From positions 2,976,001-3,040,000 of the forward strand of contig NZ_OW235315.1 of the NCBI RefSeq assembly GCF_934924865.1: 64,000 bases of DNA, given 5' to 3'. A model generated the notes under the pieces. The model had not been told where the DNA came from and ran no database searches. It saw only the letters and a list, made by a program, of their open reading frames with translations. Positions 1 through 64,000 of this stretch are shown one piece after another. Position numbers and translations under genes: made by a program. Source of the DNA: Tepidibacter aestuarii. GTDB lineage: Bacteria > Bacillota > Clostridia > Peptostreptococcales > Peptostreptococcaceae. The first letter of the stretch is position 1; each line of letters opens with the position of its first letter.

Positions 1-1404
1 TTTTTCATCTAATATATTAACTATATTTATCCCTTTACTACTAAGTTCATTTGTTTTTAAGGTTATCTCATTTATATTACTCTCCAGTTCAACAACCTCT
101 GCTATACTTTCTGCAAGTTCTTCTACTTTATTTAAACCATCTTGTGTACCTCTAGCCTGATCACTAGATACCATAGCGATTTGCTCTATTGCTTGTCCAA
201 TCTCATTCGTTGCAACACTAGTTTGCTCAGTAGTTTGGGCAAGAGAAGATGATGATGTTAATATAGTATCAGTAGAGTCTTTTACGTCTTTAACCAAATG
301 CCTTATATTGTCTATCATTGAATTAAAGCTTTCTCCTAGGTCTTCAAATTCATCCTTTGTTTTTATATTTGATTTTACAGTTAAATCTCCATTCGAAGCC
401 TTTAAAAATACTTCTTTTAAAGCATTTATAGGTCTTGTAACACTATTTGCAATTAACAGAGATACTATTATTCCTATTATTACAGCTCCTATTATAGAAT
501 ATATTATAAAGTGCTTTATTGCATTAGTATCATTGATTAACTCAGATTCATTCATAGCTCCCAGTATTTTAAGATTTAGTCTATGCTCTGTTGAAAATGA
601 TGCAAATTTATCTACTCCATTATATGTATACTCTACAAAACCAGAATCCTTGCTTTTAATATCATTCCAAACATCTAGCTTACTTATATTATTTGTTCCT
701 ATTTCGCTTTTATCTTTATGTGCAATAGTTATACCCTCAATAGTATTTAAAGAAATATAACCTTCTTTTCCAATTTTAATCTTACTTATTTCATCTGATA
801 GCTTGTTTAATGATACATCAAGCGCAACAATTCCTATAACTTGATTATTAGATATTATAGCTTTTGATGCAGTTATAGTAATCTGTCCAGTATCAGTATC
901 TATATATGGATCTGTCCAGGCTATACTTCCATTATTTTTAACAGCTCCTGTATACCAAGGTCTAGTAGTTGGATCAAAGTCATCAGGTAATTCTACATAC
1001 GGATAAATATATAAATTCTTGCTGTTATCCACTATATAACTATGCTCTATATTTATATTTTTTTCTTTATTAAGTCTTAAATATTCATCTATCTTATGTT
1101 GTGCTGCCTCTTTATCTATACCTTCTTTTTTAAGTTCATTTACTCTTTTTAGATTAGTATTATCAGTAAGCATATCTAGTTGTATCTCTATAGTGCTAAA
1201 ATATCCATCTATTATTTTTTCTGCTAATCCTATGGTGTGGTGACTCGAGCTTATAAGATTTTCATCCAAAACATCATACGCTTTAGAATAGCTCATATAC
1301 CCTAATATACATAACGGTATCGTTATTGATAATAGTAATATCATTATCATCTTATTTTTAAAGCTTTTTGGTAAAATACTAATACTTCGTCTTTTATTCT
1401 TCAT
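1..1404 (-). CDS. Methyl-accepting chemotaxis protein, 3' end cut by window
   Basis: Membrane chemoreceptor that passes ligand binding to the CheA/CheW system. The start is an ATG at 1402-1404 with AGGAGG just upstream. 468 codons are visible and the reading frame runs off the window edge, so the C-terminal part of the signalling coiled coil is missing. A membrane segment at about residues 19-40 is followed by an extracytoplasmic domain (about 41-290) with Cache-type signatures (RPWYTGAV, DPYIDTDTG). A second membrane segment lies at about 291-318, then a HAMP domain and the beginning of the helical methyl-accepting domain (EQTSVATNEI). The ligand cannot be told. It is a single gene with no chemotaxis genes beside it. 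Confidence 0.93.
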   Translation of the reverse strand, partial: MKNKRRSISILPKSFKNKMIMILLLSITIPLCILGYMSYSKAYDVLDENLISSSHHTIGLAEKIIDGYFSTIEIQLDMLTDNTNLKRVNELKKEGIDKEAAQHKIDEYLRLNKEKNINIEHSYIVDNSKNLYIYPYVELPDDFDPTTRPWYTGAVKNNGSIAWTDPYIDTDTGQITITASKAIISNNQVIGIVALDVSLNKLSDEISKIKIGKEGYISLNTIEGITIAHKDKSEIGTNNISKLDVWNDIKSKDSGFVEYTYNGVDKFASFSTEHRLNLKILGAMNESELINDTNAIKHFIIYSIIGAVIIGIIVSLLIANSVTRPINALKEVFLKASNGDLTVKSNIKTKDEFEDLGESFNSMIDNIRHLVKDVKDSTDTILTSSSSLAQTTEQTSVATNEIGQAIEQIAMVSSDQARGTQDGLNKVEELAESIAEVVELESNINEITLKTNELSSKGINIVNILDEK

Positions 1405-1742
1405 AAGTTGTCCTCCTTTAAAATATAGTTCTTAGTATAAATTAAATAATTCCATTTTATGCTAATAATCATATTTAATATAATATCAAATATCAATACA
1501 TTTTCAATATAAAAAACGTTTTCAGTTCATAAAATTTCATATTATATTTAATTTTAGTTATATATATAGATTGTATTATATTCTTTGACAACCGTCACAT
1601 TATAGTCTATATCGGAACGCTCATTACATTTCTAAATCCTTTTTTATAAATTTATATTATTTTTTATTTAAGTTGGTGAACAAAAAATATAACTCCCTCA
1701 AACTAGGAAGTTATATTCTTTAAAATATAAGTTAAAAACTTT
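1405..1742. other. Gene-free stretch between receptor and FNT gene
   Basis: AT-rich spacer of 338 bases. Apart from the Shine-Dalgarno of the receptor gene at its left end and the terminator of the FNT gene at 1682-1717, I see no open frame or repeat in it. The receptor promoter must lie here, but no clear -35/-10 pair stands out. Confidence 0.6.
1682..1717 (-). terminator. Rho-independent terminator of the minus-strand FNT gene
   Basis: Inverted repeat AATATAACT (1686-1694) / AGTTATATT (1709-1717), extended inward by CCT/AGG after one mismatch. On the minus strand it is followed by a run of six T. It lies 26 bases after the stop of the channel gene. Confidence 0.8.
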
Positions 1743-2537
1743 TTATATATTTTTAGCCTCTTCTTTAGATTTTTTAACATAACAAATATAATAAGCGATA
1801 GGTACTATTAACCCACCTCCAACTATATTCCCTAAGGTTACAGGCAATAAATTGACGGTAAATATATCAATCCAACTCATTGATAATCCAAATGCCTTTC
1901 CCATTGGTATGAAAAACATATTTGCTATACTATGTTCATAACCAGATAATACGAATAGCATTATAGGAAACCAACATGCAAATATTTTTGATACAACATC
2001 TTGTGCAGCTGTAGCCATCCATACAGATAAAACTACTATTACATTACACAGTATTGCTCTTAAAAATAATACTCCCATTGGTAAGGACATCTTCGCTTTT
2101 GCTATGCTAATACTTAGATTTGCAGCTGATTCAGAAAATAAATTTGCCTTTAATAAAACAAATACTAATAATACCGACCCTATAAAATTTCCAGTATAAA
2201 CAAGAACCCAATTTTTCAACATTTGTTTTAATGTTATTTTTTTATCCATCACAGCTAAAGTCATGAGATTATTCCCTGTAAAAAGCTCTGCTCCAGCCAT
2301 AACTACTAACATGAGTCCAACAGGAAATACTAATGCTCCAAAGAATTTCATTAGACCTACGTCTATATTTTTTAATGTCTGCATTATTATAATGTCGCCA
2401 TAAGCTCCAAAACCAATAAACATACCCGCAAAGACTCCAAGTATTAGCATATGACTTGATTTAAGATTAGCTTTAGCTACTCCACTTTTGATAGTGGCCT
2501 GAGCTACTTCTTTAGGTGTCAAATATCTCTTTTCCAT
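1743..2537 (-). CDS. Formate/nitrite transporter family channel (FocA/NirC type)
   Basis: 264-residue integral membrane protein of the FNT family (pentameric channels for formate, nitrite or hydrosulfide). Several hydrophobic helices are visible, with family signatures FTGNNLMTLAV and NWVLVYTGNFIGS in the middle and PVTLGNIVGG near the C-terminus. The ATG at 2537 is chosen over an upstream start because GGGGGG lies 7 bases before it. A second FNT gene is transcribed divergently from 2746, and the pair shares the intergenic region. Given the fdhD, mobB and formate dehydrogenase genes in the window, formate is the likeliest substrate, but the sequence does not prove which anion is carried. Confidence 0.9.
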   Translation of the reverse strand: MEKRYLTPKEVAQATIKSGVAKANLKSSHMLILGVFAGMFIGFGAYGDIIIMQTLKNIDVGLMKFFGALVFPVGLMLVVMAGAELFTGNNLMTLAVMDKKITLKQMLKNWVLVYTGNFIGSVLLVFVLLKANLFSESAANLSISIAKAKMSLPMGVLFLRAILCNVIVVLSVWMATAAQDVVSKIFACWFPIMLFVLSGYEHSIANMFFIPMGKAFGLSMSWIDIFTVNLLPVTLGNIVGGGLIVPIAYYICYVKKSKEEAKNI

Positions 2538-2671
2538 AAAATATCCCCCCAAAAGTATATAATATATATTTATATATATTGTATACTTTTTTCCATTTTC
2601 TTACAATAGTTTTTGTTTAATTTTTGTCAATTTTCAGATTCGTATCTTTTTTCTCACACTTTTTTAAGGTA

Positions 2672-2699
2672 TTGTTTTTTGTATGCAAAATGATATAAT
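2672..2699 (+). promoter_or_regulatory. Sigma-A-like promoter of the plus-strand FNT gene
   Basis: TTGTTT (2672-2677), 16-base spacer, TATAAT (2694-2699), followed by the gene starting at 2746. The -10 is perfect and the -35 matches 4 of 6. The call is by eye. Confidence 0.5.
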
Positions 2700-2745
2700 T
2701 TATAGAGTAATTCTTATTTTAAATATGATTTGAAAGGAGTTTTTT

Positions 2746-3609
2746 ATGAATAATAAAAATTATCTAACACCGTATGAGATAGCCTCTTATACTATTGATA
2801 CGGGAATTAAAAAAGTAAGTAAAAAATATTGCATTCAATTTTTATTAGGTATATTAGCAGGAGTATTCATAGCATTCGCTGCTGAAGGATCTAACGTCTC
2901 AGCTTATGGACTTTGGGCAAAGCCTGAAACTTATGGACTTGGAAAGGCCATGGCAGGTGCTTTATTCGGAACTGGTCTTATGATGGTTCTTATAGCAGGA
3001 GCTGATCTTTTCACAGGTAATACACTTATAATAATGGCCGTTCTTGAAAAGAAAGTTAAATTAAAAGATATGCTTACAAATTGGACTTTAGTTTATTTAG
3101 GAAATTTTGTAGGATCACTTTTAGTTGCATATATGATTGTTAAGTCTGGACAACTTCATATGGGAGGTAATATGTTAGCTGGTGCGACTATAAAAATAGC
3201 ATCTTATAAAGTATCTTTATCTTTTACAAATGCATTTTTCTTAGGAATTATGTGTAACTGGCTTGTATGCATTGCAGTATGGCTTGCTTATTCTGCTAAA
3301 GATATAACAGGTAAAATATTAGGAGTATTCTTCCCTATATGGTTATTCATAACCTCAGGATTTGAACATAGCGTAGCTAATATGTATTATATAGCAGCTG
3401 GAATACTTGCAAAATCAAATCCTCACTATGCACACGCCTCTCACCTGTCAGAAGAAGCATTAAATGCACTTAACTGGAAAAGTTTCATAATAAACAACTT
3501 AGTTCCAGTAACTTTAGGAAATATAATTGGAGGAGCTGTCTTTGTAGGAGTTGCATATTGGTTTATATACGTAAGAAAAGACAGCAAAACACAAAAGTCG
3601 TCTATATAA
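2746..3609 (+). CDS. Formate/nitrite transporter family channel, second copy
   Basis: 287-residue FNT-family membrane channel, clearly homologous to the divergent neighbour (both begin YLTP.E.A..TI..G, and share DLFTGN, NWTLVYLGNFVGS and PVTLGNIIGG). It is longer than the neighbour because of an insert of about 20 residues before the last helix (AKSNPHYAHASHLSEEALNA). ATG at 2746 has AAGGAG 7 bases upstream. The two copies may differ in substrate (formate versus nitrite or hydrosulfide) or in direction of transport. A strong terminator follows. Confidence 0.9.
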   Translation: MNNKNYLTPYEIASYTIDTGIKKVSKKYCIQFLLGILAGVFIAFAAEGSNVSAYGLWAKPETYGLGKAMAGALFGTGLMMVLIAGADLFTGNTLIIMAVLEKKVKLKDMLTNWTLVYLGNFVGSLLVAYMIVKSGQLHMGGNMLAGATIKIASYKVSLSFTNAFFLGIMCNWLVCIAVWLAYSAKDITGKILGVFFPIWLFITSGFEHSVANMYYIAAGILAKSNPHYAHASHLSEEALNALNWKSFIINNLVPVTLGNIIGGAVFVGVAYWFIYVRKDSKTQKSSI

Positions 3610-3636
3610 ACAAGTAAGCTATATATAAATTAAAAC

Positions 3637-3685
3637 AAGTAGAGAGTAATACTTTGTTAGTTTGAAATTCTACTCTCTACTTTTT
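3637..3685 (+). terminator. Terminator after second FNT gene
   Basis: Perfect 11-bp stem AGTAGAGAGTA (3638-3648) / TACTCTCTACT (3671-3681) followed by T's on the plus strand. It also lies just beyond the 3' end of cysS on the other strand, and A-rich flanks could let it work in both directions. Confidence 0.85.
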
Positions 3686-3699
3686 ACATCTAAAGTTCT

Positions 3700-5118
3700 T
3701 TATTCCTTAATATTCCATCTAGTACCTTGTCTAGTGTCTAGAATTTCTATATCCATTTCTAATAGGAGCTTTCTTATTTTATCTGATTTCTCCCAATCTT
3801 TGTTTTTTCTAGATTCTTCTCTTTCTTTCAAGAGTTTTTCTACCAAATTTACTTTACTTTCGCTTATATTTTTATTTTCTTTATTAATTTTTGTAAAATC
3901 CAATCCAAATACTTTATCAAAATCTTCTATTAAAACCTTCTTTTCTAAGCTATTTAAATCATCATCTTTTACAACATTGAATAATACAGTAAATCCATTA
4001 GCTAAATTTAAATCATCATTTATATATTTATTAAATTCATCTTTATATTTTTTGATCTTATATTCATCTTTTGATGTGTATTCATCTATGTTGTTGATTA
4101 TAGAATTTATTTTGTATTTTAAAGCTGTTAAAGATTTTTTTGATTCTTCTAATCTTTCATAACTAAAGGTTAAAGGTTTTCTATATTTAGATTGAAGTAC
4201 ATAATATCTATACACTAATGGATCAAATCCTCTTTTTATTAACTTATCTAAAGTTAAAAATTCGCCCTTTGATTTAGACATTTTTCCATTATCTAATATT
4301 AGAAACTCGCCATGCATCCAGTAATTTACCCATTTATGACCAAGAGCACCTTCTGATTGAGCTATTTCATTAGTATGATGTACTGGTATGTGATCTACAC
4401 CTCCACAATGAATATCCATATACTCTCCTAAATACTTTATAGCCATAGATGAGCATTCTATGTGCCATCCTGGAAATCCAACTCCCCAAGGAGAGTCCCA
4501 TTGTAATATATGGTTTTCATACTTAGAGTTTCCAAACCATAATACAAAATCTAGTGGATTTCTTTTAAATGGATCTACATCTACTCTACTACCTGCTTGA
4601 AGTTCTTTCGACGTTAAATTTGTTAGTTTATAGTAACCTTCAAACATATCTATTGAAAAATATACATTTTTATTAGCTATATAAGTATATCCCTTTTCTT
4701 CTAGAGTCTTTATTAAATTTATAATATCTTCAATATGTTCTGTAGCTCTAGGTACTACTGTTGCAGGCTTTATATTTAATTTTTTTAAGTCTTTAATAAA
4801 TGCATCTTCATAAAATCTAGCTACTTCTAATACACTTTTATGTTCTCTCTCAGCCCCCATTTTCATTTTATCCTCGCCAGTATCTGCATCTGATTGTAAG
4901 TGTCCTACATCAGTTATATTCATTACATGTTTGACTTCATATCCTCCATATTCAAGAACTCTTTTTAATATATCTTCAAATATATAAGTTCTTAAATTTC
5001 CAATATGAGCAAAATTATATACAGTTGGCCCGCAAGTATACATTTTCACTTTTCCATCTTCTATAGATATAAATTTTTCCTTTATTTTTGTTAAGGTATT
5101 ATAAATTCTTAAGTTCAT
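3700..5118 (-). CDS. cysS: Cysteinyl-tRNA synthetase
   Basis: Class I aminoacyl-tRNA synthetase charging tRNA-Cys in the cytoplasm. 472 residues, normal length. The HIGH-type motif (VYNFAHIGN) lies at about residues 33-41, the KMSKS loop (GKMSKSKG) at about 278-285, and zinc-site residues include C29 (YTCGPT) and the ECSS and DIHCGG...H region. The C-terminal tail (RKNKDWEKSDKIR) is typical of the family. The ATG at 5118 has AGGAGG 7 bases upstream. It is transcribed alone, behind a leader with a Cys-rich peptide gene (5257-5331) and an intrinsic terminator (5144-5213). No T-box sequence is visible in the leader, although clostridial aminoacyl-tRNA synthetase genes often have one. Confidence 0.98.
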   Translation of the reverse strand: MNLRIYNTLTKIKEKFISIEDGKVKMYTCGPTVYNFAHIGNLRTYIFEDILKRVLEYGGYEVKHVMNITDVGHLQSDADTGEDKMKMGAEREHKSVLEVARFYEDAFIKDLKKLNIKPATVVPRATEHIEDIINLIKTLEEKGYTYIANKNVYFSIDMFEGYYKLTNLTSKELQAGSRVDVDPFKRNPLDFVLWFGNSKYENHILQWDSPWGVGFPGWHIECSSMAIKYLGEYMDIHCGGVDHIPVHHTNEIAQSEGALGHKWVNYWMHGEFLILDNGKMSKSKGEFLTLDKLIKRGFDPLVYRYYVLQSKYRKPLTFSYERLEESKKSLTALKYKINSIINNIDEYTSKDEYKIKKYKDEFNKYINDDLNLANGFTVLFNVVKDDDLNSLEKKVLIEDFDKVFGLDFTKINKENKNISESKVNLVEKLLKEREESRKNKDWEKSDKIRKLLLEMDIEILDTRQGTRWNIKE

Positions 5119-5143
5119 TTCATTGCCTCCTTTTATTTTTTAA

Positions 5144-5213
5144 TATAAAAAAACTACAGAAAAGTTATAGCTTCTCTTAAAATAAAGAAAAACTAAAAAC
5201 TAACCTGTAGTTT
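5144..5213 (-). terminator. Attenuator hairpin in the cysS leader
   Basis: On the minus strand, AAACTACAG (5213-5205) pairs with CTGTAGTTT (5159-5151) and is followed by T's (to about 5144). Inside, AGTTTTTCTT and AAGAGAAGCT form a further ten pairs counting G-U, so the whole 63-base interval folds as one long hairpin. It sits between the Cys-rich leader peptide and cysS, about 26 bases before the cysS start, so it must be read through for cysS to be expressed. Its 5' arm contains ACAGGTT (5208-5202), which can instead pair with GACCTGT (5274-5268) at the end of the leader peptide gene. Confidence 0.85.
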
Positions 5214-5256
5214 GTTTTTAATGAACTTGAATATAAGTATATTAAACTATAAAATA

Positions 5257-5331
5257 TTAAAATTGACACAGGTCTGCTGTTATCTTAAATTTTGTTATAT
5301 TTTTAAAACAACAACAGCAACAATACATCAT
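5257..5331 (-). CDS. Cys-rich leader peptide controlling cysS by attenuation
   Basis: A 24-codon open frame beginning MMYCCCCCF, with five consecutive Cys codons (5322-5308), a sixth Cys codon near the end and a TAA stop at 5259-5257. A strong Shine-Dalgarno (AAAGGAGG) lies 8 bases before the ATG. The frame is followed by an antiterminator/terminator choice: 1:2 pairing AAAATT (5293-5288) with AATTTT (5264-5259) and ACAG with CTGT, 2:3 pairing GACCTGT (5274-5268) with ACAGGTT (5208-5202), and 3:4 terminator 5213-5151. This is the layout of classical amino-acid attenuators: ribosomes stalling on Cys codons when charged tRNA-Cys is short would free segment 2 to disrupt the terminator. The peptide itself probably has no other function. 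The sequence shows the parts; the regulation is inferred. Confidence 0.85.
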   Translation of the reverse strand: MMYCCCCCFKNITKFKITADLCQF

Positions 5332-5442
5332 TTTAATATCCTCCTTTTATAGTTATTTTATTCTATATTATGGTATTATAATAAAAAATGCAATATTTAT
5401 TTTATAACTCTTAGTGTATAAAAGATATATTTTAAAAACACA

Positions 5443-5451
5443 TGGTATAAT
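5443..5451 (+). promoter_or_regulatory. Extended -10 element of the HAD phosphatase gene
   Basis: TGGTATAAT, an extended -10 of the TGnTATAAT type, about 40 bases before the ATG at 5491. No good -35 is visible, which is normal for extended -10 promoters. Confidence 0.4.
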
Positions 5452-5490
5452 GAAATACATATATAAACTAAACATAAGGAGATTTTTATA

Positions 5491-5961
5491 ATGGAAATTA
5501 ATATACCAGGAAGAGGAATCATAAAGATTAAAAATCTTTTATTAGACTATAATGGAACTATAGCTTGTGATGGTAAAGTTATACCATCAGTAAAGAAGAG
5601 AATAGAGGCTATTAATAAAGCAGGAATAAGAGTACATTTAGTAACTGCTGATACCCATGGTACTGTAAGAACTCAATGTGCTGATATGCCTATTGAAATA
5701 CAAATATTTGATAACTCAAATGCTGCAAAAAACAAAAGAGAAATTGTAGAAAAACTTGGATCAGAAAATTCTATATGTATTGGAAATGGATTTAATGATG
5801 GACAAATGTTTGAAGCAAGTAGCATATCAATGATAGTAATGGGAGAAGAGGGTTGTTCAGCTAAATCCTTAATGAAAGCAGATATTTTATGTAAGAAAAT
5901 TGAAGATGCGCTTGATTTGATATTAAAACCAACTAGAATAATTGCAACTTTAAGAGGATAA
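5491..5961 (+). CDS. HAD-like hydrolase related to soluble P-type ATPase domains
   Basis: 156-residue HAD-superfamily protein without a cap or membrane segments. Motif I is DYNGT (residues 19-23); the second acidic position of the usual DxDGT is Asn, as in the 'soluble P-type ATPase' group. Motif II is VTADTHGT at about 52-59, and GNGFNDG at about 99-105 supplies the motif IV acid. The fold suggests phosphatase or phosphotransfer chemistry; the substrate is unknown. With the second Asp missing from motif I, catalysis may be weak or P-type-ATPase-like. ATG at 5491 follows AAGGAG by 8 bases. It is a single gene ended by a strong terminator. Confidence 0.85.
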   Translation: MEINIPGRGIIKIKNLLLDYNGTIACDGKVIPSVKKRIEAINKAGIRVHLVTADTHGTVRTQCADMPIEIQIFDNSNAAKNKREIVEKLGSENSICIGNGFNDGQMFEASSISMIVMGEEGCSAKSLMKADILCKKIEDALDLILKPTRIIATLRG

Positions 5962-5968
5962 GAAACAT

Positions 5969-6007
5969 AAAAAACTAGATTGCGTTTGTACGAAATCTAG
6001 TTTTTTT
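5969..6007. terminator. Bidirectional terminator between HAD gene and fdhD
   Basis: AAAAACTAGATT pairs with AATCTAGTTTTT around an 11-base loop. T-runs follow on both strands. It sits between two convergent genes (stops at 5961 and 6014). Confidence 0.88.
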
Positions 6008-6013
6008 ATGAGT

Positions 6014-6787
6014 TTAGATAATTCTACTTTCATTTGCATATATATTCATTTTTTCTCCTCTTACGAATCCAACTAATGTAATCCCTAATTTCTTAGCAAG
6101 TTTTACAGATAAATTAGTTGGTGCTGACTTTGATATTATAATTGGTATTTGCATCTTAGCAGATTTTAAAATCATCTCAAGAGATACTCTCCCACTTAAT
6201 ACTATTATTTTGTCTTTTAAATATATATCATTTAAAAAAGCATCTCCTATTACCTTATCGACAGCATTATGTCGGGCCACATCCTCATTTATAATAAGTA
6301 CACCCTCTTTATCACAAAGCGCTACACAATGAACTCCTCCTGTTTTTTTAAATATATCTGAGTATGTTAAATTTTTTTTCATAAATTCGTACACTTTATT
6401 TTGTTTTAACTTAATATCACTAGTTACTGACTCGCAGTTTATTGAATCTAAAAAGTCATTAATACAATTATTATCATTATTTTGCATGTTTAATTTCTTA
6501 GATTGAAAGCTTTTAATGGATATATCATTTTTAAGTTGTATTTTTATATATCCTTTGACTTTATCTAGTTCAATAGATTGTATATCTTCTTTTTCATGTA
6601 TTATCTGTTCTGTTCTTAAAAAACCGAATGCCAATTCTTTAAGCTTATCAGGAGTACACAAAAGTGTAGCCATCTTTTTTTGATTCACATAAATATTGAG
6701 TGGATATTCACAAACTAATTCTTCTTCACAGAATATATTTTTATTTTCTTCAATTTTTACAGCATCATATTTTATAGTTTTATCCAT
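6014..6787 (-). CDS. fdhD: Formate dehydrogenase accessory sulfurtransferase FdhD-like
   Basis: 257-residue FdhD-family protein. FdhD transfers sulfur from a cysteine desulfurase to the molybdenum/tungsten bis-PGD cofactor of formate dehydrogenase. Family signatures seen: PLNIYVN near the N-terminus, KELAFGFL, KKTGGVHCVAL, NEDVARHNAVDKVIG, SGRVSLEM and SKSAPTNL. Odd: the usual CxxC-like loop before the TGGVH motif is not recognisable. The equivalent region has only NNC and INC, separated by about ten residues. Start ATG has AAAGGGGAT upstream. Four bases separate it from mobB upstream, so they form one operon. It probably serves the formate dehydrogenase whose gene is at the far end of the window. 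Confidence 0.92.
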   Translation of the reverse strand: MDKTIKYDAVKIEENKNIFCEEELVCEYPLNIYVNQKKMATLLCTPDKLKELAFGFLRTEQIIHEKEDIQSIELDKVKGYIKIQLKNDISIKSFQSKKLNMQNNDNNCINDFLDSINCESVTSDIKLKQNKVYEFMKKNLTYSDIFKKTGGVHCVALCDKEGVLIINEDVARHNAVDKVIGDAFLNDIYLKDKIIVLSGRVSLEMILKSAKMQIPIIISKSAPTNLSVKLAKKLGITLVGFVRGEKMNIYANESRII

Positions 6788-6791
6788 AAGC

Positions 6792-7328
6792 CTATCCCCT
6801 TTTTATTATATTTTTTTCTATATAATCACATATACTAGGTATATTATTCAAATCTAAAACATCAATATCTATATCTAAATCTTCATCACTTGCAACAGCC
6901 ACAAATGTATCTATATGATATATAGGATTGTTACAAAGCAAATTATCATCTACACCTTTTCTATGAACTTCTATCTTAGGATATTTGTTATTTTTAAATC
7001 CCTCCATTATTACAATATCTTGTTCAAATAGTTTAAGCATATCTTCTATACTTGGTTCTTCATTTAAAATTTTAATCATAGCCATTTTTTCAGATGATGC
7101 TATAACTACATTATCAGCTCCCGCATGAGAAAAACGATATGAATCCTTGCCTTTTTTATCTATATCAAACTTATGAGCATCATGCTTTAGAGCACCTACA
7201 CTATATCCTCTATCTTTTAACATACTTATCAATTTTTCTATAAGTGTGGTCTTTCCTGTATTAGACTTGGTTGATACTATTGAAATAACAATAGATGATT
7301 TTTTTTCATTCAAATATGATTTTTTCAT
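6792..7328 (-). CDS. mobB: Molybdopterin-guanine dinucleotide biosynthesis adaptor MobB
   Basis: 178-residue P-loop GTPase of the MobB family, which assists MobA in attaching GMP to molybdopterin to make the dinucleotide cofactor of enzymes such as formate dehydrogenase. The Walker A motif is SNTGKTTL (about residues 22-29). KHDAHKFDID and SYRFSHAGADNV are family signatures, and DIVIMEGFKN supplies the Walker B/G-GFK region. ATG at 7328 follows GGGGG by 7 bases. It is the first gene of the mobB-fdhD operon. No mobA is in the window. Confidence 0.93.
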   Translation of the reverse strand: MKKSYLNEKKSSIVISIVSTKSNTGKTTLIEKLISMLKDRGYSVGALKHDAHKFDIDKKGKDSYRFSHAGADNVVIASSEKMAMIKILNEEPSIEDMLKLFEQDIVIMEGFKNNKYPKIEVHRKGVDDNLLCNNPIYHIDTFVAVASDEDLDIDIDVLDLNNIPSICDYIEKNIIKRG

Positions 7329-7407
7329 TTATACCCCCTAGTTTTTATAGAATATATTTATCCTTTATACTATATAGTTTCTAATCTCTCCTCTTTTTAC
7401 CTCTTTA

Positions 7408-7529
7408 TATAATAAATTTTTTATAACGAGCAGGAAATTATATTCCTATTCAAACTGTAGATAAATATAACTTCCGTTATGAGTTTCAGACAAGTTTACA
7501 TTTAACGTTCTTCTTATAAGAACTTTTTT
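7408..7529 (+). promoter_or_regulatory. Structured leader with terminator upstream of the nitroreductase/selenoprotein operon
   Basis: A perfect -10 TATAAT lies at 7408-7413. Ten bases further on, an imperfect hairpin spans 7423-7480 (ATAACG/CGTTAT ends; inner GGAA/TTCC and TTATA/TATAA). A clear intrinsic terminator follows: GTTCTT (7507-7512), loop CTTAT, AAGAAC (7518-7523), six T's. The next plus-strand gene begins about 90 bases later and no plus-strand gene precedes, so the terminator lies in a leader rather than after a gene. It looks like a transcription-attenuating leader or a small RNA. I do not recognise it as a known riboswitch. Confidence 0.5.
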
Positions 7530-7620
7530 ATAATTTCAAATGCTATAAAAGTTATATTTTTTTATATGCGGGTATAAACTATCATGTAAAAGGGGGATTA
7601 TAATAATTATTATAAACGCT

Positions 7621-8385
7621 ATGAAATCTAGAAAATCTATAAGAAAATATCAAGAAAAACCAGTATCTAAGAAAGATTTTGAAAAGATTGCACAATTTAT
7701 TACACAAGCTAAACCTCTTCATAAAGAAACGGATATGGATGTTATTGTATTTGAAGATGGTGAAAAGATTAAACAAACTTTCACAGGAATCGCTAAATTG
7801 TATGCAAAAGTAAAAGCTCCACACTATTTAGCTTTTACCTCTGAAACAAAAGAAGGATATCTTGAAAATATTGGATTTATAGGAGAGCAGATCGTTTTAA
7901 GAATGACTGAATTAGGAATTGCTACTTGCTGGCTAGGCAGCCCTATCGATCAAAAAATTTTTAGTCGTATTGCTAATGTAAAAAATAATCAATCTTATAT
8001 TATTTTAATTGCTTTTGGATATCCAGAAACTGAGTTTAGTTTTATTACAAATAGAAAAAGATTAAAAATTGAAGAGTTTGTGTCAGGGGATATCTATGAT
8101 ATACATGTTCCAATTATTGAAGCTTTGAATATCGCACCTTCTGCTGTTAATTCTCAGCCATGGCGAGTTGTAAGCGAAGGTAATACTTGGCATATTTACC
8201 TTAATTGGAAAAATGCTCTCAATAAAAAGATACTTTATACAATGAATAAAATTGATATAGGTATTGGAATAAGTCATATAGTATTTGCTGCTGAAGAATT
8301 AGGTTACAATGTCAGTATGAAAAAAGAAAATACTGGTGAGTTAAAAAAACACGAATATATTACTAGTATAGCATTTGAGAAATAG
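7621..8385 (+). CDS. Nitroreductase family flavoprotein (TM1586-like)
   Basis: At least 254 residues. FMN-dependent nitroreductase-fold protein, with the family start KSRKSIRKYQEKPV, GEQIVLRMTELGIATCWLG in the middle and a second half-domain (SPSAVNSQPW-like NIAPSAVNSQPWRV). This two-lobed form is the putative nitroreductase TM1586 group; the substrate is unknown. Start problem: the ATG at 7621 has no Shine-Dalgarno. GGGGG at 7592-7596 is 24 bases upstream, and the codons between are ATT/ATA/AAC/GCT in frame, giving the typical nitroreductase lead ..INAMKSRKSIRKY. Initiation at an ATT or ATA near 7603-7606 is therefore possible. The stop overlaps the Shine-Dalgarno of the FrnE-like selenoprotein gene, so the two are coupled. 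Confidence 0.85.
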   Translation: MKSRKSIRKYQEKPVSKKDFEKIAQFITQAKPLHKETDMDVIVFEDGEKIKQTFTGIAKLYAKVKAPHYLAFTSETKEGYLENIGFIGEQIVLRMTELGIATCWLGSPIDQKIFSRIANVKNNQSYIILIAFGYPETEFSFITNRKRLKIEEFVSGDIYDIHVPIIEALNIAPSAVNSQPWRVVSEGNTWHIYLNWKNALNKKILYTMNKIDIGIGISHIVFAAEELGYNVSMKKENTGELKKHEYITSIAFEK

Positions 8386-8396
8386 GAGGTATTAAT

Positions 8397-8993
8397 ATGA
8401 CAATTGAAATTAAAATTTTTTCAGATTATATTTGACCATTTTGCTATGTCGGCATGGGTATTGTCGATCGACTAAAGAAAGAATATACAATTAAGGAAGA
8501 GTGGTTAGGCTTAGAGATTCACCCTGAGACACCAATAGAGGGAGTTGACCTAATCAAAAGATTTGGTGCTGATAACTTTAAAGGTATGAAAGAAAATCTA
8601 AAACAATCAGCTGCAAAGTATGGTGTTGAATTTGGAAAATTAGATTTTATGCCTAATTCTAATAATGCCTTACAGACAGCAGAGTATGCAAGAAGTATTG
8701 GTAAACATGAAGAATATCATAAACTTTTAATGGATGCTTATTTTAAAGACTCTAAAAACATTGGAAATATTGATACTTTGATTGAATTAGGTAGAAAATC
8801 AGGTATAGATGATAAGGATTTATACAATGCTATCAAAGAAAAAAAATTTAAATCTAAACTAAAAAAATATGCAATTAAGGCTAATCAAATGAATATCCAT
8901 AGCACTCCAACCTTTATTATAAATGACGAACATATCGTTTCAGGTGCTCAACCTATTGAAGTATTTAGAAACTTATTTGATGATATAAAGTGA
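8397..8993 (+). CDS. FrnE/DsbA-family oxidoreductase with selenocysteine (UxxC)
   Basis: 198-residue thioredoxin-fold protein of the DsbA/FrnE family. The frame opens at ATG 8397 (AGGAGG 7 bases upstream) and reads MTIEIKIFSDYI-TGA-PFCYVGMG. The family normally has DYxCPFCY here, so the in-frame TGA (8433-8435, codon 13) takes the place of the first active-site Cys and is best read as selenocysteine, giving a UPFC redox centre. The frame downstream is intact to 8993 and carries the cis-Pro loop STPTF and the FrnE tail ISGAQP-like VSGAQPIEVF. A short hairpin CTATG/CATGG with loop TCGG starts 9 bases after the TGA and could be part of a bacterial SECIS. Automatic callers would start wrongly at 8454. 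Probable role: thiol-disulfide redox or isomerase reactions; the partner is unknown. Confidence 0.88.
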
Positions 8994-9013
8994 AACTTAA
9001 TTCAGATAATAAT

Positions 9014-9043
9014 AGAGATATGTTTTTATAAAAACATATCTCT
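9014..9043. terminator. Palindromic terminator between selenoprotein gene and ger operon
   Basis: Perfect palindrome with arms AGAGATATGTTTTTA / TAAAAACATATCTCT between convergent genes. It overlaps the stop codon of the germination gene at 9042. The T-tails are weak on both strands, so efficiency is uncertain. Confidence 0.65.
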
Positions 9044-10475
9044 ATCCTTGTCTTGTCTTATCATGTGTATTTAAATATTTAGGTCTCTTTTTAGCTAAAG
9101 TTATATCGCTTAAAATATAATTTTTTAAATCTGTAAAATTAAAAGGAGACATAGGAGCAACATATGGTACTCCAAAGGTTGTAATAGAGCATAAATTAAT
9201 CGCAATAAGTGTAAATCCCATAACAAATCCAAACAATCCAAATATACCTGTTATTAAAATCATAAAAAACTTCAATATTCGAATTGGATTCATAATGGTA
9301 TAATCAGGTGCCACAAAAGAACACATAATAGATAGTGCTACCATAATAACCATAAGAGGACTAACAAGGCCTGCAGCAACTGCTGCTTGGCCAATAACAA
9401 TGGCACCCACAATACCAATAGCTGGACCTATTTGTTTTGGAAGTCTTATACTCGCTTCCCGTAATATTTCAGCTACAAATTCCATTAATGTTGCTTCTAT
9501 AAATGCATTAAATGGAACTGTTACTCTAGAACTTGCTATTGCTAAAATATATTGTGGTGGAAGTATATCAGGGTGAAAGCTAACTACGGCAACATACAAG
9601 GAAGATAATGTTAAAGATATTAAAAGAGCTATTATTCTCAATGATTTAGAAAACATTCCTAAATATATATTATCGTAATGATCTTCACCAACATCTAGAA
9701 ATTCAATAAGGGTTTTTGGCATAACTAAGGCTAGATTACTACCCTCTACAATAATAATAAGCTTGCCTTCAAGTATATTTGCACATGCTGTGTCTGATCT
9801 TTCTACAATGCCCACCTGTGGAAACAGGTTAAAAGCATCATTTAAAATAAATTTTTGAATATATCCTGATTCTAAAACGCCGTCTATATCTATAGCTTCT
9901 AATTTCTTTTTTGCTTCACTAACATGTTTTTTGTTTGCAATATCTTTCATATAAATTAAAGCAACATTGGTTTTTGTTCTTTTTCCAATAGTAAAATGAT
10001 CTATTCTCAGAGTCTTATCCTTTATTCTATATCGTATCAATGACATATTATCATTAAAATTTTCAGTAAAAGAATCCTTAGATCCCCTTAATGTAGTATC
10101 TATAACGGGTGGTTCGATTCCTCTTTTTTCAATCTTAATAGTGTTTGCTATTATATATTTTTCTTCATTAGATATGAATATAACAGATTTTCCTCCTAAA
10201 AGGTAATCGAGCATCTTATTTTCATCATCATCAGTAGAAATATCATCTATATAAATAACCGAATTTGCTATTTTATCTATACTGAGAATTTCATTTCTTC
10301 CATTTTGCAATATAGGTTTTATAATATCATTTGATAGCCTGTCTTTGTCTGTAATCTGTTGGATATATAGTATAAATACTTCTATATCCATAATTGATAG
10401 TTTTCTTGTTGAGATTCCTATGTCCGAATCATTAAATTCTTTCATTTTATCTACAAACTTATTTTTCTTAATCAT
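9042..10475 (-). CDS. Spore germination receptor subunit A (GerA family)
   Basis: 477-residue GerA/SpoIVAF-family subunit of an inner spore-membrane germinant receptor. A hydrophilic N-terminal half (to about 285) is followed by several membrane helices; signatures include DTTLRGSKDSFTE, RIKD, GIVERSDTACANILEGKLIIIVEGS, PEILPPQYILAIASSR-like (PDILPPQYILAIASSR) and LREASIRLPKQIGPAIGIVGAIVIGQAAV. With subunits B and C it senses nutrients and starts germination. The gene is last in a B-C-A operon, 12 bases after the C gene. Start ATG has AAAGGA upstream. The germinant cannot be predicted. Confidence 0.95.
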   Translation of the reverse strand: MIKKNKFVDKMKEFNDSDIGISTRKLSIMDIEVFILYIQQITDKDRLSNDIIKPILQNGRNEILSIDKIANSVIYIDDISTDDDENKMLDYLLGGKSVIFISNEEKYIIANTIKIEKRGIEPPVIDTTLRGSKDSFTENFNDNMSLIRYRIKDKTLRIDHFTIGKRTKTNVALIYMKDIANKKHVSEAKKKLEAIDIDGVLESGYIQKFILNDAFNLFPQVGIVERSDTACANILEGKLIIIVEGSNLALVMPKTLIEFLDVGEDHYDNIYLGMFSKSLRIIALLISLTLSSLYVAVVSFHPDILPPQYILAIASSRVTVPFNAFIEATLMEFVAEILREASIRLPKQIGPAIGIVGAIVIGQAAVAAGLVSPLMVIMVALSIMCSFVAPDYTIMNPIRILKFFMILITGIFGLFGFVMGFTLIAINLCSITTFGVPYVAPMSPFNFTDLKNYILSDITLAKKRPKYLNTHDKTRQG

Positions 10476-10487
10476 ATTATCAATCCT

Positions 10488-11621
10488 TTAATATTTCTTT
10501 TTTGCATTGGGGTCTCTTAAACTTTTATTTACAATTTTAGTATTAACATTCACGTTTATATTTGCATTTGTAAAGGCATCTTCCCAATCTATTTTTTCAT
10601 AAATTTCAAGATTGTCAGCTCTAAAATATTTTGCAAATTCAAAAATATCACACTTAAATTCCTTCTGTGCTCTTTTTATAATATATTTGATGTCATTTTT
10701 AGCTTTTTCTGATATAATATTTTCTAATTGCTTGTTATCTTTATCACTTATTGGCTCTGTATAATATTGATATCGCAACTGTGCTTTTAAATCTAAATCA
10801 ATATTGATATTAACTTGTCCATTTACATAATCTGATTTAATCTTTCTATTCTTAACAAATGTTTGAATAGAAACTTTATTTTTATCACTATTAGTGTTAT
10901 TTGTAATTTGAACAATTTTCGGTTTTTCTGCTAATAAATATATTACTCCACGTGTATCTTCTATATTAATAACTCCTACTAATTTTGAATTTTTCATAAC
11001 TGCAAGACCTAAGTATTTTACAGATCCTTTTTCTATTCCTACATATGGAAGTAAGTAGCCTATTTTCCCTAACTCAATATCAGAAAGAAGTTCTCCTGTT
11101 ACTGGATATAATCCTTCTCCCTTACTGGAAACATGTTCAATAATATCCTCTATTAAAAAACCTACTGATATATCTTTTTCTATTTTTGTGTTAAATAAAT
11201 CTTTTGGAGGTTCTCGACTTACTACCGCTAGAAGGGTTTTTCTATAATCATATAAATGGTCAATCCTATTTAAATAAGGTTCTATGCCTTTTTTTGCATA
11301 GTTTTGTCCAAGGACAACAACCCTTGTAGCACCTAAAAATACAGAAAAAGGATTTACAGAATCATAGTTTACTCTAGCTTCTTCAAAGGTTTTACCATAA
11401 GATAGCATTTTATATACATCTGATGTTTTAGCCTTTTCTGTATCTTTAGATGATGATGTCAGCTTAGCTATTTCACCAGAAAACTCAATATTATCATTAA
11501 CATAATCGACTCCAATACTAATGGCAATACTTTTTTTATTAATATCTTCGGAATCCCAACAACTTGTTAATAACAAAACAGACATACTTATAATCAATAA
11601 TTTACTTAATCTTCTTATCAT
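10488..11621 (-). CDS. Spore germination receptor lipoprotein subunit C (GerC family)
   Basis: 377-residue Ger(x)C-family lipoprotein. Signal peptide with lipobox LLTSC (Cys at residue 21) followed by CWDSEDINKKSIAISIGVD, the typical family start. The body is the germinant receptor C fold (LLPYVGIEKG, YPVTGELLSD), and the end is a helical C-terminal segment. It anchors in the inner spore membrane and completes the A-B-C receptor. ATG 11621 follows AAGGTG by 7 bases and lies inside the 3' end of the B gene (20-base overlap), so the two are translationally coupled. Confidence 0.93.
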   Translation of the reverse strand: MIRRLSKLLIISMSVLLLTSCWDSEDINKKSIAISIGVDYVNDNIEFSGEIAKLTSSSKDTEKAKTSDVYKMLSYGKTFEEARVNYDSVNPFSVFLGATRVVVLGQNYAKKGIEPYLNRIDHLYDYRKTLLAVVSREPPKDLFNTKIEKDISVGFLIEDIIEHVSSKGEGLYPVTGELLSDIELGKIGYLLPYVGIEKGSVKYLGLAVMKNSKLVGVINIEDTRGVIYLLAEKPKIVQITNNTNSDKNKVSIQTFVKNRKIKSDYVNGQVNINIDLDLKAQLRYQYYTEPISDKDNKQLENIISEKAKNDIKYIIKRAQKEFKCDIFEFAKYFRADNLEIYEKIDWEDAFTNANINVNVNTKIVNKSLRDPNAKKKY

Positions 11622-12699
11622 ATTTTTTCACCTTCGTAATTAAAAATAATATAATTGGTATTAATCCTGCTGTTATTAACGTACCATAACTAAGATAATC
11701 CATTATTTTTTCCACCTCACCAATCGTCTTAGGAACCTGACCTACAATAAAAGATGAGAAAATTACAATAAATGCAAGAATATTAAAATGAATATTTTTG
11801 AAGTATTTGTTAATAAGAAAGGTCGCACCGTAAGCCTCTATAGAAGCTGTACAAAACATTCCCATAATCCATACAATTAGAAAAATACCATCTATTCTTT
11901 CTAAAAATTGAAGGTTTTTGATATCAACTCTTCTTATTGTAGCAAATAAGGCATCTTTGTAATTAATAATACCATCAACTCCCATAATAGAAAGGCATGA
12001 TTCTACAATAAGTATATATAGAATTCCTATAAACCCTACCATAAGTGCTGTATATTTAAATACTCGTCTATTGTTCTTTTTTTTATTAAAAGATATAATC
12101 GTAAGTATTTCTATTCCTAAAAAAGGGAATATAGTAACTAGAGTTGCTTTTAAATATGCCGATATATCTGCAACAACGAAAAAAGGTCTTAAATTAATTA
12201 ATTTCCCTTGGGTTAATATCGCTGAATGTATGATTATATATCCTATGATAATAATCAAACCATAGATTTCACAAATTCTTGCAATTACTTCTAGTCTTTT
12301 TATCACTGCATAATATACCACCAAAAGAAATAACAAGCATAATGCCCATACAGGAGTCTTTATTAATATAGTAAGCTTAATAGCTTCACTAGCCATTCTT
12401 ATAACCGTAGTAAAAAGCATAAAATAATATATAATATATATAATCATGAATATAGATGTGATAAATTTTCCAATTAATATATTGCTATACTCATATATTG
12501 TTTTATTTTTATGGACATATCCAAGGTATGTAATTATATATGTGAAAACAGCGGTTATTGCTGTAGCCATTAATAATGTAAACCATCCTCCTGTACCTGT
12601 ATTTTCTACAACATTTTTAGGAAGACCCAAAACACCATACCCTACTACTATTCCAAAGATAATAAAAGCAATTTGTCTATTTGTAAGAGATTCGTTCAT
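11602..12699 (-). CDS. Spore germination receptor permease subunit B (GerB family)
   Basis: 365-residue polytopic membrane protein of the GerB/endospore germination permease family (APC superfamily): N-terminal ESLTNRQIAFIIFGIVVGYGVLGLP, then about ten hydrophobic helices. It probably binds the germinant. ATG at 12699 is chosen because AAGGAG lies 8 bases before it; the longer frame to 12735 lacks a ribosome site. It is the first gene of a B-C-A operon; the more usual order is A-B-C. Downstream overlap with the C gene. Confidence 0.93.
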   Translation of the reverse strand: MNESLTNRQIAFIIFGIVVGYGVLGLPKNVVENTGTGGWFTLLMATAITAVFTYIITYLGYVHKNKTIYEYSNILIGKFITSIFMIIYIIYYFMLFTTVIRMASEAIKLTILIKTPVWALCLLFLLVVYYAVIKRLEVIARICEIYGLIIIIGYIIIHSAILTQGKLINLRPFFVVADISAYLKATLVTIFPFLGIEILTIISFNKKKNNRRVFKYTALMVGFIGILYILIVESCLSIMGVDGIINYKDALFATIRRVDIKNLQFLERIDGIFLIVWIMGMFCTASIEAYGATFLINKYFKNIHFNILAFIVIFSSFIVGQVPKTIGEVEKIMDYLSYGTLITAGLIPIILFLITKVKKYDKKIK

Positions 12700-12731
12700 A
12701 TGTTTATCTCCTTCTTTTATTTTTATAAATT

Positions 12732-12778
12732 CCATTAATATATATAATTCCCATTAATATATATATAATTCCCATTAT
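12732..12778. repeat. Short AT-rich tandem repeat
   Basis: Two and a half copies of a unit reading TTCCCATTAATATATATA, about 19-22 bases each, just upstream of the ger operon. Probably slippage-prone spacer DNA; it may affect the ger promoter region. Confidence 0.6.
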
Positions 12779-12789
12779 TTTCTTTTAAT

Positions 12790-12930
12790 AAAAAATTCGT
12801 CTAGTCGCTACGCACTGACTCATGTCGCCAACGACCCCTACGGGCTCCGTTGCTCAAAAATAGTTGCAAGTGTAGTTCTTCATCAATGTTATCCACAATT
12901 TGAAAATCATATAGTTTCCTATAGAGTAAA
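12790..12930. repeat. GC-rich dispersed intergenic element, copy A
   Basis: About 140 bases, markedly richer in G and C than its surroundings, beginning TTCGTCTAGTCGCTACGCAC and containing GCCAACGACCCCTACGGGC and TCCGTTGCTCAAAAATAGTT. Near-identical copies lie at 29191-29331 and 50543-50688, and a degenerate inverted copy at 14990-15066. It contains no open frame of note. It lies directly beside the terminator of the MATE gene (12928-12962), as the other good copies lie beside the terminators of other genes. Confidence 0.85.
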
Positions 12931-12962
12931 AAAAGCCATGAGATTAATCTCATGACTTTTTT
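12928..12962 (-). terminator. Terminator of the TetR-MATE operon
   Basis: Perfect palindrome CATGAGATTAATCTCATG (12937-12954) flanked by A-run and T-run, so functional on the minus strand at the 3' end of the MATE gene (stop at 12961). Confidence 0.85.
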
Positions 12963-14328
12963 AGCTTGTTTTTAAATTTACATCTTCATTTTTTAATTTA
13001 TTAAGAAGTTTTCTTGAAAGTATATACGTCACTATTATAGTGAAAAAATCTGCTACAACTTGACTAAATATTACCCCATCAAGTTCAATAAACTTAGGCA
13101 ATATTAATATAGCAGGTATTAAGAATATCCCCTGTCTTGAAGCAGATAATAAGAAAGCTTCTTTACCTTTTCCAAGTGATTGAAAAAGAGATGCATAAAC
13201 TTGTTGGAATCCAAATAACGGGAATAATAAACTTATAACTCTTAAAGTTCTAGCTCCTATCATTATAACTTCTGGATCATTAGTAAACACTGATATTATA
13301 GGTTTTGCAAATACCATAAATACTACTGTCATAATAGTAGTAAATATAGTAGTAGTTCTAAGAGATATCTTAATAGCCTCAAACAGTCTAGAATATTTTT
13401 TAGCTCCGTAGTTATAACCTGCTATTGGCTGAAATCCTTGATTATATCCAAATACTACATAAATTCCTAATGAGAATACTCTAAGACTTACTCCCATAGA
13501 TGCAACTGCAGCATCTCCATATGGTTTAGCAGCAACATTTATAAGTCCTAGTGATACACTTGCAAGTGCTTGTCTCGCAAATGTTGCAGCCCCTATTTTA
13601 AGTATCTCAGAATACATGAATTTTGATGGTGCAAAATGCCTCATATTTATCTTTATAAAGCTTTTACCAGATACGAAATACTTTATAAGATATATAAAAG
13701 ATAGACCTTGACCTAATACAGTCGCAAGAGCAGCTCCTTTTATTCCCATATCAAATGTGAACATTAAAATAGGATCAAGTGCTATATTTGCAAGTGCTCC
13801 TATACTTATAGCTATCATACTAAACTTTGCATTTCCCTCAGCTCTTATCATATTGTTAAGAACCATATTTACAATAGTAAATGCCGAACCTATTATAAGT
13901 ATTTTCGCATAATCCTCAGCAAATAGCATTATAGTATCGGTTGCTCCAAAAGCTCTAAGAAGTGGAACTAAAAACATTAAACTAAATACAGTAAATACAA
14001 AACTGAATATAATACTCGTTACAAATGTAGTTGTAGTAGTCTTATCAGCTTGTTCTTTATTCTTTTCTCCTAGTAATCTAGATATATAAGAACCTGCTCC
14101 TACTCCAAACATCTGACCTATAGCTGCTATTAACATAAACATAGGGAATACCACTGATACAGCTGCTATTGCACTAGTATTATTTAGCATCCCAACAAAC
14201 ATTGTGTCTACTATATTATAAACTGCATTTATAAGCATAGCTATTATTCCTGGAATAGCTAATTTAGTTAGAACTTTTCTAACATCAGCTTCTCCCATCA
14301 TTTTTGCTCTTTGCTCTCTGCTTTCCAT
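12961..14328 (-). CDS. MATE family efflux transporter
   Basis: 455-residue cation-coupled multidrug exporter of the MATE family with about twelve membrane helices in two halves. Characteristic starts of each half are seen (PGIIAMLINAVYNIVDTMFVG; IGAATFARQALASVSLG) and GYNQGFQPIAGYNYGAKKY. ATG at 14328 has GGGAG 8 bases upstream; an ATG at 14346 lacks one. The gene follows a TetR regulator in the same operon (25-base gap), which probably represses it. The substrate is unknown. Confidence 0.93.
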   Translation of the reverse strand: MESREQRAKMMGEADVRKVLTKLAIPGIIAMLINAVYNIVDTMFVGMLNNTSAIAAVSVVFPMFMLIAAIGQMFGVGAGSYISRLLGEKNKEQADKTTTTTFVTSIIFSFVFTVFSLMFLVPLLRAFGATDTIMLFAEDYAKILIIGSAFTIVNMVLNNMIRAEGNAKFSMIAISIGALANIALDPILMFTFDMGIKGAALATVLGQGLSFIYLIKYFVSGKSFIKINMRHFAPSKFMYSEILKIGAATFARQALASVSLGLINVAAKPYGDAAVASMGVSLRVFSLGIYVVFGYNQGFQPIAGYNYGAKKYSRLFEAIKISLRTTTIFTTIMTVVFMVFAKPIISVFTNDPEVIMIGARTLRVISLLFPLFGFQQVYASLFQSLGKGKEAFLLSASRQGIFLIPAILILPKFIELDGVIFSQVVADFFTIIVTYILSRKLLNKLKNEDVNLKTS

Positions 14329-14353
14329 CTTAACATCTCCCTTCATTGATGTA

Positions 14354-14911
14354 TTATTTATAAGTACACTCTAAAAGTTCTATTATAAACTTTATATTTT
14401 CATCTTTTTCATTACTCTCTTCATTTATAAAAGTTATTATAAGAACTAATATAGTTTGAGCTAATTTTTTTTGCATACTATCATCAAACTTTATACCCTG
14501 CTCATTATTTATATCTCTTATAATACTTTGAATATCATTTAATAGTTTTTCTTTGATTTCTAAAAATATATTATCTTCAACTACATTCTCCTTTATAAGC
14601 TCTCGACCTATCCCCTGTCTTTTCATAATTTCTTCATACAGTGTAGTTATAATTTGTTTTATCTTTTCTTTACTTTCTATATCTTTATCCATTATAGAAT
14701 CTACCTTTTTTAAAGTAGACTCCCAACTCTTTGTGATTACCTCAGTGTATAACTTCTTCTTATTTGGATAATAGTTGTATAAAGTCCCAACAGCTATTTT
14801 AGTTTCTTTAGCTATCATCTTCATATCTACTTTTTTATATCCGTGTTCACTAAATAACTTTATCGCACTATCAAATATTTTCATGTCTAAATTTTTTATA
14901 ATTTTAGGCAT
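14354..14911 (-). CDS. TetR/AcrR family transcriptional regulator
   Basis: 185-residue repressor. The N-terminal TetR helix-turn-helix is clear (FDSAIKLFSEHGYKKVDMKMIAKETKIAVGTLYNYYPNKKKLY, residues about 13-55) and the C-terminal ligand-binding domain is variable. ATG 14911 has GAGAGGGG 8 bases before it. It is co-transcribed with the MATE exporter and likely senses its substrate. A small palindrome TACT-N4-AGTA at 14934-14945, upstream of the start, could be its operator. Confidence 0.9.
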   Translation of the reverse strand: MPKIIKNLDMKIFDSAIKLFSEHGYKKVDMKMIAKETKIAVGTLYNYYPNKKKLYTEVITKSWESTLKKVDSIMDKDIESKEKIKQIITTLYEEIMKRQGIGRELIKENVVEDNIFLEIKEKLLNDIQSIIRDINNEQGIKFDDSMQKKLAQTILVLIITFINEESNEKDENIKFIIELLECTYK

Positions 14912-14989
14912 ATACTGCACCCCTCTCTTTACTTACTAATGAGTATATAATTTTGAATATCTGTATAAAATTGATTATATATCTACTCT

Positions 14990-15066
14990 TTCAACTATTT
15001 TTAAGCAACGAAGCCCGTAGAGCTTGTTGGCGATATGATTCATGCGTTAGCATGAAACTAATTTTA
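14990..15066. repeat. Degenerate inverted copy of the dispersed element, copy D
   Basis: Read on the minus strand, this stretch contains CTACGGGCTTCGTTGCTTAA and matches copies A-C over about 70 bases with several differences, in opposite orientation to them. It lies 5' of the TetR gene rather than at a gene end. Confidence 0.7.
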
Positions 15067-15230
15067 TGAACTTGAATTCATTTAATATGAATTAAGATTC
15101 ATTATAAATGCTTATTAAGCTTAAGTCAATACTTTTTAATTAATATAAATTTTACATAGAGTCAACATAAACTTAAAATTAATGTTCTAAACTATAAGGG
15201 TAAACACCACTTGATTAATTTCTAAAAGCA

Positions 15231-15270
15231 TTTTAATTTCCACACGGGCATAATAAGCCCTATTTTTTTG
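15231..15270 (+). terminator. Orphan terminator-like hairpin, shared block copy 1
   Basis: GGGC-N7-GCCC followed by TATTTTTTTG, preceded by TTTTAATTTCCACA. Nearly the same 39 bases occur on the minus strand at 44316-44278. Neither copy follows a recognisable gene on its strand. Confidence 0.55.
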
Positions 15271-15376
15271 CAAAAATTTCTCTATAGAAAATAAATTTTT
15301 TATGTATTTAAATATTAAAACAAATACTCGGATATACTATTAAAAGCTTAATAAATACAATTAAAGGAGTTAAATA

Positions 15377-15835
15377 ATGAAGATAATATATCATTGTGTT
15401 GGAGGTACACATTCTTCTGCAATTGCTTCCACTATTCACTTAAACATACTTCCTAGTGATAGAGTACCTAACGCAGATGAAATAATGAATATTGGATGTT
15501 TTGATACTCTGCAAAAAAAAGATATGGGAACTTTGTTTTTAAGAGGTATAGATGAATTTGGAAATGAAGTATATACCTTAGGTAGACAATTTAATAAAAA
15601 TTTAGTTTTAAACACAGTAAAAAGCACATATTCTATAAATAATAAAAATTCAAATGACCTATTACTCATAGATACTATGCCTACAGTAAATATACCTATG
15701 AAAATAGGAGGCTTCTCATCTAGAAGACTTCATTTAGTTTCATTTGGAAGACCTATTGTTCTAAAAGGTAGCCAAAAAGCGTATAAAGACATAATTAAAC
15801 TAGTAAAGGATACTAAAGAACAATTTCGTTCTTAG
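15377..15835 (+). CDS. DUF3189 family protein
   Basis: 152-residue conserved protein of unknown function recognised from MKIIYHCVGGTHSSAIASTIHL and the PTVNIPMKIGGFSSRRLHLVSFGRP segment, features of the DUF3189 family of clostridia and bacilli. No membrane segment or signal. The CVGGTHSS start resembles a phosphate-binding loop, but no activity is known. AAAGGAG precedes the ATG. It is a single gene, with the stop codon inside its own terminator hairpin. Confidence 0.85.
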   Translation: MKIIYHCVGGTHSSAIASTIHLNILPSDRVPNADEIMNIGCFDTLQKKDMGTLFLRGIDEFGNEVYTLGRQFNKNLVLNTVKSTYSINNKNSNDLLLIDTMPTVNIPMKIGGFSSRRLHLVSFGRPIVLKGSQKAYKDIIKLVKDTKEQFRS

Positions 15836-15849
15836 GTATCCTTCTTTTG
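15806..15849 (+). terminator. Terminator of the DUF3189 gene
   Basis: AAGGATAC (15806-15813) pairs with GTATCCTT (15836-15843), with an inner AAGAAC/GTTCTT stem, followed by CTTTTG. The stop codon lies inside the stem. Confidence 0.75.
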
Positions 15850-15869
15850 TTAAGACAATTACTCTCTTG

Positions 15870-17381
15870 TTATATATTAGTGTTTAAGAACTTGGATTTA
15901 TAATAATTATACTCATACCAATGATCATAGGATTCTTTCAAATACTCTTTTTTTCTTTCCATATAATCTTTCACAATTTCTTGACCCAGCTTATCTTTAT
16001 TTTTCTCTATAGCATCTATAGAATCATATGAAAGACTTTGTATATATTCTTTATCTAATTTTCCTGTTTCAGTGTATCTTTGTATATTTTTATTTACTAT
16101 CATTTTATCTATGTTGACACAATTAACTGCCATATAAATAACCATTATAGATATTAAAGAAAACTTAAATACATTAAAATTCTTATTCCAAATCTTTATT
16201 AGTCCGAATACTAAAATTATAGATAATGTGAACAAAAATATATGAACATAAATTCTAAGTCTTGTGAATCCAAGTGCGTGTTCATATATTCTTAATTTGT
16301 AGTTTGATGAAAAAAGCATATTTCCTGTGAACACTAAAAGTATAGTATAGAATATATTTAAAATTTTATTTATTTTATCAGACGTTACTTTTACGTTTTT
16401 AATACTAAGTGTGAGTATTGAAAAGTTTATTAAAGCAACTGTTAAAAGCTCAAAGAAGCCTTTTCTTGCATACTTTGAATAAGAAAATCCACTAGGAAGA
16501 ACATGTTTATTCCCTCCATATAGATATGATGATTGAATTATTGAAAATAATAAATATATGAAGCATAGTAAAAACAGTATTGTCAAAATAGTTATGGGAT
16601 TAATCCATTTATAATCCTCTTTAATTTCATCTTCTTTATACTCATATTTAAGGCTCCATATGTATCCAAAACAATACATCGAAAAGAATATTATCATTAT
16701 AATATCCCAGACTATATCTACCAAATTAATCTTTTCATATATAAATTCATATAAATCTTTTATATTTCTTATATAATAGTCAAACATCATATCAGCAGAT
16801 GCCAAAAGTGATATTATGATTATTAAAAGAGGTACTGATACTGCAACTCCTACTAATATATTTTTTATATTATCATTTTTAGTTTTTACTTTATCAATAT
16901 TTACAGCTTGCTTCGAAAAAGAAAATATCTTTTTCATATTATTAAATGGAAAATTTAAGAGTCTTTTCCTAATGTCTCTTATAACTCTTAATCTCATACA
17001 ATCTATATTTTGATATCTTATAGTTATGACATAATCACTTATAGCTATAGGTACTAAAAAGAAATTAAAAAATCTTATTAATCTATTATTGTAAATACAA
17101 AAGTTCAAGCACATTATAAATATAAAAAAAAGGATTAAGTTACTAAATTTATTCTTCAAATTAATCTTATCTTTAGCTGAATACACACAAGCTAAAGTGA
17201 ATAAAGATGCAAATATCATTTCAGATATCCCTATACTATCCCAACTATAAAAATATCTAAATAAAATTCCTAATAAAACTGATAAGATTACAATTTTTAT
17301 TTTGTGAGCTAAGCTAATCTTAGAGTCTACTTCATCTTGTATATTAATATTGGTATCTATAAGGCTTTTATCATTGTTCAT
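15870..17381 (-). CDS. DUF4173/DUF4153 family polytopic membrane protein
   Basis: 503-residue membrane protein with about ten to twelve hydrophobic helices and a basic C-terminal tail (DYMERKKEYLKESYDHWYEYNYY). The central YGGNKHVLPSGFSYSKYARKGFFELL segment is characteristic of the DUF4173 group of membrane proteins, and HALGFTRLRIYVH is a further family signature. Function unknown. In related bacteria it is found singly or near regulatory genes. ATG 17381 follows AAAGGGGG by 8 bases. It is convergent with the DUF3189 gene and not clearly in an operon with recQ. Confidence 0.85.
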   Translation of the reverse strand: MNNDKSLIDTNINIQDEVDSKISLAHKIKIVILSVLLGILFRYFYSWDSIGISEMIFASLFTLACVYSAKDKINLKNKFSNLILFFIFIMCLNFCIYNNRLIRFFNFFLVPIAISDYVITIRYQNIDCMRLRVIRDIRKRLLNFPFNNMKKIFSFSKQAVNIDKVKTKNDNIKNILVGVAVSVPLLIIIISLLASADMMFDYYIRNIKDLYEFIYEKINLVDIVWDIIMIIFFSMYCFGYIWSLKYEYKEDEIKEDYKWINPITILTILFLLCFIYLLFSIIQSSYLYGGNKHVLPSGFSYSKYARKGFFELLTVALINFSILTLSIKNVKVTSDKINKILNIFYTILLVFTGNMLFSSNYKLRIYEHALGFTRLRIYVHIFLFTLSIILVFGLIKIWNKNFNVFKFSLISIMVIYMAVNCVNIDKMIVNKNIQRYTETGKLDKEYIQSLSYDSIDAIEKNKDKLGQEIVKDYMERKKEYLKESYDHWYEYNYYKSKFLNTNI

Positions 17382-17443
17382 ATCTATTCCCCCTTTGATT
17401 TAAAGCATTATAATAATACCATATTAAATATATTTTTCCAATA

Positions 17444-19561
17444 TTATCCTTTAACTTTATGCAAAAACACTTTTATATGAAAATAACTTATTTCATCTGG
17501 CAGATTTTCTTTTATAGGTTTTAAAGCATTATACCCTACTCTGTTTACTGCTTCTTCTATTTGTCTTTCGTATTCATCAGGAAGTAATTCATCTAAATCT
17601 ACTTCCATTCCCTCTATTGCACATCTAAACAGATGCTCCTTTACAGTTGTCTCTGCTATATCTCTTTCATTTGCAATTTCCTCTACAGTCTTGTTTTCAT
17701 TGTACATATTAAGCGTTATTACATGGCTTTTTATTTTTTCTTTTTTATTTTCTTTTTCTTGCTTTGTTTCTCTAGTTCCTATATTATTATTTTTTCTGTA
17801 CTCATTTATTTTATCTATAAATATTTCTCCATACTTTTCAAGCTTTGATTGCCCGACCCCTTTTATAGTTAAAAATTCTTCTTCATTTTCAGGCATGTAA
17901 ACACTCATTTCCTTTAGAGATGCATCTGAAAAAACTATATATGGAGGTATATTTTCTCTTGTTGATATTTCTTTTCTAAATTCTTTTAATATATCAAATA
18001 GATCGTTGTCAGTCTTAGATATTTTCTTAACTTTCTTGTTTATCTTCATAAATACGTTTTCATTTCCCTTTAAAACCTCTATGGATTTGTTGTTCATTTT
18101 AACAACTGGATACTGTCCTTGAGACAATACAAGATAATCATCTGCTATTAACTTGTTTATTATTTCTTGTATTTCCTTTACTGTATATTCCTTTACTATC
18201 GCATAAGTGCTTAATTTATCTAGCCCAAAGTTCAATAATTTTTGATTTTTAGAACCTCTTAAAACTTGTGCAATAAGTATAGACCCGTATCTTTCCTTCA
18301 TTCTATAGACACAAGAAATTATCTTTTGAGCAAGTACCGTTATATCTTCTTTTTCTTCATTGTCATTACATACACTACAGTTCCCACACTTATCTTCTAT
18401 ATTTTCCTCACCGAAGTACTCTAATATATATTTTCTCAAGCAATTTGACGTATGGCAGTAATCTATCATATCTTGAAGTCTTTTATATTCATATTCTTTT
18501 CTATCAATATTGTATATAGTTTCTTCTATAAAGAATTTTTGTGTCTGAATATCTTTTGGATTGAATAAAAGTATACATTCACTTTTTTCTCCATCACGAC
18601 CTGCACGCCCAGCCTCTTGATAATAACTTTCCATATTTTTTGGCATGTTGTTGTGTATTACATATCTAACATTAGACTTATCTATTCCCATACCAAATGC
18701 ATTAGTTGCAACAATTACATCTATATTGTCGTATGAAAAATCCTCCTGCATCTTAGTTCTTTGTTCATCTGCAAGACCTGCATGATATATTCCTGCTTTA
18801 TAATCTTTGTCAATTAATAATTCATATATAGATTCTGCTTCTTTTCTTGTAGATGTGTATATGATCCCAGTTTGTTCTTTATTATTTTCAACAAAGTCAG
18901 ATATAAATTTTTTAGTATTTTCTCCTCTTATCACAGAAAACGTCAAGTTTTCTCTATCAAACCCACTTATGTACTCGTTTGGATTTTTCAGCTTTAATAG
19001 GTTTTTTATATCATTTTTAACTTCATTTGTAGCAGTTGCTGTAAAAGCACAGACTATAGGTCTTTTATCTAACTTCTGTATAGTTTGACTAATTCTAGTA
19101 TAGCTCGGTCTAAAATCATGTCCCCATTGAGATACACAGTGTGCCTCATCCACCGCTATTAATGATATATCTGCTTCATCTAAAAAGTTCAAAAACTCAC
19201 TTGAATTAAGTCTCTCTGGCGCAACATAAATAAGCTTGTACTCTTCGTCCTTAGCATCAAATAGTATTTCTGTTATCTCCATACTTGATAAAGTACTATT
19301 TATATAAGCTGATTTTATTCCCATCTCATTAAGTGAATCTACTTGATCCTTCATCAAGGATATTAGTGGAGATATAACTACTGTTATCCCTTCAAGTGCC
19401 ATTGCAGGAACCTGATAACAAAGAGATTTACCAGCACCGGTAGGCATTATAGCTATCGTATCATTCCCTTTAAGTATACTATTTATAACTTCTTCTTGTC
19501 CTTTTCTAAATCTATCGTATCCGAAATATTTCTTTAATATATCCTTTTGTATATCAATCAT
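17444..19561 (-). CDS. recQ: ATP-dependent DNA helicase RecQ
   Basis: 705-residue 3'-5' superfamily 2 helicase acting in recombinational repair. Motifs: Walker A MPTGAGKSLCYQ (about 38-49), DEAHC box (about 138), SAT-like AFTATAT, VATNAFGMGIDKSNVRYVIH, and the arginine-finger region QEAGRAGRDGE. The zinc-binding RecQ-Ct region shows C..CLRKYILEYFGE...CGNCSVC, followed by a winged helix, an HRDC domain (about 515-590) and a C-terminal helix-turn-helix extension (NKTVEEIANERDIAETTVKEH). Normal length for the long RecQ form. AAAGGAG precedes the ATG. Confidence 0.97.
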   Translation of the reverse strand: MIDIQKDILKKYFGYDRFRKGQEEVINSILKGNDTIAIMPTGAGKSLCYQVPAMALEGITVVISPLISLMKDQVDSLNEMGIKSAYINSTLSSMEITEILFDAKDEEYKLIYVAPERLNSSEFLNFLDEADISLIAVDEAHCVSQWGHDFRPSYTRISQTIQKLDKRPIVCAFTATATNEVKNDIKNLLKLKNPNEYISGFDRENLTFSVIRGENTKKFISDFVENNKEQTGIIYTSTRKEAESIYELLIDKDYKAGIYHAGLADEQRTKMQEDFSYDNIDVIVATNAFGMGIDKSNVRYVIHNNMPKNMESYYQEAGRAGRDGEKSECILLFNPKDIQTQKFFIEETIYNIDRKEYEYKRLQDMIDYCHTSNCLRKYILEYFGEENIEDKCGNCSVCNDNEEKEDITVLAQKIISCVYRMKERYGSILIAQVLRGSKNQKLLNFGLDKLSTYAIVKEYTVKEIQEIINKLIADDYLVLSQGQYPVVKMNNKSIEVLKGNENVFMKINKKVKKISKTDNDLFDILKEFRKEISTRENIPPYIVFSDASLKEMSVYMPENEEEFLTIKGVGQSKLEKYGEIFIDKINEYRKNNNIGTRETKQEKENKKEKIKSHVITLNMYNENKTVEEIANERDIAETTVKEHLFRCAIEGMEVDLDELLPDEYERQIEEAVNRVGYNALKPIKENLPDEISYFHIKVFLHKVKG

Positions 19562-19747
19562 ATATTTACTCCTTTAAATTAAATGTACTATTGTTATTAT
19601 ATACTAAACATTTATTTTCTAACAAATTCTTATTCTTTACAAATTAAATTTCAAATTTTTTTGTAACCTCTTCGTAACTATATAAAGCAAAAAAACAACT
19701 ATAATTGATATATGCAAAACATTGTAAACAATACTGGAGGTTGTATT

Positions 19748-20287
19748 ATGAAAAAACTATTATTATGTTCAGTTCTAAGTCTAGGGCTAATATTAAGTGT
19801 GGGATGTTCAAAACAAGAAGAATTAAAAGATACTCAAGAATCTAAGCCTGCAACAAATGAAGTTGTTGAAGAATCAGTTAATAAAAAAGAATCTAAAGAT
19901 CCATATAAAATAGCTGCTGAACAAGTAGAAATGATTGATAAAGAATTAGATACATACGAGAAAAAAGAAGTAAAGTTACCTGCAACAAAAGAAGGATGGG
20001 AAGAACAAACACTTTCTCTTTGGAGTAAAGATGGAAATCCAATGAAATTAACAGCTACAGAAGCAGATGACATGGGTAAAATGGATGGCTTATCTTCTTC
20101 TTACTTTAAGGATGGAAAGTTAATATTCTATAAAGCTCCTTTTTCAAACCACGTTTTTGAAAATGAAAAAATGGTTCTTTGGATGGATGAAAATATGAAT
20201 GTTTTAGATATTCCAGTTCAAAATGTAAATAGTGCTGAAAGAGGTATTTTAGAAGTAACAAAAGAGCGTCTTAATACTTTTAATTAA
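19748..20287 (+). CDS. Putative lipoprotein of unknown function
   Basis: 179-residue secreted lipoprotein: signal peptide MKKLLLCSVLSLGLILSVGC with lipobox SVGC, then a charged linker (KQEELKDTQESKPATNE). The mature domain has no motif I recognise. The ATG at 19748 is chosen because GGAGG lies 7 bases upstream and the signal peptide begins there. Single gene with its own terminator. Confidence 0.8.
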   Translation: MKKLLLCSVLSLGLILSVGCSKQEELKDTQESKPATNEVVEESVNKKESKDPYKIAAEQVEMIDKELDTYEKKEVKLPATKEGWEEQTLSLWSKDGNPMKLTATEADDMGKMDGLSSSYFKDGKLIFYKAPFSNHVFENEKMVLWMDENMNVLDIPVQNVNSAERGILEVTKERLNTFN

Positions 20288-20344
20288 TCTCTTCTACGGT
20301 TTATATAAAACTTTACTTTAAAAACTTTATACATTTAAGCCCAA

Positions 20345-20404
20345 AATAAATGGCATAAAAATACCGCTCATATATTAAGTATTTTTATGCCGTTTATTTT
20401 TTTA
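20345..20404 (+). terminator. Terminator of the lipoprotein gene
   Basis: GGCATAAAAATAC (20352-20364) pairs with GTATTTTTATGCC (20379-20391), extended by AAATAAA/TTTATTT and followed by a long T-run. It may also serve the convergent HPP gene. Confidence 0.85.
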
Positions 20405-20471
20405 ATCTATCTCTTAAATATGAAATATTAATAAATAAGTAACTCAAATAAATTTTTCATTCTATTTCTTT

Positions 20472-20978
20472 CTATATCCAAAAGGTTGGATATTTTCTTT
20501 CTTTATCCAAATTATTGATAAATAATGCAATTATAACAACTATAAGAGAGCCCAATAAAACTGGAGTAAACAGAAAACTCCATCCTACATTTCCCATAAT
20601 AACTACCAGTGGGTCTGCTCCCGCTGGCGGATGAGTTGTTTTTGTCAAAATCATTAGTCCTATTGCTAATCCAACCGCAAAAGCAATTGCTATTGGAGAA
20701 TCTCCAAATAAGGACTGACAAACAAGACCAACAAATGTTGAAACAAAGTGTCCCCCTATTATATTTCTTGGTTGAGAAAGAGGAGCGTTCCATACTCCAA
20801 AAGCTAGTACACAGCTTGCGCCAAACGGAGCCATTACCCATGTATGTACAGAATATTTTGTTAAAATAATGAGAGTAAAAATAGTCAATAATCCTCCAAT
20901 AAAACCAATAAATGCAGACTTAACATTACTCTTAAGCGAAGTTCTGTTGTTAGTTATCATTTTCTTAAATAAATTCAT
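20472..20978 (-). CDS. HPP family membrane protein
   Basis: 168-residue membrane protein with four hydrophobic helices and the family signatures APFGASCVLAFGVWNAPLSQPRNIIGGH and THPPAGADPLVV (the HPP motif). Members have been linked to nitrite transport in cyanobacteria and plastids; the role here is unknown. ATG 20978 follows AAGGAG by 8 bases (a TTG at 20984 is too close). Divergent from a CGNR-type regulator, with a perfect 11-bp inverted repeat overlapping its -35 box, so the neighbour probably controls it. Confidence 0.9.
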   Translation of the reverse strand: MNLFKKMITNNRTSLKSNVKSAFIGFIGGLLTIFTLIILTKYSVHTWVMAPFGASCVLAFGVWNAPLSQPRNIIGGHFVSTFVGLVCQSLFGDSPIAIAFAVGLAIGLMILTKTTHPPAGADPLVVIMGNVGWSFLFTPVLLGSLIVVIIALFINNLDKERKYPTFWI

Positions 20979-21004
20979 TTTCAAATCTCCTTTCTTTGAT
21001 AGGT

Positions 21005-21034
21005 ATTATATACCAAATACAACTAACCTGTCAA
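21005..21034 (-). promoter_or_regulatory. Sigma-A promoter of the HPP gene
   Basis: On the minus strand, a perfect TTGACA (21034-21029), 18-base spacer, and a perfect TATAAT (21010-21005). The -35 overlaps one arm of the inverted repeat at 21021-21055. Confidence 0.75.
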
Positions 21035-21055
21035 CATACATATAACAGGTTAGTT
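21021..21055. promoter_or_regulatory. Inverted-repeat operator between HPP and CGNR genes
   Basis: AACTAACCTGT (21021-21031) and ACAGGTTAGTT (21045-21055) form a perfect 11-bp inverted repeat with a 13-base centre. Position over the HPP -35 box suggests repression, most likely by the divergent CGNR zinc-finger regulator. The regulator assignment is inference from position. Confidence 0.6.
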
Positions 21056-21080
21056 ATATTTGTAAGTGATTGGGTTATGC

Positions 21081-21110
21081 TTGTAAATTATTAGTTTATT
21101 GCGATATAAT
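21081..21110 (+). promoter_or_regulatory. Promoter of the CGNR regulator gene
   Basis: TTGTAA (21081-21086), 18-base spacer, perfect TATAAT (21105-21110), about 40 bases before the start at 21151. Confidence 0.55.
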
Positions 21111-21150
21111 GTTTCAGTAAACTTAGCTGAATATAGGGAGGGGTTTTATT

Positions 21151-21720
21151 TTGGCAAATGAAAAATTTCCGAATGTATCAGATAGATTAACGCTAAACTT
21201 TGTTAATACCAAAATATCAAGAAATGGAAAAATAATAGAATTGCTAAATAGTGTTGAGGACTTTCAAAACTGGATAGAACAAATAATCCTTACAGGGCCG
21301 AAATACTCTCAACAATTGGAATTTATTAAAGAAATTTATACCAATCAAGAGGAATTTGCTAGATTAATAGAGTTTAGAGATTATTTATATAAGGAGCTCA
21401 TATATTCAATAGATAGTGGAAGTATGTCTACATCACTTACAGCTTTTATAGAGGGAATTTCCCAATATAATCCATTTATATACAAGAAGATTGGATCTAC
21501 ATTTCTAATTCTTCCTAAATATATTGAAAGAGAACCTATTAAAAATATAATCCTTTTAGATTTGATTGATATGATTTCAGAAAATGAATTTTGTAAATTA
21601 AAAAGGTGCTATAATCCACAATGTGTTCTTTTATTCGTTGACAAAACTGGAAGAAGAAAATGGTGTTCCATGAAAATATGTGGTAATAGGAAGAAAGTAG
21701 AAAGATTCTCAAAAAAATAA
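21151..21720 (+). CDS. CGNR zinc-finger (ABATE-type) transcriptional regulator
   Basis: 189-residue protein with an N-terminal ABATE-like domain (LTLNFVNTKISRNGKIIELL...WI) and a C-terminal CGNR zinc finger: CYNPQC-VLLFVDKTGRRKWCSMKICGNRKK. Such proteins are putative DNA-binding regulators. The start is TTG at 21151, preceded by GGGAGGGG; no ATG is available nearby in frame. Divergent from the HPP gene, and probably the owner of the inverted repeat in between. Confidence 0.85.
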   Translation: MANEKFPNVSDRLTLNFVNTKISRNGKIIELLNSVEDFQNWIEQIILTGPKYSQQLEFIKEIYTNQEEFARLIEFRDYLYKELIYSIDSGSMSTSLTAFIEGISQYNPFIYKKIGSTFLILPKYIEREPIKNIILLDLIDMISENEFCKLKRCYNPQCVLLFVDKTGRRKWCSMKICGNRKKVERFSKK

Positions 21721-21756
21721 TAATAAAATTTTTATCATAGCAGAAAATTCTACAAT

Positions 21757-21812
21757 AAAAATAATGGTAGAAACAATTAGCAAAAAATAATTACTTCTAT
21801 CATTATTTTTTA
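21757..21812 (+). terminator. Terminator after the CGNR gene
   Basis: AATAATGGTAGAA pairs with TTCTATCATTATT (one G-T) across a loop of about 22 bases, followed by a T-run. Confidence 0.65.
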
Positions 21813-21840
21813 TTGAATAAAATAAATTTTCTAAACATCT

Positions 21841-21895
21841 TTAGTTGCATTCGCAACAATTCTATGTTAATATTTAATAGTTGCGATAACAACTA
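21841..21895 (+). promoter_or_regulatory. Promoter and twin operators of the MarR-MATE operon
   Basis: Two related palindromes, GTTGCATTCGCAAC (21844-21857) and TAGTTGCGATAACAACTA (21878-21895), share TAGTTGC. A likely promoter has TTGCAT (21845-21850) as -35 and TAATAT (21868-21873) as -10 with a 17-base spacer, so one site covers the -35 and the other lies after the start point. This fits autorepression by the MarR protein encoded next. Confidence 0.6.
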
Positions 21896-21910
21896 AAAGG
21901 AGAGATCAAA

Positions 21911-22405
21911 ATGAAACATAAAGATAGACATGTAATAGGCAAATCTATATCTATATTATATAGATACGGTAAAATATTTTTTAATGACCAATTTAAGGAA
22001 TTATCAATAGGTAAAGGTCAATACATGATTTTGATATGTCTTTATCATCATCAAGGGATAACTCAAGATGATGTTGCAAAAAAACTTAGAATAGATAAAG
22101 CAAATATTGCACGAGGTGTTAAAAAGCTAGAAGAAAACGGATATGTAACAAGAGAAGTAGACCCAGATGATAAAAGAGCATATAGATTATATCCAACAGA
22201 AAAAGCTATAAAAGTTCAACCTCAAATATATGATTCATCAGTAAAATGGATGGATATAATAACTGATGGAGTATCGGATGATGAAATAGAACAGTTCATC
22301 AAAACTTTGACAAAATTAACTATAAATGCATGTGAATACTCTGGAGACATAAAGCTTGCAAATCATTTAAAGAATAAGGAGTGTGATAAGTGTGAACGAA
22401 CGTAA
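21911..22405 (+). CDS. MarR family transcriptional regulator
   Basis: 164-residue winged-helix regulator of the MarR family: LSIGKGQYMILICLYHHQGITQDDVAKKLRIDKANIARGVKKLEENGYVTREVDPDDKRAYRLYPTEK carries the recognition helix and the wing with the typical DxRD-like DPDDKRAY. ATG 21911 has AAAGGAG upstream. It overlaps the MATE gene by 14 bases and very likely regulates it, responding to its substrate. Confidence 0.93.
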   Translation: MKHKDRHVIGKSISILYRYGKIFFNDQFKELSIGKGQYMILICLYHHQGITQDDVAKKLRIDKANIARGVKKLEENGYVTREVDPDDKRAYRLYPTEKAIKVQPQIYDSSVKWMDIITDGVSDDEIEQFIKTLTKLTINACEYSGDIKLANHLKNKECDKCERT

Positions 22406-23744
22406 TCAAATGCTAGAAACAGGTGATATTAAAAAGACCTTATTTAAATTGTCATTACCAGCTATAATAGGACTTTTAGTAAGTGCTCTATACAATATAA
22501 TAGACGGTATATTTATAGGTAAAGGTGCAGGACCTTTAGCTTTTGGAGCTCTTACAATAGCCTTTCCAATACAAATGGTTTTAACAGCAGTAGCTCAAAT
22601 GGTAGGTATGGGGGCATCGTCTGTATATTCAAGAGCCCTTGGCGAAAAAAACTATGAAAAAGCTGAAACTGTAGTAGGTAATGCATTCTTATCTAATATA
22701 GTTTTAGGTACTTTAATGGTATCTATAGGACTTATATTCATAGACCCTATACTTTTATTGTTCGGTGCAACAACTGAGATAATGCCTTATGCTAAAGACT
22801 ACGTAAGCGTTATATTAATAGGAAGTTTATTTAACCAATTCTCTATGTCTACTAACTCACTTATAAGAGCTGAAGGAAACGCAAAGGCTGCAATGTTTAC
22901 AATGCTTATAGGTGCTGTACTTAATACTATACTAGATCCTATATTTATATTCGGATTTGGTATGGGAATTAAGGGGGCTGCTATTGCTACAGCTTTATCT
23001 CAATTCTGCTCATTCTTATTTGTAGTATTTTATTTAAAAGGCGACAAAACAAATATGAAGCCTAAGGCTCATCATTTTAAGCCTAACAAGAATATATTAA
23101 ATCAAATATTTTCAATAGGATTTTCATCTTTTGCAAGACAAATCGCTAGTAGCTTTGTAGCTATACTTTTAAATAACTCTCTTAAAATATACGGTGGAAA
23201 TGATGCATTTGCAATTTACGGTGCAGCTTTTAAAATATTAATGTTTCTAATGATGCCTTTATTCGGTATAGTTCAAGGACTTCAACCACTCGTTGGCTAC
23301 AATTATGGAGCCCGTCAAATGGATAGAGTAAATAAATCTATAAAGTATGCTATAATCGGAACTACTGTATTTGCAACTACCTCTGTATTATTTGGTATGT
23401 TATTTCCAAAGCAGCTTATGGGACTATTTTTAACTGATCCCAAATTAGTTGATGAATCTGCTACGGTTCTTAGGATAATACTTTTATTCATGCCAGTTAT
23501 AGGAATTCAATCAGTTGGGGGATCTGTTTATCAATCAATAGGGAAGGTTATTCCAGCTTTAATATTGTCTGCTTTAAGACAGGTAATATTATTCGCTCCA
23601 TTACTAATTATTCTACCTAGAATAATTACCCCTTCACTACTTGGAGTATGGCTTACTTTCCCTATGTCAGATGGTATTTCAACTATAATAACAGGTATTA
23701 TGCTAAAAAAAGAAATGAATCTTATGGCAAAACAAAATGGATAG
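22392..23744 (+). CDS. MATE family efflux transporter, regulated by MarR
   Basis: 450-residue twelve-helix MATE exporter. Half-domain starts LPAIIGLLVSALYNIIDGIFIG and IGFSSFARQIASSFVAIL and the GLQPLVGYNYGARQ motif are clear. It is a distant paralogue of the MATE protein at 12961-14328. A GTG at 22392 with AAGGAG 10 bases before it is the likely start; it lies inside the MarR gene, so translation is coupled. An earlier GTG at 22383 is too close to the ribosome site. Confidence 0.92.
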   Translation: MNERNQMLETGDIKKTLFKLSLPAIIGLLVSALYNIIDGIFIGKGAGPLAFGALTIAFPIQMVLTAVAQMVGMGASSVYSRALGEKNYEKAETVVGNAFLSNIVLGTLMVSIGLIFIDPILLLFGATTEIMPYAKDYVSVILIGSLFNQFSMSTNSLIRAEGNAKAAMFTMLIGAVLNTILDPIFIFGFGMGIKGAAIATALSQFCSFLFVVFYLKGDKTNMKPKAHHFKPNKNILNQIFSIGFSSFARQIASSFVAILLNNSLKIYGGNDAFAIYGAAFKILMFLMMPLFGIVQGLQPLVGYNYGARQMDRVNKSIKYAIIGTTVFATTSVLFGMLFPKQLMGLFLTDPKLVDESATVLRIILLFMPVIGIQSVGGSVYQSIGKVIPALILSALRQVILFAPLLIILPRIITPSLLGVWLTFPMSDGISTIITGIMLKKEMNLMAKQNG

Positions 23745-23766
23745 ACTTTAAGTCTATCCATTTTTT
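23735..23766. terminator. Bidirectional terminator between MATE gene and hpdA
   Basis: Perfect palindrome AATGGATAGACTT/AAGTCTATCCATT with A-run before and T-run after. It serves the plus-strand MATE gene and the minus-strand hpd operon. Confidence 0.88.
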
Positions 23767-23767
23767 A

Positions 23768-24706
23768 TTAAAACGCAGTGTCATAACCTATATAACATGC
23801 AATCTCATTTTCTAAGAACAAATCCTGTATTTCTTCAAGCTTTTTAGGATCTGTTCCCTCTTCATCCTTGTATTTATACTCCTTACCGAGTTGTCTCCAT
23901 TTGGATTCTCCAAGTCTATGAAATGGAAGTATATTTATTTCAAACAAATCATTTTCTTTCATGAATTGGATAGTATCAGTTATATTTTGATATGTGTCAT
24001 TAAAATCTCTTATAACAGGCATTCTAAGGATTAATCTTCCCTTCCAACCGCTCTGTTTTAAATATCTGATATTGTTTAAAATAATATCATTATATACTCC
24101 AGTTTTTTGTCTATGAATATCTCTATTTATATGCTTCACGTCTATAAATGCAAAGTCTATATACTCCATAACCTTTAAAAAGTTTTCATTATCTTTGTAT
24201 GCAGTGGTTTCAATAGCAGTGTGGAAATAATTTTTTTTGCATTCTTTTAATACTTTTATCAAGAATTCACTTTGTAAAAGAGGCTCTCCACCGCTAAATG
24301 TAACTCCCCCTTCAATACTCCATGAATTAGAGTCTCTAGTAAGTACTTTCATTATTTCATCAACACTGTATTCTTTACCACAAACCTTAAATCCATCATA
24401 GTAGCATTTTGAGCTGCATTCAAATGTATCACAGTTTTTGCATATATCCCAGTTTAATTTAGGCATATCATCAAATGTTAGACCTCCATGAGGACATGCA
24501 TCTTTACAAATACTACATCCTTTTTGATATTTACAGCTAGTTTCGCTAAACATTATATGAGGCTTTAAAGTCCAGCTTTCAGGATTTGCACACCACTCAC
24601 ATCTTAAAGGACATCCACTCATAAAAACTGTAGTCCTACATCCAGGTCCGTCATGTACTGAGAAACTCTGTATATCAAATACTATTCCCTTATCCGTTTC
24701 TTCCAT
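23768..24706 (-). CDS. hpdA: 4-hydroxyphenylacetate decarboxylase activating enzyme (radical SAM)
   Basis: 312-residue glycyl-radical-enzyme activase. The radical SAM cluster motif is CPLRCEWC (about residues 30-37) in the setting SVHDGPGCRTTVFMSG. Two additional 4Fe-4S sites follow: CKYQKGCSICKDACP and CKNCDTFECSSKC, as in the activase subfamily with a ferredoxin insert. It uses S-adenosylmethionine to place a radical on the Gly of HpdB. ATG 24706 is chosen because GAGGGATTTGAA precedes it. It is separated from hpdBC by an MFS gene, but all are on one strand with short gaps, so one operon is likely. Confidence 0.92.
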   Translation of the reverse strand: MEETDKGIVFDIQSFSVHDGPGCRTTVFMSGCPLRCEWCANPESWTLKPHIMFSETSCKYQKGCSICKDACPHGGLTFDDMPKLNWDICKNCDTFECSSKCYYDGFKVCGKEYSVDEIMKVLTRDSNSWSIEGGVTFSGGEPLLQSEFLIKVLKECKKNYFHTAIETTAYKDNENFLKVMEYIDFAFIDVKHINRDIHRQKTGVYNDIILNNIRYLKQSGWKGRLILRMPVIRDFNDTYQNITDTIQFMKENDLFEINILPFHRLGESKWRQLGKEYKYKDEEGTDPKKLEEIQDLFLENEIACYIGYDTAF

Positions 24707-24808
24707 TTCAAATCCCTCACTTTTACTTATCCGAAAGCTAAAAGTTCTAAAACTCAACCCTCTTAAGGATAAAGATAAGAACTTAATAGCTTCTGGATTA
24801 GTTTAACT

Positions 24809-26086
24809 TTAATCCTTATCTATAGATAATGGAAGAAGCATTGCCACTATAGCAGATATTGCGAATGATGCCATGGCAAACTTTAATGAATTATAATAGC
24901 TTCCAGATACGTCATATAAATAAGCTCCCATAAAGCTTCCAAGTGCAGGTCCTATCCCCATAACTATAAGAGTTGATAGTCCCCATATCTTTCCAAATGT
25001 TTTGTTTCCATAAACAGACGCTGCATATCCTGCAACTCCACCAGGTTCTATAGCCCAGTATACAGCAAATATTATACAAGATACTATACTAAGAGTTACT
25101 GCACCTTTTCCAGTCATTAAAGCAAGACAAGCTATAACTCCCATTAGAGGCGCGAATATTAACATATATTTTCTACCCTTAGTTTCATGGTTTAGCTTTG
25201 TCACCATCTTATCTGCTACAACTCCCATTAAAGGCATTGTAAGTATTCCAGCTATTCCTATTGCTACATAAAGATTAGTAGCAGTAGATAAAGTTAAATC
25301 ACAATCTGCCATCCAGTACTTTACAATCTGAGTCCAAACTAAAAATTCTGCAACCATACTAGTTAAAAATGCTATTATAGAACCCCATATAGGGAATGTA
25401 GAGAAGGCCTGTTTTATACTCCACTCTCTATCATTCACATTATTATCCTTAGCTTTTAATGTGTCCATACCAAAAGGCTTAAGTCCGTAGTATTGAGGGT
25501 TCTTCTTAGCAACCAAAGTAGCGATTATTAAAGCTATTAATACTACACAAGATAATATTCTCATAGCAAATCTCCAGTCCATAGTTGCAAGAACCTGCTT
25601 TGCTCCAAGACTTAGTACAACCTGTGCAACAGGAGCTCCCATAAAAGCTATTCCCCACATAGTTGCATACGCCTTACCTACATACCATTTTCTAACCGAT
25701 ACTGTTGACGACACCCAAAGCATACCAGTTCCTATTCCTGCAAATACAGCATATGGAATCAAATATGACATATATGTTTTAGCAAAGCTTGTTACCAGAA
25801 ATCCTAAAGAACCACTTATAGCTCCTAAAAAATACGCGGGCTTAGTTCCCCATTTATCTATTATCATTCCACTAAAGAATGCAGTTACTGCATAAACGCT
25901 CATCATAAGTGAATAACCTAGAGTTAGTTTAGATGCACTCCAACCAAGATCATTTGCCATAGGACCTTGAAGTACAGAAAAAGTAGCTCTATAACCAAAC
26001 AAACAAAATACTGCAAGCCACGATGCAAGAACTACCTTATAACCTAGGTGTTTTGCTTCCTTTTCACTTACTCTGCTCTCTAGCAT
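24809..26086 (-). CDS. MFS transporter inside the hpd operon
   Basis: 425-residue major facilitator protein with twelve predicted helices, of the oxalate/formate-antiporter-like or monocarboxylate-like group (GWSASKLTLGYSLMMSVYAV; DKWGTKPAYFLGAI). Located 32 bases after hpdC and 102 bases before hpdA on the same strand. From this position it probably imports 4-hydroxyphenylacetate or a related aromatic acid, or exchanges it for a product. Substrate is inferred from context only. Confidence 0.9.
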   Translation of the reverse strand: MLESRVSEKEAKHLGYKVVLASWLAVFCLFGYRATFSVLQGPMANDLGWSASKLTLGYSLMMSVYAVTAFFSGMIIDKWGTKPAYFLGAISGSLGFLVTSFAKTYMSYLIPYAVFAGIGTGMLWVSSTVSVRKWYVGKAYATMWGIAFMGAPVAQVVLSLGAKQVLATMDWRFAMRILSCVVLIALIIATLVAKKNPQYYGLKPFGMDTLKAKDNNVNDREWSIKQAFSTFPIWGSIIAFLTSMVAEFLVWTQIVKYWMADCDLTLSTATNLYVAIGIAGILTMPLMGVVADKMVTKLNHETKGRKYMLIFAPLMGVIACLALMTGKGAVTLSIVSCIIFAVYWAIEPGGVAGYAASVYGNKTFGKIWGLSTLIVMGIGPALGSFMGAYLYDVSGSYYNSLKFAMASFAISAIVAMLLPLSIDKD

Positions 26087-26118
26087 TTAATATCAATCCT
26101 TCCAATTTATTCGCTATA

Positions 26119-26376
26119 TTATTTTTTAAACTCGTGTGAATTACAAGTTACAGCATTTAGATCTCCATATGTCCAGTTATCTTTATCAAGACCTGTGCAC
26201 ATTCCTAATTCATCTTTATCAGAGTTTTTAAAGTTAGAACAATTTCTACACTTAGGACATAGTTCAAATACTTCACATACATCAGAATCTATATTAATCA
26301 TATTTCCTGTTACTCTACAAATCCCCTTAGCAGCATCCATAGGTGAAAAATTTAAACAATCATTGTGTTTTAACAT
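26119..26376 (-). CDS. hpdC: 4-hydroxyphenylacetate decarboxylase small subunit
   Basis: 85-residue iron-sulfur subunit found only with 4-hydroxyphenylacetate-type decarboxylases. The start LKHNDCLNFSPMDAAKGICR and the Cys pairs PKCRNCSNF, GMCTG and AVTCNSH match HpdC, which binds two 4Fe-4S clusters and is needed for stability and activity of HpdB. ATG 26376 is chosen: the HpdC family begins at this Met and AAGGAG lies 10 bases upstream. The gene follows hpdB by 5 bases. Confidence 0.93.
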   Translation of the reverse strand: MLKHNDCLNFSPMDAAKGICRVTGNMINIDSDVCEVFELCPKCRNCSNFKNSDKDELGMCTGLDKDNWTYGDLNAVTCNSHEFKK

Positions 26377-26381
26377 AATCA

Positions 26382-29105
26382 CTACACTCCTTCATATTCT
26401 GTTCTTGAAATAACTTCATCTTGAATAGGTTTACCTATTTCACACCAGTATTGTGTAAATCCTGCAACTCTTACCATAAGATCTCTATAGTTATAAGGAT
26501 TTTCTTGTGCATCTCTTAATACCTTAGAGTCAACTATATTGTACTGTATATGGAATCCACCTTTTCTCATGTATGAGCGTGTTAGGTCTAATAAATGCTT
26601 AGTTCCCTGCTCTCCTTTTAATGCACTTGGATGTATCTTCATATTCATTTGAGAGTTTTGAGAATTTGAATGATCCCAAACTGTAGCTGATTCAAATAAA
26701 GCATAAGGCCCATTTTTATCAGTTCCAGGGTAAGCAGACATTGAACCATCTGAATATGTTGTTCCTGCAAGTCTTCCATCAGCTGTAGCAAGTGTTGCAG
26801 CTCCTTGTGCTCCATGAGTTGAAACTGATATTTGACAAGCGTACATAGGTTTTGCATAAAGTGACATTGCAGTCTTTGACATTTTACAGAACCAGTCTTC
26901 ATACCCCTTAAGAATACTATCTGCATAAGGATTATCATTACCATACTTAGGAGCCATTAAGCATTCTCCATATATGTCATCATATGATCCACTGTTATCT
27001 ACTTTTTCTTGATCTACCATTGAGAAATTTCTTGTTTCAAGAGCATTCCTGAATCCAAAGTTATTTATCATAGCATCCTTTAACTGTTCAATAGTAAACT
27101 TCTTATCATCGTATACAACTTTTTTAATTCCAGCTAATGAGTTTACCATAGTTACTGTTCCACAGCTTTCAACGTTAAATGTAGCATTATATCTATATCC
27201 CATATTACCTATATGCTGTCCTTTAGATAGACAATCTGGTTTTAAGAAAGAGTTTACAACAGACATATTATGTTTACGCCATATATCATGCTGTACATTA
27301 TTAGTTTTAGCTAAAACGTCAACTGCCTTTTCATAGTACATCTTGAATGTATCAACTAACTCTTCATAAGTTTCAAGCTTTCTATTATGAGGTTCAAATA
27401 CTTTAATTCCAGTTCTATGATCTACTCCATTAGTAAGTACTAACTCTAATACCTTAGGATTTGCTATAAAGTGAACTCCAACACTCGTAGGTTGACCTGC
27501 TCCTCCAGGTATTTTATATTTCTTGCCATTTAAATCAAGTTCTTTCCAGCATCCTGGTGATGTTTCAAGGCATCCTCCTATTGCAAAAGATCTGGCTTCT
27601 TCAATATTCATTCCTTCAGGTGAATATTGATTCATCATAAATTCTATTCCAACTCTATTGTTCATCCAAGCTGGATATCCTGCACCAGTTTTATCGCATT
27701 CTACACATTTTAATAAGAACTTCTCTGGAAGTTTCTCATCGTAAAGCACTGATAAAGTAGGCTGAGGTGTTGAACATGTTATACCGGCTTCAACTATTAA
27801 CATTTCTAAATCATTAGTAGCAGACTGCCCATCAGGAGTAAGTCCACCAAGGCTTAAGTTGTTAAATGTGTTTCCTGATAAAACTCCTCCAACAACCCCT
27901 GTTGATGCAAAACAATCTATACATGTAATCTTTATTCTATATAATTCTAGAAGTTCTAATACTTCTTCCTTAGTTATCTTTCCTGCTTCAATATCTTGCT
28001 CGTACCAAGGATATAGTACTTGACCTAATCTTCCTATTGATAGTCCTGATATTGCATCTTCATTTAAAACTGCAATGTGTAGGATGTATGATAATTGAAG
28101 TGCTTCTCTGAATGTAGATGGCTTTTTATGAGCTATGTTTTCTAAGCAGTTAGCTATATCCATATACTCTTTTTTATCTTCTTCATTCTTAGCAATGTTT
28201 TCAAGTCTTCTAGCATGCTTTGAATAATTTAATATCCAAGTTTGAAGACCTTCTATAACATGAATTACAGATTCATAGAAATAAAGTCTGTCCATTCCTG
28301 TTACTCCATCTCCATCTGCATTTCCAGCAACCTCATCCTTACATTCTTTAGCCATTTCTATAAGTTTATCAAATCCATACTGAAGAGGATAATAATAGTT
28401 TATTACTTCTCTTCCTTGAGGTAGAGTAAATCCTGAGTCAAACATACAAACCAAGCTTCTCATTATATTTTCTTTTACTTTGTAATCTGGAACCATTTTC
28501 TCGTATTTATGCCCTAAATCTTCAACCGATCTTCCTACCCACTCATTTGCAACCTTTAAAAGAACAGGAATTTCTTCTTTTCTCATTCCAAACTTACCAG
28601 CAATAGAAACTACATTTCCAAAGCTCTTTGTAACATTTCCTCCACCGTGTCCGAATTCGCTTAGTTCTCCAGCACTTGCACTTCCTGTTTCAAGAGCCGC
28701 CTTGTATAGTTCACTTTCTTTGGCTACGAAGAAGCTTTCTGAAAGCCATGGCATAGGGAAAGATCCTCTGTAGTTATAAGTTTTTTGCATAACAAGTTTC
28801 TCTCCAGGAATTATGTTTGGTGTAAGTCTTGAAAATGCCTCTTTTAAAGCAAGAGCTCTTCTAACTACTGCAATCTCACCTTCAAGCTCGTTAAATTTAC
28901 GATTATACCAATAAGGAAACTCCATATTAGCAGTTGATAATGTATTATAAAATATATCTCTTAACCTCTTAGCCCTTGGAGTTGGTTCTTTCTTTACCTC
29001 TCTATCAACCATCTCCTCAGGAGCTCTTCCTCCATACTGATAATTAATTGACAATCCTTTAGATGCCAAAATATCAGCAAGTTTCACTTTTTTACTATCA
29101 TCCAT
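26382..29105 (-). CDS. hpdB: 4-hydroxyphenylacetate decarboxylase, glycyl radical large subunit
   Basis: 907-residue glycyl radical enzyme that decarboxylates 4-hydroxyphenylacetate to p-cresol, a bacteriostatic end product of tyrosine fermentation. The active-site [10 protein letters not shown] segment places the catalytic Cys at about 512 and Glu at about 514, the pair typical of arylacetate decarboxylases. The radical Gly is in [11 protein letters not shown] at about 882. The N-terminal region ([15 protein letters not shown]) also matches the HpdB type. Presence of hpdC and hpdA argues for the hydroxyphenylacetate enzyme rather than phenylacetate or indoleacetate decarboxylases. ATG 29105 has a GGGGG ribosome site. 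The promoter is not obvious; no sigma-54 site is seen upstream. Confidence 0.95.
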
Positions 29106-29190
29106 CTAACTTACCCCCTTGTAAACTGACTTGCTCTATATATGTATATGATTTTACTTTTTGATTAATGCTTTAACTATTTTGAATACA

Positions 29191-29331
29191 ATAAAAAATT
29201 CGTCTAGTTGCTACGCACTGACTCATGTCGCCAACGATCCCTACGGGCTCCGTTGCTCAAAAATAGTTGCAAATTTAGTTCTTTAACCAACGTTATACAA
29301 ATATTCGAAGTTATCTATTTTCTTAGCATAA
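29191..29331. repeat. GC-rich dispersed intergenic element, copy B
   Basis: Same orientation as copy A, with core TTCGTCTAGTTGCTACGCAC and CCCTACGGGCTCCGTTGCTC nearly identical and a more diverged right part. It lies immediately next to the terminator of the small membrane-protein gene (29330-29364). Confidence 0.85.
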
Positions 29332-29364
29332 AAAAATCTTCCTTGGATAATCCAAGAAAGATTT
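29330..29364 (-). terminator. Terminator of the small membrane-protein gene
   Basis: AAATCTT (29334-29340) pairs with AAGATTT (29358-29364), inner CTTGGAT/ATCCAAG. T-run on the minus strand. Confidence 0.8.
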
Positions 29365-29367
29365 AAA

Positions 29368-29703
29368 TTACATATATTTATGCTTTTTATAAATTAATTG
29401 ATTTATGTATATAAGAATTAAAAAAGATGCGAATACCCAAACACCTTTACTATATAAATTAAACGCATTTACTGCAAACCCATATATTAATGCAAATATT
29501 CCAGAGTTTAAATAACTGTAGAATTGATAAGTAAAGTATCCTTCTTCGCTTTTGAATTTCTTACTTCCAAATATAATTTCCCCCTTATCATTTTTCTTTA
29601 AAACTTCCAAAAGCTTCTTTTGTCTTCTTTCAGATTTTTTAACAGAAAAAGCATAAGCAATACTTATAACTCCAATTAACGCAAATACAAAACTATTAAT
29701 CAC
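29368..29703 (-). CDS. Small hypothetical membrane protein
   Basis: About 111 residues with one N-terminal hydrophobic helix (NSFVFALIGVISIAYAF), a basic cytoplasmic stretch (KKSERRQKKLLEVLKKNDKG) and two helices near the C-terminus (SGIFALIYGFAVNAF; VWVFASFLILIYI). No family recognised. The start is best placed at GTG 29703, with GGGGG 8 bases upstream. An ATG five codons earlier has no ribosome site because the G-run lies after it. Confidence 0.6.
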   Translation of the reverse strand: MINSFVFALIGVISIAYAFSVKKSERRQKKLLEVLKKNDKGEIIFGSKKFKSEEGYFTYQFYSYLNSGIFALIYGFAVNAFNLYSKGVWVFASFLILIYINQLIYKKHKYM

Positions 29704-29870
29704 TTTATCGACCCCCATAGCTTTAATATATCTTATTTTACTAATAATATATTTAAAAGTATATATTATTAGGTTAAGTAATAATACTCACAATCACAAA
29801 ATTCCAAACTACAACTTGACTGTTCATAATATGACTTTAACTCTTTAACAATATCTAAGACAATATCCTT

Positions 29871-30137
29871 CTACTTATTTAAATCAGAAAATGTAGGATT
29901 ACATACTCCCGTTATTTCATAAGTATCTTCTCCACCTAATGGACACCCCCACTTTTCATGATATATAGTCTTTATTTTAGATACATTAGCCGAAACATAA
30001 ACCCCTTTTAACTCATAATGCTCCTTAGCTAATGACTGCCACTTTAAATATATATCCTCTTTATTTTTATGGTTATTGTTTTTATGAAAATGGCCTTTAT
30101 TAATACCTATAACAACTGTAAACTTCTGTGTTCTCAA
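29871..30137 (-). CDS. Hypothetical protein
   Basis: 88 residues, soluble, no family recognised. Features are KWQSLAKEHYELKGVYVSANVSKIKTIYHEKWGCPLGGEDTYEITG, which resembles short phage- or element-type proteins but without a clear match. The TTG start at 30137 follows GGTGAT by 5 bases. The gene lies in a run of small unrelated accessory genes. Confidence 0.5.
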   Translation of the reverse strand: MRTQKFTVVIGINKGHFHKNNNHKNKEDIYLKWQSLAKEHYELKGVYVSANVSKIKTIYHEKWGCPLGGEDTYEITGVCNPTFSDLNK

Positions 30138-30219
30138 TTTATATCACCACACTTAAATATATAGTACATTTTATTGTTCCAATAGTGAATATAAATTAAA
30201 CATTTTATTTTTTGCTTAA

Positions 30220-30579
30220 TCACTCTACAATTAAAAGTATAGTAAAAAATATAATAACTATTCCATATGGAATTAACTGACCTCTTTTCTTATCATCTTT
30301 AGAATACTTGTATTGTATATAAAAATCTCTAAAGCAAAAGGTTACAAAATATATTTTAAGAGCTAAATTTTCATATTCTTCATTTGCTATAAAAATAAAA
30401 TATATTAAGCAAATAATATTAGTAATATCTAATATCTTAGTGAACTTATTTTTATTTTTTTCTAAAAAATCGCTATTCTCATAATTATCTTTTTTTGCTA
30501 AATAAAGAGTTCTAATACTTGTGTATATATTCAATGCAGCAAATAAGGAAATTAAAATTTTATTTATAATCTGAACCAC
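30220..30579 (-). CDS. Small hypothetical membrane protein
   Basis: 119 residues with four hydrophobic stretches (IINKILISLFAALNIYTS, ILDITNIICLIYFIFIA, LKIYFVTFCFRDF, YGIVIIFFTILLIV). No family recognised. GTG start at 30579 with GGGGG 9 bases upstream. The gene is one of several small membrane-protein genes between 29.3 and 31 kb. Confidence 0.55.
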   Translation of the reverse strand: MVQIINKILISLFAALNIYTSIRTLYLAKKDNYENSDFLEKNKNKFTKILDITNIICLIYFIFIANEEYENLALKIYFVTFCFRDFYIQYKYSKDDKKRGQLIPYGIVIIFFTILLIVE

Positions 30580-30616
30580 ATCCTTTAACCCCCCATTTTT
30601 AATTCATAATTACAAT

Positions 30617-30988
30617 CTACTCTGTTGCATCTTCTTTTATTTTTTCAATATAAAATTTAATATATCGGTTGCCTTTAAAAGTTAGTCTTCCTATATTACC
30701 CTCTAATATAATTGCATAGTCTTCAGGTTTTACTTGAAATTCTATTTCCTCTCAATTTTCTAATTTAAAAACCAAATAATAAGTTACATAAAAGTTAGAT
30801 ACCCTCTCCTTCGAACTTACACTTGATCTAGTGTCCATTCTCTTTGAAACTAAAGTTGCTCTAACTGTTTGAATAGGTTTTTTCATCTGCTCAACTATTG
30901 ATGCTATAATTTTATAAACTTTCCATAATATAAAAATAATTATACTTAAACCTATTAATAAACCTATTATATTTCCTATTATCTCCAT
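30617..30988 (-). pseudogene. DUF2500 family protein interrupted by in-frame TGA
   Basis: The frame reads an N-terminal membrane helix (IIGLLIGLSIIIFILWKVY), then TVRATLVSKRMDTR and FYVTYYLVFKLEN, meets TGA at 30754-30752, and continues in the same frame for 45 codons (EEIEFQVKPEDYAIILEGNI, GRLTFKGNRYIKFY) to a TAG at 30617. The two halves together make a complete DUF2500 protein of about 123 residues. At the TGA the family usually has Gly (EN-G), so a single GGA-to-TGA change explains it, i.e. a nonsense mutation. Because this genome recodes TGA in other genes, selenocysteine insertion cannot be excluded, but a Cys is not expected at this site. AGGAGG precedes the ATG at 30988. Confidence 0.7.
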
Positions 30989-31579
30989 ATTACCTCCTAT
31001 TTTCTAACTAACCACACAATTTTATCTAGTTTTAAACCTAATAACTATATCTTAAAACATATTGGAATATTATTCAAATTAATAACATATGGCAATGCAC
31101 TATATACATTCTCAAAATCCCTTAATCAGCATAAAAAGCTAGTCACTAAATTTATTTTTAAGAACTAGCTTTTTTATGCTTAAATAAACATTTCTAACAT
31201 TAATTTATATATTTCCCGAGAAATTAACATTATTTATATAACTTATACAAAATAATTTATTATATATGCTCATTTATTTTCGTTTTAAAGTTCTTTTTAT
31301 ATCTTTAAGTAAAAACTTATTGCATTTAATCGAAACCCCTTGATACTGTTAATCTTGATATATAAACTTTGCTTTCTAAAACAATATTTAGATCAATCAT
31401 TTATATTCCAAGATTCAAATTCTTTTTATTAAAATAGTTTCTATTTGATAAGGGTGGCTGGTATTTTTAGAAAAGGCCATAGAAAATATTTCTTTGATAG
31501 AATACGCAAAAAAAGAAATACTAACATTTAAATAGAATGAACTTGCATAAGTAATTAAATATCAATAAGGAGGGCACCT
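30989..31579. other. Gene-free stretch with an orphan terminator
   Basis: 591 bases without a supported gene. It holds a strong hairpin at 31128-31180. The remainder is AT-rich; GATAAGGGTGGCTGG near 31450 looks superficially like a T-box end, but the rest of a T-box is absent. Confidence 0.6.
31128..31180. terminator. Orphan bidirectional terminator hairpin
   Basis: AGCATAAAAAGCTAGT (31128-31143) pairs with ACTAGCTTTTTTATGCT (31164-31180). No gene ends into it on either strand, since the neighbours on both sides begin, not end, here. It may close a small RNA or be a remnant. Confidence 0.65.
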
Positions 31580-32020
31580 ATGTCTATTGAAATTTCTAAA
31601 GCATCATCTCATTTATTAGAAGGGATGAAAGTGGAATCAACATCTAGAGGATTTAAAATGATTTTAGATGAACCCATAGAAGCAGGAGGATCAAACACTG
31701 GAATGAATCCTGTAGAAGCAATACTTTGTGCTCTAGGTTCATGCCAATGCCTAATTACAAAAATGATAGCTTCCAATATGGGAATAAAAATCGAAGATTT
31801 AAAGATTAATCTTCAAGGAGAGCTAGATCCTACAGGCTACCAAGGAGATACAAGTGTAAGACCAGGATATGAAGCTATTAGATCTACGTTTATTATTAAA
31901 TCAAACACATCAGAAGAACAGATAAAGGAATTGATTACACAGGTAGAGAAGTTCTGTCCTGTAGGAGATACCGTTTCTAACGGAACAAACTTGGTAGTTG
32001 ATTATGTTGTTGAAAAATAA
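31580..32020 (+). CDS. OsmC family peroxiredoxin-like protein
   Basis: 146-residue OsmC/Ohr-family protein, probably a thiol peroxidase acting on organic hydroperoxides or a related redox protein. NPVEAILCALGSCQCL carries the first conserved Cys region and EKFCPVGDTVSNGT the second, as expected for the two redox-active cysteines of the family. AAGGAGG precedes the ATG at 31580. Single gene. Confidence 0.9.
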   Translation: MSIEISKASSHLLEGMKVESTSRGFKMILDEPIEAGGSNTGMNPVEAILCALGSCQCLITKMIASNMGIKIEDLKINLQGELDPTGYQGDTSVRPGYEAIRSTFIIKSNTSEEQIKELITQVEKFCPVGDTVSNGTNLVVDYVVEK

Positions 32021-32040
32021 TAATTAATTATACTATTGAG

Positions 32041-32076
32041 AGGGTGGCATTAAGCTACCCTTTAAATTATTTTTTA
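32041..32076 (+). terminator. Terminator of the OsmC gene
   Basis: AGGGTGGC (32041-32048) pairs with GCTACCCT (32054-32061, one G-T), followed by an AT tract with six T's. It overlaps the convergent GrpB gene's 3' end. Confidence 0.6.
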
Positions 32077-32600
32077 TTGAACCATTCTTCTGCTTTTTTA
32101 TCTATACCTTTTATATAAGAATCTTTTCCTTCACAATAACCTTCATTATCATACCTAAATTTTTTAGCCAATCCTTTTTTTAATTCTTCATAGCATTTTG
32201 CTTCCTCTGGATGAGCAATCATATAATCTCTAAAATTCAAATGTCTTTTTATTTCAGGATTTCCCGTTTGAAATATATGAATATGATGTGTTCTATTGTA
32301 CAACCCTTTCATGAAAAATCTGCGATCTTTTATTCCATACTCGCCTTTTGCTATATACCCTAACTTCTCTATTTCCTCATTATATTTATCAACACTATTA
32401 ATATCTTTTACTTCAATTAAAATATCTATTATTGGCTTTGCATAGATTTTTGGTATAGATGTGCTACCAATATGATGAATATCAACTATTTCACTATACA
32501 TTATGCTACATATTTTTTTTGCTTCTTTTTGGTAGTCTTCATTCCATTTAAGATTATGAGGAACTACTTCTATTACCCTAACCTGTTTTTCTTCACTCAT
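32067..32600 (-). CDS. GrpB family protein (UPF0157, nucleotidyltransferase fold)
   Basis: 177-residue protein of the GrpB/UPF0157 family: VVPHNLKWNEDYQKEAKKI near the start, IHHIGSTSIP...AKPIIDILIEV with the nucleotidyltransferase-like GS...D signature, and HHIHIFQTGNPEIKRHLNFRDYM. The biochemical role is not known. ATG 32600 follows GAGAGG by 5 bases. Confidence 0.9.
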   Translation of the reverse strand: MSEEKQVRVIEVVPHNLKWNEDYQKEAKKICSIMYSEIVDIHHIGSTSIPKIYAKPIIDILIEVKDINSVDKYNEEIEKLGYIAKGEYGIKDRRFFMKGLYNRTHHIHIFQTGNPEIKRHLNFRDYMIAHPEEAKCYEELKKGLAKKFRYDNEGYCEGKDSYIKGIDKKAEEWFNKK

Positions 32601-32745
32601 CAAATCCTCTCCTTATTAATATTTAAATCGGCAATATTTTAATTTAAAAACATTCTGTGCTCTATCCACTTATCTAATTCTTTTCGACTATAATATGTAA
32701 CATATACAATTTGTATATATGGGATATAATAATATGGATTATTAA

Positions 32746-33192
32746 CTACTCTAACATTCCAACAACTTGATTTAATTTTGTTAAAGCATCAGGAGTAACT
32801 TTTAACGTTACATTCAACTCTCCTGTTCCTCCATATATATAAGAAAATCGAAAAAACTTTGTGTCTATTATATATGGCAACGAAATCCCAAATAAAGGAA
32901 TTCTTCCAATCGAAAATCCTGTAACTTCCTTGACTTCATCTTTTGTTGCTAACCTCACGTCTTTACAATTTAAAATATGTTTTACTTCTTTAAAATTAAC
33001 ACCGCCTCGCTCTCCTGAAACAACCAATGCATAAAAACCTATATCAGTATATATTATTAATGTTGCTGCCGTTTGCCCAATATTAATTTTAAAATAATCA
33101 GCACCTTCTTTTGCTGTATAAATAGGTTTGTCATTATTAATTAGTTCAAATGCAAATCCATGTTCCTTTAATAAGTTCTTTATATTTTCCAT
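32746..33192 (-). CDS. YbaK/EbsC family aminoacyl-tRNA deacylase-like protein
   Basis: 148-residue protein of the YbaK/ProX editing-domain fold, whose members hydrolyse misacylated tRNA (for example Cys- or Ala-tRNA-Pro). N-terminal KEHGFAFELINNDKPIYTAKEGADYF, then TLIIYTDIGFYALVVSGERGGVNFKEVKH, a C-terminal VTGFSIGRIPLFGISLPYIID. Lys and GxxPPFG-like residues (IGRIPLFG) are partly kept. Specificity unknown. GGGGG lies before the ATG. Confidence 0.85.
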   Translation of the reverse strand: MENIKNLLKEHGFAFELINNDKPIYTAKEGADYFKINIGQTAATLIIYTDIGFYALVVSGERGGVNFKEVKHILNCKDVRLATKDEVKEVTGFSIGRIPLFGISLPYIIDTKFFRFSYIYGGTGELNVTLKVTPDALTKLNQVVGMLE

Positions 33193-33323
33193 AAAAAATC
33201 CCCCTCAACAATAATTGATAATGCTTAGACTATAATAATACAACTTAATTAAACATATAAATATACTTTGTAGTTTTATGGTTATGCTATGCCCTTATTT
33301 CTAAACAACGTAAAGAATTTATT

Positions 33324-33842
33324 TTAGTTCATATTAAATTCTTTTACTTTTAGTTTAACTATATAATTGTGTCTTTTTCCATCATCTGTTGAACAATCTA
33401 GAGAAAAATAAAGGTTATCTTTAATAATATTTATTTCTTCTTCACTAAATAATTTTTTTGAACTTATTTCCCCTATCCCTTCATTTAATAAAAATCCATC
33501 AGGAGATATAGTTTTAGAATTGTCACCCGAATGTGATGAAGAATTCAATAAAACTATCTCTTTATTACCTTGTTTATCTATATAAATAGTTTTAAAATAC
33601 GATTTTATATTTTCTTCTTTATTTGTTTTATACTGTATTTTTCCACCAATAAGTGAATGCTTGTTAGTAGATATAAGTATAAGTCCATCACTTATTTTTA
33701 TTCCATTGCTTTCTCCCTCAAATGAATATACTTTAAATACTTGGTTATCAAGTTTATTTTTATATGAGACAGTTGTCCTAATAAATATTATATTTGTAAT
33801 AAATAAAAAAATAAAAACTCCAATTATGAATAATTTCTTCAT
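33324..33842 (-). CDS. Hypothetical secreted or membrane-anchored protein
   Basis: 172 residues: N-terminal membrane anchor or signal (KKLFIIGVFIFLFITNIIFI) and an extracytoplasmic domain rich in Lys, Ser and Asn. No family recognised. The ATG at 33842 is chosen because GAGGTG precedes it; the frame could begin 6 codons earlier. It lies in the accessory cluster of small genes. Confidence 0.6.
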   Translation of the reverse strand: MKKLFIIGVFIFLFITNIIFIRTTVSYKNKLDNQVFKVYSFEGESNGIKISDGLILISTNKHSLIGGKIQYKTNKEENIKSYFKTIYIDKQGNKEIVLLNSSSHSGDNSKTISPDGFLLNEGIGEISSKKLFSEEEINIIKDNLYFSLDCSTDDGKRHNYIVKLKVKEFNMN

Positions 33843-33915
33843 ATTTTCACCTCTTTTCAAAGTTATTTAATATAACTCTACTAAATATAATATTTTTTCT
33901 TAATGAACATTGTTA

Positions 33916-34125
33916 TTACATATCTTCAAGGTCAATAATAATCCTATTACAACTTTTACATCTATGACACTTAACTCTGCCATATTCCTTTAATGTCTCT
34001 CCACCAAATATACTTAGTTTTTGCCACCATTTCTCATCTTCATCATGCCACATAAATCCGTATTTACCACTATGAAAAAAACCTTGTATTAATTCACTTT
34101 TACAATAAGGACGCTCTATTTTCAC
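33916..34125 (-). CDS. Small zinc-ribbon-like protein, DUF6487-like
   Basis: 69 residues. It resembles DUF6487-type proteins (CPYCxxEL..G at the start, and a second Cys pair near the end): here VKIERPYCKSELIQGFF and KCHRCKSCNRIII. The first Cys of the CPYC pair is replaced by Arg, so one zinc knuckle is incomplete. GTG start at 34125 with GGGGGG 7 bases upstream. Function unknown. Confidence 0.6.
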   Translation of the reverse strand: MKIERPYCKSELIQGFFHSGKYGFMWHDEDEKWWQKLSIFGGETLKEYGRVKCHRCKSCNRIIIDLEDM

Positions 34126-34281
34126 TGTAATTCCCCCCAAACAATTTATGTTTAATAATAACTATATCTTAAATTATTTTGGAATGTTATTCAAATTTGT
34201 ACTCTATAAATACTTTTCTTAATTTGAGTAAATAGATATGTAAATATAATCATCATCTTTGCATTAAGTACTAAATATAAA

Positions 34282-34371
34282 AAATAAGGCTTATTAAAAT
34301 GTTAGTGAATGGTTTAAATGTTTTTGTATAAAATATTTAACACATTCACGGTATTTTAATAAGCCTTATTT
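34282..34371. repeat. Inverted-repeat element, simple copy
   Basis: Terminal arms of 19 bp, perfect (AAATAAGGCTTATTAAAAT at 34282-34300 and its complement at 34353-34371), enclosing GTTAGTGAATGGTTTAAATG and a partly complementary right half. The same core occurs at 59048-59250, where it is interrupted by a second inverted repeat. It is just downstream of the MFS gene (stop 34390) and can also act as its terminator. Confidence 0.75.
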
Positions 34372-34389
34372 ACCACTTAAGCACAAAAT

Positions 34390-35712
34390 CTACTTAGAAT
34401 ATATATTCCTACAATTAGTCTCCTTAATCAAAAACACAAACCCATACCCTACAAGAGTACTCAAAAAGCAGTACATAAATGCCTTATTATAAAGCTCTAC
34501 ACTACCTAAAGTAGATGAATATTTATCAAATACTCCTCCAAGTACAGATGGCATAATAGCAGCTCCGAAAAATCCTCCTATATTAACAACAGAAGTCGAT
34601 ATACCAGCTATTTCAGGTGGATTTACCTCCTTTGAACATGCCCATCCAAGTACAAATGTAGAACAAGTAAATCCTAATGTAAATAATACAACCTTTAAAA
34701 TATTAGTATCTAGTCTTCCTCCAAAAGCTATAGCAGCCCAACAAAGTAAATACACACTTCCAAATATCATCATAGGAGTCTTTCTCTTTCTCATCTTATC
34801 AGAAATACCTCCAATGAATATACTTCCTATAGCTAGTCCTAAAACAGGAAGTATCATATAATTAGAAGCTTGTATCTTAGTCACATTATATACATCCGTT
34901 ATATATCCATTTCCCCATGCTCCAGTCAATGCTACGAACGCACCAAAGAATCCTGCAAATATAAAAAATCCTGGCCATGTTTTAGGATTAGTCATAACTT
35001 GTATAACTGCTTGTCCCATATTAATCTTACTTTTACTCGCATTTTTTTTATTTATACCTTCAATTTCACTAATAGATGGATATCCCTTATCTCTTGGATC
35101 GTTTCTAACTATAATATAGCAAAGTAAACTTATTATTATAGAGAATATCCCCATAACAACGAATGAGTTTCTCCAAGTTATAGCTGCAACAAGTAATGCA
35201 AGAGGTGTTTGAGCAATTATTCCTCCCAAATTTCCTGCAAAAGAAGTAATACCAGACATTATTCCAAATTCACTTTCCTTAAACCAAACAGACTGTATCT
35301 TAAGTATTGGTATGAACACAACAGATACCCCAATTCCTACAAGTAATCTTCCTGCAAACGCCCAAAATATAGTGGGAGCCATACCAAATATTATAGATCC
35401 TAATCCCGATAATAAAACCCCTATAGAAACGGTCTTTCTAGCGCCTAATGAATCAGCTAACATTCCAGCAGGGATTTGCATTATCATATAAGCGTAAAAA
35501 TACATAGCCCCTAAATTTGCAAATGTAGTTCCCGAAATATTAAACTCGTTTATAAGATCATCTTTAACAACCCCAGGTGCTAATCTATGAAAAAATACTA
35601 TAATATATGCAAATGCTAGTACTCCCCATACAATCCACCTGTATTTCATCATTTTGTCTACCTTGCTTTTATCCAAAATATCACAAGTTTTTGCCTCATT
35701 AAAGCTTGCCAT
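34390..35712 (-). CDS. MFS transporter in the aromatic acid operon
   Basis: 440-residue major facilitator with twelve helices of the anion/sugar-phosphate symporter-like group (FFHRLAPGVVKDDLINEF; YAYMIMQIPAGMLADSLGARKT). Last gene of the operon with aminotransferase, iorA and iorB, 80 bases after iorB. It likely exports or imports an aromatic amino-acid-derived acid. ATG 35712 follows GAGAGGAG by 8 bases. Substrate is inferred from context. Confidence 0.9.
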   Translation of the reverse strand: MASFNEAKTCDILDKSKVDKMMKYRWIVWGVLAFAYIIVFFHRLAPGVVKDDLINEFNISGTTFANLGAMYFYAYMIMQIPAGMLADSLGARKTVSIGVLLSGLGSIIFGMAPTIFWAFAGRLLVGIGVSVVFIPILKIQSVWFKESEFGIMSGITSFAGNLGGIIAQTPLALLVAAITWRNSFVVMGIFSIIISLLCYIIVRNDPRDKGYPSISEIEGINKKNASKSKINMGQAVIQVMTNPKTWPGFFIFAGFFGAFVALTGAWGNGYITDVYNVTKIQASNYMILPVLGLAIGSIFIGGISDKMRKRKTPMMIFGSVYLLCWAAIAFGGRLDTNILKVVLFTLGFTCSTFVLGWACSKEVNPPEIAGISTSVVNIGGFFGAAIMPSVLGGVFDKYSSTLGSVELYNKAFMYCFLSTLVGYGFVFLIKETNCRNIYSK

Positions 35713-35792
35713 ATAAAAGCTCCTCTCTGTTGAAATATTTGTATAGAAATAAATTGTGTGACCTTTATAAAGCCACACAATTTATACTTTAC

Positions 35793-36404
35793 TTATAATG
35801 CTTTTTCTGTTATTTCACTCTCAAGACCTTTCTTTATAGCCTTCATATTTAAATCTACGAATTTTTCTTTAACATTATCTTTTAATGCCTTATCCCAATC
35901 TATCTCTTCAATTCCCAGTGACTTAATAAGTCCACCAAGCATTATTATATTTTGAGCCTTTATATTTCCAAGTGCTATAGCTTCATCAGCTGCATCTATA
36001 GCTATTACATCATCATATTTTGCTTCTATTTTTTCAATTATGTTTTCTGGATACTTCTCTTTTCCTGATAAAACAGTTGCTGATGGAATAGCGTAATCAT
36101 TTATTACAATCTTTCCACCTGGCTTTAAATACTCTAACCATCTTAAAGCCTCTACTCTTTCAAATGCTACTATTATATCAGCTTGACCTTTTCCTATTAT
36201 AGGTGAATATACTTTCTTTCCATATCTTACCTGAGTTGTAACACTTCCACCTCTTTGTGCCATACCATGAACCTCAGACATCTTAACATCATATCCTGAA
36301 TCTATTAATCCACTAGATAATACCTTTGAAGCTAGTATTATTCCTTGTCCCCCAACTCCTACTAATAAAACATTTTTTACACTAGATCTACTATTTATAC
36401 ACAT
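35793..36404 (-). CDS. iorB: Indolepyruvate:ferredoxin oxidoreductase beta subunit
   Basis: 203-residue gamma-type subunit of the 2-oxoacid:ferredoxin oxidoreductase superfamily (LLVGVGGQGIILASKVLSSG, HGMAQRGGSV, PIIGKGQADIIVAFE). With IorA it oxidises arylpyruvates to arylacetyl-CoA, reducing ferredoxin. Start placed at ATG 36404, right after the iorA stop (36406-36408); TTG 36416 or GTG 36413 are alternatives. Confidence 0.95.
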   Translation of the reverse strand: MCINSRSSVKNVLLVGVGGQGIILASKVLSSGLIDSGYDVKMSEVHGMAQRGGSVTTQVRYGKKVYSPIIGKGQADIIVAFERVEALRWLEYLKPGGKIVINDYAIPSATVLSGKEKYPENIIEKIEAKYDDVIAIDAADEAIALGNIKAQNIIMLGGLIKSLGIEEIDWDKALKDNVKEKFVDLNMKAIKKGLESEITEKAL

Positions 36405-36405
36405 A

Positions 36406-38187
36406 TTATTCACCAACCTTTTCTATAGCATCGAATGGACAAACTTGAGCACATACACTGCATCCAACACACATAGTTTTATCTATCTTAGAATATTCAT
36501 CAAATGAGATTGCAGGGCATCCTGACTTAATACACATCTTACATTTTTTACACTTATCTTCTTTAACTTCATAAGATTTAGGTGTACAATCAAATCTCTC
36601 TTTATCTTCTTTAGAGAATTTCTTAAGTACACAAGGCCATTGAGTTATTATTACTGATGGCTCATCAGATGCAAGAGCATTACTTAAAGCTTCCTCATTT
36701 TCTTTTAAGTTAAGAGGATTAACAACTGTAACATCTTTAATTCCTATAGATTTACATAAATTAGGTATATCTATTTGATTAGTTTCCTCTCCCATTAAAG
36801 TGTATCCTGTTCCTGGGTTTTGTTGGTGTCCTGTCATACCAGTTATTCTATTATCTAGTATTATAGTTACTGAATTACCTTTATTGTAAACAACATCTAT
36901 TAAGCTTAATATTCCTGTATGGAAGAATGTTGAATCTCCTATAACACTTACTACTTTCTTGTCTACATTATGGAAGTTAAATGCCTTTTGAGCACCATGG
37001 CCTGTACTTATAGATGCTCCCATACAAATACATGTATCCATAGCATTAAGTGGCTCTGCTGATCCTAGAGTATAACATCCTATATCTCCTGTAATCATTA
37101 CATTCTTCTTCTTAGATAAAGTGTAGAATAATCCTCTATGTGGACATCCTGCACATAGTGTTGGAGGTCTATTTATTACATCTTCTTTAAGCTCAGCAAC
37201 AGCAGCTGCAACTTCACTTTCTACACCTGAATTTAAAAGAGAATTTGCTATTATATCAGGGTTTAACTCTCCTATGTTAGATATCTTTTCTTTTCCTATA
37301 CAATTAATTCCTCTAGCCTTTAATTGCTCTTCTATATAAGGCTCTAATTCTTCTATTACGTATAATGTTTCTACTTCTTTAGCAAAATCTTCTATTTTCT
37401 TAAATGGAAGTGGATGAGTAAATCCTAATTTAAGATAAGAAGCATTATCTCCAAATACTTCTTTAGTATATTGATAAGATATACCTGAAGTTATAACCCC
37501 TATCTTTTTATCGTTCCATTCTATTTTATTTAAATGAGTTTCATTACTGAACTCTTCCATTCTCTTTAATTTATCTTCAACAACAACATGTAATTTTCTA
37601 GCATTAGCTGGAGCTGCAACGAACTTAGCTATATTCTTAGTATATGGCTTAATTCCTGCTTCTTCTCTTTCATTAAATTCAACTAAAGTTTTAGAATGGC
37701 ATATTCTAGTTGTTACTCTATATAAAACAGGTGTATCAAATCTTTCTGATATTTCCATAGCATCCTTCATGAAATCCTTTGCCTCTTGTGAATCACTAGG
37801 CTCTATCATTGCAATTTTAGCAAACTTAGCATAATATCTATTATCTTGCTCATTTTGAGATGAATGCAGTCCTGGATCGTCTGCAGATACTAGTACTAGT
37901 CCCCCATTAACACCAGTATATCCATAAGTCATAAGAGGATCTGCTGCAACGTTAACCCCAACATGCTTCATAGCAGCAAGTGATCTAGCTCCTGCTATAG
38001 ATGCTCCTATAGCTACTTCAAGAGCTACTTTTTCATTTGGAGCCCACTCTGAATAAACATCTTTATATAAAGCTATATTTTCAAGTACCTCAGTAGATGG
38101 AGTTCCAGGATAAGCACTAGCTATACTTCCGCCTGCTTCATAAAATCCTCTGGCAATAGCTTCATTACCTGTCATAAGTTTTTTCAT
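36406..38187 (-). CDS. iorA: Indolepyruvate:ferredoxin oxidoreductase alpha subunit
   Basis: 593-residue TPP-dependent subunit. N-terminal pyrimidine domain (TGNEAIARGFYEAGGSIASAYPGTPSTEV), central TPP-binding domain (PPTLCAGCPHRGLFY; GDIGCYTLG; GDSTFFHTG), and a C-terminal two-cluster ferredoxin domain (CKKCKMCIKSGCP and CVGCSVCAQVCP). It acts on indolepyruvate, phenylpyruvate and 4-hydroxyphenylpyruvate. Second gene of the sigma-54-controlled operon. ATG 38187 follows AAGGGGG. Confidence 0.97.
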   Translation of the reverse strand: MKKLMTGNEAIARGFYEAGGSIASAYPGTPSTEVLENIALYKDVYSEWAPNEKVALEVAIGASIAGARSLAAMKHVGVNVAADPLMTYGYTGVNGGLVLVSADDPGLHSSQNEQDNRYYAKFAKIAMIEPSDSQEAKDFMKDAMEISERFDTPVLYRVTTRICHSKTLVEFNEREEAGIKPYTKNIAKFVAAPANARKLHVVVEDKLKRMEEFSNETHLNKIEWNDKKIGVITSGISYQYTKEVFGDNASYLKLGFTHPLPFKKIEDFAKEVETLYVIEELEPYIEEQLKARGINCIGKEKISNIGELNPDIIANSLLNSGVESEVAAAVAELKEDVINRPPTLCAGCPHRGLFYTLSKKKNVMITGDIGCYTLGSAEPLNAMDTCICMGASISTGHGAQKAFNFHNVDKKVVSVIGDSTFFHTGILSLIDVVYNKGNSVTIILDNRITGMTGHQQNPGTGYTLMGEETNQIDIPNLCKSIGIKDVTVVNPLNLKENEEALSNALASDEPSVIITQWPCVLKKFSKEDKERFDCTPKSYEVKEDKCKKCKMCIKSGCPAISFDEYSKIDKTMCVGCSVCAQVCPFDAIEKVGE

Positions 38188-38204
38188 TATAATTTCCCCC
38201 TTAT

Positions 38205-39320
38205 TTAAGCATGTATTTTATTTTCTTCTAATACTTCTTGTAATGCATCTATAAATTTTTGAGTTTGATCTTTAGTTCCTGTACTAACTCTTAACCAGTT
38301 TTTCCAGTCCCAAAGATACCCAGGTCTTACTATGATTCCTTTTTTAAGTAATTCTTCAAATACTACCTTTGAATCAAATCCAACATTTACGAATACAAAG
38401 TTTGAATTAGACTTTATATACTCCATGTCATTTTCTTCAAAGTATTTTTCCATCATGCTCATGCACTCATAATTAAGCTTTACAGTTTTATCTATATGCT
38501 CAGCATCATTTAAAGCTCCAATTCCTGCTGCTTGAGCTAATCTATTAACATGAAATACCATTTTCATTTTATTCATAGCTTTAGTTATTTCACTTGATGT
38601 AAGTAAATATCCAACTCTCACTGATGCAATTCCTGCAACCTTTGAGAATGTTCTAAGTATAATAGTATTTGGTCTTTTTCTTAATATTTCTAAAGAATCT
38701 GGATACTTATCATTTTTTATTGCATACTCATAATAAGCTTCATCAAATACTAAAACTACATCTTTTGGAGTATTATTTACTAAGTAGTCAATATCCTCTT
38801 TTGTCATTATATTTCCAGTTGGATTATTTGGATTACATACATAAATTAATTTTGTCTTATCGTTGATCTTTTGCACAAATTTCTCAAAATCATGCTTATA
38901 GTCTTTAAGATCTATTTGATGAGCAACTCCACCCATAAAAAGAACTTCACTAGCATATTTTCCAAATGTAGGGTTAGCCATTATAGCTTCGTCACCTTCA
39001 TTTATAAAAGTTTGAGCTATTATTTTTAAAAGCTCTTCTCCACCATTACCTACAACTATATTTTCATGCTTTAGATTGTATTTTTTACATAGTCCATCCT
39101 TTAACTTAGTGCAGTTAGGATCTGGATATATATGTATACTATCTAATTCTTTTTTTATTTCTTCAATAGCCTTTGGAGATGGACCTAATGGATTTTCATT
39201 AGATGCAAGTTTTTCAATATCCTCAAGACCTAATTCCTTCTTTAATTCATCTACAGACTTTCCAGGTATGTACGGTTTTATAGAAGCTACTTCTTTTCTA
39301 AATAGATTTTCACTCATCAT
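38205..39320 (-). CDS. Class I/II aminotransferase, HisC-like, probably aromatic
   Basis: 371-residue PLP-dependent aminotransferase of the histidinol-phosphate/aromatic aminotransferase group: [39 protein letters not shown], and the PLP Lys in [16 protein letters not shown]. There is no histidine biosynthesis context. It is instead the first gene of an operon with iorAB, so it most likely transaminates Tyr, Phe or Trp to the arylpyruvate used by IorAB. GAGGGG precedes the ATG at 39320; a second ATG follows at once. Confidence 0.9.
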
Positions 39321-39429
39321 TTCAACCCCTCTATTTTAAAATTATATCAATTAACTTTAATCAATAACTGCCTGCCGAGATGTCTTAAAAAAATATTTTG
39401 TAGAATATTAAGAATTGTCTTTATATTAA

Positions 39430-39445
39430 GCAAATTCTATGCCAA
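39430..39445 (-). promoter_or_regulatory. Sigma-54 (-24/-12) promoter of the aromatic operon
   Basis: On the minus strand TTGGCATAGAATTTGC, with GG at 39443-39442 and GC at 39431-39430 separated by the required ten bases. It matches the TTGGCAC-N5-TTGC consensus in nearly every key position. It lies about 110 bases before the aminotransferase start, and the neighbouring upstream gene encodes a sigma-54 activator. Confidence 0.85.
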
Positions 39446-39450
39446 CTTAA

Positions 39451-39463
39451 TTTCACTGTGAAA
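39451..39463. promoter_or_regulatory. Palindrome near the sigma-54 promoter
   Basis: TTTCACTGTGAAA, a perfect palindrome about a single central base, ending 8 bases upstream of the -24 element. It could be an activator or repressor site, although enhancers usually lie further away. The regulator is unknown. Confidence 0.4.
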
Positions 39464-39503
39464 GTGTCTATTTTCATAAATAAATAATCCCAAAAACAAT
39501 GAA

Positions 39504-39545
39504 AATGGGTTAAATGGTATTATTTTAAATACCATTTAACCCATT
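39504..39545 (-). terminator. Terminator of the sigma-54 activator gene
   Basis: 16-bp perfect arms (AATGGGTTAAATGGTA and its complement) around a 10-base loop, followed on the minus strand by TTTTCATTGTTTTT. It contains the stop codon of the activator gene. Its length and position also make it a candidate enhancer for the promoter at 39430. Confidence 0.7.
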
Positions 39546-41578
39546 TCTAAGTGTTCAACAACTTTAATTCCATATTTAGTTATATTAGTTCCACGTCTTC
39601 CTTTGTTTATATCTACCATCATGAATTTCTCAAGATTTATAAGTATAAGTCTTATTTCTTGTTCGCTTATAAATATACCCTTGTTTTTTGCTTTTTCATG
39701 TAAACTTCTTCTTCCAAGTCTTTTTTCATTTTTATAGGCTTCTTTAAGTTCTTTTAATATGAATATATACTTGTATTCATCTTTTCCAACATCTTCTCTA
39801 AATTTATCTAACAATTCTTTTTCATGAGGATTAAATACTATAGAATTTAAATTTGCTTCTTCTTTAAATGGCAGATCATTTATGTCTATATAATCAATAC
39901 CTATATTAGAGAAGTATTCTATATAATTTTTTAGCTCTCTTATATTACCTCTCCAAGTATGGTCTATAAGCTTTTCTTTAGCTCTTTGAGTTAAATTAAA
40001 ATTATATCCTGATTTTCTTTTCATTTCATTTATTATAATTAATATATCTTCTTTTCTATTTCTAAGAGGCGGTATTTTTAGAGGAAGTACATTAAGTCTA
40101 TAATATAAGTCCTCTCTGAAATCTCCTTTTTTAACCATTTGCTTCAAATTTCTATTAGTTGCAGCTATAAGTCTTATATTTACTTTTATAAGTCTATCTC
40201 CACCTATTCTCATAACTTCTCTTTCTTGTAATACCCTAAGTAGTCTTTTCTGTAGATTGATAGGCATCTCACCTATTTCATCTAGAAATAATGTTCCATT
40301 ATGTGCAAGTTCAAAAAGCCCTGGCTTTCCCCCTTTTCTAGCTCCTGTAAAAGCACCTTCTTCATATCCGAATAATTCACTTTCTAACAAACTTTCTGGA
40401 AATGCTCCACAGTTAATAGCTACAAACTGATAGTTCTTTCTTGAAGAATTATTGTGTATAGCTTGTGCAAATAGTTCTTTACCAGTCCCACTTTCTCCAC
40501 TTATGAGTATTGACGAATCTGACGTAGACATTCTAATTGCTATATCCTTTGTCTTAGTTATAATATCGCTATTTCCAATTATATCTTCAAACCTGTACTT
40601 AGCTTTATGCCCCTTACCTATTAATTGTGCTCTTAATTTGTGTTGTTTTATTTCTGTATCACTAAATCTTTTCAGTATAGCTATAGCTCCATATCGCTTG
40701 TTGGAATGTATTATAGGATGAATGGATACTACTACATCATATCCATTTACTTTTATAAGTTTTTCTTTTATGGGCTTTAACCTTTTTATCGAATTCTCAA
40801 ATGGGATAGTAGACAATGTTTCACTTATATATTTTCCTACTATTTCTTCCTTTTTATAGCCTATAATGCTTTGTGCATTTTGATTGCAAGAATATATTTC
40901 ACCATTTGAATCAACTCCTATTATTCCATCATCTGCAACTTGAAGTAATATATCAAGCTGACTTTCAAATTGGTTTGTTCTTCCCATAACATCAGAAAGA
41001 CCAACATCCTTAGTAACTATTTCTTTATAGCTTTTTTTAATATCCTGTCTTTGTAATATATCTACTAAGTTTAACTTTACACCTAGATCTATAATTGTAC
41101 TAATATCTAATAGTGCATTTCCTATATTTATAGTATTGTAGCTTTTATTTTCATAATCTTTAAACACTATAATCTCATTATCTTCTATATCTTTTTTGAC
41201 ACTTTCGCATATAGGTATAAGATCTATATGTCTAATGCCCAGTTGATACATTACACATGTCATTTGAAGTGCCATTTGATAGTTATGATCTAATAAGTAC
41301 ACCTTATTTCCATCTTTTATATTCATAATTTTTTCAAATGCTACCTTTGATATAGTTCTGTTTGCTATAACTAATTCTACTTTATTATTTATATATTTTT
41401 TTATAGTTTCAAATACATTATAAGATGGTACCAAAATCACATCTGAATCTATCTCATCATTTATTTCATCAACACAAAATTTTTCAATCTCTATATTTTG
41501 TGAGAACAAGCTCTTTATCTGTTCATAGTAGGTATTGATTTCTGATAAGGTATAGCTTATTATGCTGATTTTTTTCAT
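39536..41578 (-). CDS. Sigma-54-dependent transcriptional activator (PrpR-N, PAS, AAA+)
   Basis: 680-residue enhancer-binding protein. N-terminal PrpR-like domain (about 1-190; EINDEIDSDVILVPSYNVFE), PAS domain (about 200-310; QVADDGIIGVDSNGEIYSCN), AAA+ domain with Walker A GESGTGKELF (about 358), GAFTGA (about 405, contacts sigma-54), Walker B GTLFLDEIGEM. The C-terminal end is not a usual Fis-type HTH but a longer helical domain (GRRSLHEKAKNKGIFISEQEIR), so DNA binding is by a different fold. The gene lies directly upstream of the sigma-54 promoter and almost certainly activates it. ATG 41578 follows AAGGTGA. Confidence 0.95.
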   Translation of the reverse strand: MKKISIISYTLSEINTYYEQIKSLFSQNIEIEKFCVDEINDEIDSDVILVPSYNVFETIKKYINNKVELVIANRTISKVAFEKIMNIKDGNKVYLLDHNYQMALQMTCVMYQLGIRHIDLIPICESVKKDIEDNEIIVFKDYENKSYNTINIGNALLDISTIIDLGVKLNLVDILQRQDIKKSYKEIVTKDVGLSDVMGRTNQFESQLDILLQVADDGIIGVDSNGEIYSCNQNAQSIIGYKKEEIVGKYISETLSTIPFENSIKRLKPIKEKLIKVNGYDVVVSIHPIIHSNKRYGAIAILKRFSDTEIKQHKLRAQLIGKGHKAKYRFEDIIGNSDIITKTKDIAIRMSTSDSSILISGESGTGKELFAQAIHNNSSRKNYQFVAINCGAFPESLLESELFGYEEGAFTGARKGGKPGLFELAHNGTLFLDEIGEMPINLQKRLLRVLQEREVMRIGGDRLIKVNIRLIAATNRNLKQMVKKGDFREDLYYRLNVLPLKIPPLRNRKEDILIIINEMKRKSGYNFNLTQRAKEKLIDHTWRGNIRELKNYIEYFSNIGIDYIDINDLPFKEEANLNSIVFNPHEKELLDKFREDVGKDEYKYIFILKELKEAYKNEKRLGRRSLHEKAKNKGIFISEQEIRLILINLEKFMMVDINKGRRGTNITKYGIKVVEHLEMG

Positions 41579-41660
41579 TTGACTCACCTTTTCTTCAGTA
41601 TTTTTAAATTAGCTTAATTTTGATTCAAATATTCCCCTTTATTACATTATAATTTACATA

Positions 41661-41698
41661 GGAAAAAAGAGGTAGATAATTTATCTACCTCTTTTTCC
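41661..41698 (-). terminator. Terminator of trmB
   Basis: Perfect stem AAAGAGGTAGATAA / TTATCTACCTCTTT overlapping the stop of trmB, with T-run on the minus strand. Confidence 0.85.
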
Positions 41699-42323
41699 CT
41701 TCACATCTATATATCTTCATACCCAAATTCATAAATTTATCTTCATATTCAGTTGTAACATTTCCCTCAAATTCACTATTTGCTAAGTCAAGTGAAACAT
41801 TTTGTAACTTAAGGCCATATTCTGATATTTCATTAAGCGAGAATTCAAATAACTTCTCGTTATCAGTTTTAAAGTGAATCTCACCATCATCAGATAATAC
41901 CTTATTGTACATATCCAAAAATCCACTGTGTGTAAGCCTTCTTTTTGCCCATCTTTTTTTAGGCCAAGGATCACAAAAATTTATAAATATTCTGTGTATC
42001 TCTTTCTCCTCAAAGTATTCTAATATGTTCTGTACATTCCCCCATATAAAAAGTATATTTTCTAGCTCACCTTCATCAGCCTTTTGAACAGCCTTTAACA
42101 ATACTTCTTCTTTTATTTCCATTGCGATGAAGTTTATATCAGGGTTTTGCTTAGCTAGAGTAGTTACAAATTTTCCTCTTCCAGTTCCAACTTCTACATA
42201 TATAGGGTTATCGTTATTAAATTTTTGTAACCATTCTCCTTTTAAGTCAGTTGGATTTTTTATCAAATAATTATCGTATGATAATAATTTTTCGTCTGCA
42301 CCTTTTACTTTTCTTCTTCTCAT
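41685..42323 (-). CDS. trmB: tRNA (guanine-N7)-methyltransferase
   Basis: 212-residue SAM-dependent enzyme making m7G46 in tRNA. VEVGTGRGKFVTTLAKQNPDINFIAMEIK is the SAM-binding region, INFCDPWPKKRWAKRRLTH the TrmB signature. AGAGGGA precedes the ATG. The stop of the upstream diguanylate cyclase gene is one base away, so both are in one transcript. Confidence 0.97.
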   Translation of the reverse strand: MRRRKVKGADEKLLSYDNYLIKNPTDLKGEWLQKFNNDNPIYVEVGTGRGKFVTTLAKQNPDINFIAMEIKEEVLLKAVQKADEGELENILFIWGNVQNILEYFEEKEIHRIFINFCDPWPKKRWAKRRLTHSGFLDMYNKVLSDDGEIHFKTDNEKLFEFSLNEISEYGLKLQNVSLDLANSEFEGNVTTEYEDKFMNLGMKIYRCEGKKR

Positions 42324-42324
42324 A

Positions 42325-43740
42325 TTATGTCCCTCTTTCTATCCTATCTCTTCCATTTTCTTTTGCTTTATACAGCAGATTATCTGCTTTATTGACTATA
42401 TCCTTAGAGGATTCTTCTTTAAATTGAACCGCTCCTCCACTTATTGTAACCACAGCATCTTTATTATTGAATCTGATATTTTTTATTCCATTTCTTATTT
42501 TTTCTGCCTTTTTATAAGTATTTTCTATATTAGAATTTGGCAAGACTATCAAGAATTCTTCTCCTCCATATCTTCCAACAAACCCATTTTTATCAATATA
42601 TTTTTTAATATATTTAGATATTTCAACTAGAACATCATCACCAAATTGGTGTCCATAATTATCATTTATTTTTTTGAAATGATCTATGTCAATCATTATT
42701 ATAGATAAATCACTTTTTAATATACATGATTTTTGTATCTCTTTCTTTAATATCTGGCATATATGTTTATGATTATAAAGTCCTGTCAGTCCATCTGTTA
42801 TGCTCAATTCTTTAAGTTGTATATTCATCTTATTTATTTTATTTTCTATATCATATCTGTCTTTTATCATATTATTTACCGATGCAGCCATTCTTTTTAG
42901 TTCTGTATATCTTAATTCTTCTATATCTATGTATATTCTTTCTTTTGAAGCTCTTTCGAAGAAAGACACCACAAATTCTATTTTTTTATTTATCTTATCA
43001 TTTATGCTTTTAATACATATAGTAGCTATTAGCATTATTATAATCATAAGTATTGCTACTATTTTAATTTCTTTTTCAAACTGCTTTTTTAATACAGATT
43101 CATTCTTTTTTATATTTTCCTCTATATCATCTATATATACACCGGAACCTATAACCCACTCCCACTCAGGAACAGGCTTTGCAAAATATAGTTTATCATG
43201 ATCTAAATTATCGGTATCTTTTATCCATTTTTGAGTTAGATATACTCCATATTCATTTTCTTTAGCGCTTTTTATAAGCCTTTGACTTACTTTTACTCCA
43301 TCAGCATCCTTAATTTCTAGCATATCCTTGCCTACTAGCTCTAGATATTTACCATTTGCAAGCTCAATTCCATCATAAGTCATTATAAATATATATTGTT
43401 CATCGTTATAACCAAAGTGAATTCTCGATACAAATTCCTTAACTCTTTGTTTTATTATTTGCTCTATTTGTTCATCTGTGTATTTAGGGTTTTCTTTTAG
43501 TAATTTATATGTATTGTTTTTTTCAAATTCTATGTATTCAAATACTTCATTCATCTGATTTTCTAATGATTTTTTTTGATGCTCTATATCCTCTAATTTC
43601 AAAACTTCAGTTTCTCTTAAAAAATTTCTATACTGCCTAATGATGTTATTTCCTTCTATTACAGTCGTTATTATAATAATAAGAATCACCATACTTTTAA
43701 GCAAAAAATTTTTTATGCTGGTATTGTCCGATTTTAACAT
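42325..43740 (-). CDS. Diguanylate cyclase with Cache sensor domain
   Basis: 471-residue membrane protein. N-terminal membrane helix (about 12-29), extracytoplasmic single-Cache domain (about 50-215; YIFIMTYDGIELANGK, KLYFAKPVPEWEWVIGSGVYIDDI), second helix (about 228-250), linker, then a GGDEF domain. The active site is RYGGEEF at about 388-394 and the domain start is LSITDGLTGLYNHKHI, with IDIDHFKKINDNYGHQFGD, so the enzyme should make c-di-GMP. An RxxD inhibitory site was not seen clearly. Overlaps trmB's operon. Confidence 0.93.
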   Translation of the reverse strand: MLKSDNTSIKNFLLKSMVILIIIITTVIEGNNIIRQYRNFLRETEVLKLEDIEHQKKSLENQMNEVFEYIEFEKNNTYKLLKENPKYTDEQIEQIIKQRVKEFVSRIHFGYNDEQYIFIMTYDGIELANGKYLELVGKDMLEIKDADGVKVSQRLIKSAKENEYGVYLTQKWIKDTDNLDHDKLYFAKPVPEWEWVIGSGVYIDDIEENIKKNESVLKKQFEKEIKIVAILMIIIMLIATICIKSINDKINKKIEFVVSFFERASKERIYIDIEELRYTELKRMAASVNNMIKDRYDIENKINKMNIQLKELSITDGLTGLYNHKHICQILKKEIQKSCILKSDLSIIMIDIDHFKKINDNYGHQFGDDVLVEISKYIKKYIDKNGFVGRYGGEEFLIVLPNSNIENTYKKAEKIRNGIKNIRFNNKDAVVTISGGAVQFKEESSKDIVNKADNLLYKAKENGRDRIERGT

Positions 43741-44419
43741 TTTAACACCTCTTACCTTAGCACCAATTCTTTTATTATATCATATAATGTATTTTTTAAT
43801 CATCTCTTAAATCGATCTTAAATATTTATATATCCAATATTTTTCATCTAAAATCATGTAGATATTAATTAGTATACGATTATTTAATCTGAATTTATGT
43901 TTTTATCCCAAATATAGAAATATAATAATACATATATTACCAAGTAAACTTTGATTATGATATACTTACATTTAGATTATACGTTTACTTACTATTTAAT
44001 ACTTTATAGGTGGAGGCACATTATTATTACAAAAAATAAGTTCATTTCAATTATCGAAGGTACTTTTTTTACAGGACTTTTCTTATTTTCAATTCTTGGT
44101 CTATTCGATATTATAAATGTAGATACTCTAATTATACTTTTCTTTATAAGTATTGCTAACTTCAAATCTGGCTTATATAACTTGAGTAACGTAGTTCTTT
44201 TATTAATGTTATACTCACATTCAAAACTATTCTATTATCAAATCACATCTTACCTTACTATTTTTTCAATAAAAAAACAAAAAAATAGGGCTTACCATGC
44301 CCTGTGGAAATTAAAATATAGGTAATAATTACTATAATCTCATTTGTTAAATCAATAAATAAATATTATTGCTATAATAGTAATACAACAGTATTTTATT
44401 CATAAGGAGAGGGTTTTGA
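43741..44419. other. Gene-free stretch with a minus-strand terminator
   Basis: 679 bases. An open frame at 43951-44325 (plus) has no ribosome site at its start and no recognisable product, so it is not called. A hairpin with T-run lies on the minus strand at 44316-44278 with no minus-strand gene upstream of it. Confidence 0.5.
44278..44316 (-). terminator. Orphan terminator-like hairpin, shared block copy 2
   Basis: On the minus strand AGGGC-N7-GCCCT followed by ATTTTTTTG, preceded by TTTTAATTTCCACA. The 39-base block is almost the same as 15231-15270 on the plus strand, apart from the loop bases and one inserted base. Confidence 0.55.
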
Positions 44420-45112
44420 GTGAGTAATAGTAATTTAATTTATGTTGTAGACGATGAAAAGCATATTAGAGAATTATTAAAAAATTACCTAGAAAAAGAA
44501 GGTTACAATGTATGTACATACAATGATGGTCAACAAGCTTTGGATGCATTCAATATGAAACAGTGTGATATGCTTATTGTAGATGTTATGATGCCTAATA
44601 TGGATGGACTTAGTTTATGTAAAACAATAAGATCAATTAGCGATATTCCTATAATAATAATTTCTGCTAAAAATGATGAAGTAGATAGAATATTAGGTCT
44701 TGAATTTGGAAGTGATGATTATATAGCTAAGCCATTTAGTCCTAGAGAGTTAGTTGTAAGAGTAAGAAATATGTTCAGAAGATTAAAGCCTACAGATACT
44801 TCTACTAATAATTCTGATACCCTTTCATATAAAAATGTACGTATTTTTCAAAAAAATAGATCTTTATTTGTAAATGATGATGAGATCAAATTAACTTATA
44901 AAGAATTTGAGCTTATTACACTTCTTTTAAATAATTTGAATATAGCTTTTTCTAGAGAAAAGATAATAGAAAAGATCTGGGGATATGATTATATAGGTGA
45001 TACTAGACAGGTAGATGATTTAATTAAAAGAATTAGAAAAAAACTTCTTTTAAATAACTCCGAAGTTAAGATAGATACCATATGGGGATATGGCTATAAA
45101 ATAACTAAGTAG
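44420..45112 (+). CDS. OmpR/PhoB family response regulator
   Basis: 230-residue two-component regulator: receiver domain (VVDDEKHIRELL; phospho-acceptor Asp in LIVDVMMPNMDG; Lys in YIAKPFSPREL) and a C-terminal winged-helix domain (LTYKEFELITLLLNN; EKIWGYDYIGDTRQVDDLIKRIRKKL). GTG start at 44420 with AAGGAGAGGG upstream. Paired with the kinase at 45124. The direct repeats of 11-base period before the secreted repeat protein gene look like its binding site. Confidence 0.95.
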   Translation: MSNSNLIYVVDDEKHIRELLKNYLEKEGYNVCTYNDGQQALDAFNMKQCDMLIVDVMMPNMDGLSLCKTIRSISDIPIIIISAKNDEVDRILGLEFGSDDYIAKPFSPRELVVRVRNMFRRLKPTDTSTNNSDTLSYKNVRIFQKNRSLFVNDDEIKLTYKEFELITLLLNNLNIAFSREKIIEKIWGYDYIGDTRQVDDLIKRIRKKLLLNNSEVKIDTIWGYGYKITK

Positions 45113-45123
45113 GTGATTATATT

Positions 45124-46518
45124 ATGAAGAAATCAATTTCAAATAAACTTATACGATTAAATGTGTTTTTAGTTGTATTCGCACTTTTTCTTATGTCTTT
45201 TATGTCTATGTTCTTTATAAAAGGTTATTTGGAAAAGCAGTTGATAAAAGATCTTATATCAGAAAGTAAACTTTTTCAAAAAATGGCTCAAGACGGAGCA
45301 ATGGACCAAAAAAAAATAAATAGAGAATTATTAAGATCAAACTTAGATGATAATTATAAGTTTTACAGAAGAGAATTTGAAAGTCAAAGTATTATATTTT
45401 CTAATAAAAATGGTTATTACCAACCTATATTTTATTCATCTAGACGCAACCTCTTAGACAATGAATCTATTCAGACTATAATAAATAATGTTGAAAGTGG
45501 CAAATACAATTTTAAGTTCACATCAAACGGAGTTGAATATTTAGCTGTAGCAAGAAATGCAAAGAATATATCCAATAATAAAGCTTCACGTGGCTTTGTA
45601 TTAACTTATATTTCAAATAATACTGCTACTACGATAATAAAAGGTATATCAAAAATACTATTCCTTTCTATGCTATTATCAACCTGCATATGTATAGCTG
45701 TTATATTTTTTGCTTCAAAGAAGATCACAAATCCTATAGTTAAATTAACCAATTTAGCAAAGGAAATTTCAAATAGAAATTTTGATTCCACTATTTCTAT
45801 AAATACTGGAGACGAAATAGAAAGCTTAAGTAATTCTATAAATAAAATGGCCTGTAGTATAAAAGATTATGATACTAATCAAAAACATTTATTCCAGAAT
45901 ATATCTCACGAGTTAAAAACACCTTTAATGTCTATACAAGGATATGCTGAAGGTGTTAGAGACAATATGTTTGATGATAATAAAAAAGCTCTAAATATAA
46001 TAATAGATGAAAGTAATAGAGTAAAAAAATATGTTGAAGATATTATATTCTTATCTAAACTCGAAATGATGGATATATCTTTTGAGTACAGTTTTTATAA
46101 TATTAATGATGTTATAATAAGTTCTATTGAAAAAGTAGAGAGCATCGCTATCTTAGGAGATATAGATATAATGTATAGTCCAAAAGAAGATGTTTATTTA
46201 AATATAGATAAGGATAAATTAATACAAGCTCTAATAAATCTTTTATCTAATTGTCTTAAATACACAAAAGATACAATTGGGGTAGATACTTTAAAAACGA
46301 ATGATTATTTTGAAATTAAGATATGGGATAACGGAAATGGCTTTAATAAAGATGATCTAAATAAAATCTTCAATAGATTCTATAAAGGTGAAAAAGAAGG
46401 TAGCGGAATCGGTATGTCTATAGTTCAAGAAGTAATAAAAAATCATAATGGAACTATATCTGCTAACAATAGAAACATTGGTGGAGCTGAATTTACAATA
46501 AAAATACCTTTATCTTAA
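45124..46518 (+). CDS. Sensor histidine kinase
   Basis: 464-residue membrane kinase: helix (about 11-33), extracytoplasmic sensor (about 34-170), second helix (about 180-200), HAMP (about 200-250), phospho-acceptor His in FQNISHELKTPLMSIQGYAEG (about 265), then N, D/F and G boxes (LSNCLKYTKD, WDNGNGFN, GSGIGMSIVQEV). Partner of the response regulator 11 bases upstream. The signal is unknown; the adjacent secreted repeat protein may be its main target. Confidence 0.95.
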   Translation: MKKSISNKLIRLNVFLVVFALFLMSFMSMFFIKGYLEKQLIKDLISESKLFQKMAQDGAMDQKKINRELLRSNLDDNYKFYRREFESQSIIFSNKNGYYQPIFYSSRRNLLDNESIQTIINNVESGKYNFKFTSNGVEYLAVARNAKNISNNKASRGFVLTYISNNTATTIIKGISKILFLSMLLSTCICIAVIFFASKKITNPIVKLTNLAKEISNRNFDSTISINTGDEIESLSNSINKMACSIKDYDTNQKHLFQNISHELKTPLMSIQGYAEGVRDNMFDDNKKALNIIIDESNRVKKYVEDIIFLSKLEMMDISFEYSFYNINDVIISSIEKVESIAILGDIDIMYSPKEDVYLNIDKDKLIQALINLLSNCLKYTKDTIGVDTLKTNDYFEIKIWDNGNGFNKDDLNKIFNRFYKGEKEGSGIGMSIVQEVIKNHNGTISANNRNIGGAEFTIKIPLS

Positions 46519-46526
46519 ATATTTTA

Positions 46527-46578
46527 CACACTTTTCCCACACTTTTTACATTTTTATACCTCCTTCTTGATTTATACT
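46527..46578 (+). promoter_or_regulatory. Response-regulator boxes and promoter of the secreted repeat protein gene
   Basis: CACACTTTTCC (46527), CACACTTTTTA (46538) and CATTTTTATAC (46549) repeat with an 11-base period, typical of OmpR/PhoB-family sites; the last covers the -35 position. TATACT (46573-46578) is a likely -10. An inverted repeat (TACCTCCTT at 46556-46564 with AAGGAGGTA at 46594-46602, continued by TTGATTTA/TAAATCAA) spans the promoter and the ribosome site. Confidence 0.6.
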
Positions 46579-46607
46579 TTATTTAAATCAAAAAGGAGGT
46601 ATTTATT

Positions 46608-47195
46608 ATGAATATTAAAAAATTTGTTATGTGTGGTCTGGTTGCGAGTATGGTAATGGGTTCTTCTCTAGGGGCATTTGCAAATGAAATTCCTAATGCA
46701 GCTGATAAAGAAGCTACTCGACAAGAAAGACTTGCTCAAAGGGCTGAAAAAAGAGGTATTTCAGTAGACGAGTTAATAGAAAAAATGGAATTTCTTAAGG
46801 CAGAAGCCCAAGCTAAAGGTATAACAGTTAATGAACTTAAAGCTCAAAAAAGAGCCGAGAGAGCTGAAAAAAGAGGTATTTCTGTAGATGAGTTAGTAGA
46901 AAAAATGGAGGCTCTCAAAGCAGAAGCCCAAGCTAAAGGTATAACAGTTGATGAACTTAAGGCTCAAAAAAGAGCTGAAAGAGCTGAAAAACAAGGTATA
47001 ACAGTTGATGAACTTAAGGCTCGTATAGAAGCTCTTAAAGCTGATGCTGAATCTAAAGGAATAGACTGGAATACATACAAAGCTCAACTAAAAGAAGAAA
47101 GACAAGCTACTAAAAAGGCTAAAAAAGCTGAAAAACAATCTCAAAAAGAGTTAAAAAAGCAGAATAAAGTAGAAATCAACCTTCAAAACTTATAA
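46608..47195 (+). CDS. Secreted, highly charged tandem-repeat protein
   Basis: 195 residues. Signal peptide MNIKKFVMCGLVASMVMGSSLGAFAN with cleavage near AFAN, then repeats of about 43 residues built from AEKRGISVDELIEKME and LKAEAQAKGITVNELKAQKR, and a Lys-rich tail (KKAKKAEKQSQKELKKQNK). The repeats are predicted helical and strongly charged (E, K, R). No enzyme domain; such proteins may bind the envelope, nucleic acid or metals. AAGGAGG precedes the ATG. Directly downstream of a two-component system that probably controls it. Repeat DNA is conserved between units, a sign of recent duplication. Confidence 0.85.
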   Translation: MNIKKFVMCGLVASMVMGSSLGAFANEIPNAADKEATRQERLAQRAEKRGISVDELIEKMEFLKAEAQAKGITVNELKAQKRAERAEKRGISVDELVEKMEALKAEAQAKGITVDELKAQKRAERAEKQGITVDELKARIEALKADAESKGIDWNTYKAQLKEERQATKKAKKAEKQSQKELKKQNKVEINLQNL

Positions 47196-47203
47196 TAAAC
47201 ATC

Positions 47204-47248
47204 AAAAAAGAGAGTTTCAATAAAATTATTGAAACTCTCTTTTTATTT
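47204..47248. terminator. Bidirectional terminator between repeat protein and EAL gene
   Basis: AAAAAGAGAGTTTCAAT pairs with ATTGAAACTCTCTTTTT; T-runs on both strands between convergent genes. Confidence 0.9.
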
Positions 47249-49448
47249 AAAACTTATCACTCGGCTTTCCTATATGATAGCCTTGTGCATAATCTATATT
47301 TAGTTCTCTTATTATATCTAGTATTTCTTCACTTTCTACAAACTCGGCAATAGTTTCCATTTTAAATGCCTTTGCCATATGTACTATAGATTTTACAATA
47401 TATAAACTTTCTTCTTTCTCGTTTATGTCTTTTATAAAAGATCCATCTATCTTTAAATAATTTGCTGGTATACGTTTTAAGTACTGCATAGAAGAAAATC
47501 CCGTTCCAAAGTCATCTATAGAAAATGTAAATCCTAATTGCTTAAATGAATATATAGTTTTTACTAGAGAATCTATATTATCTATGTTTTGGGTCTCTGT
47601 TATTTCAAATATTATATTTTGGTACTTTATTTTATATTGATCTGCTAAACGAACAACTTTAGGTAGAAATTCTGAGTCATTTAAATCTTTACCTGAAGCA
47701 TTAACTGAAAGCTTTATTTTATCTTCTTTATCCATATTATTTTTGCATTTCATGGCTTTTTCTATTACAATTAAATCTAATTTTGATATTAAATTATTTT
47801 CCTCTGCTATCTTAATATATGGAAAAGGTGATAAATAATTTTCTCCACTTTTAATTCTCATAAGAACTTCATATTTTTCAACTTTATTTTCTTTTATGTT
47901 ATAGATAGGCTGAAAAAATGGAACGATTCTATCTTCTTCAATAGCTTTTATTATTTCTTCCTTTTTTGTATCCTTTTGTTCTTTTATTTTAAGCAGTTCA
48001 TTAAAGTCTGAAAATGTTAATAATCCACTTTCTGTTGTTTTCTTTAAGTTGTTAAAAATATCTTCAATTAATAATATAGCTGTGTTCCAATCTTTTATCT
48101 CTGATGGATTTATTTTAGTTAAACCTAAAAAAACATTAATATTTATAGTTGAATTATTTATTTTTATTTCTAAATTAGTTAATATATCATTTAATTGTTT
48201 TGATTTACAAAGTGCATTTTCCCAGTCTTGTGAACTAAATAAAAATAAAAAGTCATCCGCCTTAGAGTGAATTAAGATTCCATCACGACCTAAACTATTA
48301 TTTAATGTATCCGTTAATTTTTTTATAACTTTATTTCCAAAAGCACTTCCATGAATTGCATTGATTGATGAGAAATTATATATATCCATAAATAGAAGGA
48401 TTTTTTCATCATCAGATTGTTTTTGTAAAACTTCTAAAAGTTTATTTTTGTTATAACTGTTTGTTAAATCATCCTTATTATAAATATTAGTAAAGATAAT
48501 ATAAATAAAAATGATTAAGAATATAAAAATAATTAATCCCCCAAATGCAGTTTCTAATAAATATAGGTTCGCATCTTCTTCTATCTTTTGATAATTTATT
48601 CGGCTGACAGCAATCCAATTCAAGTCAGGTATCTTGCAAAAATATCCATATATTTTTTGCTTTTTTAGATCATAGTAGAGATGCCCTGAAATATTTTTCA
48701 AAATATTTATTTCATTTTCATTCCATATTTCCGTATAGCTTTTTAGAGTTTTATTTTGTTGACTTGAAAATTGATCTATATAATTCTTTTGAGGATCCCA
48801 CATAGAAAAACCTAATAATTTTTCGGATGGGTGTAGAATAATATGTCCACAACAATCTGTAATATAGTTTATGGTGTTTTCTGTATTTGTAGTAATTTTA
48901 AATGTTTTATATAAATCTTCTAAAAATATATCTACTGAAAAAACACCTTTTAATTTATTATCTTTCTTTATTCCATATGCAATAGTTATCACTGGATTTT
49001 GATTATTTAGATCACTATATACTTGTGTAACAATTGGTTTTTCTGAAGAACTTGCTTCTTTGTACCAGGATCGATTTCTTAAATCAGTTAATGTTTTAAC
49101 TTTTCCATAACTAGTAAACTTTTCTCCATTTTCATCCTTTACAAAATACACCTTTGATATAATCGGCACATTATTATGCATTCTACTAAAAATATTTCTA
49201 ACTTCTTCAGCATTTTCTAAATCTGAGGAAGCTAGCAAAATACCTGTGTTTTCCATTAATGTTTTTATTGGATTTATTGTATTTAATATAAATACAGAAT
49301 AGTTTTGAGAGCTTTTCATTAAGCTTTTTTCAGTTTTTAACAAAATCTCTTTTTTATGATTGTTGTGAAAGTAATAAATTATAGAGCATATTAATATAAA
49401 AATTACTGTACATATTAAAAAGAGATATCTTAATTTTTTAGATTTCAT
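47247..49448 (-). CDS. c-di-GMP phosphodiesterase with degenerate GGDEF and EAL domains
   Basis: 733-residue membrane protein. First helix (about 7-27), Cache-type sensor (about 28-290; LTDLRNRSWYKEA, KGVFSVDIFLEDL), second helix (about 300-325), a GGDEF domain whose active site reads KADDF, so degenerate, and an EAL domain with YEVLMRI at about 525 (EVL), SVNASGKDL, FEITETQNI, IDDFGTGFSSMQYL, LKIDGSFI and AEFVES...QGYHIGKP. Catalytic residues of EAL are kept, so it probably hydrolyses c-di-GMP. Divergent from the DUF554 gene. Confidence 0.93.
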   Translation of the reverse strand: MKSKKLRYLFLICTVIFILICSIIYYFHNNHKKEILLKTEKSLMKSSQNYSVFILNTINPIKTLMENTGILLASSDLENAEEVRNIFSRMHNNVPIISKVYFVKDENGEKFTSYGKVKTLTDLRNRSWYKEASSSEKPIVTQVYSDLNNQNPVITIAYGIKKDNKLKGVFSVDIFLEDLYKTFKITTNTENTINYITDCCGHIILHPSEKLLGFSMWDPQKNYIDQFSSQQNKTLKSYTEIWNENEINILKNISGHLYYDLKKQKIYGYFCKIPDLNWIAVSRINYQKIEEDANLYLLETAFGGLIIFIFLIIFIYIIFTNIYNKDDLTNSYNKNKLLEVLQKQSDDEKILLFMDIYNFSSINAIHGSAFGNKVIKKLTDTLNNSLGRDGILIHSKADDFLFLFSSQDWENALCKSKQLNDILTNLEIKINNSTININVFLGLTKINPSEIKDWNTAILLIEDIFNNLKKTTESGLLTFSDFNELLKIKEQKDTKKEEIIKAIEEDRIVPFFQPIYNIKENKVEKYEVLMRIKSGENYLSPFPYIKIAEENNLISKLDLIVIEKAMKCKNNMDKEDKIKLSVNASGKDLNDSEFLPKVVRLADQYKIKYQNIIFEITETQNIDNIDSLVKTIYSFKQLGFTFSIDDFGTGFSSMQYLKRIPANYLKIDGSFIKDINEKEESLYIVKSIVHMAKAFKMETIAEFVESEEILDIIRELNIDYAQGYHIGKPSDKF

Positions 49449-49788
49449 AATAAACCTCTAAGTCTTAAATTTAAATACCATTTCATAAATATCCATCTCC
49501 CGCCTTCTTAATTCCATATTATTTAATCAAATACAAATTATGTAATTTTTCTATTTTAAACATATTTATTATACAATATTCGCGTTTATTTTTCTATGTT
49601 TTTTTGATGTTCTCAAATAAAACCCAATGTATTATATTTTTTGTAGTATAGTTTTATTTTTCATTTTAAAGCTATATCACCCTCACTGCACTCTATAAGT
49701 ATTTTATACAAAAATAATATTTACTTGAATAACACTCCATACAATTATACAATTAAACTATATTTTTATGCTTAGGAGGGTTTTTTCC
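49449..49788. other. Intergenic region between divergent EAL and DUF554 genes
   Basis: 340 AT-rich bases with promoters presumably for both genes. I see no riboswitch, repeat or open frame in it. Confidence 0.5.
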
Positions 49789-50487
49789 ATGTTGGGAAGT
49801 TTAGCAAATGGGTTAGCAGTATTAATAGGAAGTTTAATAGGACTTTTATTTAAAAAAGGGATCAGTGAGAATTATAAGAAAATCCTTATGGACGCTATGG
49901 GATTATGTATATTCTTAATAGGAATTATGGGAGCAACAAAAGCTCAAAATATACTTCTTCTTATAATAAGCTTAGCTATAGGTAGCGTTCTAGGAGAATT
50001 TCTGAAAATTGAAGATAACTTGGACAAGCTGGGAGATTTCTTAGAAAGTAAATTAGTTAAAAACCAAGGAAGTGTTGCAAAAGGCTTCGTAACTGCTACC
50101 CTTATATTTTGTATAGGTTCCATGGCAATCATAGGTGCTCTAGAAAGTGGTTTAAATGGAAACCACCAAACACTTTTTGCTAAATCTATAGTTGATGGAA
50201 TACTGTCTATAATATTTGCATCAACATTTGGAATAGGAGTTTTATTTTCATCAATATCTGTATTCTTATATGAAGGATTTATATCCCTTGCAGCATCTTC
50301 TGTAAAAATGTTTTTAGTAGATAGTGTAGTAAGTGATATATCATCAATAGGAGGAGTTCTTATTATAGCAATCGGTCTTAATATAATGGATATAAAAAAA
50401 ATAAAGGTAGGAAATATGCTTCCAGCTATATTCATACCGTTGATTTTTTTCATATTAAAACTTATGTATTTTAAGATAATTCACTGA
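49789..50487 (+). CDS. DUF554 family membrane protein
   Basis: 232-residue protein with seven hydrophobic helices and the family start GSLANGLAVLIGSLIGLLFKKG, with GSVLGEFLKIEDNLDKLGDFLE and GPMAIIGALESGLNG-like GSMAIIGALESGLNGNH. Function unknown; a transport role has been supposed for the family. ATG 49789 has AGGAGG 9 bases upstream; a longer frame to 49768 is not likely. Followed by copy C of the dispersed element. Confidence 0.9.
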   Translation: MLGSLANGLAVLIGSLIGLLFKKGISENYKKILMDAMGLCIFLIGIMGATKAQNILLLIISLAIGSVLGEFLKIEDNLDKLGDFLESKLVKNQGSVAKGFVTATLIFCIGSMAIIGALESGLNGNHQTLFAKSIVDGILSIIFASTFGIGVLFSSISVFLYEGFISLAASSVKMFLVDSVVSDISSIGGVLIIAIGLNIMDIKKIKVGNMLPAIFIPLIFFILKLMYFKIIH

Positions 50488-50542
50488 TATACAACATTAT
50501 ATGACTTTAAAATTTTATATTTTGTTTATTTCTCGGGAAATA

Positions 50543-50688
50543 TAAAAAAATTCGTCTAGTCGCTACGCACTGACTCATGTCGCCAACGATTCCTCTGGGA
50601 TCCGTTGCTTAAAAATAGTTGCAGGTATAGATATTCAACCAACTTTATCGACATATTTGAAACTATATAATTTCCTATACAGTAAAAA
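50543..50688. repeat. GC-rich dispersed intergenic element, copy C
   Basis: Same orientation as copies A and B: core TTCGTCTAGTCGCTACGCAC identical to copy A, then TCTGGGATCCGTTGCTTAAA with several changes. It lies directly before the terminator of the selenocysteine peroxiredoxin gene. Confidence 0.85.
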
Positions 50689-50719
50689 ATCCATAATGAT
50701 TTAATCATTATGGATTTTT
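50685..50719 (-). terminator. Terminator of the peroxiredoxin gene
   Basis: AAAAATCCATAATGAT pairs with ATCATTATGGATTTTT around a 3-base loop; T-run on the minus strand. Confidence 0.9.
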
Positions 50720-50727
50720 ACATTTAA

Positions 50728-51231
50728 CTATAACGTATCTTGACCTTCATCCCAGTTTACTGGGCAAGCAGCCTTAGTCTGTAATGCTTTAAGAACTCTA
50801 AGGAACTCCATAACATTTCTTCCAACTGAAGTGTTGTTTATAGAATAGTATTGTAAAATACCATCAGGATCTATTATGAATGTACCTCTTAACGCAATTC
50901 CACCAGCTTCATCTAAAAACACACCATATTCTTTAGCTAATTTTTTATCATAATCTGCTAGGAGTGGATAATCAATTCCTCCTAAACTCTTAACCCAAGC
51001 TTTATGAGTAGGTATACTATCTGTATTAACACCTAATACAGTAGAGTTTAATCCTTCAAATTTCTTTAACATACGATTAAACTCAGGTACTTCAGTGCCT
51101 CAGACAGGTGTAAAGTCAAGTGGATAGAAAAATAAAACTACATATTTTCCTCTTAAGTCTTTTAATGAAATATCTTTATCATGTGTGCTTGGTAATGTAA
51201 AATCAGGTGCAGGTGAACCAATTTTAATCAT
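50728..51231 (-). CDS. Peroxiredoxin (2-Cys type) with selenocysteine at the peroxidatic position
   Basis: 167-residue AhpC/Prx-type thiol peroxidase. The frame starts at ATG 51231 (GGAGG 7 bases upstream) with [15 protein letters not shown] and reads [26 protein letters not shown]. The family motif is PxxFTxVC, with the peroxidatic Cys exactly at the TGA (codon 44, 51102-51100), so TGA encodes selenocysteine. Downstream the frame is complete, with [27 protein letters not shown], and a C-terminal [10 protein letters not shown] resolving Cys (about 156). Ordinary gene calling would start wrongly at 51072. It reduces peroxides in the cytoplasm; Sec makes the enzyme more reactive. Confidence 0.9.
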
Positions 51232-51364
51232 TTCTTTTCCTCCTTTTTATTATTCATCATATATATTATCTTCGTACAAAATCTTTTTATGCTTAATTTA
51301 TTAATTAGTTACATAATAAAAGTATTTTACTGCCTAGTAAACATATGCCCTTATTTTTCTTATT

Positions 51365-51718
51365 TTAAACTAAATCTTTCAAACTCATCTGTATAGATTC
51401 CATCATTTCAAAAACACCCATGTTGATTCCATTTATTTTATCTACGAATTGTATATTGCTTCCAGTCAAAGTTATATTGATATTTTGATTTTGCATGATT
51501 CCATTTAAAGCTTTAATAATTAATTCTTTGTCTTCATCCATATAATCTAAATTTATTAAATCCCTTTGGATAGAATCCATAACTTCAAAAATACTCATGC
51601 TAGCTCCGTTTGTTTCATCCAAGAGTTGTACATTCCCACCAGTTAAAATTGTATTAATATTCTGATTTTGCATAATTCCATTTAAAACTTTAATAATTAT
51701 TTTTTTATTTTCATTCAT
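51365..51718 (-). CDS. Small protein made of two tandem repeats
   Basis: 117 residues made of two copies of a 57-residue unit: NENKKIIIKVLNGIMQNQNI and DEDKELIIKALNGIMQNQNI start the units, and MSIFEVMDSIQRDL / MGVFEMMESIQMSL end them. No family recognised. ATG 51718 has AAGGGGG 8 bases upstream. Single gene between the peroxiredoxin and CODH genes. Confidence 0.7.
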   Translation of the reverse strand: MNENKKIIIKVLNGIMQNQNINTILTGGNVQLLDETNGASMSIFEVMDSIQRDLINLDYMDEDKELIIKALNGIMQNQNINITLTGSNIQFVDKINGINMGVFEMMESIQMSLKDLV

Positions 51719-51834
51719 ATAATAATTCCCCCTTAAATAATTTTCAAATCTCAATATACTTATATGCATGAAAATAAAAAATGTTATATTATTTTAGAGG
51801 TTTGATTTGTTGGGTTGTACATTGCTATAAATAA

Positions 51835-51875
51835 AAAAGCATTAAAGGATTTTGAGATATTCCTTTAATGCTTTT
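51835..51875 (-). terminator. Terminator of the CODH operon
   Basis: AAAAGCATTAAAGGA (51835-51849) pairs with TCCTTTAATGCTTTT (51861-51875); minus-strand T-run. It lies about 80 bases after the oxidoreductase stop. Confidence 0.8.
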
Positions 51876-51953
51876 CTATTTATTTTTTACCACCATATAC
51901 CCCTAAGATTAATTTAGGTTATTAGTATTTTAATTCCCTTTATTTTATCTTAA

Positions 51954-53177
51954 TTATATTTTATATTCATACTCCCCATTTTCTTTTAAATAAAAAAAGT
52001 CAGAGTAGTCTATCTCAAATATATTCTTATCAATACCTGATATATCAATTTTTTCACTTATAAGATGCTTTAATACTCCGCAATAAGATATATCTCCTTG
52101 AAGTAGTGCTCCATATATTACTCCATCCTTATGTATAATTTTCTTATAAATATCTTTGTCCTCTATAATATCTACACTATAAGTATTATCTAATGCATCA
52201 ACAAGTCCAATAGATACAGTATCAAGGCCCAAGAAGTTCATAGAATTTCTAAAGCTGAATAGACTCTCTATTTCTCGATCCTTACTGACCATATTATAAG
52301 CTGCAACAATTCCCTGTTTTACAGCTATTGGCCATATAGGTGTACTTGCAGTTACATCTCCGCCTGAATATATATCCTCTACATTTGTTTCACATTTTGA
52401 ATTTATGCATATACCCATATCAATATTTATAGTATTATCCTTTATAAAAGATATATTAGGTCTAACCCCTGCTGCAACTATTATCATTTCACAGTCTATA
52501 ATTTCTCCGTTATCTAAATAAAGACCAGCTACATTATTATCTTTTAAATTAACTTTTGTAGCTTTAACTCCTTTATATATATTAACTCCTTTTTGCTTAA
52601 ACAACTCTTCATATCTACTTGAAGCCTTAGAGTCTAATTGAAGTGGAAGTATTCTATCATTCATTTCAACTAATGATATATTTATATTTTTATCAAGCAT
52701 TCCAGATACTGCATCTATACCTACAAGACCTGCTCCTAGCACAGCTACATTTTTTATATTTTTTATTTTTTCTTTTATCTTGTATGCATCACCTATATTT
52801 CTAAGTCCATATACATTATTTGCTTGTCTCAAATTTTCAATAGGAGGAATAAATGATGAAGCCCCAGTTCCTATAAATAATTTGTCATAGTCTAGTTCTA
52901 TATTATCTTCCACTAATACCTTTTTATTTATAGTGTCTATTTGCTCTACATATACACCACTTATCCAGTTTATATCATACTCTTTAAAAAAATCTTTTCC
53001 AGCAAAGTTTAGTTCTTCTAGTGTTTTATGATCACTTATTATATGGTGAAGCATACATCTTGAATAAATATCAGTATCCTTTGATACAACTGTTATTTTA
53101 GCATTCTCATCTAATTCTCTAAGAGTTTTAGCACAGCTTACACTTGCTGCACTGGCTCCAAGCACTAAATATCTCAT
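51954..53177 (-). CDS. FAD/NAD(P)-dependent oxidoreductase of the CODH operon
   Basis: 407-residue pyridine nucleotide-disulfide oxidoreductase-type flavoprotein (MRYLVLGASAASVSCAKTLRE with FAD-binding GxxxAxxxCA; second dinucleotide fold VAVLGAGLVGIDAVSG; ISGGDVTAST-like YSGGDVTAS). In CODH operons such proteins accept electrons from CooF and reduce NAD(P). ATG 53177 overlaps the cooF stop (TAATG), so translation is coupled. Not a classical disulfide reductase: the redox CxxxxC motif is absent. Confidence 0.92.
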   Translation of the reverse strand: MRYLVLGASAASVSCAKTLRELDENAKITVVSKDTDIYSRCMLHHIISDHKTLEELNFAGKDFFKEYDINWISGVYVEQIDTINKKVLVEDNIELDYDKLFIGTGASSFIPPIENLRQANNVYGLRNIGDAYKIKEKIKNIKNVAVLGAGLVGIDAVSGMLDKNINISLVEMNDRILPLQLDSKASSRYEELFKQKGVNIYKGVKATKVNLKDNNVAGLYLDNGEIIDCEMIIVAAGVRPNISFIKDNTINIDMGICINSKCETNVEDIYSGGDVTASTPIWPIAVKQGIVAAYNMVSKDREIESLFSFRNSMNFLGLDTVSIGLVDALDNTYSVDIIEDKDIYKKIIHKDGVIYGALLQGDISYCGVLKHLISEKIDISGIDKNIFEIDYSDFFYLKENGEYEYKI

Positions 53178-53617
53178 TACTTTTCGCCTCCTTGCACATA
53201 TATAGCTCCAGTTGGGCATTCATTCACACAAGCTGGGGTTCCGCCGCACATATCACACTTTAATACTACCTTTTTTTTATCGTCATCAGCTTTTAATACA
53301 CCGTATGGACATGACATTATACACATAAAGCACGATGCACACTTATCTTCATTATATTCAACTACACCAGTTTCTTTATTCTTAGTCATAGCGCCACTCA
53401 TGCAAGTTATAGCACATTCTGGTTCTTCACAATGTCTACAAAATATAGGAGTAGGATTCTTATCCTTATCTAAAGATATGTGATTCATGCTTTCATTTTT
53501 ATTATCTTCAAGATCTAAATCATATATATTTTCTGCATTACCTTTTTTAACCATACAAGCAAGTACGCAGTTTAGACATCCTTCACACAACGATTTATCT
53601 ACCATTATCCTGTTCAT
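53177..53617 (-). CDS. cooF: CooF-like iron-sulfur electron carrier
   Basis: 146-residue ferredoxin-like protein with four Cys clusters (CEGCLNCVLACM, CRHCEEPECAITC, CASCFMCIMSCP, CDMCGGTPACVNECP), each suited to one 4Fe-4S. It takes electrons from CODH (CooS). ATG 53617 has AAGGGGAG upstream. 24 bases after cooS and overlapping the oxidoreductase gene: one operon. Confidence 0.93.
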   Translation of the reverse strand: MNRIMVDKSLCEGCLNCVLACMVKKGNAENIYDLDLEDNKNESMNHISLDKDKNPTPIFCRHCEEPECAITCMSGAMTKNKETGVVEYNEDKCASCFMCIMSCPYGVLKADDDKKKVVLKCDMCGGTPACVNECPTGAIYVQGGEK

Positions 53618-53641
53618 AACATACCACTCCCCTTGTATTTA

Positions 53642-55507
53642 TTACAAACCTAATTTATTTCTTCTATCTATTATAATATCTTCTAGCTTATCAGCAGTTT
53701 TTAAAACATCATCTTCAAGTATTAATTTTCCTCCAGTTAACCCTTCAAGTTGGTTAGTAAGAACATCTGTTACAACCTTACTTCCAGTTACAAATGGAGG
53801 TATAGCAAGGTGAAGTGGAAGTCCAAGAGCAAGTCCAAATGCCCCATCAGCTAAAGCTTGTTCTTCTAACCATTGTGGAGCTGATAATACTAATGGTAAC
53901 TGAGGTATATCTATTCCCAAGTAATTAGCAAGATCAGTTGCAACAATTTCAAGTCTTCCAATTGCAAGACATGGTCCAAAGTTTAAAACAGGAGGTATTC
54001 CCAATCCTTCACATACTTCTCTTAAGTTATCTCCTGCTAAAGATGCAGCCTTAGGAGACATAAGTCCAACATTTTCAAGTCCTCCACTTGAACATCCAGC
54101 TGATAAAACTAATATATCTCTTTTTATAAGTTCTTTAGTAAGCTCAACTGTGAATACATCATGCCCTTTAGCAGTAAGGTTTGAACATCCTACAACCCCA
54201 GCAATTCCTTTTATCTTTCCGCTAGCTATTAAATCAACTAAAGGCTTCCAGCTATCCCCTAAAAATTTCTTAAGTGATTTTTCGCTTACACCAGTTATAA
54301 CATCATCATGTCCATGATCCTTTGGTATATCTATAACCACATCTCCTCTTCTATTTTTATAACTAAGTAAAGCTTCACTTATTATATGCTCAGATATTTC
54401 TTCAGCTTTTTCAATAGAAAATTCAATATAATCAGCATTAGCCTTTTTAGCAACATCATCAAGACATATCATTTTTACCTTATATTCATCTGCTATAGGT
54501 TCTATTCCAGGAAGTGTGCAGTTAAACTCAGAAACTATTATGTCTATTCCCCCAGTTGATAATAAAGCTTCACTTGTAAAGTTATTTCCAGCATGACCTG
54601 AGAATACATCTTGGTAATGCTCTCCTCTTAATTGTAAATCTTGACCTACACAAGTACATCCAACTAATTTAAACCCTTTAGCCCCTACTTCTTTTGCTTT
54701 TTTTACTACATCATCACTTGTAAGTATATCTTGAAGATGGGATATATTTGAATGCTGGTGACCTGTTATCATTATATTTATATAATCCTCATCTACAACC
54801 TTAAATCCAACTGGAGCCTGTCTTATAACTGGTTCTCCAAGCATGATATCATTTAACAAATTTGTTAAAGTAAGTCCATAAAGACCTGTTGATATCCCTA
54901 AGTTTAAAGAATGAAGTAACATATCCACTGGGTCACTATTTAAGTTAGTTGAACTCTTAACTATAGCATCAAATACCTCTGATTTTGCTCCACCAGGAAC
55001 TATGTCTAGCTTTTGCCAGTTTTCAAATCTATTTTTATATGCCATCTTCTCAACTAATTCCATCTTTTCATATCTTGGTTTATATAAATCATTTAAAACC
55101 TTATCTGCAACCTTTATTGCTTTTTCATATACATCATTTCCATCTATCTCAAATAGCTCAGAAAGTTCATTTAAAGTATCTATGCCCTTTATATTTCCCT
55201 TCTTTAAAGCTATATCTTTTAAATTTCTAGCAGTAGTTTCAACAATATGTAAGTAGCATGCAGCTCCTGACGCAACTGCTCTTAAAAAGTTTCTTCCAAC
55301 TATAGTATCCGCTGTCGCACCACATACCCCCCTTGGTGATTTAGGTGTTATTCTACAAGGTCCATTTGAACATAGCCTACAACACACACCTTGTTGTCCA
55401 AACCCACACTTAGTACTTTGCTTTTCTACTCTATTAAATGAAGTCTCAACCTCTTTAGTTTTAATAAATTCCTCTAATCTACAATCTGCTGATTTACAAA
55501 TACCCAT
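53642..55507 (-). CDS. cooS: Anaerobic carbon monoxide dehydrogenase catalytic subunit
   Basis: 621-residue Ni-Fe-S monofunctional CODH. N-terminal cluster Cys residues CGFGQQGVCCRLCSNGPCRI (B and D cluster region), HxxH-type and Cys ligands of the C cluster (GHQHSNISHLQ; GCTCVGQDLQLRGEHYQDVF; SAGCSSGGLENVG; NFGPCLAIGR). It oxidises CO to CO2, passing electrons to CooF. The gene is not next to acetyl-CoA synthase genes, so it acts in CO oxidation, detoxification or ferredoxin reduction. AGGGAGG precedes ATG 55507. Confidence 0.97.
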   Translation of the reverse strand: MGICKSADCRLEEFIKTKEVETSFNRVEKQSTKCGFGQQGVCCRLCSNGPCRITPKSPRGVCGATADTIVGRNFLRAVASGAACYLHIVETTARNLKDIALKKGNIKGIDTLNELSELFEIDGNDVYEKAIKVADKVLNDLYKPRYEKMELVEKMAYKNRFENWQKLDIVPGGAKSEVFDAIVKSSTNLNSDPVDMLLHSLNLGISTGLYGLTLTNLLNDIMLGEPVIRQAPVGFKVVDEDYINIMITGHQHSNISHLQDILTSDDVVKKAKEVGAKGFKLVGCTCVGQDLQLRGEHYQDVFSGHAGNNFTSEALLSTGGIDIIVSEFNCTLPGIEPIADEYKVKMICLDDVAKKANADYIEFSIEKAEEISEHIISEALLSYKNRRGDVVIDIPKDHGHDDVITGVSEKSLKKFLGDSWKPLVDLIASGKIKGIAGVVGCSNLTAKGHDVFTVELTKELIKRDILVLSAGCSSGGLENVGLMSPKAASLAGDNLREVCEGLGIPPVLNFGPCLAIGRLEIVATDLANYLGIDIPQLPLVLSAPQWLEEQALADGAFGLALGLPLHLAIPPFVTGSKVVTDVLTNQLEGLTGGKLILEDDVLKTADKLEDIIIDRRNKLGL

Positions 55508-55539
55508 TATTATTCCTCCCTTTATTGTGTACTAATTTA

Positions 55540-55581
55540 GTATACTTTAAACTAAAACTATACCTTTTTTGTATACTTTAA
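55540..55581. promoter_or_regulatory. Two GTATACTTTAA boxes upstream of cooS
   Basis: GTATACTTTAA occurs at 55540-55550 and 55571-55581, 31 bases apart (three helix turns), in the space between cooS and the Rrf2 gene. A third copy, inverted (TTAAAGTATAC, 56019-56029), lies before the Rrf2 gene. Likely binding sites of that regulator. Confidence 0.6.
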
Positions 55582-55593
55582 TTTAAAGAAAGA

Positions 55594-56007
55594 TTACTCT
55601 TTCTCTTTTAACAAATCTTCAAAAGTTACCTTTTGTAATTCTTGATGTACAACCTTTTGAACATTAGCTAAAGCTTGATGAATTGTGCATTTATTAGTTT
55701 TTCTCCTATTACAGTATTCTTTATCATATAAACATCTGTTAACATATATAGGACCGTCTATAGCCTCTACTACTTCTTTTAATGTTATATCTTTAGAGTT
55801 TTTGTTTATCATATATCCACCATTTACACCTCTAAAAGATTTAACTAAATTCTTTTTTGTAAGCTTTCTTAGAATTTTTAAAGAAAATCTCAAAGGTATA
55901 TTCTGTGTTTCTGAAATTACTCTGGCCTCTATTCTCTGCTCAGATGATGTTTGACAAAGAAACAATATTATTCTTAATGCATAATCTGCTTCTTGAGTTA
56001 TTTTCAT
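55594..56007 (-). CDS. Rrf2 family transcriptional regulator
   Basis: 137-residue winged-helix regulator of the Rrf2 family (MKITQEADYALRIILFL; IPLRFSLKILRKLTKKNLVKSFRGVNGGY). The C-terminal part has Cys residues suited to an Fe-S cluster (NRCLYDKEYCNRRKTNKC), so it may sense redox state, oxygen or CO. It lies 86 bases upstream of cooS on the same strand, with repeated GTATACTTTAA boxes before both genes. Confidence 0.93.
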   Translation of the reverse strand: MKITQEADYALRIILFLCQTSSEQRIEARVISETQNIPLRFSLKILRKLTKKNLVKSFRGVNGGYMINKNSKDITLKEVVEAIDGPIYVNRCLYDKEYCNRRKTNKCTIHQALANVQKVVHQELQKVTFEDLLKEKE

Positions 56008-56018
56008 GTAATCACCTT

Positions 56019-56029
56019 TTAAAGTATAC
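56019..56029. promoter_or_regulatory. GTATACTTTAA box upstream of the Rrf2 gene
   Basis: TTAAAGTATAC, exact reverse complement of the boxes before cooS, 12 bases upstream of the regulator start. Suggests autoregulation. Confidence 0.55.
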
Positions 56030-56192
56030 TTATTTTGTATATTTTTATATTAGTACTTCATTAATTATTTGTCAATATTATTTTTCTCAAAATTTATTTA
56101 TATTATACATGAAAATTATGATTCTAAAAATCAATACAGGGTATATTAAATTATAAGTTAATATGTAAACTATTTTTAAGGGGATGTTTATA

Positions 56193-56930
56193 ATGAATAA
56201 AGTAATTGAAACTTTAATTAATCATCGTTCTATTAGAAGTTACAAAAAAGATTCTGTATCAAAAGAATATTTAGATATAATTATTAAATCAGCACAAGCT
56301 GCACCTTCTTCTATTAACGGACAACAAATGAGTATTATTAGTGTAGAAGATGAAGAAAAGAAAAAGAAAATAGCCCATCTTGTTGGAGATCAAGCATGGG
56401 TAGACCAAGCACCTGTTTTCCTTATTTTCTGCGCTGATTTTTATAGAGCTAAGTTAGGTTTAGAATTAAATAATCAAGAAATGGTAATTACAGATAATAT
56501 AGAGTCAACATTAGTTGGGGCTGTTGATGTTGGGATTGCCATGTCAAATGCCATAACAGCAGCAGAATCTCTTGGCCTTGGAACTGTTCCTATTGGAGGA
56601 GTTAGAAAAAATCCAGATGAATTGATTGAACTGTTAGAACTACCCCCATATGTTTTTCCTATATGCGGACTCGTTATAGGTCATATAGAAGATAATTCTC
56701 ATTTAAAACCTAGATTCCCAAAAGAAGCTGTACATCATGAGGAAAAATATAATAATGATTTAATAGATAATGTTAAAGAGTATGACGAGACTGTATCTAA
56801 TTATATGAAAGAGCGTACTAATGGAGAAGACTCTAGAAATTGGTCTCAAACAGTATCAAGGGTATATAACCATGTATACTATCCAAAAGTTAGCGATGCA
56901 CTTAAAAAGCAAGGATTCAAAAATTTATAA
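56193..56930 (+). CDS. NfsA/FRP-type nitroreductase
   Basis: 245-residue FMN-dependent nitroreductase or flavin reductase: TLINHRSIRSYKKDSVSKEYL, SAQAAPSSINGQQMSIISV, WVDQAPVFLIFCADFYRA, GIAMSNAITAAESLGLGTVPIGGVRKNP, FPICGLVIGH and a C-terminal YNHVYYPKVSDALKKQGF typical of the NfsA group. ATG 56193 is preferred to 56184 because AAGGGG lies 9 bases before it. Substrate unknown. Divergent from the Rrf2 gene. Confidence 0.93.
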   Translation: MNKVIETLINHRSIRSYKKDSVSKEYLDIIIKSAQAAPSSINGQQMSIISVEDEEKKKKIAHLVGDQAWVDQAPVFLIFCADFYRAKLGLELNNQEMVITDNIESTLVGAVDVGIAMSNAITAAESLGLGTVPIGGVRKNPDELIELLELPPYVFPICGLVIGHIEDNSHLKPRFPKEAVHHEEKYNNDLIDNVKEYDETVSNYMKERTNGEDSRNWSQTVSRVYNHVYYPKVSDALKKQGFKNL

Positions 56931-56959
56931 TCACAAAAGCTTTCAAGCGAAATTGAAAA

Positions 56960-57005
56960 ATTAATAAATGAGATCTAGTATATATACTAGATCTCATTTA
57001 TTAAT
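56960..57005. terminator. 46-bp perfect palindrome, bidirectional terminator
   Basis: A perfect palindrome of 46 bases (arms begin ATTAATAAATGAGATCTAGT) between convergent genes, containing the stop of the MOSC gene. Its A- and T-rich ends could serve as terminator tails on both strands. Confidence 0.7.
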
Positions 57006-57439
57006 ACTTCTATAATATCTCCTGATTTAACAGTTCCGCCCTTAATAATTTTCGTAAATATTCCCTCTCTTGGCATTACACAATCTCCAACTAATCTTCT
57101 TATTTCACATCCGCCATGGCATTCCTTACCGATTTGAGTTACCTCTTGAATAGTCTCTCCAATCTTTAGCTTAGTTCCAACAGGTAATTTATAAAGTACA
57201 ATTCCTTCAGTCGTAATATTTTCTGCAAACTTACCACTCTCAAGTCCCTCTACTCCAGATGCTTTCATCTTATCTATACTCTCCTGAGATAGTAAGCTTA
57301 CTTGTCTATGCCAATTACCTGCATGAGCATCTCCAACAAGGCCATGATCTTCTCTAAACTCCCCTTTTGGTATCGGATGCTTTACAACACCTTTTTTTTC
57401 ACTTATATTTATATCTATAACTTTCCCAAACTTATTCAT
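56987..57439 (-). CDS. MOSC domain protein
   Basis: 150-residue stand-alone MOSC domain, a fold related to the sulfur-carrying C-terminus of molybdenum cofactor sulfurase. GKFAENITTEGIVLYKLPVGTKLKIGE and GKECHGGCEIRRLVGDCVMPREGIF (conserved Cys in HGGC) are typical. Probably handles sulfur or binds the cofactor. Follows moaC by 24 bases in a moaA-moaC-MOSC operon. Confidence 0.9.
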   Translation of the reverse strand: MNKFGKVIDINISEKKGVVKHPIPKGEFREDHGLVGDAHAGNWHRQVSLLSQESIDKMKASGVEGLESGKFAENITTEGIVLYKLPVGTKLKIGETIQEVTQIGKECHGGCEIRRLVGDCVMPREGIFTKIIKGGTVKSGDIIEVLINEI

Positions 57440-57463
57440 AATAAAATTCCCCCATTAAATGAT

Positions 57464-57928
57464 TTATTTTCTAGTGTAATCAGATTTTCCTCCAGTTTTC
57501 TTGATAAGCTTTATATCCCCTATAACCATATCCTTATCAATAGCTTTACACATATCATAAATAGTTAAAGCAGTCATAGATACAGCAGTTAAAGCCTCCA
57601 TTTCAACACCTGTTTTTCCATATGTTTTAACAATTGCTTGTATTTCTATGCTTGTATCTAATACATTAAACTCTATATTTGCTCCAGTTAAAAATATATT
57701 GTGGCACATAGGTATTAAATCAGATGTTTTCTTAGCTCCCATAATACCACCTATTTGAGCAACAGATAAAACATCTCCTTTTTTAATAAGCCCCTCTTTT
57801 ATTTTATCTACAGTTTCTTTTTTCATATGTATTATTCCCGTTGCTATTGCGACTCTTTCTGTATCATTCTTTCCCCCTACATCTACCATCTTAGCTCTTC
57901 CACTCTCATTAAAATGTGTGAACCCCAT
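57464..57928 (-). CDS. moaC: Cyclic pyranopterin monophosphate synthase
   Basis: 154-residue MoaC, completing the first step of molybdenum cofactor synthesis (with MoaA, from GTP to cyclic pyranopterin monophosphate). Signatures [32 protein letters not shown] and [24 protein letters not shown]. Starts 2 bases after the moaA stop. GGAGG precedes the ATG. Confidence 0.97.
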
Positions 57929-57930
57929 AC

Positions 57931-58884
57931 TTATCCTCCTATTGCTATCATATTTCTAGTTATATATTCGCCATTCTCTAGGTGATGTTCTTTAGGCTTT
58001 TTAGAAATTGCATCTATTATTAAAGTTTTTATATCTTCACCATTTCTAATAGGTGTCTTTAAGTCTATTTCCTCTTCAGAATGAAGACATAGTTTTAGCT
58101 TTCCATCACTAGTAAGCCTTACTCTATTACAGTTAGAACAAAATTTGCATGATATAGGATTTATAAGTCCAACCTTGCCTTTTGCACCAGATAATTTATA
58201 GTAGTTTGCAGGTGAGTTTATATCATCTCTTTTTATCTCTTCTAGATTCTCAACTTTTTCTAATACATATTCATTAGAAATAAAATTATGAATAGCCCAA
58301 TTCCTTGCTTCACCAATTGGCATAAGCTCTATAAATCTTACATCAATACCATCATTAGTAAGATTGACTAAATCATCTATTTCATCATCATTAAATCCTC
58401 TGATCAAGACTGTATTTAATTTAATTGGAGTTAATCCTACTTCTTGTGCCTCTTTAATTCCATCTAAAGTGTCTTTAAGTTGTCCACCTCTAGTTATATA
58501 CTCATATTTTTTTTCATCCAATGTATCAAGGCTTATATTTACTCTATTCACCCCTGCATCTTTTAATTGTTTTGCGTATTTTTTAAGCATTATAGCGTTA
58601 GTAGTTATAGCAAAATCTTTTACTCCTTCAAGATTTCCTATATTCTCAATCAAACCAAGTATCCCTCTTCTAACCAAGGGCTCTCCTCCAGTTATTCTTA
58701 TCTTATCTACTCCCAACTCTACGAAAACCTTTGCTATAGTCTCAATCTCTTCAAGTGTTAATACATCACTGTGACTCATCTTATCTATACCTTTATTTGG
58801 CATGCAATATCTACATCTTAAATTACACAAATCAGTAACTGAAATTCTCAAATAATTTATTCTTCTATTGTACGAATCTATCAT
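57931..58884 (-). CDS. moaA: GTP 3',8-cyclase
   Basis: 317-residue radical SAM enzyme. The SAM-binding CNLRCRYC lies at about residues 17-24, followed by a TIM-barrel core ([24 protein letters not shown]), and a C-terminal cluster site ([19 protein letters not shown]). The C-terminal GG tail (MIAIGG) is needed for activity in the family and is present. First gene of a moaA-moaC-MOSC operon. Confidence 0.97.
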
Positions 58885-59288
58885 ATAAAATCCCCCGCTA
58901 TTACGACTTCCCCTCTTATTAATTAATATTATATCATCTTTTTATACTATTCTTTATTACAGAACAATATAAATTTTTTACTTATAAAGATGTTTAATAT
59001 ACAATATGTGTTTTGATGAATTTCATTTTGCTCTAATCAAATTACTAAAAAATGATGCTTATTAAAATGTTAGCGAATGATTTAAATATTTTTCTATAAA
59101 ACTTAGATTGCGCTGTTTAAATATCCGTCAAGAAACTTCGTTGTCTGATCGTAAGAGAGTTCAGAAGTTTTAGGATATTTAATAAGGCGCAATATTTAGT
59201 TTTATTAAAATATTTAATACAGCAGCGTTATTTTAATAAGCATCATTTTTCTCTCAAGTACTTACCTATTTTGATCTAAAGTTTCACT
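58885..59288. other. Intergenic region filled by an inverted-repeat element
   Basis: 404 bases between moaA and the hycB-like gene. Positions 59048-59250 are the nested inverted-repeat element. The rest is AT-rich and should hold the moa promoter. No gene seen. Confidence 0.6.
59048..59250. repeat. Inverted-repeat element, nested copy
   Basis: Perfect 21-bp ends (AAAAATGATGCTTATTAAAAT at 59048-59068 without its last base, and complement at 59230-59250). The outer core matches 34282-34371 (GCTTATTAAAATGTTAGCG, TTTAAAT.TTTTCTATAAAA; right part TAAAATATTTAATACA). In its centre, about 59107-59196, lies a second inverted repeat (ATTGCGC / GCGCAAT and TTTAAATATCC / GGATATTTAAT), itself holding AAACTTC/GAAGTTT. 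Confidence 0.75.
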
Positions 59289-59846
59289 TTATAATAAAGA
59301 TGCACTCTTTTTTCTCTTATCCTTTACAGATTGTTTTATATCCTCATCCTTAACTATCTTAAATGCGTCAGTAGGACATACTTCAACACACGCTGGCCCT
59401 TTGTCTCTATTTATACAAAGGTCACACTTATTAGCTATTATTCTCTCTTTAAAGCACAACTTTTTAGAATCCATGTCTATTAAATTAGGTTGAACTACCT
59501 TTTCTCCATCTTTATAATAATCAACTAATTCAATAGCTCCTAATGGACATGCCATTAGACATGTTTTACAACCTATACAAGTTTCTTCATTTATTTGTAT
59601 GCTTCCATCTTTGTTTACTATCGAACCATTTGGACATGCATTTGCACATGGAGCATCTTCACAGTGTCTACATTGAATTGGTGCACTAACCGTAGCTGTT
59701 TTTACAACACTAAGTCTTGGGTTGAACGATATATTTTTACATTCTGGATTGAATATATCTTCATCAGAATGAGCAATAACACAAGCTATTTGACATGTTC
59801 TACACCCTATACACTTATTAGGATCTACTATAACAAAAGTATTCAT
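59289..59846 (-). CDS. HycB-like four-cluster iron-sulfur protein (1)
   Basis: 185-residue electron carrier with four 4Fe-4S motifs: CIGCRTCQIACVIAH, CRHCEDAPCANACP, CIGCKTCLMACP, CDLCINRDKGPACVEVCP. It transfers electrons between formate dehydrogenase and [FeFe]-hydrogenase in the cluster. It is closely related to the protein at 61238-61780. ATG 59846 overlaps the hydA stop. The gene is last in a series on the minus strand. Confidence 0.93.
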   Translation of the reverse strand: MNTFVIVDPNKCIGCRTCQIACVIAHSDEDIFNPECKNISFNPRLSVVKTATVSAPIQCRHCEDAPCANACPNGSIVNKDGSIQINEETCIGCKTCLMACPLGAIELVDYYKDGEKVVQPNLIDMDSKKLCFKERIIANKCDLCINRDKGPACVEVCPTDAFKIVKDEDIKQSVKDKRKKSASLL

Positions 59847-61219
59847 TAATATTTCTCCTTTCTCGATGCATATTCCGTATGTAGAAGATGATGTGATTTT
59901 TCTCCAAGTGGCTCACTTAAAAACTCCTCATACAATTTTTTTATACTACTATTTTCATGAGATTTTCTTACTTTACACTCCCCATCGTGAGTATAAATAG
60001 ATTTTTTTCTATTATCATATGCCATTTTCTTATATTTATCTAAAATAACCTTTGGTTGTCCACCTCCACTTATACACCCTTCTGGACATGTCATAACCTC
60101 TATAAAGTGTAAATCTGATTTATTATTTTTTATATCTTCAAGTATAGGTATTACATTTTCAAGTCCTGATACTACTGCAACATTTAATTTCATATTTCCT
60201 ACATCAATACTAGATTTAGTCACTCCATTTTCTCCTCTTACAGAGTGTATATCTATATTTGGTATACTTTCTTTAGTAATAAGCTCATATCCAGTTCTAA
60301 TAGCAGCTTCCATAACGCCACCAGTAGTACCAAATATTGTTCCAGCTCCTGTATAATCACCTAGAGGGTTATCGAATTTTTCTTCTTTTATATTCTTAAA
60401 ATCAATTCCCATATCCTTTATTAAATAAGCTAGCTCTCTTGTAGTTATTACTACATCAACATCCTTGTATCCACTGCTATTCATCTCTTCTCTATTACAT
60501 TCATATTTCTTACATGTACAAGGCATTACAGATACACTAAATACGTCTTTAGATTCTACATTATCTATATCAGCTCCGTAAGTTTTAAATATAGCTCCAG
60601 CCATTTGCTGAGGAGACTTGCAACTTGAAAGATGGTTTGAAAGTTCTGGATATTCTTGTTCCATAAATTTAACCCAAGCTGGACAGCATGATGTGAACAT
60701 AGGAAGGTCATTTCCCTCAGTAACCCTCTTAATAAGTTCTGTACCTTCCTCCATTATAGTCAGATCTGCTGAAAAATTAGTATCATATACTCTATCAAAT
60801 CCCATTTTTCTAAGAACTGCTGCAAGTTTTTTATCTGTTAAAGATCCTAAATCTAATCCAAAATCTTCTGCTAAAGCAACTCTTACTGCAGGCGCACACT
60901 GAACAACCTTATGAAGTTTATCATTACTTAAACTATCTTTTACCTTTTCTACATCACACATACTATAAGCTGCAAATAGAGGTTCTTTAACCGTTTCAAG
61001 CATACCTCTTTCCTTTATTTTTTTATCCACAGGAGTAGTGTCTGATTCAAACTCGCTTAAATAAGCACTACATATTTGTACACATTGCCCACATATAACA
61101 CACTTATCCTCGTTTATACTTTGAGCTTCTCCTTGTTTTCCTTCTATAGCATCAACAGGACATATACTTGCACATCTTCTACATCCTGTACATATTTCTT
61201 TATCTATATTGACTATCAT
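59846..61219 (-). CDS. [FeFe]-hydrogenase, HydA2-like
   Basis: 457-residue iron hydrogenase. N-terminal two-cluster ferredoxin (CTGCRRCASICP; CVICGQCVQIC), then the H-cluster domain with L1 MFTSCCPAWVKF (about 177), L2 VMPCTCKKYE and L3 EVMTCPEGCISGGGQP. L3 differs from the usual ACPGGC. The short form without extra N-terminal domains resembles the hydrogenase subunit of hydrogen-dependent CO2 reductase or formate hydrogenlyase-like complexes. Its neighbours are two hycB-like genes, moeA and fdhF. GGGGGG precedes ATG 61219. Confidence 0.95.
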   Translation of the reverse strand: MIVNIDKEICTGCRRCASICPVDAIEGKQGEAQSINEDKCVICGQCVQICSAYLSEFESDTTPVDKKIKERGMLETVKEPLFAAYSMCDVEKVKDSLSNDKLHKVVQCAPAVRVALAEDFGLDLGSLTDKKLAAVLRKMGFDRVYDTNFSADLTIMEEGTELIKRVTEGNDLPMFTSCCPAWVKFMEQEYPELSNHLSSCKSPQQMAGAIFKTYGADIDNVESKDVFSVSVMPCTCKKYECNREEMNSSGYKDVDVVITTRELAYLIKDMGIDFKNIKEEKFDNPLGDYTGAGTIFGTTGGVMEAAIRTGYELITKESIPNIDIHSVRGENGVTKSSIDVGNMKLNVAVVSGLENVIPILEDIKNNKSDLHFIEVMTCPEGCISGGGQPKVILDKYKKMAYDNRKKSIYTHDGECKVRKSHENSSIKKLYEEFLSEPLGEKSHHLLHTEYASRKEKY

Positions 61220-61237
61220 CTCCTCTTCCCCCCTAAA

Positions 61238-61780
61238 TTAAAGATTCATAAGTCCTAGTGCAGCCTTTATATTCTTGCTCTTTTTATCTTCTTTAATATT
61301 TACAAGCTTTAATGCATCATGAGGACACGCTTCTATACAAGCCTTTGTATCTCTTCCCTTACATAAATCGCATTTGTAAGCTATCATTTTTTCTTCTTCT
61401 AGTCCTAATTGAATTACTTTATCTTCATTCTTGTACTCTGGTAATAATTCTATGGCACCTATTGGACATGCCATAAGACAAGTCTTGCATCCTATGCAAT
61501 TTTCATCTACATAGATAGTATTGTCCTCTTGCTTTATAGCTTTGTTAGGACATGCATTTGCACAAGGTGCATCTTCACAGTGTCTGCATTGTATAGGTGC
61601 ACAAAACTTTTCATTCTTTACAAGATATAATCTAGGTATAACAGGAGTTGTCATAGTTCCTACTGTGTAGCCTATATTATTTTCTTCATTATGCACACTA
61701 GAGCAAGCTAATTCACAAGCTTTGCATCCTATACATTTGCTTGGATCAGCTATAACAAATGTATTAAAACTCTCTTTCAT
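61238..61780 (-). CDS. HycB-like four-cluster iron-sulfur protein (2)
   Basis: 180-residue protein with four 4Fe-4S motifs (CIGCKACELACSSVH, CRHCEDAPCANACP, CIGCKTCLMACP, CDLCKGRDTKACIEACP), parallel to that at 59289-59846. Two such proteins link the formate dehydrogenase and hydrogenase subunits in HDCR-type complexes. ATG 61780 is chosen because GGGGGG lies shortly upstream; the frame extends to 61798. Confidence 0.93.
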   Translation of the reverse strand: MKESFNTFVIADPSKCIGCKACELACSSVHNEENNIGYTVGTMTTPVIPRLYLVKNEKFCAPIQCRHCEDAPCANACPNKAIKQEDNTIYVDENCIGCKTCLMACPIGAIELLPEYKNEDKVIQLGLEEEKMIAYKCDLCKGRDTKACIEACPHDALKLVNIKEDKKSKNIKAALGLMNL

Positions 61781-61804
61781 TCTCCCCCCACCTTTCAATT
61801 GTCT

Positions 61805-62986
61805 TTAAATTAAAAATCTTCCTTTTATAAATTCTCCCATTTTCACATTTTCTACTTTTTCAGGTATTACAATTAATCCATTTGAGTTCGATATAGTTTT
61901 TAAACTATTAGAAGACTGTCCTCCAGATTTATATGCGTAATATTTATCTTTATGTTTTTTTATATTTACATAAAAATATGTAGTTCTTCCTTTTTTGTCT
62001 TTGAAATCTTCTCCAGCTATTAAATCTATATAATCATACTCAGTTGATTTCCCAATCATTTTAGATATAGCTGCTTGAACGAACTGTTCAAATACATTTA
62101 TAGATGATAGAGGATTTCCTGGGAGTCCAAAAAATAACTTTTCATTGTATTTTGCAAATACTAATGGCTTTCCAGGTTTTATCTTTATTTTTCTAAACTT
62201 CACATCTGCTCCTATCTCCTCTAATACATCTTCTACAAAGTCGTAATCTCCAACAGACGCGCCACCTGATGTTATAACTATATCCGACTTTTCAAATGCA
62301 TCAATTATGCTTTGCTTTAATATATCTTTATTATCCTTTACTATGTTCATAGATAGTGGATTTGCTCCACTTCTCTTAACTAATCCGAAAAGAGAGTATC
62401 CATTACTATTTCTTATTTTCCCATTTTCTAATTTCTCATTTATATCTACAAGCTCATCTCCAGTTATAAGTAGTGATACATCTGGGGATCCGTATACTTT
62501 TAACTTGTCATATCCCAATGATGCCAATAACCCTATTTCATATGGTCTTATAACAGTTCCTTTCTTTAAAACCAAATCATTTGATTTTATCTGTGATCCC
62601 TTTTTTATTACATTAAGACCTTTCTCAACTTCATCATGTATTATTAATTTATTATCCTTTACATCTACCTTCTCTATTTGAATAACCGAGTCAGCACCGT
62701 TTGGAAATGCTGCCCCAGTCATTATTTTTAACGTCTTACCACTTTGCAGTTCATCATTGTAATAGTCTCCAGCCTTTATAGTTCCTATTATTTCGAACTC
62801 TTTTTCATCATTAATTTTAATAGCGTATCCATCCATGGCAGACTTATCAAAAGAAGGCAAATCCTCACTTGAGTAAATATCTTCTGCTAATACAAAGTCC
62901 ATACAATCTAATATGTTCTTCGTTTGTATATCGGATAACGAAGTATTTTCAATTATTATATCAATTGCTTCATCCGGTTTTATCAT
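61805..62986 (-). CDS. moeA: Molybdopterin molybdenumtransferase
   Basis: 393-residue MoeA, inserting molybdate (or tungstate) into adenylylated molybdopterin. DLPSFDKSAMDGYAI, VTSGGASVGDYDFVEDVL-like IVITSGGASVGDYDF and FFGLPGNPLSSINVFEQF signatures. Located between hycB and fdhF on the same strand, so cofactor supply is coupled to the enzyme. GAGGG precedes ATG 62986. Confidence 0.95.
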   Translation of the reverse strand: MIKPDEAIDIIIENTSLSDIQTKNILDCMDFVLAEDIYSSEDLPSFDKSAMDGYAIKINDEKEFEIIGTIKAGDYYNDELQSGKTLKIMTGAAFPNGADSVIQIEKVDVKDNKLIIHDEVEKGLNVIKKGSQIKSNDLVLKKGTVIRPYEIGLLASLGYDKLKVYGSPDVSLLITGDELVDINEKLENGKIRNSNGYSLFGLVKRSGANPLSMNIVKDNKDILKQSIIDAFEKSDIVITSGGASVGDYDFVEDVLEEIGADVKFRKIKIKPGKPLVFAKYNEKLFFGLPGNPLSSINVFEQFVQAAISKMIGKSTEYDYIDLIAGEDFKDKKGRTTYFYVNIKKHKDKYYAYKSGGQSSNSLKTISNSNGLIVIPEKVENVKMGEFIKGRFLI

Positions 62987-63005
62987 ATTGACTACCCTCT
63001 CGTAC

Positions 63006-64000
63006 TTAAATTTTTACAACCCTCATATTTTTTCTTATTCTATTGTACTCATCTTTTATAAACTGCTCAGCTTTTTCTTGATCGTGTATTTTTTCAACCT
63101 TTATTGCACAGTATTTAAATTCTGGAGTTTTAGAAACAGGATCTAAACTATCTATAGTAAGCTCATTACAAGAACCTATCCACCACTGATAAGTCATAAA
63201 AGTAGAACCTTTTTTCACTCTATCAGTAACACAAGCTCTAGTCATAACGCTTCCTCTTCTTGAACTTACTCTTACTAATTCATCGTCCTCTATACCTAAC
63301 TTTTCACTATCTTCAAAACTCATCTGAATATATCCTGGCTCATCCGCAAGCTCTTTTAATGCCCTACAGTTACCAGACATAGTTCTAGCAGAGTAATGTC
63401 CAACCTCTCTAACAGTTGAAAGACTAAGTGGATATTCTTCATCTGGAAGCTCTTTAGGTGCTCTCCACTGGCTTGCAAATAGATTCCCTTTTCCACTAGG
63501 TGTTGAGAATTTATCTCCCTTGTATAAATACTTAGTTCCATTATGATCTTCACTTGGACAAGGCCATTGAACTCCGCCTAACTTTTCAATCTTCTCATAA
63601 CTTGCACCAGCAAAACTTGGACATAAACTTCTCATCTCATCCCAAATTTCATTAGTGTTCTCATAACTCATAGAATACCCCATCTTAGTTGCAATCTCGG
63701 AAATTATCTGCCAGTCAGGCTTAACATCTCCTTTAGCTTCTATAACTTTATTAAACTTTTGGAACCCTCTATCAGCACAAGTATATACCCCTTCATGTTC
63801 TCCCCACGAAGTAGCAGGAAGTATAACATCTGCATGAAGAGCTGTTTTATTCATAAATATATCTTGAACTATAACAAAATCTATCTTATCAAGTGCTTCT
63901 CTAACCTCAGAAGAATTAGGATCACTTTGAACTGGGTCTTCTCCAAATATATAATACGCTTTAATTTTATCTTCATTTAAAGCTAGATGAGGTACCTCTG
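63006..64000 (-). CDS. fdhF: Formate dehydrogenase catalytic subunit, 5' part outside window
   Basis: C-terminal 331 residues of a molybdopterin oxidoreductase of formate dehydrogenase type. The frame is open to base 64000, so the start, 4Fe-4S site and active-site Sec/Cys are outside the window. Visible: YYIFGEDPVQSDPN, ADVILPATSWGEHEGVYTCADR (cofactor contact region typical of FdhF), then the C-terminal MopB domain (SLSTVREVGHYSARTMSG, RRGSVMTRACVTDRVKKG, FKYCAIKVEKI). It should belong to the HycB-HydA complex encoded next to it. The absence of the N-terminus leaves open whether it uses Sec. Confidence 0.93.
   Translation of the reverse strand, partial: EVPHLALNEDKIKAYYIFGEDPVQSDPNSSEVREALDKIDFVIVQDIFMNKTALHADVILPATSWGEHEGVYTCADRGFQKFNKVIEAKGDVKPDWQIISEIATKMGYSMSYENTNEIWDEMRSLCPSFAGASYEKIEKLGGVQWPCPSEDHNGTKYLYKGDKFSTPSGKGNLFASQWRAPKELPDEEYPLSLSTVREVGHYSARTMSGNCRALKELADEPGYIQMSFEDSEKLGIEDDELVRVSSRRGSVMTRACVTDRVKKGSTFMTYQWWIGSCNELTIDSLDPVSKTPEFKYCAIKVEKIHDQEKAEQFIKDEYNRIRKNMRVVKI

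Follow-up and report, generated by a model that had tools for sequence, protein, structure and literature searches.

A predicted cysteine-codon transcription attenuator upstream of an accessory cysteinyl-tRNA synthetase gene in Tepidibacter aestuarii and its relatives

The 64 kb stretch of Tepidibacter aestuarii DNA analysed in this study (the window) carries cysS2, an accessory gene for cysteinyl-tRNA synthetase (CysRS), which is preceded by a short leader ORF with five tandem Cys codons, a set of competing RNA pairings and an intrinsic terminator. Very probably, this Cys leader is a ribosome-mediated transcription attenuator that senses charged tRNA-Cys. The initial annotation had seen in it the layout of an amino-acid attenuator, a prediction now supported by Cys-run leaders in related bacteria, by the preservation of the antiterminator pairing (strands 2 and 3) and by the lack of a T-box. 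A Cys-specific, ribosome-mediated attenuator is thus predicted on a clostridial synthetase gene, where T-boxes are expected.

The leader region of cysS2 and its alternative pairings

On the minus strand, the order of elements is a promoter-like stretch, a Shine-Dalgarno (SD) sequence, the leader ORF, strand 2, strand 3, the terminator and cysS2. The region is bounded by cysS2 and by a divergent ORF of 156 aa (5491-5961, plus strand), which by eye resembles a small HAD-type protein and has no Pfam match at E 1e-5. The features are:

5365..5393, minus strand: promoter-like TTGCAT-17 nt-TAATAT, a weak candidate found by eye
5340..5347, minus strand: Shine-Dalgarno sequence of the leader ORF, AAAGGAGG, read from the sequence
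5257..5331 including the stop codon, minus strand: leader ORF of 24 codons, MMYCCCCCFKNITKFKITADLCQF, preceded by the SD and kept in relatives
5308..5322, minus strand: tandem Cys codons TGT TGC TGT TGT TGT (codons 4-8), putative sensor and part of strand 1
5252..5342, minus strand: protector hairpin 1:2, -23.0 kcal/mol, matched by 0/300 shuffles
5267..5274, minus strand: strand 2, GACCTGTG, the 5' strand of the antiterminator, placed by its pairing with strand 3
5202..5210, minus strand: strand 3, CTACAGGTT, common to antiterminator and terminator, from the pairing analysis
5147..5213, minus strand: intrinsic terminator 3:4, from folding (stem 5213-5151, T-run 5153-5147)
3700..5118, minus strand: cysS2, predicted regulated gene, a full-length cysteinyl-tRNA synthetase and accessory paralogue, from profile and identity

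The coordinates originally given for a 24-codon ORF with a Cys run and a ribosome site were borne out on re-reading the sequence, with the ATG at 5331-5329 and the stop codon at 5259-5257. This is a short, SD-preceded ORF whose tandem codons are cognate to the gene downstream, and its codon run is singular: at least four tandem TGY codons occur at one site in the whole 64 kb, on either strand, and across 14 large ORFs of the window Cys accounts for 112 of 7683 residues. The promoter-like stretch is absent from the list produced by a promoter scan of the window, and a similar stretch is also kept in two related loci (L003 and L004).

In the protector hairpin, the end of the leader ORF is paired with the start codon and the final bases of the SD, and AACAGCAG, immediately 5' of strand 2, is the partner of the Cys codons (TTGCTGTT). 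The start region may be partly locked within this modelled helix, so that the initial round of translation of the leader may be gated. A shorter 1:2 hairpin had been proposed initially (AAAATT with AATTTT, and ACAG with CTGT); it persists as a minor alternative, the longer helix 5342-5252 being favoured. The remaining pairings stood as first described. GACCTGT (5274-5268) pairs with ACAGGTT (5208-5202) in an antiterminator duplex of -10.9 kcal/mol, more stable than all 300 shuffles, and the terminator stem, with its T-run ending 28 nt ahead of the cysS2 start (5118), folds with a z-score of -7.2. Neither the terminator nor the leader as a whole (z -4.9) was equalled in stability by any of 200 shuffles. 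A pattern-based terminator scan with a loop limit of 8 nt listed none at the leader, and it is by folding that the terminator is found. An intrinsic terminator is therefore present between leader ORF and gene, the 2:3 pairing of the window excludes it, an arrangement also kept in relatives, and in the model the protector hairpin and its spacing are those expected of an attenuator.

No T-box (RF00230), S-box, other riboswitch or any other Rfam family reaches its gathering score in the window, and 20 related cysS loci, of which ten have a Cys leader, likewise gave no match; a T-box, S-box or other known riboswitch was ruled out on this basis as the identity of the leader. Matches found in the window at a lax threshold (four microRNA families and a Nanos element) were taken as chance. 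The earlier remark that no T-box precedes cysS2 thus agrees with the Rfam scan, and the nearest one in the genome lies more than 340 kb away. T-boxes are nevertheless in wide use in this genome, which has 27 matches above cut-off. The one closest to the resident cysS sits ahead of a proS-like gene, and among 20 loci of other cysS types a T-box was present in the compared stretch of five. Elsewhere in the T. aestuarii genome (G000:C1:1508967-1510200), four T-boxes are packed into 1.3 kb, two on each strand.

Conservation of the leader and of its pairings in relatives

Upstream regions were scanned automatically for an SD-preceded ORF of 8-50 codons with at least three Cys in five residues, located within 450 nt of the gene, and genes with at least 57% identity were counted as cysS2 type. 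Cys leaders were found in 39 of 89 cysS2-type upstream records vs 0 of 111 for other cysS genes; in the same scan, the next most frequent amino acid was Leu (12/89). With identical regions counted once, 31 of 71 distinct cysS2 upstream regions have a Cys-run leader, a figure that includes L210, which fails the SD filter alone; the other 30 have an SD-type site that passes it. Three of the 40 regions without a Cys leader are uninformative (upstream sequence is missing for L054, and only N-terminal pieces of uncertain type are present in L213 and L214). The initial annotation had made its reading depend on relatives also having the Cys codons, and these 31 regions do. They come from Peptostreptococcaceae, Clostridium, Lutispora and one further family, and specify peptides such as MKYCYCCCFKTYKNLKLTTDLCPF, MCCCLNFRLKSDTTCIR, MMCCCCCLLTNSILLYDNSNKSAFFEITL and MLCCYTCKCSVCNRITGMVCVF, with lengths of 13-29 codons (L211 being counted from its SD-preceded ATG and not from a TTG further upstream). 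In 30 of the 31 the Cys-rich run starts at codon 2-4; beyond the run, distant groups have little peptide sequence in common.

A covariance model (R1) was also run against 391 genomes of the class. Since only seven candidates were scored per genome, the scan is no measure of rarity, and the distribution of leader and cysS2 was taken from protein searches. Matches at E<=0.01 occurred in five genomes: that of the window and four others with weak matches (E 0.004-0.007), of which L089 and L092 lack a run of three TGY codons, while L090 has a run of four and L091 a run of three. In the T. aestuarii genome the model finds no second copy, the known site scoring E 7e-19 and the next match E about 1.

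The peptides bear on two other readings. The leader could use the same RNA switch to sense general translation trouble, such as arrest on poly-Cys, redox or metal effects on the peptide, or drugs acting on the ribosome. Cys-rich nascent chains could conceivably bind metals or become oxidised, but the gene under control encodes the cognate synthetase, a run that begins so close to the start codon leaves little nascent chain, and the peptide outside the run differs among groups, all of which makes this reading quite improbable. The ORF could also specify a functional Cys-rich micropeptide, with the terminator just ending its own transcript. Conserved Cys runs and a well-formed SD, start and stop fit this reading, yet the length varies between the extremes given above, the sequence beyond the run differs among groups, strand 2 imposes a constraint on the 3' part of the ORF and the model detects no other copy in the same genome; we regard such a function as highly improbable. 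The association of leader and cysS2 is in itself no proof against a micropeptide, because the upstream regions examined were almost all those of cysS genes.

The case for an attenuator is strengthened by the pairings themselves. The RNAalifold consensus of 12 leaders is the strand 2:3 duplex, with seven pairs, six of them kept in 12/12 and one changed on both sides, at a small energy of -5.6 kcal/mol. Dinucleotide shuffles were beaten (p<=0.05) by the 2:3 pairing in 22 of 31 leaders and by the protector 1:2 in 21; the pairing was not above shuffles in the other nine for 2:3 (L012, L018, L019, L053, L131, L165, L204, L208 and L209) and the other ten for 1:2. In L019 and L131, the 2:3 site chosen by the program differs from that read by hand. 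As placed by the program, strand 2 begins 22-38 nt 3' of the Cys run in 29/31. The paired sequences vary widely, from ACCTGTG/CTACAGGT in the window to GCCTGCG/CGCAGGT in L013, ACTGAGCT/AGCTACAGT (with a bulge) in L128 and TGCGGCC/GGCTGCA in L211, and the flanking pairs include A-T, G-C and G-T at one position and C-G, T-A and T-G at the other. A swap test was made on 28 of the 31 leaders, with the register fixed by hand; L211 and the near copies L003 and L209 were excluded. In register, 168/196 cells were paired vs 155.4 +/- 3.2 when strand 3 was swapped between leaders, and 0/2000 swaps reached as high a value, a significance that ignores kinship between the leaders. Judged from these alignments, strands 2 and 3 change together across species with their pairing maintained, and the covarying 2:3 stem that had been suggested as a check is there in the relatives.

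The protector is not built alike everywhere. In L011, L013 and L024 the 1:2 helix covers the SD (AGGTCGTAT with ATACGACCT or ATGCGGCCT), just 5' of Cys codons that occupy positions 2-4 or 3-6, and a ribosome stalled on these codons would be expected to cover the helix; among the three, 1:2 reaches p<=0.05 in L024 only.

Tandem terminators are seen in nine cysS2 leaders (L009, L018, L100, L131, L161, L163, L165, L176 and L210), and in many leaders of this kind the arms are also able to cross-pair, the first T-run with the second A-run. The long hairpin of Tepidibacter (5213-5147 in the window) looks like two tandem terminators fused into one. Clostridium carboxidivorans (L011) has about 200 nt more between terminator and cysS2 than the related L024, and the extra stretch holds an inverted repeat.

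The alternative structures could instead control translation, hiding or freeing the cysS2 ribosome site rather than setting the end of transcription. Translation attenuation is described for mycobacterial cysteine genes in the part of PMC13236596 drawn upon here, but such control is highly unlikely for cysS2, where the hairpin runs straight into a T-run, the SD of the gene lies beyond it and outside the stem, and several relatives have two terminators in tandem.

The accessory synthetase gene and its history

The gene behind the leader had been called cysS, and it does encode a cysteinyl-tRNA synthetase, but it is the second, accessory copy, 43% identical to the resident cysS of the same genome. 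The closest solved structure by sequence is 3sp1, which we take to be from Borrelia. The protein matches the cysS profile over residues 3-469 of 472, and this near-full-length match rules out an identity as CysRS*, the form without an anticodon domain (as described in the consulted part of PMC9437257). The resident gene is clustered with genes that by eye resemble gltX, proS, thyX and rlmB, and is taken to be the housekeeping copy, since a cysS match is present in 70 of 71 genomes of the family and the type seen in the window in few. Genes of cysS2 type were found in eight of these 71 genomes, all eight having the other cysS copy too. A further cysS2 copy (L105, G416:C2:41724-43054) is broken and lacks a Cys leader; its genome likewise contains the other cysS. 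In the family of genome G213, 56 of 206 genomes have a cysS2-type gene (E<=1e-160), one of them with an internal stop. Among the loci compared, the nearest named relative is the cysS of Tepidibacter mesophilus, at 90% identity.

A quick tree of 149 cysS proteins was built after leaving out 18 duplicate records and proteins below 400 residues; it is unrooted, and long branches were flagged. All 47 cysS2 rows form one group (support 98), separate from the resident cysS. Within the group, 25 of the 47 rows carry the leader label, which implies seven changes. Three of the group's four basal branches include leaders, and the remaining one consists of a single leaderless row (L010). The leaderless genes L174, L178, L017 and L200 retain a matching terminator and L184 retains a truncated MLNCC ORF, both read by eye, and these five are apparently relics of a lost attenuator. 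By themselves the counts cannot separate gain of the leader from its loss, but a single origin is the likeliest history, with the leader probably ancestral to the cysS2 clade and repeatedly lost. Another cysS match was found in 27/30 leader-bearing vs 10/15 leaderless genomes searched, a trend only towards a link between the leader and a second cysS. The neighbourhood was sampled by scanning 20 flank proteins from 15 cysS2 loci with Pfam, a partial set. It varies by locus (formate transporter, permeases, hydrolase, regulators), and only the formate transporter recurs among these 20 proteins, in the window and in its relative L003.

Proposed mechanism and comparison with known systems

With plentiful Cys-tRNA, a ribosome would pass the five Cys codons and reach the stop codon, where it would cover strand 2, allow 3:4 to form and so end transcription at the T-run. 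Termination would also be the outcome if the leader were not translated, as the long 1:2 hairpin would hide strand 2. When Cys-tRNA is short, the ribosome would stall in the Cys run and open the 1:2 stem; the freed strand 2 would then pair with strand 3 ahead of the synthesis of strand 4, and RNA polymerase would enter the accessory cysS. We infer that the response to tRNA-Cys, the stalling, the co-transcriptional timing, the read-through and the physiological role are probably as outlined here.

This scheme was modelled in 15 of the 31 leaders, chosen by the analyst, with a simple ribosome footprint that spans from 17 nt before to 15 nt after the start of the A-site codon. Before strand 4 is made, predicted 2:3 pairing is higher in 14/15 with a ribosome stalled at the first Cys codon than with none or with one at the stop codon, rising from 0.00 in both of the latter states to 0.37 in the window and to 0.97 in L102. 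The predicted advantage is narrow in L018 and L128 and fails to appear in L211, and with the ribosome in mid-run 2:3 is weak in L194, L208 and L211. In the finished transcript of the window, the terminator has a modelled equilibrium probability of 0.77 in every ribosome state, so that antitermination must be kinetic, as it is in textbook attenuators. L011, L013 and L128 alone favour read-through at equilibrium, and then in some of their stalled states. The ribosome-free state favours the terminator in 14/15, the exception being L013 (0.26). Contrary to the scheme, modelled terminator values with the ribosome at the stop codon are 0.00 in L011, 0.02 in L013 and 0.48 in L161.

It could be speculated, tentatively, that gene and leader form a self-sensing rescue cassette of sporadic occurrence, with a foreign-type CysRS kept silent until the resident enzyme fails, be it through an inhibitor, oxidation, metal or cysteine famine. 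A comparable case would be the indolmycin-resistant TrpRS1, and resistance is among the roles of duplicate synthetases given in the consulted part of PMC9437257. If this were true, a natural CysRS inhibitor would be the selective force. More generally, the 31 distinct leaders could define an RNA family absent from Rfam, a patchily distributed second CysRS is marked as probably charging-controlled, and the question of why many bacteria keep duplicate synthetases becomes testable via cysS2.

The trp and his attenuators of enterobacteria combine a leader peptide with 1:2, 2:3 and 3:4 pairings. The Cys leader is like them in both, and differs in that theirs belong to biosynthetic operons of Gram-negative bacteria.

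Among Firmicutes, a statement of 2005 held that no synthetase gene was under classical attenuation (PMC1262725; this and the other papers cited below are drawn upon in part). Leader attenuators with His codons have been predicted on hisS*/hisZ paralogues in bacilli (PMC2965389) as well as in Peptostreptococcaceae, Lutispora, Erysipelotrichales and the B. cereus group (PMC9413887). From earlier work, PMC4833913 cites hisZ leaders of bacilli and C. difficile, and a Leu leader is described in S. aureus (PMC5794164). Upstream of cysS itself, the uORFC-8-2 motif of Rhodobacterales has 145 examples, found before cysS only, that combine a terminator with tandem Cys codons (PMC8632094). The initial annotation had expected an unusual system, but the precedents with Rhodobacterales cysS and with His leaders mean that a Cys attenuator on cysS is not unheard of. 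The main texts of two RNA-discovery papers (PMC11109978 and PMC6429828) do not mention cysS or cysteine, and none of the papers listed in a search of mostly open literature and main texts deals with such an attenuator on a clostridial cysS, a prediction of it in the attenuator survey of Lopatovskaya 2010 being possible. The Cys leader on an accessory clostridial CysRS gene is thus new, as an example of a kind of switch that is already known.

According to T-box surveys, cysS often takes second place in a T-box operon (PMC2494555), and cysteine T-boxes are described in Clostridium perfringens (PMC2940859). These share with the Cys leader a premature termination tied to cysteine supply, but sense tRNA directly, without a leader ORF, whereas the cysS2 leader has no T-box match. 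Mycobacterial cys operons have leader ORFs with runs of Cys codons (PMC1262725), which is common to both systems; theirs, however, are biosynthetic operons, for which the part of that paper drawn upon reports no terminator hairpin. The His leaders resemble the Cys leader as predicted ribosome-mediated attenuators from the same bacterial family (PMC9413887) and, in the case of hisS*/hisZ, on duplicated synthetase-type genes where a T-box would be expected (PMC2965389), although with histidine codons and his genes in place of Cys codons and cysS2. The uORFC-8-2 motif offers the same proposed logic: a short uORF with tandem Cys codons in the first stem, a U-run terminator and cysS. Compared by description, it belongs to Alphaproteobacteria and usually has two tandem Cys codons at positions 14-15, a trait not shared by the window leader with its five at codons 4-8, and the clostridial Cys leader is set apart further by the start region held in the protector helix, by the tandem terminators of several relatives and by the accessory nature of its cysS.
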